Assembly: GCA_003022815.1 (NCBI GenBank)
Contig: PXSL01000113.1
Span: 1 to 9,712 of the forward strand
DNA: 9,712 nucleotides
Direction: 5' to 3'
DNA from: Halobacteriales archaeon SW_5_68_122
GTDB taxonomy: Archaea; Halobacteriota; Halobacteria; Halobacteriales; Haloarculaceae
Part shown: positions 1-9,712 of the stretch, one piece after another
Layout: every line of letters begins with the position of its first letter
How positions within the stretch are numbered: position 1 is the first letter of the stretch
Program-made: the position numbers and the translations under genes
The notes under the pieces: model-generated
Seen by the model: the letters and a program-made list of their open reading frames with translations, nothing else
Database searches by the model: none
What the model was told of the DNA's origin: nothing

Positions 1-444
1 ATACGATCCCTCTTTCGGGAACTCCACGAGGACGACGTCCTTGAAATTCCGGGTATCACCGTCGAGCAACATCGTACTGATCTGATCCAGCGGGTTATAG
101 ATGGACCTGACACCGGGAATCTGTGCCATAGCGGCGTCCAAACCCGCTTTCAGTCGGTCGCCACCGATGCGGGACTCGGTGAACGTGCCGACGAAAAAGA
201 TGATGACGAACAGCACGGCGATTGCTATGAGCTTTGACAGAACTGGCGATATGTCCCTTGGTCCCATCTGAATCGGGGCGACCACCGGATTCAACAGCTG
301 TGACAGGAAATTGACGATGAACAGCACGACTGCCGCAGTTATCAGGACAGGAAACACGATTGCAGTCCCGGTTATGATCGACTTGCGTAGGTAGCCACGA
401 GGGCTCAATCTGGGGGTCTCGGTCGGCTTAGTGTCTTGATCCAC
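1..444 (-). CDS. DUF502 family membrane protein, N-terminal part (cut by window edge)
   Basis: The minus frame from a GTG at 444 runs open to the window edge, giving 148 residues of a protein whose C-terminus lies outside. Two hydrophobic helices are visible at about residues 23-45 and 68-86. After the second comes IPGVRSIYNPLDQ (109-121), which matches the IPxVRxIYxxxKQ signature I associate with DUF502, a widespread family of integral membrane proteins of unknown function (usually around 200 residues). GTG is preferred because an A/T-rich TATA-like tract (about 469-485) lies 30 bases upstream, the normal leaderless arrangement; an in-frame TTG further upstream would run into that tract. Codon use is less GC-rich than in the genes to the right (ATA, ACT and AGG codons occur). 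The family call is fairly sure; the role is unknown. Confidence 0.85.
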   Translation of the reverse strand, partial: MDQDTKPTETPRLSPRGYLRKSIITGTAIVFPVLITAAVVLFIVNFLSQLLNPVVAPIQMGPRDISPVLSKLIAIAVLFVIIFFVGTFTESRIGGDRLKAGLDAAMAQIPGVRSIYNPLDQISTMLLDGDTRNFKDVVLVEFPKEGSY

Positions 445-885
445 GAGATAGATATCACCGCTGCGAATCAAAAAGTTAACTAAAAACCACGTGTTTCCGG
501 CCCGTGGACGGGTTTGTCTTGGAAAAAGCGGAACGGGTCGAGACGCTTACTGTCTCGTCTGAGGAGCATGTCCTAACGATGAACACGCTCCCGGTACCTT
601 GCCCGCCGCCCGGAAAATCTACAGCATTTGATAGGAACCTGAGCAGCCGATACGCACTGCGACCACTGATTCGATTCTCCTGCTACCCGAGTGACGAAAC
701 AGAGTCACCACGGCTGGGCGACGCCATCACATATTCGTTTGACTCTTCGACAGGAGCGAAACTGCTCGGGGGCGACGACTTCCAGCCGAAGCGAGGGAGT
801 CGTTACCGGTTCGCGTGGAGGTTACTCCGGAGCGGCGGCCGTCGCATCTCGAGTAGAAGCGGTAGTGGCGGCCTGGCCGGGTCGT
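445..885. other. 441-base stretch without a convincing gene
   Basis: This lies between the DUF502 gene and the 3' end of upp. Apart from the promoter tract at its left end I see no coding signal: the plus-strand frame open from 504 has no haloarchaeal acidic bias, becomes Arg/Ser-rich where it runs antisense to upp, and resembles no family I know. Composition is visibly less GC-rich than in the genes to the right. A perfect 6-bp hairpin with a 7-base loop (cgagac/gtctcg, 538-556) is the only compact structure noticed. The stretch could hold a decayed gene or an unannotated RNA, but nothing shows either. Confidence 0.5.
469..485 (-). promoter_or_regulatory. Putative TATA-like promoter of the DUF502 gene
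   Basis: The A/T-rich stretch tcaaaaagttaactaaaa (about 468-485), read on the minus strand as TTTTAGTTAAC, is centred about 30 bases before the GTG at 444. This fits the TATA spacing of leaderless haloarchaeal transcripts. Confidence 0.45.
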
Positions 886-1557
886 TCAGGTCCCGAACGC
901 CCGGTCGCCGGCGTCACCGACGCCGGGAACGATGTAACCGTCGTCGTCGAGGCGCTCGTCGATGCTGACGGTGAGGATGTCGGCCCGCGGGAACGCCTCG
1001 CCGACCCGGACCAGTCCGGGCGGGGCGCTGACCGCCGACAGCACCACCAGTCGCTCGGGGTCGCCCATCGCGGTGACCTCCTCGAGCACCGCGACCATCG
1101 TGCTGCCCGTAGCGAGCATCGGGTCGGCGACGATGACGGTGTCCTCCTCGTGTATCTCGGGCAGCTTCACGTAGTCGACGGTGATGGGGAACTCCCCCTC
1201 CTCGTTCATGCCGGCCTCCTCGTCGCGGCCGGCGGAGATGACCCCCTGGCGGGCGTGGGGGAACGCCTCGACGAGCCCCTCGACGAACGGCGTCGCCGCC
1301 CGGAGTACGTTCACGATGACGACGTCGTCCAGTCCCTTGACCACCTCGCCGGTGGTCTCCGCCAGCGGCGTCGTTATCGAGACGTACTCGGTCTCCATCA
1401 TGCCGTCGATTATCTCGAACCCACAGAGCCGGCCCAACTCGACCAGGCCGTCCCGGAACGACACTTGGCCGGTCTCGGCGGACCGGAGTTCCGAGATGGT
1501 GTGCTTCGCCAGCGCGTGCGTAATAACGTGAGCGTCGTCGCGGTCCTCGATTGGCAT
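886..1557 (-). CDS. upp: Uracil phosphoribosyltransferase
   Basis: This 223-residue cytosolic enzyme converts uracil plus PRPP to UMP and pyrophosphate in pyrimidine salvage. The PRPP-binding loop DPMLATGST is at 145-153. The uracil-binding C-terminal signature [12 protein letters not shown] is at 208-219, followed by the short AFGT tail. The LRAATPF segment (85-91) and the Asp-Tyr-x-Lys-Leu-Pro segment (128-133) are also typical. Length fits the family (about 208-225). The ATG at 1557 is chosen because it starts the conserved region and has a TATA-like CTTTAAG 28 bases upstream. The open frame extends further upstream on the minus strand, but that part is antisense to the next gene and Ser/Arg-rich. 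The gene stands alone, divergent from the 232-aa gene. Confidence 0.96.
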
Positions 1558-1581
1558 ACCGGGATGGGCGGCCTCCGGCCG

Positions 1582-1588
1582 CTTAAAG
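1582..1588 (-). promoter_or_regulatory. TATA-like box of upp
   Basis: Minus-strand CTTTAAG is centred 28 bases upstream of the upp ATG, in an otherwise GC-rich stretch. This implies a leaderless or very short-leader transcript. Confidence 0.5.
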
Positions 1589-1648
1589 CCACTCGCTCCC
1601 CGAGGCGGCGACAAAGGGTAAGTCCGTCGACGCACAACCCCTGCTCTA

Positions 1649-2347
1649 ATGGAAGTCGAAGAGAGCGTCTCCGGCTTCAGGATGCGGGGAAGCTGGGTGG
1701 ATATCGTCGAGCACGGCGAGCGAATCACGCGTGTGCTGAAGGATCTCGGCGAGGAGGGATTCGACGTCGACGAGGCCGCTCTCGAGGAGTGGGACGAGTG
1801 GCGGCCGAAGGCCGACGAGCGGCTCCGGGAGGACGTCAGCGAGAAGACCGCCGAACAGGCCAGCATCTCCGAGGGGGAGGGCGAGCAGGCCGGCAAGGCG
1901 CCCGACGAGGACCTCAGGACCGCCGGCGAGAAGCTGTCGGACTCCTACGAGAGCCTCGAGACGCCGAAGAAGGCCGTCGACGAGTGGCGGGCGTCGATAA
2001 CCTACGTGGCGCGTGCGGCCGACTCCGCCACCCGGAAGGCGGTTCGGAAGGTCGAGGGCGGCGTCTACAGGAACGTGATGACACAGATGTCCCCGTACTA
2101 CTTCGACAACGAACTAATAAGCGCGAACCTCCGGCGGGCGGCGGTCGACGACTACGTCTTCGAGGTGAACGTCAACGACGACGACCTGAAGCTGCGGACC
2201 TCGAACAAACTGGCCGACTACGAGACGGCGGTCGACCGGTGGCACGTCGACACGCCGAAAGAGACCGACGTTGCCGAGGCGGCCGAAGGCCACGAGCCGC
2301 CGGTCAATGAGGAGACGGCCGGCGAATCGGAGCCGACGCGGAACTGA
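1649..2347 (+). CDS. Conserved haloarchaeal protein of unknown function, 232 aa
   Basis: This is a soluble, very acidic 232-residue protein with no signal peptide or membrane segment. I recognise it only as a haloarchaea-type conserved protein, possibly DUF5828; that number is from memory and unverified. The N-terminal 45 residues ([30 protein letters not shown] region) look folded. Residues about 45-95 are charged and probably partly disordered or helical. A better-ordered block at about 105-205 contains [18 protein letters not shown] and a tyrosine-rich [17 protein letters not shown] segment. The last 30 residues are a Glu-rich, probably disordered tail. The ATG at 1649 begins the frame, and codon bias is typical of the genome. 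The gene is divergent from upp (91-base gap) and converges with the 75-aa membrane protein gene, 9 bases apart. Confidence 0.82.
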
Positions 2348-2356
2348 TGCCGCCGG

Positions 2357-2584
2357 TTAGCCGGCCAGTTCCCGGAGCCGGGGGAGCAGCTTCTCGGTAC
2401 CCAGCGAGAAGGCGGCGTACAGCGCGACCAGGCCGATTACGCCCAGCCAAATCGAGAACTTCAGGTTCCCCGCCGAGAAGTACGAGAAGCTCGTGAGTTC
2501 GGCGAACAGGCCGGCGACGGCGAGCGCCCCGGTGGTGAGGAGGTACGCGAGCAGTTCGAGCGACGAGACGAGGAATTCACGCAT
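2357..2584 (-). CDS. Small two-helix membrane protein, 75 aa
   Basis: The 75-residue protein starts at the ATG at 2584 (MREFLVSS). Two hydrophobic helices, about residues 9-30 (ELLAYLLTTGALAVAGLFAE) and 41-60 (KFSIWLGVIGLVALYAAFSL), are joined by a short polar loop. A short basic/acidic C-terminus ends in LRELAG. No catalytic motif is visible and the role is unknown. The upstream extension of the frame to 2647 is rejected because this ATG has a TATA-like GCATATGC 27 bases upstream and a purine-rich GGAGAGGTG just before it. The gene converges with the 232-aa gene and diverges from another tiny membrane protein gene. I tentatively associate it with the numbered haloarchaeal DUF785x/786x series (about DUF7859), unverified. 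Confidence 0.75.
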   Translation of the reverse strand: MREFLVSSLELLAYLLTTGALAVAGLFAELTSFSYFSAGNLKFSIWLGVIGLVALYAAFSLGTEKLLPRLRELAG

Positions 2585-2606
2585 GGCACCTCTCCGTCGG
2601 TGGCCC

Positions 2607-2614
2607 GCATATGC
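2607..2614 (-). promoter_or_regulatory. TATA-like palindrome before the 75-aa gene
   Basis: GCATATGC is a perfect 8-base palindrome centred about 27 bases upstream of the ATG at 2584. It is the only A/T-rich spot in this part of the divergent intergenic region. Confidence 0.4.
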
Positions 2615-2638
2615 CTTTCGACCGGCCGCGAACCGGAA

Positions 2639-2647
2639 CGTTTTCAC
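2639..2647 (+). promoter_or_regulatory. TATA-like box of the 78-aa gene
   Basis: CGTTTTCAC is centred about 28 bases upstream of the ATG at 2671 and preceded by the GC-rich, purine-containing GAACCGGAA, as a BRE-like element would be. Confidence 0.4.
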
Positions 2648-2670
2648 TCGACAGTCCGGAACGGCGGCCC

Positions 2671-2907
2671 ATGAGCCACGGACGGAACCCGCGGAGTCTC
2701 GACCACGCGAGAATCGCCAAGACCGGCTTCCTGGCCGGTCTCGGACTGTTCGCCGCCGGCGTGGTCGGCGAACTCGCCGGTCACTCGGTGGTGTCGTCGA
2801 TGCCGGAGACGCTCGCCAGCGCCCTCCTGATAATGGAGGTGCTCGGCGTTGCCGTCGCCTTTTTTGTGCCTCTCATCTTTGGCGCGGTACTCCCGCTGAT
2901 GGAATGA
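2671..2907 (+). CDS. Small two-helix membrane protein, 78 aa
   Basis: The protein has 78 residues from the ATG at 2671 (MSHGRNPRSLDHARIAK). A basic cytosolic N-terminus precedes two hydrophobic helices at about residues 18-38 (GFLAGLGLFAAGVVGELAG) and 50-76 (ETLASALLIMEVLGVAVAFFVPLIFGA), and the protein ends almost inside the membrane (VLPLME). Positive charges at the N-terminus suggest that it faces the cytoplasm. The start is chosen by the TATA-like box 28 bases upstream; the frame extends to 2611, but that extension crosses the promoter. I recall this as a conserved haloarchaeal family (about DUF7860), with unknown function and an unverified number. It is divergently paired with the 75-aa membrane protein gene. 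Confidence 0.75.
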   Translation: MSHGRNPRSLDHARIAKTGFLAGLGLFAAGVVGELAGHSVVSSMPETLASALLIMEVLGVAVAFFVPLIFGAVLPLME

Positions 2908-2913
2908 CCAATT

Positions 2914-2958
2914 CAGCCAGTCGTAATCCAGCGAACACTGCTCCGTGACGACTGGCCG
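2914..2958 (+). terminator. Possible hairpin downstream of the 78-aa gene
   Basis: GCCAGTCG (2916-2923) and CGACTGGC (2949-2956) form a perfect 8-bp stem, extendable to 10 with one mismatch, around a 25-base loop just after the stop at 2907. No T-tract follows, so function as a terminator is only suggested by position. A further perfect 12-bp palindrome CAGAACGTTCTG lies at 2984-2995. Confidence 0.3.
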
Positions 2959-3016
2959 TGGATATTCCGGACCCCGCCCTCCCCAGAACGTTCTGACATG
3001 GATACGGCCGGCAGTC

Positions 3017-3102
3017 TCATAGCGATTACTGTAACTATTCACCGGTACGACCGCATGACTGCGTGCGGTCGATCCGGTAATGACATACGGTAATCAGTAT
3101 CA
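3017..3102. repeat. 86-bp palindromic repeat, copy A
   Basis: The element is a nested inverted repeat. The outer arms are 3017-3033 and 3086-3102 (13 of 17 pair, plus one T-G wobble). Inside lie 7-base unpaired segments on both sides (3034-3040, 3079-3085), then a 15-bp inner stem (3041-3055 with 3064-3078) with a central TA/AT double mismatch, closed by an 8-base loop (tgactgcg). Copy B at 8768-8853 has the same plan and length with 11 base differences, none in the inner stem. Here the element lies between convergent genes and supplies the TGA stop (3100-3102, read on minus) of the 51-aa gene. No tandem copies and no clear target-site duplication are seen. Candidate roles are a MITE-like mobile element, a bidirectional terminator or a structured RNA. 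Confidence 0.85.
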
Positions 3103-3255
3103 GGCCCCGATCTCGACCACGAAGTCGGACTGCAGCCACATGTCCGGCTGTTCCCGGTCGTAGATGACGACCTCGTCGTCCAGCGAGAGGTGTGCGTACC
3201 GGTCGGAGTCCAGCGGGGACTCCGGGGGGTCGGCGTTCTCCTGTGTGTTACTCAT
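3100..3255 (-). CDS. Small acidic haloarchaeal protein, 51 aa (DUF7331-like)
   Basis: The protein has 51 residues from the ATG at 3255. It has a disordered polar N-terminus (MSNTQENADPPESPLDSDRY) and then a compact segment, HLSLDDEVVIYDREQPDMWLQSDFVVEI, that probably forms a small beta unit. I recall this SLDD...VVIYDRE...W.QSD pattern from the haloarchaeal DUF7331 family; the number is unverified and the function unknown. The frame is open far upstream on the minus strand, but that part is antisense to the glycosylase and HIT genes. The ATG at 3255 has a TATA-like box at 3282-3290. The last codon abuts repeat copy A, whose first three minus-strand bases are the TGA stop. This suggests that the original 3' end may have been fixed or altered by the element. 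Confidence 0.75.
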   Translation of the reverse strand: MSNTQENADPPESPLDSDRYAHLSLDDEVVIYDREQPDMWLQSDFVVEIGA

Positions 3256-3281
3256 TCCCGACCGTTCGAAACCGACGGAAC

Positions 3282-3290
3282 GAATTAACG
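3282..3290 (-). promoter_or_regulatory. TATA-like box of the 51-aa gene
   Basis: The minus-strand sequence CGTTAATTC (3282-3290) is centred about 31 bases upstream of the ATG at 3255, in the divergent region shared with the glycosylase gene. Confidence 0.45.
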
Positions 3291-3323
3291 ATTCGGCTAA
3301 TAGTGGCGATACAGGTATATAGT

Positions 3324-3341
3324 GTATTATGACAATTATAC
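3324..3341. promoter_or_regulatory. A/T-rich imperfect dyad upstream of the glycosylase gene
   Basis: GTATTATGACAATTATAC (18 bases) is an imperfect palindrome with outer arms GTAT/ATAC and further matching A/T pairs. It sits in the only A/T-rich part of the divergent region, about 47 bases before the glycosylase ATG. It may contain the TATA box (AATTATA) for a short-leader transcript, an operator, or both. No regulator can be named. Confidence 0.3.
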
Positions 3342-3387
3342 GACCTCCGGCCAAGAGTGAGGGGGCTGGGGGCCCAAGCGGCGACCG

Positions 3388-4023
3388 ATGCCGACGTACC
3401 CTGACCCCGGAGCGCGGAACGAACTCGCGGCGGACTGCCGGCGGTGTCCGGAACTCGTGGCGGCCCGCGAGCGCATCTCGTGGGGCGTCGGGTCTCTTGA
3501 GGCAACGCTCGTCGTCGTCGGCGAGGCGCCGGGCGCCGGCGACCCCGAGGCCGACCGCTGGCAGGGCGGCAACCACACCGGAATGGCCTACACCTCCCGC
3601 CACAGCGGCCGCCGGATACGCGGCCTCTTCGAGCGCCTCGGCTACGACCCCAATGACCTGTACTTCACCAATGCCGTCAAGTGCTTCCCGCCGGGGGAGG
3701 AAGGCTCGAACCGGGAACCGACGCCCGAGGAGCGGGCCAATTGCCGGCCGTACCTCCTGTCGGAACTGGAGACGGTCGCGCCCGACTGCATCGTCCCGAC
3801 GGGGCGGCACGCGACCGAGTCGCTGCTCTCGGCGACCGACCGGGAACTGGACGGGTTCCTCGAGAGCGTCCTCGACCCAATCGAGATCGAGGGGATGCCG
3901 CCCGTGTTGCCCATTCTCCACCCCTCCTACCAGGACGTCTGGATTTCGCGGCTCGGCTACGAGCCGGCCGAGTACGAGCGGGCGATAAAACAGGAACTCG
4001 AGTCGGTCGTGGGCGCGCCCTAG
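3388..4023 (+). CDS. Uracil-DNA glycosylase superfamily protein, Fe-S family 4/5 type
   Basis: This 211-residue protein is predicted to excise uracil from DNA in base-excision repair. Motif A is GEAPGAGD (45-52) and the second active-site motif is HPS (178-180). Four cysteines, C17, C20, C99 and C119, are spaced like the [4Fe-4S] ligands of family 4 and 5 enzymes; C99 lies in NAVKCFPPG (95-103), and PTPEER (111-116) is also family-like. Between the motifs, GGNHTGMAYTSRHSGRRI (60-77) resembles the GxNRTGxxFTGxxSG segment of family 5 (UDGb) more than the GxPFVGxAG of family 4, so subfamily and substrate range are uncertain. Length fits (about 190-220). The start ATG opens the conserved cysteine region with no alternative near it. 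The HIT gene follows after 30 bases and has its own TATA-like box. Confidence 0.9.
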   Translation: MPTYPDPGARNELAADCRRCPELVAARERISWGVGSLEATLVVVGEAPGAGDPEADRWQGGNHTGMAYTSRHSGRRIRGLFERLGYDPNDLYFTNAVKCFPPGEEGSNREPTPEERANCRPYLLSELETVAPDCIVPTGRHATESLLSATDRELDGFLESVLDPIEIEGMPPVLPILHPSYQDVWISRLGYEPAEYERAIKQELESVVGAP

Positions 4024-4032
4024 ATTCTTTAG
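4024..4032 (+). promoter_or_regulatory. TATA-like box of the HIT gene
   Basis: ATTCTTTAG begins right after the glycosylase stop codon and is centred 26 bases before the HIT ATG. It suggests leaderless transcription separate from, or in addition to, readthrough from the glycosylase gene. Confidence 0.5.
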
Positions 4033-4053
4033 CGGGCCGTCCGTCCGTTCGCC

Positions 4054-4473
4054 ATGAGCGAAGACTGCATCTTCTGTAGCATCGTTGACGGGGACATCCC
4101 CTCGCGAACCGTCCACGAGGACGAGGCGGTCATGGCGTTCCTGGACGCGAACCCGCTGTCGGCCGGCCACACGCTCGTCGTTCCGAAGGCCCACCACCAG
4201 TTCGTGCGCGAGGTGCCCGCGGGCCTGTCGGCGTCGGTGTTCGAGACGGTCCACGAGCTGGTGCCCCGAATCGAGGACGCCGTCGACGCCGACGGTCACA
4301 CCATCGCGGTCAACGACGGCCCCGCCGCCGGCCAGGAGGTGCCGCACCTCCACGTCCACGTCGTCCCGCGGTTCGAGGGCGACGGCGGCGGACCCATACA
4401 CGCCATCGCGGGCGAGCGGCCGGACCTCTCGGATGCGGAACTCGACGACCTCAAGGCGTCGATCCGGGACTGA
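4054..4473 (+). CDS. HIT (histidine triad) family nucleotide hydrolase/transferase
   Basis: This cytosolic protein of 139 residues belongs to the histidine-triad superfamily, whose members hydrolyse nucleoside phosphoramidates or dinucleoside polyphosphates such as AMP-lysine or Ap4A. The catalytic triad HLHVHVVPR is at 98-106, with His102 the expected nucleophile. An N-terminal CxxC (C5, C8) together with H47 and the triad region matches the zinc site found in many archaeal and Hint-type members. NPLSAGHTLVVPKAH (33-47) is the conserved HIT core. Length is normal. The start at 4054 is fixed by the conserved CIFC motif and the TATA-like box 26 bases upstream. Its 3' end converges with the methyltransferase gene, leaving a single base between the stop codons. 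Substrate cannot be deduced. Confidence 0.95.
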   Translation: MSEDCIFCSIVDGDIPSRTVHEDEAVMAFLDANPLSAGHTLVVPKAHHQFVREVPAGLSASVFETVHELVPRIEDAVDADGHTIAVNDGPAAGQEVPHLHVHVVPRFEGDGGGPIHAIAGERPDLSDAELDDLKASIRD

Positions 4474-4474
4474 G

Positions 4475-5089
4475 CTAAACCGCCCGGAAGACGCGCACCG
4501 TGTCCCGTGCGCCCGGGTCCCGTAGCAACTGTGCCGTTCCCAGCCCCGAAAAGACCTCCTTCCAGTCGCGGTGGTACAGTGGGAAGTCATCGTCGACACA
4601 GCTGACCGCCTTCTCGTGGCCCCGACGTGGACTGTTGCCCTCGTTCTCGGCCGTCACGAGGAGGTCCCCCGTCGCGCGGACGACCTCCTCGAAGACCCAT
4701 TCGTCGTCCGGGTGGACGTGCTGGAGGGTCTCCACGGAGTAGACGACGTCGAAGGCGTCGTCGGCAACGTCGGGGAGGAACTCCTCAATGGGGCCGACGC
4801 GGAAGGTCCCCGTCTCCGCGAGCGCCGGGTAGTGCTCGGCCATGACGTCGAAGGAGTCGTCGTTGATGTCGATGCCGGTGAGGTTCCCGAAGCCGCGGTC
4901 GCGGAGGTACGCGAGGTGTCGCCCGGAGCCACAACCCAATTCGAGGATTTCGGCGTCCGAGGCGACGTAGTGGTCGAGGACGTCGCCGAGGGTCTCGCTC
5001 ACCTCGTTCGGCCCGAGCTCGGCGTAGTAGTCGGGCGAGAACTCGCCGGACCGCTCCGCCCAACGCCGGTGGTTCTCGGCGGGGTCCAT
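4475..5089 (-). CDS. Class I SAM-dependent methyltransferase
   Basis: This 204-residue protein has a Rossmann-type methyltransferase fold. Motif I ELGCGSGRH is at 50-58, with an acidic residue at the end of strand 2 (D74 in LTGIDIN). A motif II-like DAFDVVYSVETLQHV follows at about 114-128, then a motif III-like DLLVTAENEG. The N-terminal 35 residues (MDPAENHRRWAERSGEFSPDYYAELGP) resemble the capping helices of the small Methyltransf_11/25 type. The substrate cannot be inferred: no nucleic-acid-binding domain or lipid-specific motif is seen, and the neighbours do not form a pathway with it. The ATG at 5089 is the first in the conserved region; the best TATA-like sequence (ACCATTTGAC, around 5115) is weak. 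The gene is divergent from the ParA-like gene. Confidence 0.9.
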   Translation of the reverse strand: MDPAENHRRWAERSGEFSPDYYAELGPNEVSETLGDVLDHYVASDAEILELGCGSGRHLAYLRDRGFGNLTGIDINDDSFDVMAEHYPALAETGTFRVGPIEEFLPDVADDAFDVVYSVETLQHVHPDDEWVFEEVVRATGDLLVTAENEGNSPRRGHEKAVSCVDDDFPLYHRDWKEVFSGLGTAQLLRDPGARDTVRVFRAV

Positions 5090-5161
5090 ACCGGTTGCAC
5101 GCCCTCCACGGTCAAATGGTATGCGTGTTCGGTCGACGAGAATCGGCGGCGGGCCAACATC

Positions 5162-5168
5162 TTTTTAT
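5162..5168 (+). promoter_or_regulatory. TATA box of the ParA-like gene
   Basis: TTTTTAT is centred 27 bases before the ATG at 5192, in the otherwise GC-rich 102-base divergent region. It is one of the clearest promoters of the window and implies a leaderless mRNA. Confidence 0.6.
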
Positions 5169-5191
5169 CTGAAAGGCGGTGCAAACATCCC

Positions 5192-5899
5192 ATGTCCAAC
5201 GACACGCTCGCGTTCGTCGGCGCCGCCGGCGGCGTCGGGACGACCCGACTGACGCTGGAGACCGCGACGCTCCTGGCCCGCGACGGCCGCGACGTTGCGG
5301 TGCTGGACGCCGCCTACGCCACGCAGGGGCTGGCCGACCACACCCCGGGCCGCATCGACCCGGACATGACCGTGCTCTGTCTCGAGGACCGGCCGCTGGA
5401 GGCGGGCCTCCTCGACCGCAGACTCGAGGCGGCCGGACGACTGGCGGTCTGTCCCGCGCGGGCGCCCTTCGAGCGCCTGGCCCGCGCGAAGACGCCCGAG
5501 GCCGCCGAGGCATTCGAGGACCGCATCGCCGAGGCCGGGCGGGCCTTCGACCACGTCCTCCTCGACGTCCCGCCGGTTGCGGCCAACCAGGCGGTCGCGG
5601 CCGTCTCGGCGGCCGACGCCGTGGCCGTCGTCGCCGACGCCGCTCGCGCGAGGGACGCCCTCCCCCGGGCCCGCGACAGGCTGGTCGATATCGGCGTTAA
5701 CCCGACCGCGACCGTCGTCACCCGGACTGACGGCCATCCGGACGCCGACGCCGTGGTTCCGATCCTCAAGGCCGAGGCGCCGGCCGTCGAAACCCAAACC
5801 GAGGCACGGGCGGTCGTCGGCGACGTGCTCGCGGCCACGATAGACATCTCGGTGGAGGGCGAGGAGTCGGGCGGCCTCCGCGAGCGGTTCCCGCTCTAA
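5192..5899 (+). CDS. ParA/MinD-like P-loop protein with degenerate Walker A
   Basis: The protein has 235 residues and the layout of the SIMIBI/ParA-MinD superfamily. The N-terminal FVGAAGGVGTTRLTLETATLLA (8-29) occupies the deviant Walker A, strand 2 ends VAVLDA (35-40), and a Walker B-like FDHVLLDVPP (119-128) is followed by the NQAVAAVSAADAVAVVADA helix-strand unit. The canonical motif is KGGxGKT; here the signature lysine is A12 and the P-loop lysine is T17. The GGVGTT form recalls CpaE/TadZ-type relatives, which also vary here. ATP binding may be weak or absent, so a scaffold or regulatory role is possible. No DNA-binding extension or C-terminal amphipathic MTS helix is obvious, and no ParB-like partner is adjacent. 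The start is fixed by the TATA box. Its stop overlaps the convergent 165-aa gene by 4 bases. Confidence 0.88.
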   Translation: MSNDTLAFVGAAGGVGTTRLTLETATLLARDGRDVAVLDAAYATQGLADHTPGRIDPDMTVLCLEDRPLEAGLLDRRLEAAGRLAVCPARAPFERLARAKTPEAAEAFEDRIAEAGRAFDHVLLDVPPVAANQAVAAVSAADAVAVVADAARARDALPRARDRLVDIGVNPTATVVTRTDGHPDADAVVPILKAEAPAVETQTEARAVVGDVLAATIDISVEGEESGGLRERFPL

Positions 5900-6393
5900 A
5901 GCAGGTCGTCGACGCTGCTCCGGGCGTCGGACAGCGGGTCGGCGTCCGTCCCGACGGACAGTGCGTCGGCGACGACCGACTCGGCGCCGTCGAGCGGTTC
6001 GTGCGTGGCGACGTAGGCTCCGAGGGCGAACTCCCGGCGGCCGACGTTGGCCAGCGTTTCGGCCTCGCTCCGCGGAATCGCCCCGTCGAGCCAGTCGTTG
6101 ACGACGCGCCGTGCGGTCGGCGTCAGCGGGTCGACCGGCTCGCCCAGCAGGTACAGCGCCTTCGCGGCCGTCGTCTCCGGCAGTTCCGCGACGGCGGCGG
6201 CGCGGCCGACGCTCGCTCCCTCCGCGTAGGCCTCCACGAGGGTCGCGGCCGCCCCGGCCCCGCAGGGCAACTCCGCCTCGAACGGCGCCAGCTGCTCGGC
6301 CAGCGACGCGTCGGTCCCGTCGGCCGTTGCGACCCCGTGGTCGCGCTGCTCGGCGGTCACCTCCAGCCCCGCGGCGATGTCCGACAGCGTCAT
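5896..6393 (-). CDS. Conserved haloarchaeal protein of unknown function, 165 aa
   Basis: This is an acidic, alanine-rich soluble protein of 165 residues starting MTLSDIAAGLEVTAEQRDHGVATADGT. It is mostly predicted helical, with segments around 42-80 (AGAAATLVEAYAEGASVGRAAAVAE) and 82-125 (TTAAKALYLLGEPVDPL...RRVVNDWLDGAI). The short helix pattern ASVGRAAAVAELPETTAAKALYLLGE looks like a small helix-turn-helix, which would fit a DNA-binding role, but this is inference. I tentatively place it among the numbered haloarchaeal DUFs (about DUF7858), unverified. The ATG at 6393 has a strong TATA-like TTTAATTAATAA upstream. The gene is divergent from tfb, with two palindromes between the promoters, and converges with the ParA-like gene with a 4-base overlap of stop codons. 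Confidence 0.82.
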   Translation of the reverse strand: MTLSDIAAGLEVTAEQRDHGVATADGTDASLAEQLAPFEAELPCGAGAAATLVEAYAEGASVGRAAAVAELPETTAAKALYLLGEPVDPLTPTARRVVNDWLDGAIPRSEAETLANVGRREFALGAYVATHEPLDGAESVVADALSVGTDADPLSDARSSVDDLL

Positions 6394-6413
6394 ATTCGGA
6401 ATTGTTTGGCTCC

Positions 6414-6425
6414 TTATTAATTAAA
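6414..6425 (-). promoter_or_regulatory. TATA box of the 165-aa gene
   Basis: The minus-strand TTTAATTAATAA is centred 26-27 bases upstream of the ATG at 6393. It is one of the most A/T-rich runs in the window. Confidence 0.6.
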
Positions 6426-6469
6426 CCTTCCCAGAGATGAACGGATGTGGTAGATCATCCGACTCGGAA

Positions 6470-6502
6470 CGTACCGGTTACCGGTACGCTCGGCCGGCCG
6501 AG
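6470..6502. promoter_or_regulatory. Two abutting perfect palindromes between divergent promoters
   Basis: CGTACCGGT-T-ACCGGTACG (6470-6488) is a perfect dyad with 9-base arms. It is followed without gap by the perfect 14-base palindrome CTCGGCCGGCCGAG (6489-6502). They lie about 55-60 bases from each of the two opposed TATA boxes (6414-6425 and 6530-6538), so a bound dimeric regulator could act on both the tfb gene and the 165-aa gene. TTACCGGTACG (6478-6488) also occurs in repeat copy B (8790-8800). The operator role is inferred from symmetry and position. Confidence 0.45.
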
Positions 6503-6529
6503 AAGGCCTCGTTTCACGCTCGTTCGGTG

Positions 6530-6538
6530 TTTTTTCAA
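6530..6538 (+). promoter_or_regulatory. TATA-like box of the TFB gene
   Basis: TTTTTTCAA is centred about 33 bases upstream of the ATG at 6567, giving a leaderless or few-base leader transcript. It supports this ATG over the in-frame ATG at 6447, which lies upstream of the promoter. Confidence 0.5.
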
Positions 6539-6566
6539 GTACCGTCCGGACCAACCTTCACACGTG

Positions 6567-7430
6567 ATGAGCGCAGTGACACGACAAGCCTGCCCCGAGT
6601 GCGAGGGCCGGCTACGGCGCACCGACACCGAGACCGTCTGCAGCGAGTGCGGCCTCGTCGTCGACGAGGACGCCATCGACCGCGGCCCAGAGTGGCGCTC
6701 CTTCGCCGACGACGCGACCGACCCCGAGCGGTGCGGCGCGCCGCTGACCCGCTCGCGGCACGACCGGGGGCTGTCGACGGAAATCGGCCGCTCGACCCGG
6801 CTGAAGGGGCGCAAGCGGCGCCGGGTCGCCCGGATGCGGCGCCAGCACAAGCGTGCCCACATCGGCACGAAGCGGGAGCGCAACCAGGTGTACGGCTTCA
6901 CCGAGATCCGGCGGCTGACGGGCCAGCTCGAACTCCCCGATAGCCTCCGGGAGCGTGCCTGCGTTCTCTTCGAGTCCGCACAGAACGAGAACCTGCTGCA
7001 GGGCCGCTCCATCGAGGGGTTCGCCGCGGCGGCCGTATACGCCGTCTGCCGGACGGCCTCCGTCGCCCGGACGAGAGATGAGGTGGTGGCTGTCGCCGCC
7101 GCCACGGACGCCGAACTCGACGCCGCCTATGACGCGATGAACCGCACACTGGGGCTGCCGACCGGCCCCATCGACCCCGAGGAGTACCTCGCGCGGTTCG
7201 CCTCGAGACTGGACGCCCCGAAGGAGACCGAGCGGCTGGCGCGGGACCTCGCCGAACGGGCCACCGACAGCGGCCTCGTGGCCGGCCGCAACCCAAGCGG
7301 GGTCGCCGCGGCCTGTCTGTACACCGCCGCCCGGGAGACCGGGGTCGACCTGACGCAGGCCGAGGTGAGCAACGTCGCCGGCGTCTCCGCCGTGACGGTC
7401 CGGAACTCCTACCGGGAACTCCGAGACTGA
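6567..7430 (+). CDS. tfb: Transcription initiation factor TFB (TFIIB homologue)
   Basis: This 287-residue general transcription factor recruits RNA polymerase to TBP-TATA complexes. The N-terminal zinc ribbon uses C9/C12 and C25/C28 (CPEC, CSEC). The conserved DRGPEWRSF (38-46) and the reader/linker segment GAPLTRSRHDRGLSTEIG (57-74) follow, then the very basic stretch RLKGRKRRRVARMRRQHKR (78-96). Two cyclin folds come next, about 106-190 and 200-285; the second contains the recognition-helix region AEVSNVAGVSAVTVRNSYREL. At 287 residues it is a little shorter than the 310-330 usual for haloarchaeal TFBs, mainly in the linkers. Haloarchaea carry several tfb paralogues, so no number is assigned. 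The in-frame upstream extension to 6447 is rejected because it crosses the promoter and has non-haloarchaeal codon use. Confidence 0.97.
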   Translation: MSAVTRQACPECEGRLRRTDTETVCSECGLVVDEDAIDRGPEWRSFADDATDPERCGAPLTRSRHDRGLSTEIGRSTRLKGRKRRRVARMRRQHKRAHIGTKRERNQVYGFTEIRRLTGQLELPDSLRERACVLFESAQNENLLQGRSIEGFAAAAVYAVCRTASVARTRDEVVAVAAATDAELDAAYDAMNRTLGLPTGPIDPEEYLARFASRLDAPKETERLARDLAERATDSGLVAGRNPSGVAAACLYTAARETGVDLTQAEVSNVAGVSAVTVRNSYRELRD

Positions 7431-7448
7431 CGCTGCCAGTCGAGGTCC

Positions 7449-7466
7449 CGCGAACACCCCCTCGCG
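7449..7466. terminator. Weak hairpin between convergent tfb and 182-aa gene
   Basis: CGCGA (7449-7453) and TCGCG (7462-7466) can form a 5-bp stem with an 8-base C-rich loop in the 90-base gap between the convergent gene ends. No T-tract follows. Only its position suggests termination. Confidence 0.2.
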
Positions 7467-7520
7467 GCACCCGGTCGGGCGCCTCTAGCGCTCCCGGCAC
7501 CGTTTCGCGGGCTGTTCCAG

Positions 7521-8069
7521 CTATTCACGGCCGGCGGTGGCCACCCGCGCGAGCGTCGCGGCGGGCACCGCGACCTCGTCGGCCCGCTGGCACAGCTCCT
7601 CGGGCGCGATGTCGACCCGCGACAGAAGCCGTCGGTCGCAGGCCAGCGCCGCCGCCAGTCGTTCGACCTCGGCGAGACCGCCGAGGGCCGCGACCGCCGC
7701 CGTCGCCGACCGGAGGTCGTCGGCCTCGGCGACCCGTTCCGCCGTGGCGACCCGCCGTCGCACCCGTTCGACCCACGCCTCGACGCCCTCCGGGAGTTCC
7801 TCGTCGAGCGGTTCGGCGTCGTCGAGCGTCACCGCCACCGTCTCGGGGTCGCTCGGCGTCGCGAACCCGAGACCCGACGGGCCGGGACCGACCCGGAGCG
7901 TCACGGCTCCATCCTCCCATCGCGTGTCGGTACCGTGATCGCGGGGCGGCCACACCGGCCCGCCGGAGCGGACGTCGAGTCGCACGCGGTGGGGGCGGTC
8001 GGCGGCCACCCGGACCTCGACGAGCGCCACGCCGTCGGCCTCGACGGTCGCGGTCGAAACGGTCGGCAT
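7521..8069 (-). CDS. Conserved haloarchaeal protein of unknown function, 182 aa
   Basis: The protein has 182 residues from the ATG at 8069. The N-terminal half (about 1-85) looks like a beta-sandwich: alternating strands such as TATVEADGVALVEVRVAAD, HRVRLDVRSGG, AVTLRVGPGPSGLGFATP and ETVAVTLDDAE. The C-terminal half (about 95-180) is helical and alanine/arginine-rich, with WVERVRRRVATAERVAEADDLRSATAAVAALGG. No signal peptide or catalytic motif is visible. I recall a haloarchaeal family of this kind (about DUF7857), unverified. It is the last gene of the minus-strand string from mcm, 30 bases after the 223-aa gene, and a TATA-like sequence overlapping that gene's stop may give it its own promoter. 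Confidence 0.82.
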   Translation of the reverse strand: MPTVSTATVEADGVALVEVRVAADRPHRVRLDVRSGGPVWPPRDHGTDTRWEDGAVTLRVGPGPSGLGFATPSDPETVAVTLDDAEPLDEELPEGVEAWVERVRRRVATAERVAEADDLRSATAAVAALGGLAEVERLAAALACDRRLLSRVDIAPEELCQRADEVAVPAATLARVATAGRE

Positions 8070-8092
8070 ACCGGGATTGGCCGCCCCCTCCG

Positions 8093-8101
8093 TAATAAAC
8101 T
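8093..8101 (-). promoter_or_regulatory. TATA-like sequence before the 182-aa gene
   Basis: The minus-strand AGTTTATTA (8093-8101) is centred about 28 bases before the ATG at 8069 and overlaps the stop codon of the preceding 223-aa gene. It may give internal transcription within the gene string. Confidence 0.4.
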
Positions 8102-8771
8102 ACAGCCGGACGACCGGCGTTCCGAGCCAGCTCTCGGCGCCCGCGGCGCCCTCGAAGCGCCGACACGCCAGCACGGGCGGGACCCGGAGGGTTCCGACTC
8201 GGACGGCCGCGAGCGCGGCGGTCACCGGCGCCGCCTCCGCGACGGTCGACGCCGCCGACCCCGGAACCGCCGGCACGACGTCGTCGACGGCCGGCCGAAC
8301 CGTCTCGACGAGCTCCGCCCGCGCGGTCCGCTCGAGGTTGTCGATTCGGTCCTGCAACCCCAGTCTGCGCTCCCGCTGGTCGCGGGCGGCCCGCGCCTGC
8401 CGTCGGGCCGCCTTGAGGCGCTCTCTGGCCGCGAGGTGCTCCGTCTCCACCTCCGACAGCTCCCGGACCGCCGCCTCGTACTCAGACTCGGACTCGGCGG
8501 CCGCTCCGTCGGCCACTTGGAGCCGTCCCCGCAGCGCGGCCACCCGCTCGCGCTGTCGCTCGAGGTCGGTCTCCGTCTCCGCGACCCGTCGCCGGGCCTC
8601 GGTCGGCGACGGGACCGGCGCCTCGATTTCCGCCAGCCGGTCCCGCGCCACGCGGAGTTCCTCGTCGACGCTCGCGGTCGCGCCGGTCGACCGTGCCGTC
8701 GCCGCCAGCAGGCGCCGCCGGTCCAGCGACATCCCGGGCGCGACGACGGCGACCTGGTCGTAGAGGCTCAT
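8100..8771 (-). CDS. Conserved haloarchaeal coiled-coil protein, 223 aa
   Basis: The protein has 223 residues starting MSLYDQVAVVAPGMSLDRRRLLAATARSTGA. A long charged helical region at about 35-150 (repeated Glu/Arg/Ala heptad-like patterns, for example RRRVAETETDLERQRERVAAL and AARERLKAARRQARAARDQRERR) predicts a coiled coil, followed by a hydrophobic Ala/Val-rich C-terminal domain (about 155-223) ending GTPVVRL. There is no signal peptide, nucleotide-binding motif or clear membrane helix. I recall a haloarchaeal family of this shape (about DUF7856), unverified. The ATG at 8771 is formed at the edge of repeat copy B. No in-frame alternative fits better, because upstream lie the palindrome and the stop of the 112-aa gene. 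It is probably co-transcribed with the 182-aa gene. Confidence 0.82.
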   Translation of the reverse strand: MSLYDQVAVVAPGMSLDRRRLLAATARSTGATASVDEELRVARDRLAEIEAPVPSPTEARRRVAETETDLERQRERVAALRGRLQVADGAAAESESEYEAAVRELSEVETEHLAARERLKAARRQARAARDQRERRLGLQDRIDNLERTARAELVETVRPAVDDVVPAVPGSAASTVAEAAPVTAALAAVRVGTLRVPPVLACRRFEGAAGAESWLGTPVVRL

Positions 8772-8853
8772 AGTGATTGCTGTAACTGTTTACCGGTACG
8801 ACCGCACGATTGCGTGCGGTCGATCCGGTACTGACTTACAGTAACCACTATCA
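8768..8853. repeat. 86-bp palindromic repeat, copy B
   Basis: The architecture is the same as in copy A. Outer arms are 8768-8784 and 8837-8853 (14 of 17 pair plus a wobble), with 7-base unpaired segments at 8785-8791 and 8830-8836. The inner stem 8792-8806 with 8815-8829 is identical to copy A, and the loop is cgattgcg. Read on the minus strand, the element begins with the TGA stop of the 112-aa gene (8851-8853) and ends with the ATG start of the 223-aa gene (8769-8771). It therefore fills the entire junction between two co-directional genes. In an mRNA spanning both genes the outer arms would pair, bringing stop and start codons next to each other. This may be a terminator, a processing site, a translational coupler or a MITE-like insertion; sequence alone cannot decide. 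Confidence 0.85.
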
Positions 8854-9189
8854 CAGTTCCCGTCGTTTCAGCGCCGCCGGCGACGGATGCGACCGGCCGG
8901 CGGCGAACTTCTGGTAGGACACGTTCCGGTTCTCCCGCGCCTCGTAGTCGGCCGCGGCCTCCCTGGTCGCCTCGGGGGCGTCGCGGAACTCGTTGAACGG
9001 CTCAGTTCGCTCCAGTTGGACGTCATCGGGATGTTTCTCGCGGAGCCGCAGCGCCAGGAACGCGCCGTGTTCGGTCTCGGCGAGGAGCGCCACCCGTCCG
9101 AACCGCCGCACCACCGTCTCCTCGTGGGTCCGGCAGACGTTCCGCAGTGAGGTCCGCGCGCCCTTCGAGTACGTCACCACCAGCAGCAT
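8851..9189 (-). CDS. Conserved haloarchaeal protein of unknown function, 112 aa
   Basis: This small soluble protein of 112 residues begins MLLVVTYSKGARTSLRNVCRTHEETVVRRFGRVALLAETEHGAFLALRLREKHP. The first 60 residues look like an alpha/beta domain (strands LLVVTYS and RVALLAE, helix GARTSLRNVCRTHE). The remainder is charged, with a helix around EATREAAADYEARENRNVSYQKFAAG. It has one cysteine (C19) and no recognised active site. I tentatively place it in a numbered haloarchaeal DUF (about DUF7855), unverified. The start at 9189 is supported by a strong TATA-like box 31 bases upstream. Its stop codon is supplied by the edge of repeat copy B. It follows the 84-aa gene after 37 bases. Confidence 0.83.
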   Translation of the reverse strand: MLLVVTYSKGARTSLRNVCRTHEETVVRRFGRVALLAETEHGAFLALRLREKHPDDVQLERTEPFNEFRDAPEATREAAADYEARENRNVSYQKFAAGRSHPSPAALKRREL

Positions 9190-9214
9190 GCGATAATTTC
9201 TTGCGCTCTGGAAT

Positions 9215-9225
9215 GTAAATTTAAC
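9215..9225 (-). promoter_or_regulatory. TATA box of the 112-aa gene
   Basis: The minus-strand GTTAAATTTAC is centred about 31 bases before the ATG at 9189, inside the 37-base gap after the 84-aa gene. The 112-aa gene may therefore start a new transcript rather than rely on mcm readthrough. Confidence 0.55.
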
Positions 9226-9226
9226 G

Positions 9227-9481
9227 TCAGTCCAGGCGCTCGACGGTCGGTGCCTCGGCGCTGGTCAGTTCGCGGACGCGACGGCGGGCCGCCCGCTCGG
9301 AGTCCGCGAGCACGACCGTCCCGCTGTCGGCGCGGTAGGCCGCCAACTCGCCGTCGAACTCCGTCGCGAACGTTCGAACCGTCGCCCGCACTCGTCGCTC
9401 GCAGGCCTCGAGGTCGGCCTCACCGGCCTCGAGGTCCGCCAGGGCGTCCTCTATCTGTCGGAGTGCGGCGATGCGGTCCAT
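9227..9481 (-). CDS. Small haloarchaeal helical protein, 84 aa, coupled to mcm
   Basis: The protein has 84 residues starting MDRIAALRQIEDALADLEAGEADLEACERRVRATVRTFATEF. The first 40 residues predict an amphipathic helix or short coiled coil. A small beta-containing part follows (DGELAAYRADSGTVVLADSERAARRRVREL), ending in an acidic tail. It has no known motif; I recall a haloarchaeal family in this position (about DUF7854), unverified. Its ATG overlaps the mcm stop in the arrangement TGATG (9479-9483), so translation is probably coupled to mcm. Coupling and size suggest an accessory role with the helicase or simple co-expression, but this is inference from context only. Confidence 0.82.
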   Translation of the reverse strand: MDRIAALRQIEDALADLEAGEADLEACERRVRATVRTFATEFDGELAAYRADSGTVVLADSERAARRRVRELTSAEAPTVERLD

Positions 9482-9712
9482 CAGACGGTCCGGAGGTGGT
9501 CGGTCTGCGGCTCGTACACGTCGCCCTTCTGCCGCAGTTTCTCGATCTCGTGTTCGGCCTTCGAACGTTCCATACCCACCTCCTCGGCGCGGTCCAGCAC
9601 CTCCTCGCGCGGGGCGCCCTCGTCGTACTCCTCCTCGACGTCGCTGATCAGCGTCTTGATGTTCTTGATGCGGTCGCGCTGGCTCTTGGACTGGCCCGTC
9701 TCGACGACGTCG
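9481..9712 (-). CDS. mcm: MCM replicative DNA helicase, C-terminal 76 residues (cut by window edge)
   Basis: The minus frame entering at the right edge codes for 76 residues ending DHLRTV and a TGA at 9481-9483. The segment RDRIKNIKTLISDVEEEYDEG, then the EEVLDRAEEVGMERSKAEHEIEKLRQKGDVYEP part, is the C-terminal winged-helix domain of archaeal MCM as found in haloarchaea. The ATPase core lies outside the window, so nothing can be said about inteins, which are common in haloarchaeal mcm genes. MCM forms the hexameric replicative helicase. Its stop overlaps the start of the 84-aa gene by one base, marking the head of a minus-strand gene string that may include the following small genes. Confidence 0.9.
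   Translation of the reverse strand, partial: DVVETGQSKSQRDRIKNIKTLISDVEEEYDEGAPREEVLDRAEEVGMERSKAEHEIEKLRQKGDVYEPQTDHLRTV

Follow-up and report, generated by a model that had tools for sequence, protein, structure and literature searches.

An 86-bp palindrome family of the Halobacteriales flanked by TSA duplications, with terminal repeats related to those of a divergent IS630 subgroup

The window analysed here is a 9,712-nucleotide stretch of DNA from Halobacteriales archaeon SW_5_68_122 (contig PXSL01000113.1). It contains two 86-bp nested palindromes, copy 1 at 3017-3102 and copy 2 at 8768-8853 (both given on the plus strand), which differ at 11 positions and, as D1 (87% over 90 nt), make the longest of the listed direct-repeat pairs. 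Read on the minus strand, copy 1 begins at the TGA stop codon of a 51-aa DUF7331 gene (3100-3255, minus strand; PF24018, 28.7 bits against a cut-off of 27) and copy 2 at the TGA stop codon of a full-length DUF7855 gene (8851-9189, minus strand; PF25253, profile positions 1-112 of 112). At the far end of copy 2 on this strand, the last A of the element and the TG of the TGA that follows make up the ATG of a DUF7856 gene (8100-8771, minus strand; PF25254, profile positions 43-280 of 280). The region from 5896 to 9712 has a TFB gene surrounded by DUF7854, DUF7855, DUF7856, DUF7857 and DUF7858, haloarchaeal genes without a known function; two relatives repeat the order DUF7854-DUF7857, which adjoins TFB in one of them (G072).

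Each palindrome is bounded by TCA (TGA on the minus strand), at 3017-3019 and 3100-3102 for copy 1 and at 8768-8770 and 8851-8853 for copy 2; these are assigned as target duplications from the sequence and the family rule described below. The right-hand repeats are the stop codons of DUF7331 and DUF7855, and 8768-8770 contributes the TG of the DUF7856 start. Inside them lie the outer arms, or terminal inverted repeats (3020-3034 with 3085-3099 in copy 1, 8771-8785 with 8836-8850 in copy 2), which are defined by alignment and covariation and resemble the ends of certain IS630 elements. The arms enclose a conserved inner hairpin (3042-3077 and 8793-8828), supported by fold and covariation, with an internal TA/AT mismatch and an apical loop. 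On each strand, the fold of both copies beats 200 of 200 dinucleotide shuffles (z -4.9 to -8.2), and a covariance model of the family scores copy 1 at 82.6 bits and copy 2 at 97.6 bits.

The preliminary description of this DNA, made from the letters alone, had recognized two 86-bp copies with a two-tier stem and 30 identical inner-stem bases, and both observations are borne out: element positions 25-39 and 48-62 are the same in the two copies, and all 11 differences fall outside them, as it had said. The internal TA/AT mismatch that it pointed out is also real, each of the two positions being non-pairing in 18 of 24 aligned copies (as exact letters, T/T in 15 and A/A in 8). Its statement that pairing or wobble survives most outer-arm changes does not hold, since only 2 of 6 are paired in both copies and 4 break in one. 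It had also considered a single local duplication with no other copies. The presence of two copies within 9.7 kb would suit a duplication inside the window, but the 13% divergence, the unrelated flanks and the occurrence of the family elsewhere refute this origin, to which we give practically no weight.

BLAST located relatives between annotated genes on plasmids of Halapricum desulfuricans and Haloarcula sp. JP-L23, and another in an unannotated Haloarcula rara plasmid. A pattern scan for the inner hairpin, using one genome per species, matched at least 120 stretches; among the matches listed, 106 were Halobacteria by record title, many from two genomes, and 14 were chance matches in bacteria. 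The covariance-model search that the preliminary description had proposed, with a model built from 24 copies each less than 95% alike, reveals an order-wide dispersed family: matches occur in at least 168 of 392 Halobacteriales genomes (E<=1e-5; 11 candidates scored per genome). With 150 candidates scored, three genomes gave at least 149, 150 and 141 matches, and G212 and G064 gave 91 and 73, where a single palindrome may count on both strands. Distinct copies are counted in a 400-kb set from Halomicrobium katesii (G002), the arm-structure scan, the sister-genome comparison and the 186-copy set. The 400-kb set had 73 model matches at 39 distinct places, about 100 per Mb, and part of these matches are the TA-class 86-bp hairpins discussed below. 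Two pattern scans of viral contigs found no element, and viral carriage was set aside, a lone weak phage match (E 0.3) being taken as chance. Palindromes in Haloferax, Halogeometricum, Halobium and a MAG (L019 2259, L039 3905, L063, L075 6897) have the inner hairpin in common with the window family, carry TATAGTAG-like ends and lack the TSA rule.

In the 24-copy alignment, columns 3-18 pair with columns 69-84, and 12 of these 16 pairs have changed on both sides. Double-change cells number 84 compared with 29.9 after shuffling, a signal that is strong only once distant copies enter the alignment; the inner stem is nearly invariant. The base in column 2 equals that in column 85 in 22 of 24 copies because copies end in TGA..TGA or TCA..TCA. 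The same rule holds in larger sets. Among 93 copies with intact ends from a pattern scan, 48 are flanked by TCA/TCA and 41 by TGA/TGA, so that 89 of 93 are TSA/TSA; the other 38 of 131 pattern matches, without intact TNATA..TATNA ends, were excluded and comprise decayed copies, Haloferacaceae cousins and chance bacterial matches. An arm-structure scan, which called for ?ATA..TAT? ends and complementary arms and skipped sources below 3 kb, found the same TSA on both sides in 138 of 164 copies (70 + 68). Given the same TSA at both ends, TSA forms a 3-bp direct repeat around an 80-bp palindromic body; the broader consensus of the target is GWC-TSA-GWC.

Insertion alleles were compared between stretches of H. 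katesii (G002), Halomicrobium G108 and G064, using 70 TSA/TSA copies (46 in 800 kb of G002 and 24 in 700 kb of G108). The site was filled in the other genome for 23 copies, had exactly three bases between the flanks for 13 and an odd gap for 1, and lacked a usable counterpart for 33. Twelve of the 13 empty sites hold one copy of the same TSA, and the remaining one reads GGA. For example, G002 has GACCGCGAGGAG-TGA-[copy]-TGA-CGGCACCCGAGC where G108 has GACCGCGAGGAG-TGA-CGGCACCCGAGC. Because 12 of 13 empty sites carry exactly one TSA, insertion duplicates it. Twelve of the 13 copies lie in G002 and one in G108. In G002, two head-to-tail elements (468046 and 468129; C1 468047-468214, L152 8047-8214) have a common TCA where the sister holds one element, and this tandem pair supplies one of the 12 TSA empty sites. 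The recent spread of a structured element, one of the early readings, is thus upheld: the family spans the order, a sister species has exact empty sites, and the copies carry 3-bp direct repeats.

Many copies lie exactly at stop codons. The duplicated TGA is a stop codon in 58 of 128 copies (the 138 TSA/TSA copies minus 10 near contig ends), compared with 8.2% of control sites, defined as TGA/TCA sites that are stops or lie outside genes. When the control is weighted by the flanking motif of non-stop copies, 10.7% are expected and 45% observed, so motif weighting explains little of the excess. In a larger, overlapping set, a TGA stop is hit exactly by 78 of 186 copies (~42%), the share among control sites being 7.5%. 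If the count is confined to the first 100 bp past a gene end, such hits amount to 78 of 104 copies and 1238 of 2416 control sites, and much of the excess is therefore a bias to gene 3' ends, given this odds ratio of 2.9. Start codons are hit by 4 of 128 copies. These counts use a simple gene caller that calls ~77-78% of the sequence coding and misses genes; a control built on raw open frames carried no information in DNA this rich in GC. Deposited annotation was used for 150 kb of the Halomicrobium mukohataei plasmid pHmuk01, where, in small numbers, 2 of 3 intact TSA/TSA copies fall on annotated TGA stops against 7.5% of sites, or 3 of 4 once a decayed TGA/TGT copy is counted; plasmid copies in L001 and L002 are off annotated stops. 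Of the 12 presumably young insertions for which an empty allele was scored, 5 are at a stop (P=0.006 against 10.7%, P=0.16 against a 25% expectation), similar to 4 of 10 at shared H. katesii sites. We infer that the excess at stop codons arises from the choice of target and not from selection after insertion.

The placement of copies at gene ends, the stable fold and the outer-arm covariation might all be produced by a structured 3'-UTR RNA (a terminator, stability hairpin or processing site) under selection. However, arm covariation does not prove an RNA, because an enzyme binding the same sequence at both ends predicts it; paired terminal repeats would yield the same pattern. Judged by the inner asymmetry with respect to the TGA, orientation relative to genes is unbiased (at stops, 15 sense against 21 antisense; at other places, 20 against 29; ambiguous, 8), insertions are absent from a close sister genome, and the share at stops is alike in young and shared sites. 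A scan of the window with Rfam returned no match reaching a gathering score. An RNA of this kind, suggested at the outset as a small structured RNA, is therefore very unlikely.

At copy 2, two relatives have the junction without the element. In G072, one of 30 relatives read, DUF7855 and DUF7856 are joined as CTG-TGA-GTC with a GTG start, and in an additional relative, G056, the junction is CTG-TGA-GCC. Because both element-free junctions read CTG-TGA-GYC, copy 2 occupies the place of the GTGA gene overlap of these two relatives. In 25 of the 30 relatives the DUF7856 match starts 81-339 bases further downstream, and in 4 of the 30 it is absent. A search of four stretches from relatives did not find the genes flanking copy 1.

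The IS630 family usually duplicates TA. This agrees with the TA-class hairpins and with the ends of ordinary haloarchaeal IS630 elements, including the records ISNpe3 and ISNma7, which have TATAGTA..TACTATA ends and TA..TA in 31 of 34 loci. A subgroup of this family duplicates TSA instead, for which reason we call it divergent; its proteins are 57-84% identical to the L322 protein, whereas ordinary IS630 proteins are ~30-33% identical. The full-length elements of the subgroup measure 1.0-1.2 kb, have ends related to those of the hairpins and encode DDE_3 transposases (PF13358, 103 and 105 bits against a cut-off of 28.6); with NF033545 transpos_IS630 they score 78.6 and 77.6 bits, below the cut-off of 100 (split ORFs). 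Of 14 loci examined, seven were resolved, with identical TSA flanks in five (TGA/TGA in L321 and L359; TCA/TCA in L322, L361 and L362) and TGA/TCA in two (L324, L356). The other seven gave no TSA-type ends, and one of them has TA-type ends. Subgroup ends open with TACGGTCGTGCG, TAGTGTTTA or TAGTGATTA, often with TTTACC ~24 bases in. The four ends of the window copies match them at 15-16 of 24 bases (shuffle P 0.0005-0.0065, uncorrected), other 86-bp copies at 15-18 of 24.

Two related hairpin classes accompany the window family. A sister class of 113-115 bp (L006 1418-1530, L055 3249-3361, L084 7299-7413 and others) has terminal repeats TACGGTCGTGCGTAA or TACTGTCGGACACAA, unlike those of the 86-bp class, and follows the same TSA rule, with TSA/TSA flanks in 22 of 25. 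The ends of its first set (TACGGTCGTGCGTAA) recur in L321 and L322 as the ends of IS630-subgroup elements, and 18-19 of 24 bases agree between ends of the 113-bp class and subgroup ends. CTATAG..CTATAG ends mark a second 86-bp class, found at L152 19171-19256, L153 6360-6445 and L150 12628-12713. Of its 15 copies in the compared stretches, 4 have empty counterparts, 2 are filled and 9 have no counterpart; the empty sites read CTAG, TTAG, CTAG and ATAG, and since all four hold one TA, this class duplicates TA. It fits with ordinary haloarchaeal IS630. In pHmuk01, a TA-class element (80964-81049; L274 30964-31049) opens with a TAG on which an annotated gene (81044-81202, minus strand) terminates; the stop codon of this gene thus seems to come from the element.

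A search for a partner within carriers found no DDE_3 gene in 6 of 10 carriers, including G212 and G064, and hence many copies may have outlived their partner, unless sequence is lacking. Across 392 genomes, 163 carry a DDE_3 gene of some kind. No autonomous element was recovered by its ends alone in 1.5-2.1 Mb scanned, and no partner was found among PF01609, PF13586, PF13359 and PF01797 (30 PF01609 loci checked for ends). Solo arms, considered as partner traces, turned out to come from broken copies or from a longer relative that is itself non-coding. In G108, a 2.2-kb candidate (L225 13905-16086) encodes 358-aa and 123-aa proteins and no obvious transposase, and has a matching position in H. 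katesii (L030 3399-5748). We interpret it as ordinary genes with half a copy of a related repeat on either side. The 123-aa protein is, we presume, reminiscent of PemK/MazF.

Carriers without DDE_3 genes, together with size classes fixed at 83-86 and 113-115 bp despite diverse arms, would suit another recombinase (tyrosine, serine or HUH) that reads the folded hairpin, with TSA as its crossover core and an incidental likeness to IS630 ends. Against this, the TSA rule and related ends also occur in IS630-subgroup elements, a parallel pairing links the TA-type hairpins to ordinary IS630 of the TA type, and Y1 (HUH) genes are absent in G064, G003 and G212. We regard such a recombinase as very unlikely. 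The last observation bears equally on REP-like palindromes mobilised by a RAYT/Y1 transposase, a system that is also palindromic, intergenic and of high copy number. REPs measure 20-40 bp in the accessible part of PMC3733652, compared with 86 bp here, and IS605-type elements lack a target duplication according to the part of PMC3119063 consulted, which makes a REP/RAYT origin exceedingly improbable.

The transposases of the divergent IS630 subgroup are the likely mover, judging from the TSA flanks and related ends of their elements, and such an enzyme presumably moved the window copies. The window hairpins are very probably a non-autonomous MITE of this subgroup, mobilised in trans and inserting into TSA with its duplication, and we conclude that they define a new MITE family of the IS630 subgroup with a changed target. 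The preliminary description had listed a haloarchaeal MITE among its options, and dispersal, TSA repeats, empty sites and ends related to the IS630 subgroup support that choice. We propose that an 80-bp palindromic body with related ends would be mobilised in trans by a DDE transposase of the subgroup, which would insert it at TSA (TGA on either strand) within GWC-TSA-GWC and duplicate those 3 bp. Insertion at a TGA stop codon should then be harmless because the stop is rebuilt ahead of the element, sparing the gene. Where a gene starts at an RTGA overlap, the element's last base (in ..TA, followed by TGA) would give the A of a new ATG.

More speculatively, an IS630 subgroup in Halobacteria may have switched its target from TA to TSA, with the TGA stop becoming the main landing place in packed genomes; we offer this as a tentative possibility. 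If true, ends that place ..TA before TGA would rebuild the stop and could supply a new ATG, operon insertions would be harmless, and MITEs of 83-86 and 113-115 bp would thus have reached hundreds of copies order-wide. The element is an abundant mobile element across a whole archaeal order. One transposase family apparently follows two target rules (TA and TSA) in the same order, each with full elements and hairpin MITEs, and the origin of target choice is therefore testable. Rebuilding of stops and starts suggests a route by which compact genomes can fill up with a mobile element while their genes survive, and the element splits overlapping gene pairs that may depend on translational coupling.

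Several known systems resemble the window family. We found no description of the hairpin family in the open-access literature searched; the accessible part of PMC5896051 held nothing informative on it. Ordinary haloarchaeal IS630 elements (ISNpe3, ISNma7) and their MITEs likewise have terminal repeats opening with TAG or TAC, a short target duplication, 86-bp hairpin derivatives and a DDE_3 transposase in related full elements, but they duplicate TA where the window family and the divergent subgroup duplicate TSA. The PATEs of Haloquadratum are also non-coding, palindromic mobile elements of haloarchaea; as described in the part of PMC3119063 consulted, they have neither terminal inverted repeats nor a target duplication, whereas the window family has both. 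As presented in the part of the review PMC10969869 available to us, MITEs of bacteria and archaea are short and non-coding, with terminal inverted repeats, a target duplication and many copies, and archaeal MITEs are named in a few genera, the window family not being among them. The window family has a non-coding 80-bp body with 15-bp arms, a TSA duplication and ends related to those of autonomous transposons, the latter being in other haloarchaeal genomes than the window's; it differs from MITEs generally in being almost wholly palindromic, in its strict TSA target and in favouring gene ends and stop codons as sites. The closest parallels in size are the SMR of Haloquadratum walsbyi, of which, in the same portion of PMC3119063, SMR-A are ~110 bp long and insert into PATE/IS605 palindromes and SMR-B go down to 80 bp. 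Like the window family, with its ~80- and 110-bp classes, they are non-coding, have prominent terminal inverted repeats and show strain-specific insertions. As published there, SMR differ in having no target duplication and no related transposons, both of which the window family has. Set apart by description alone, SMR (HqIRS40-43, HqIRS55) could be elements of the same kind as the window family.
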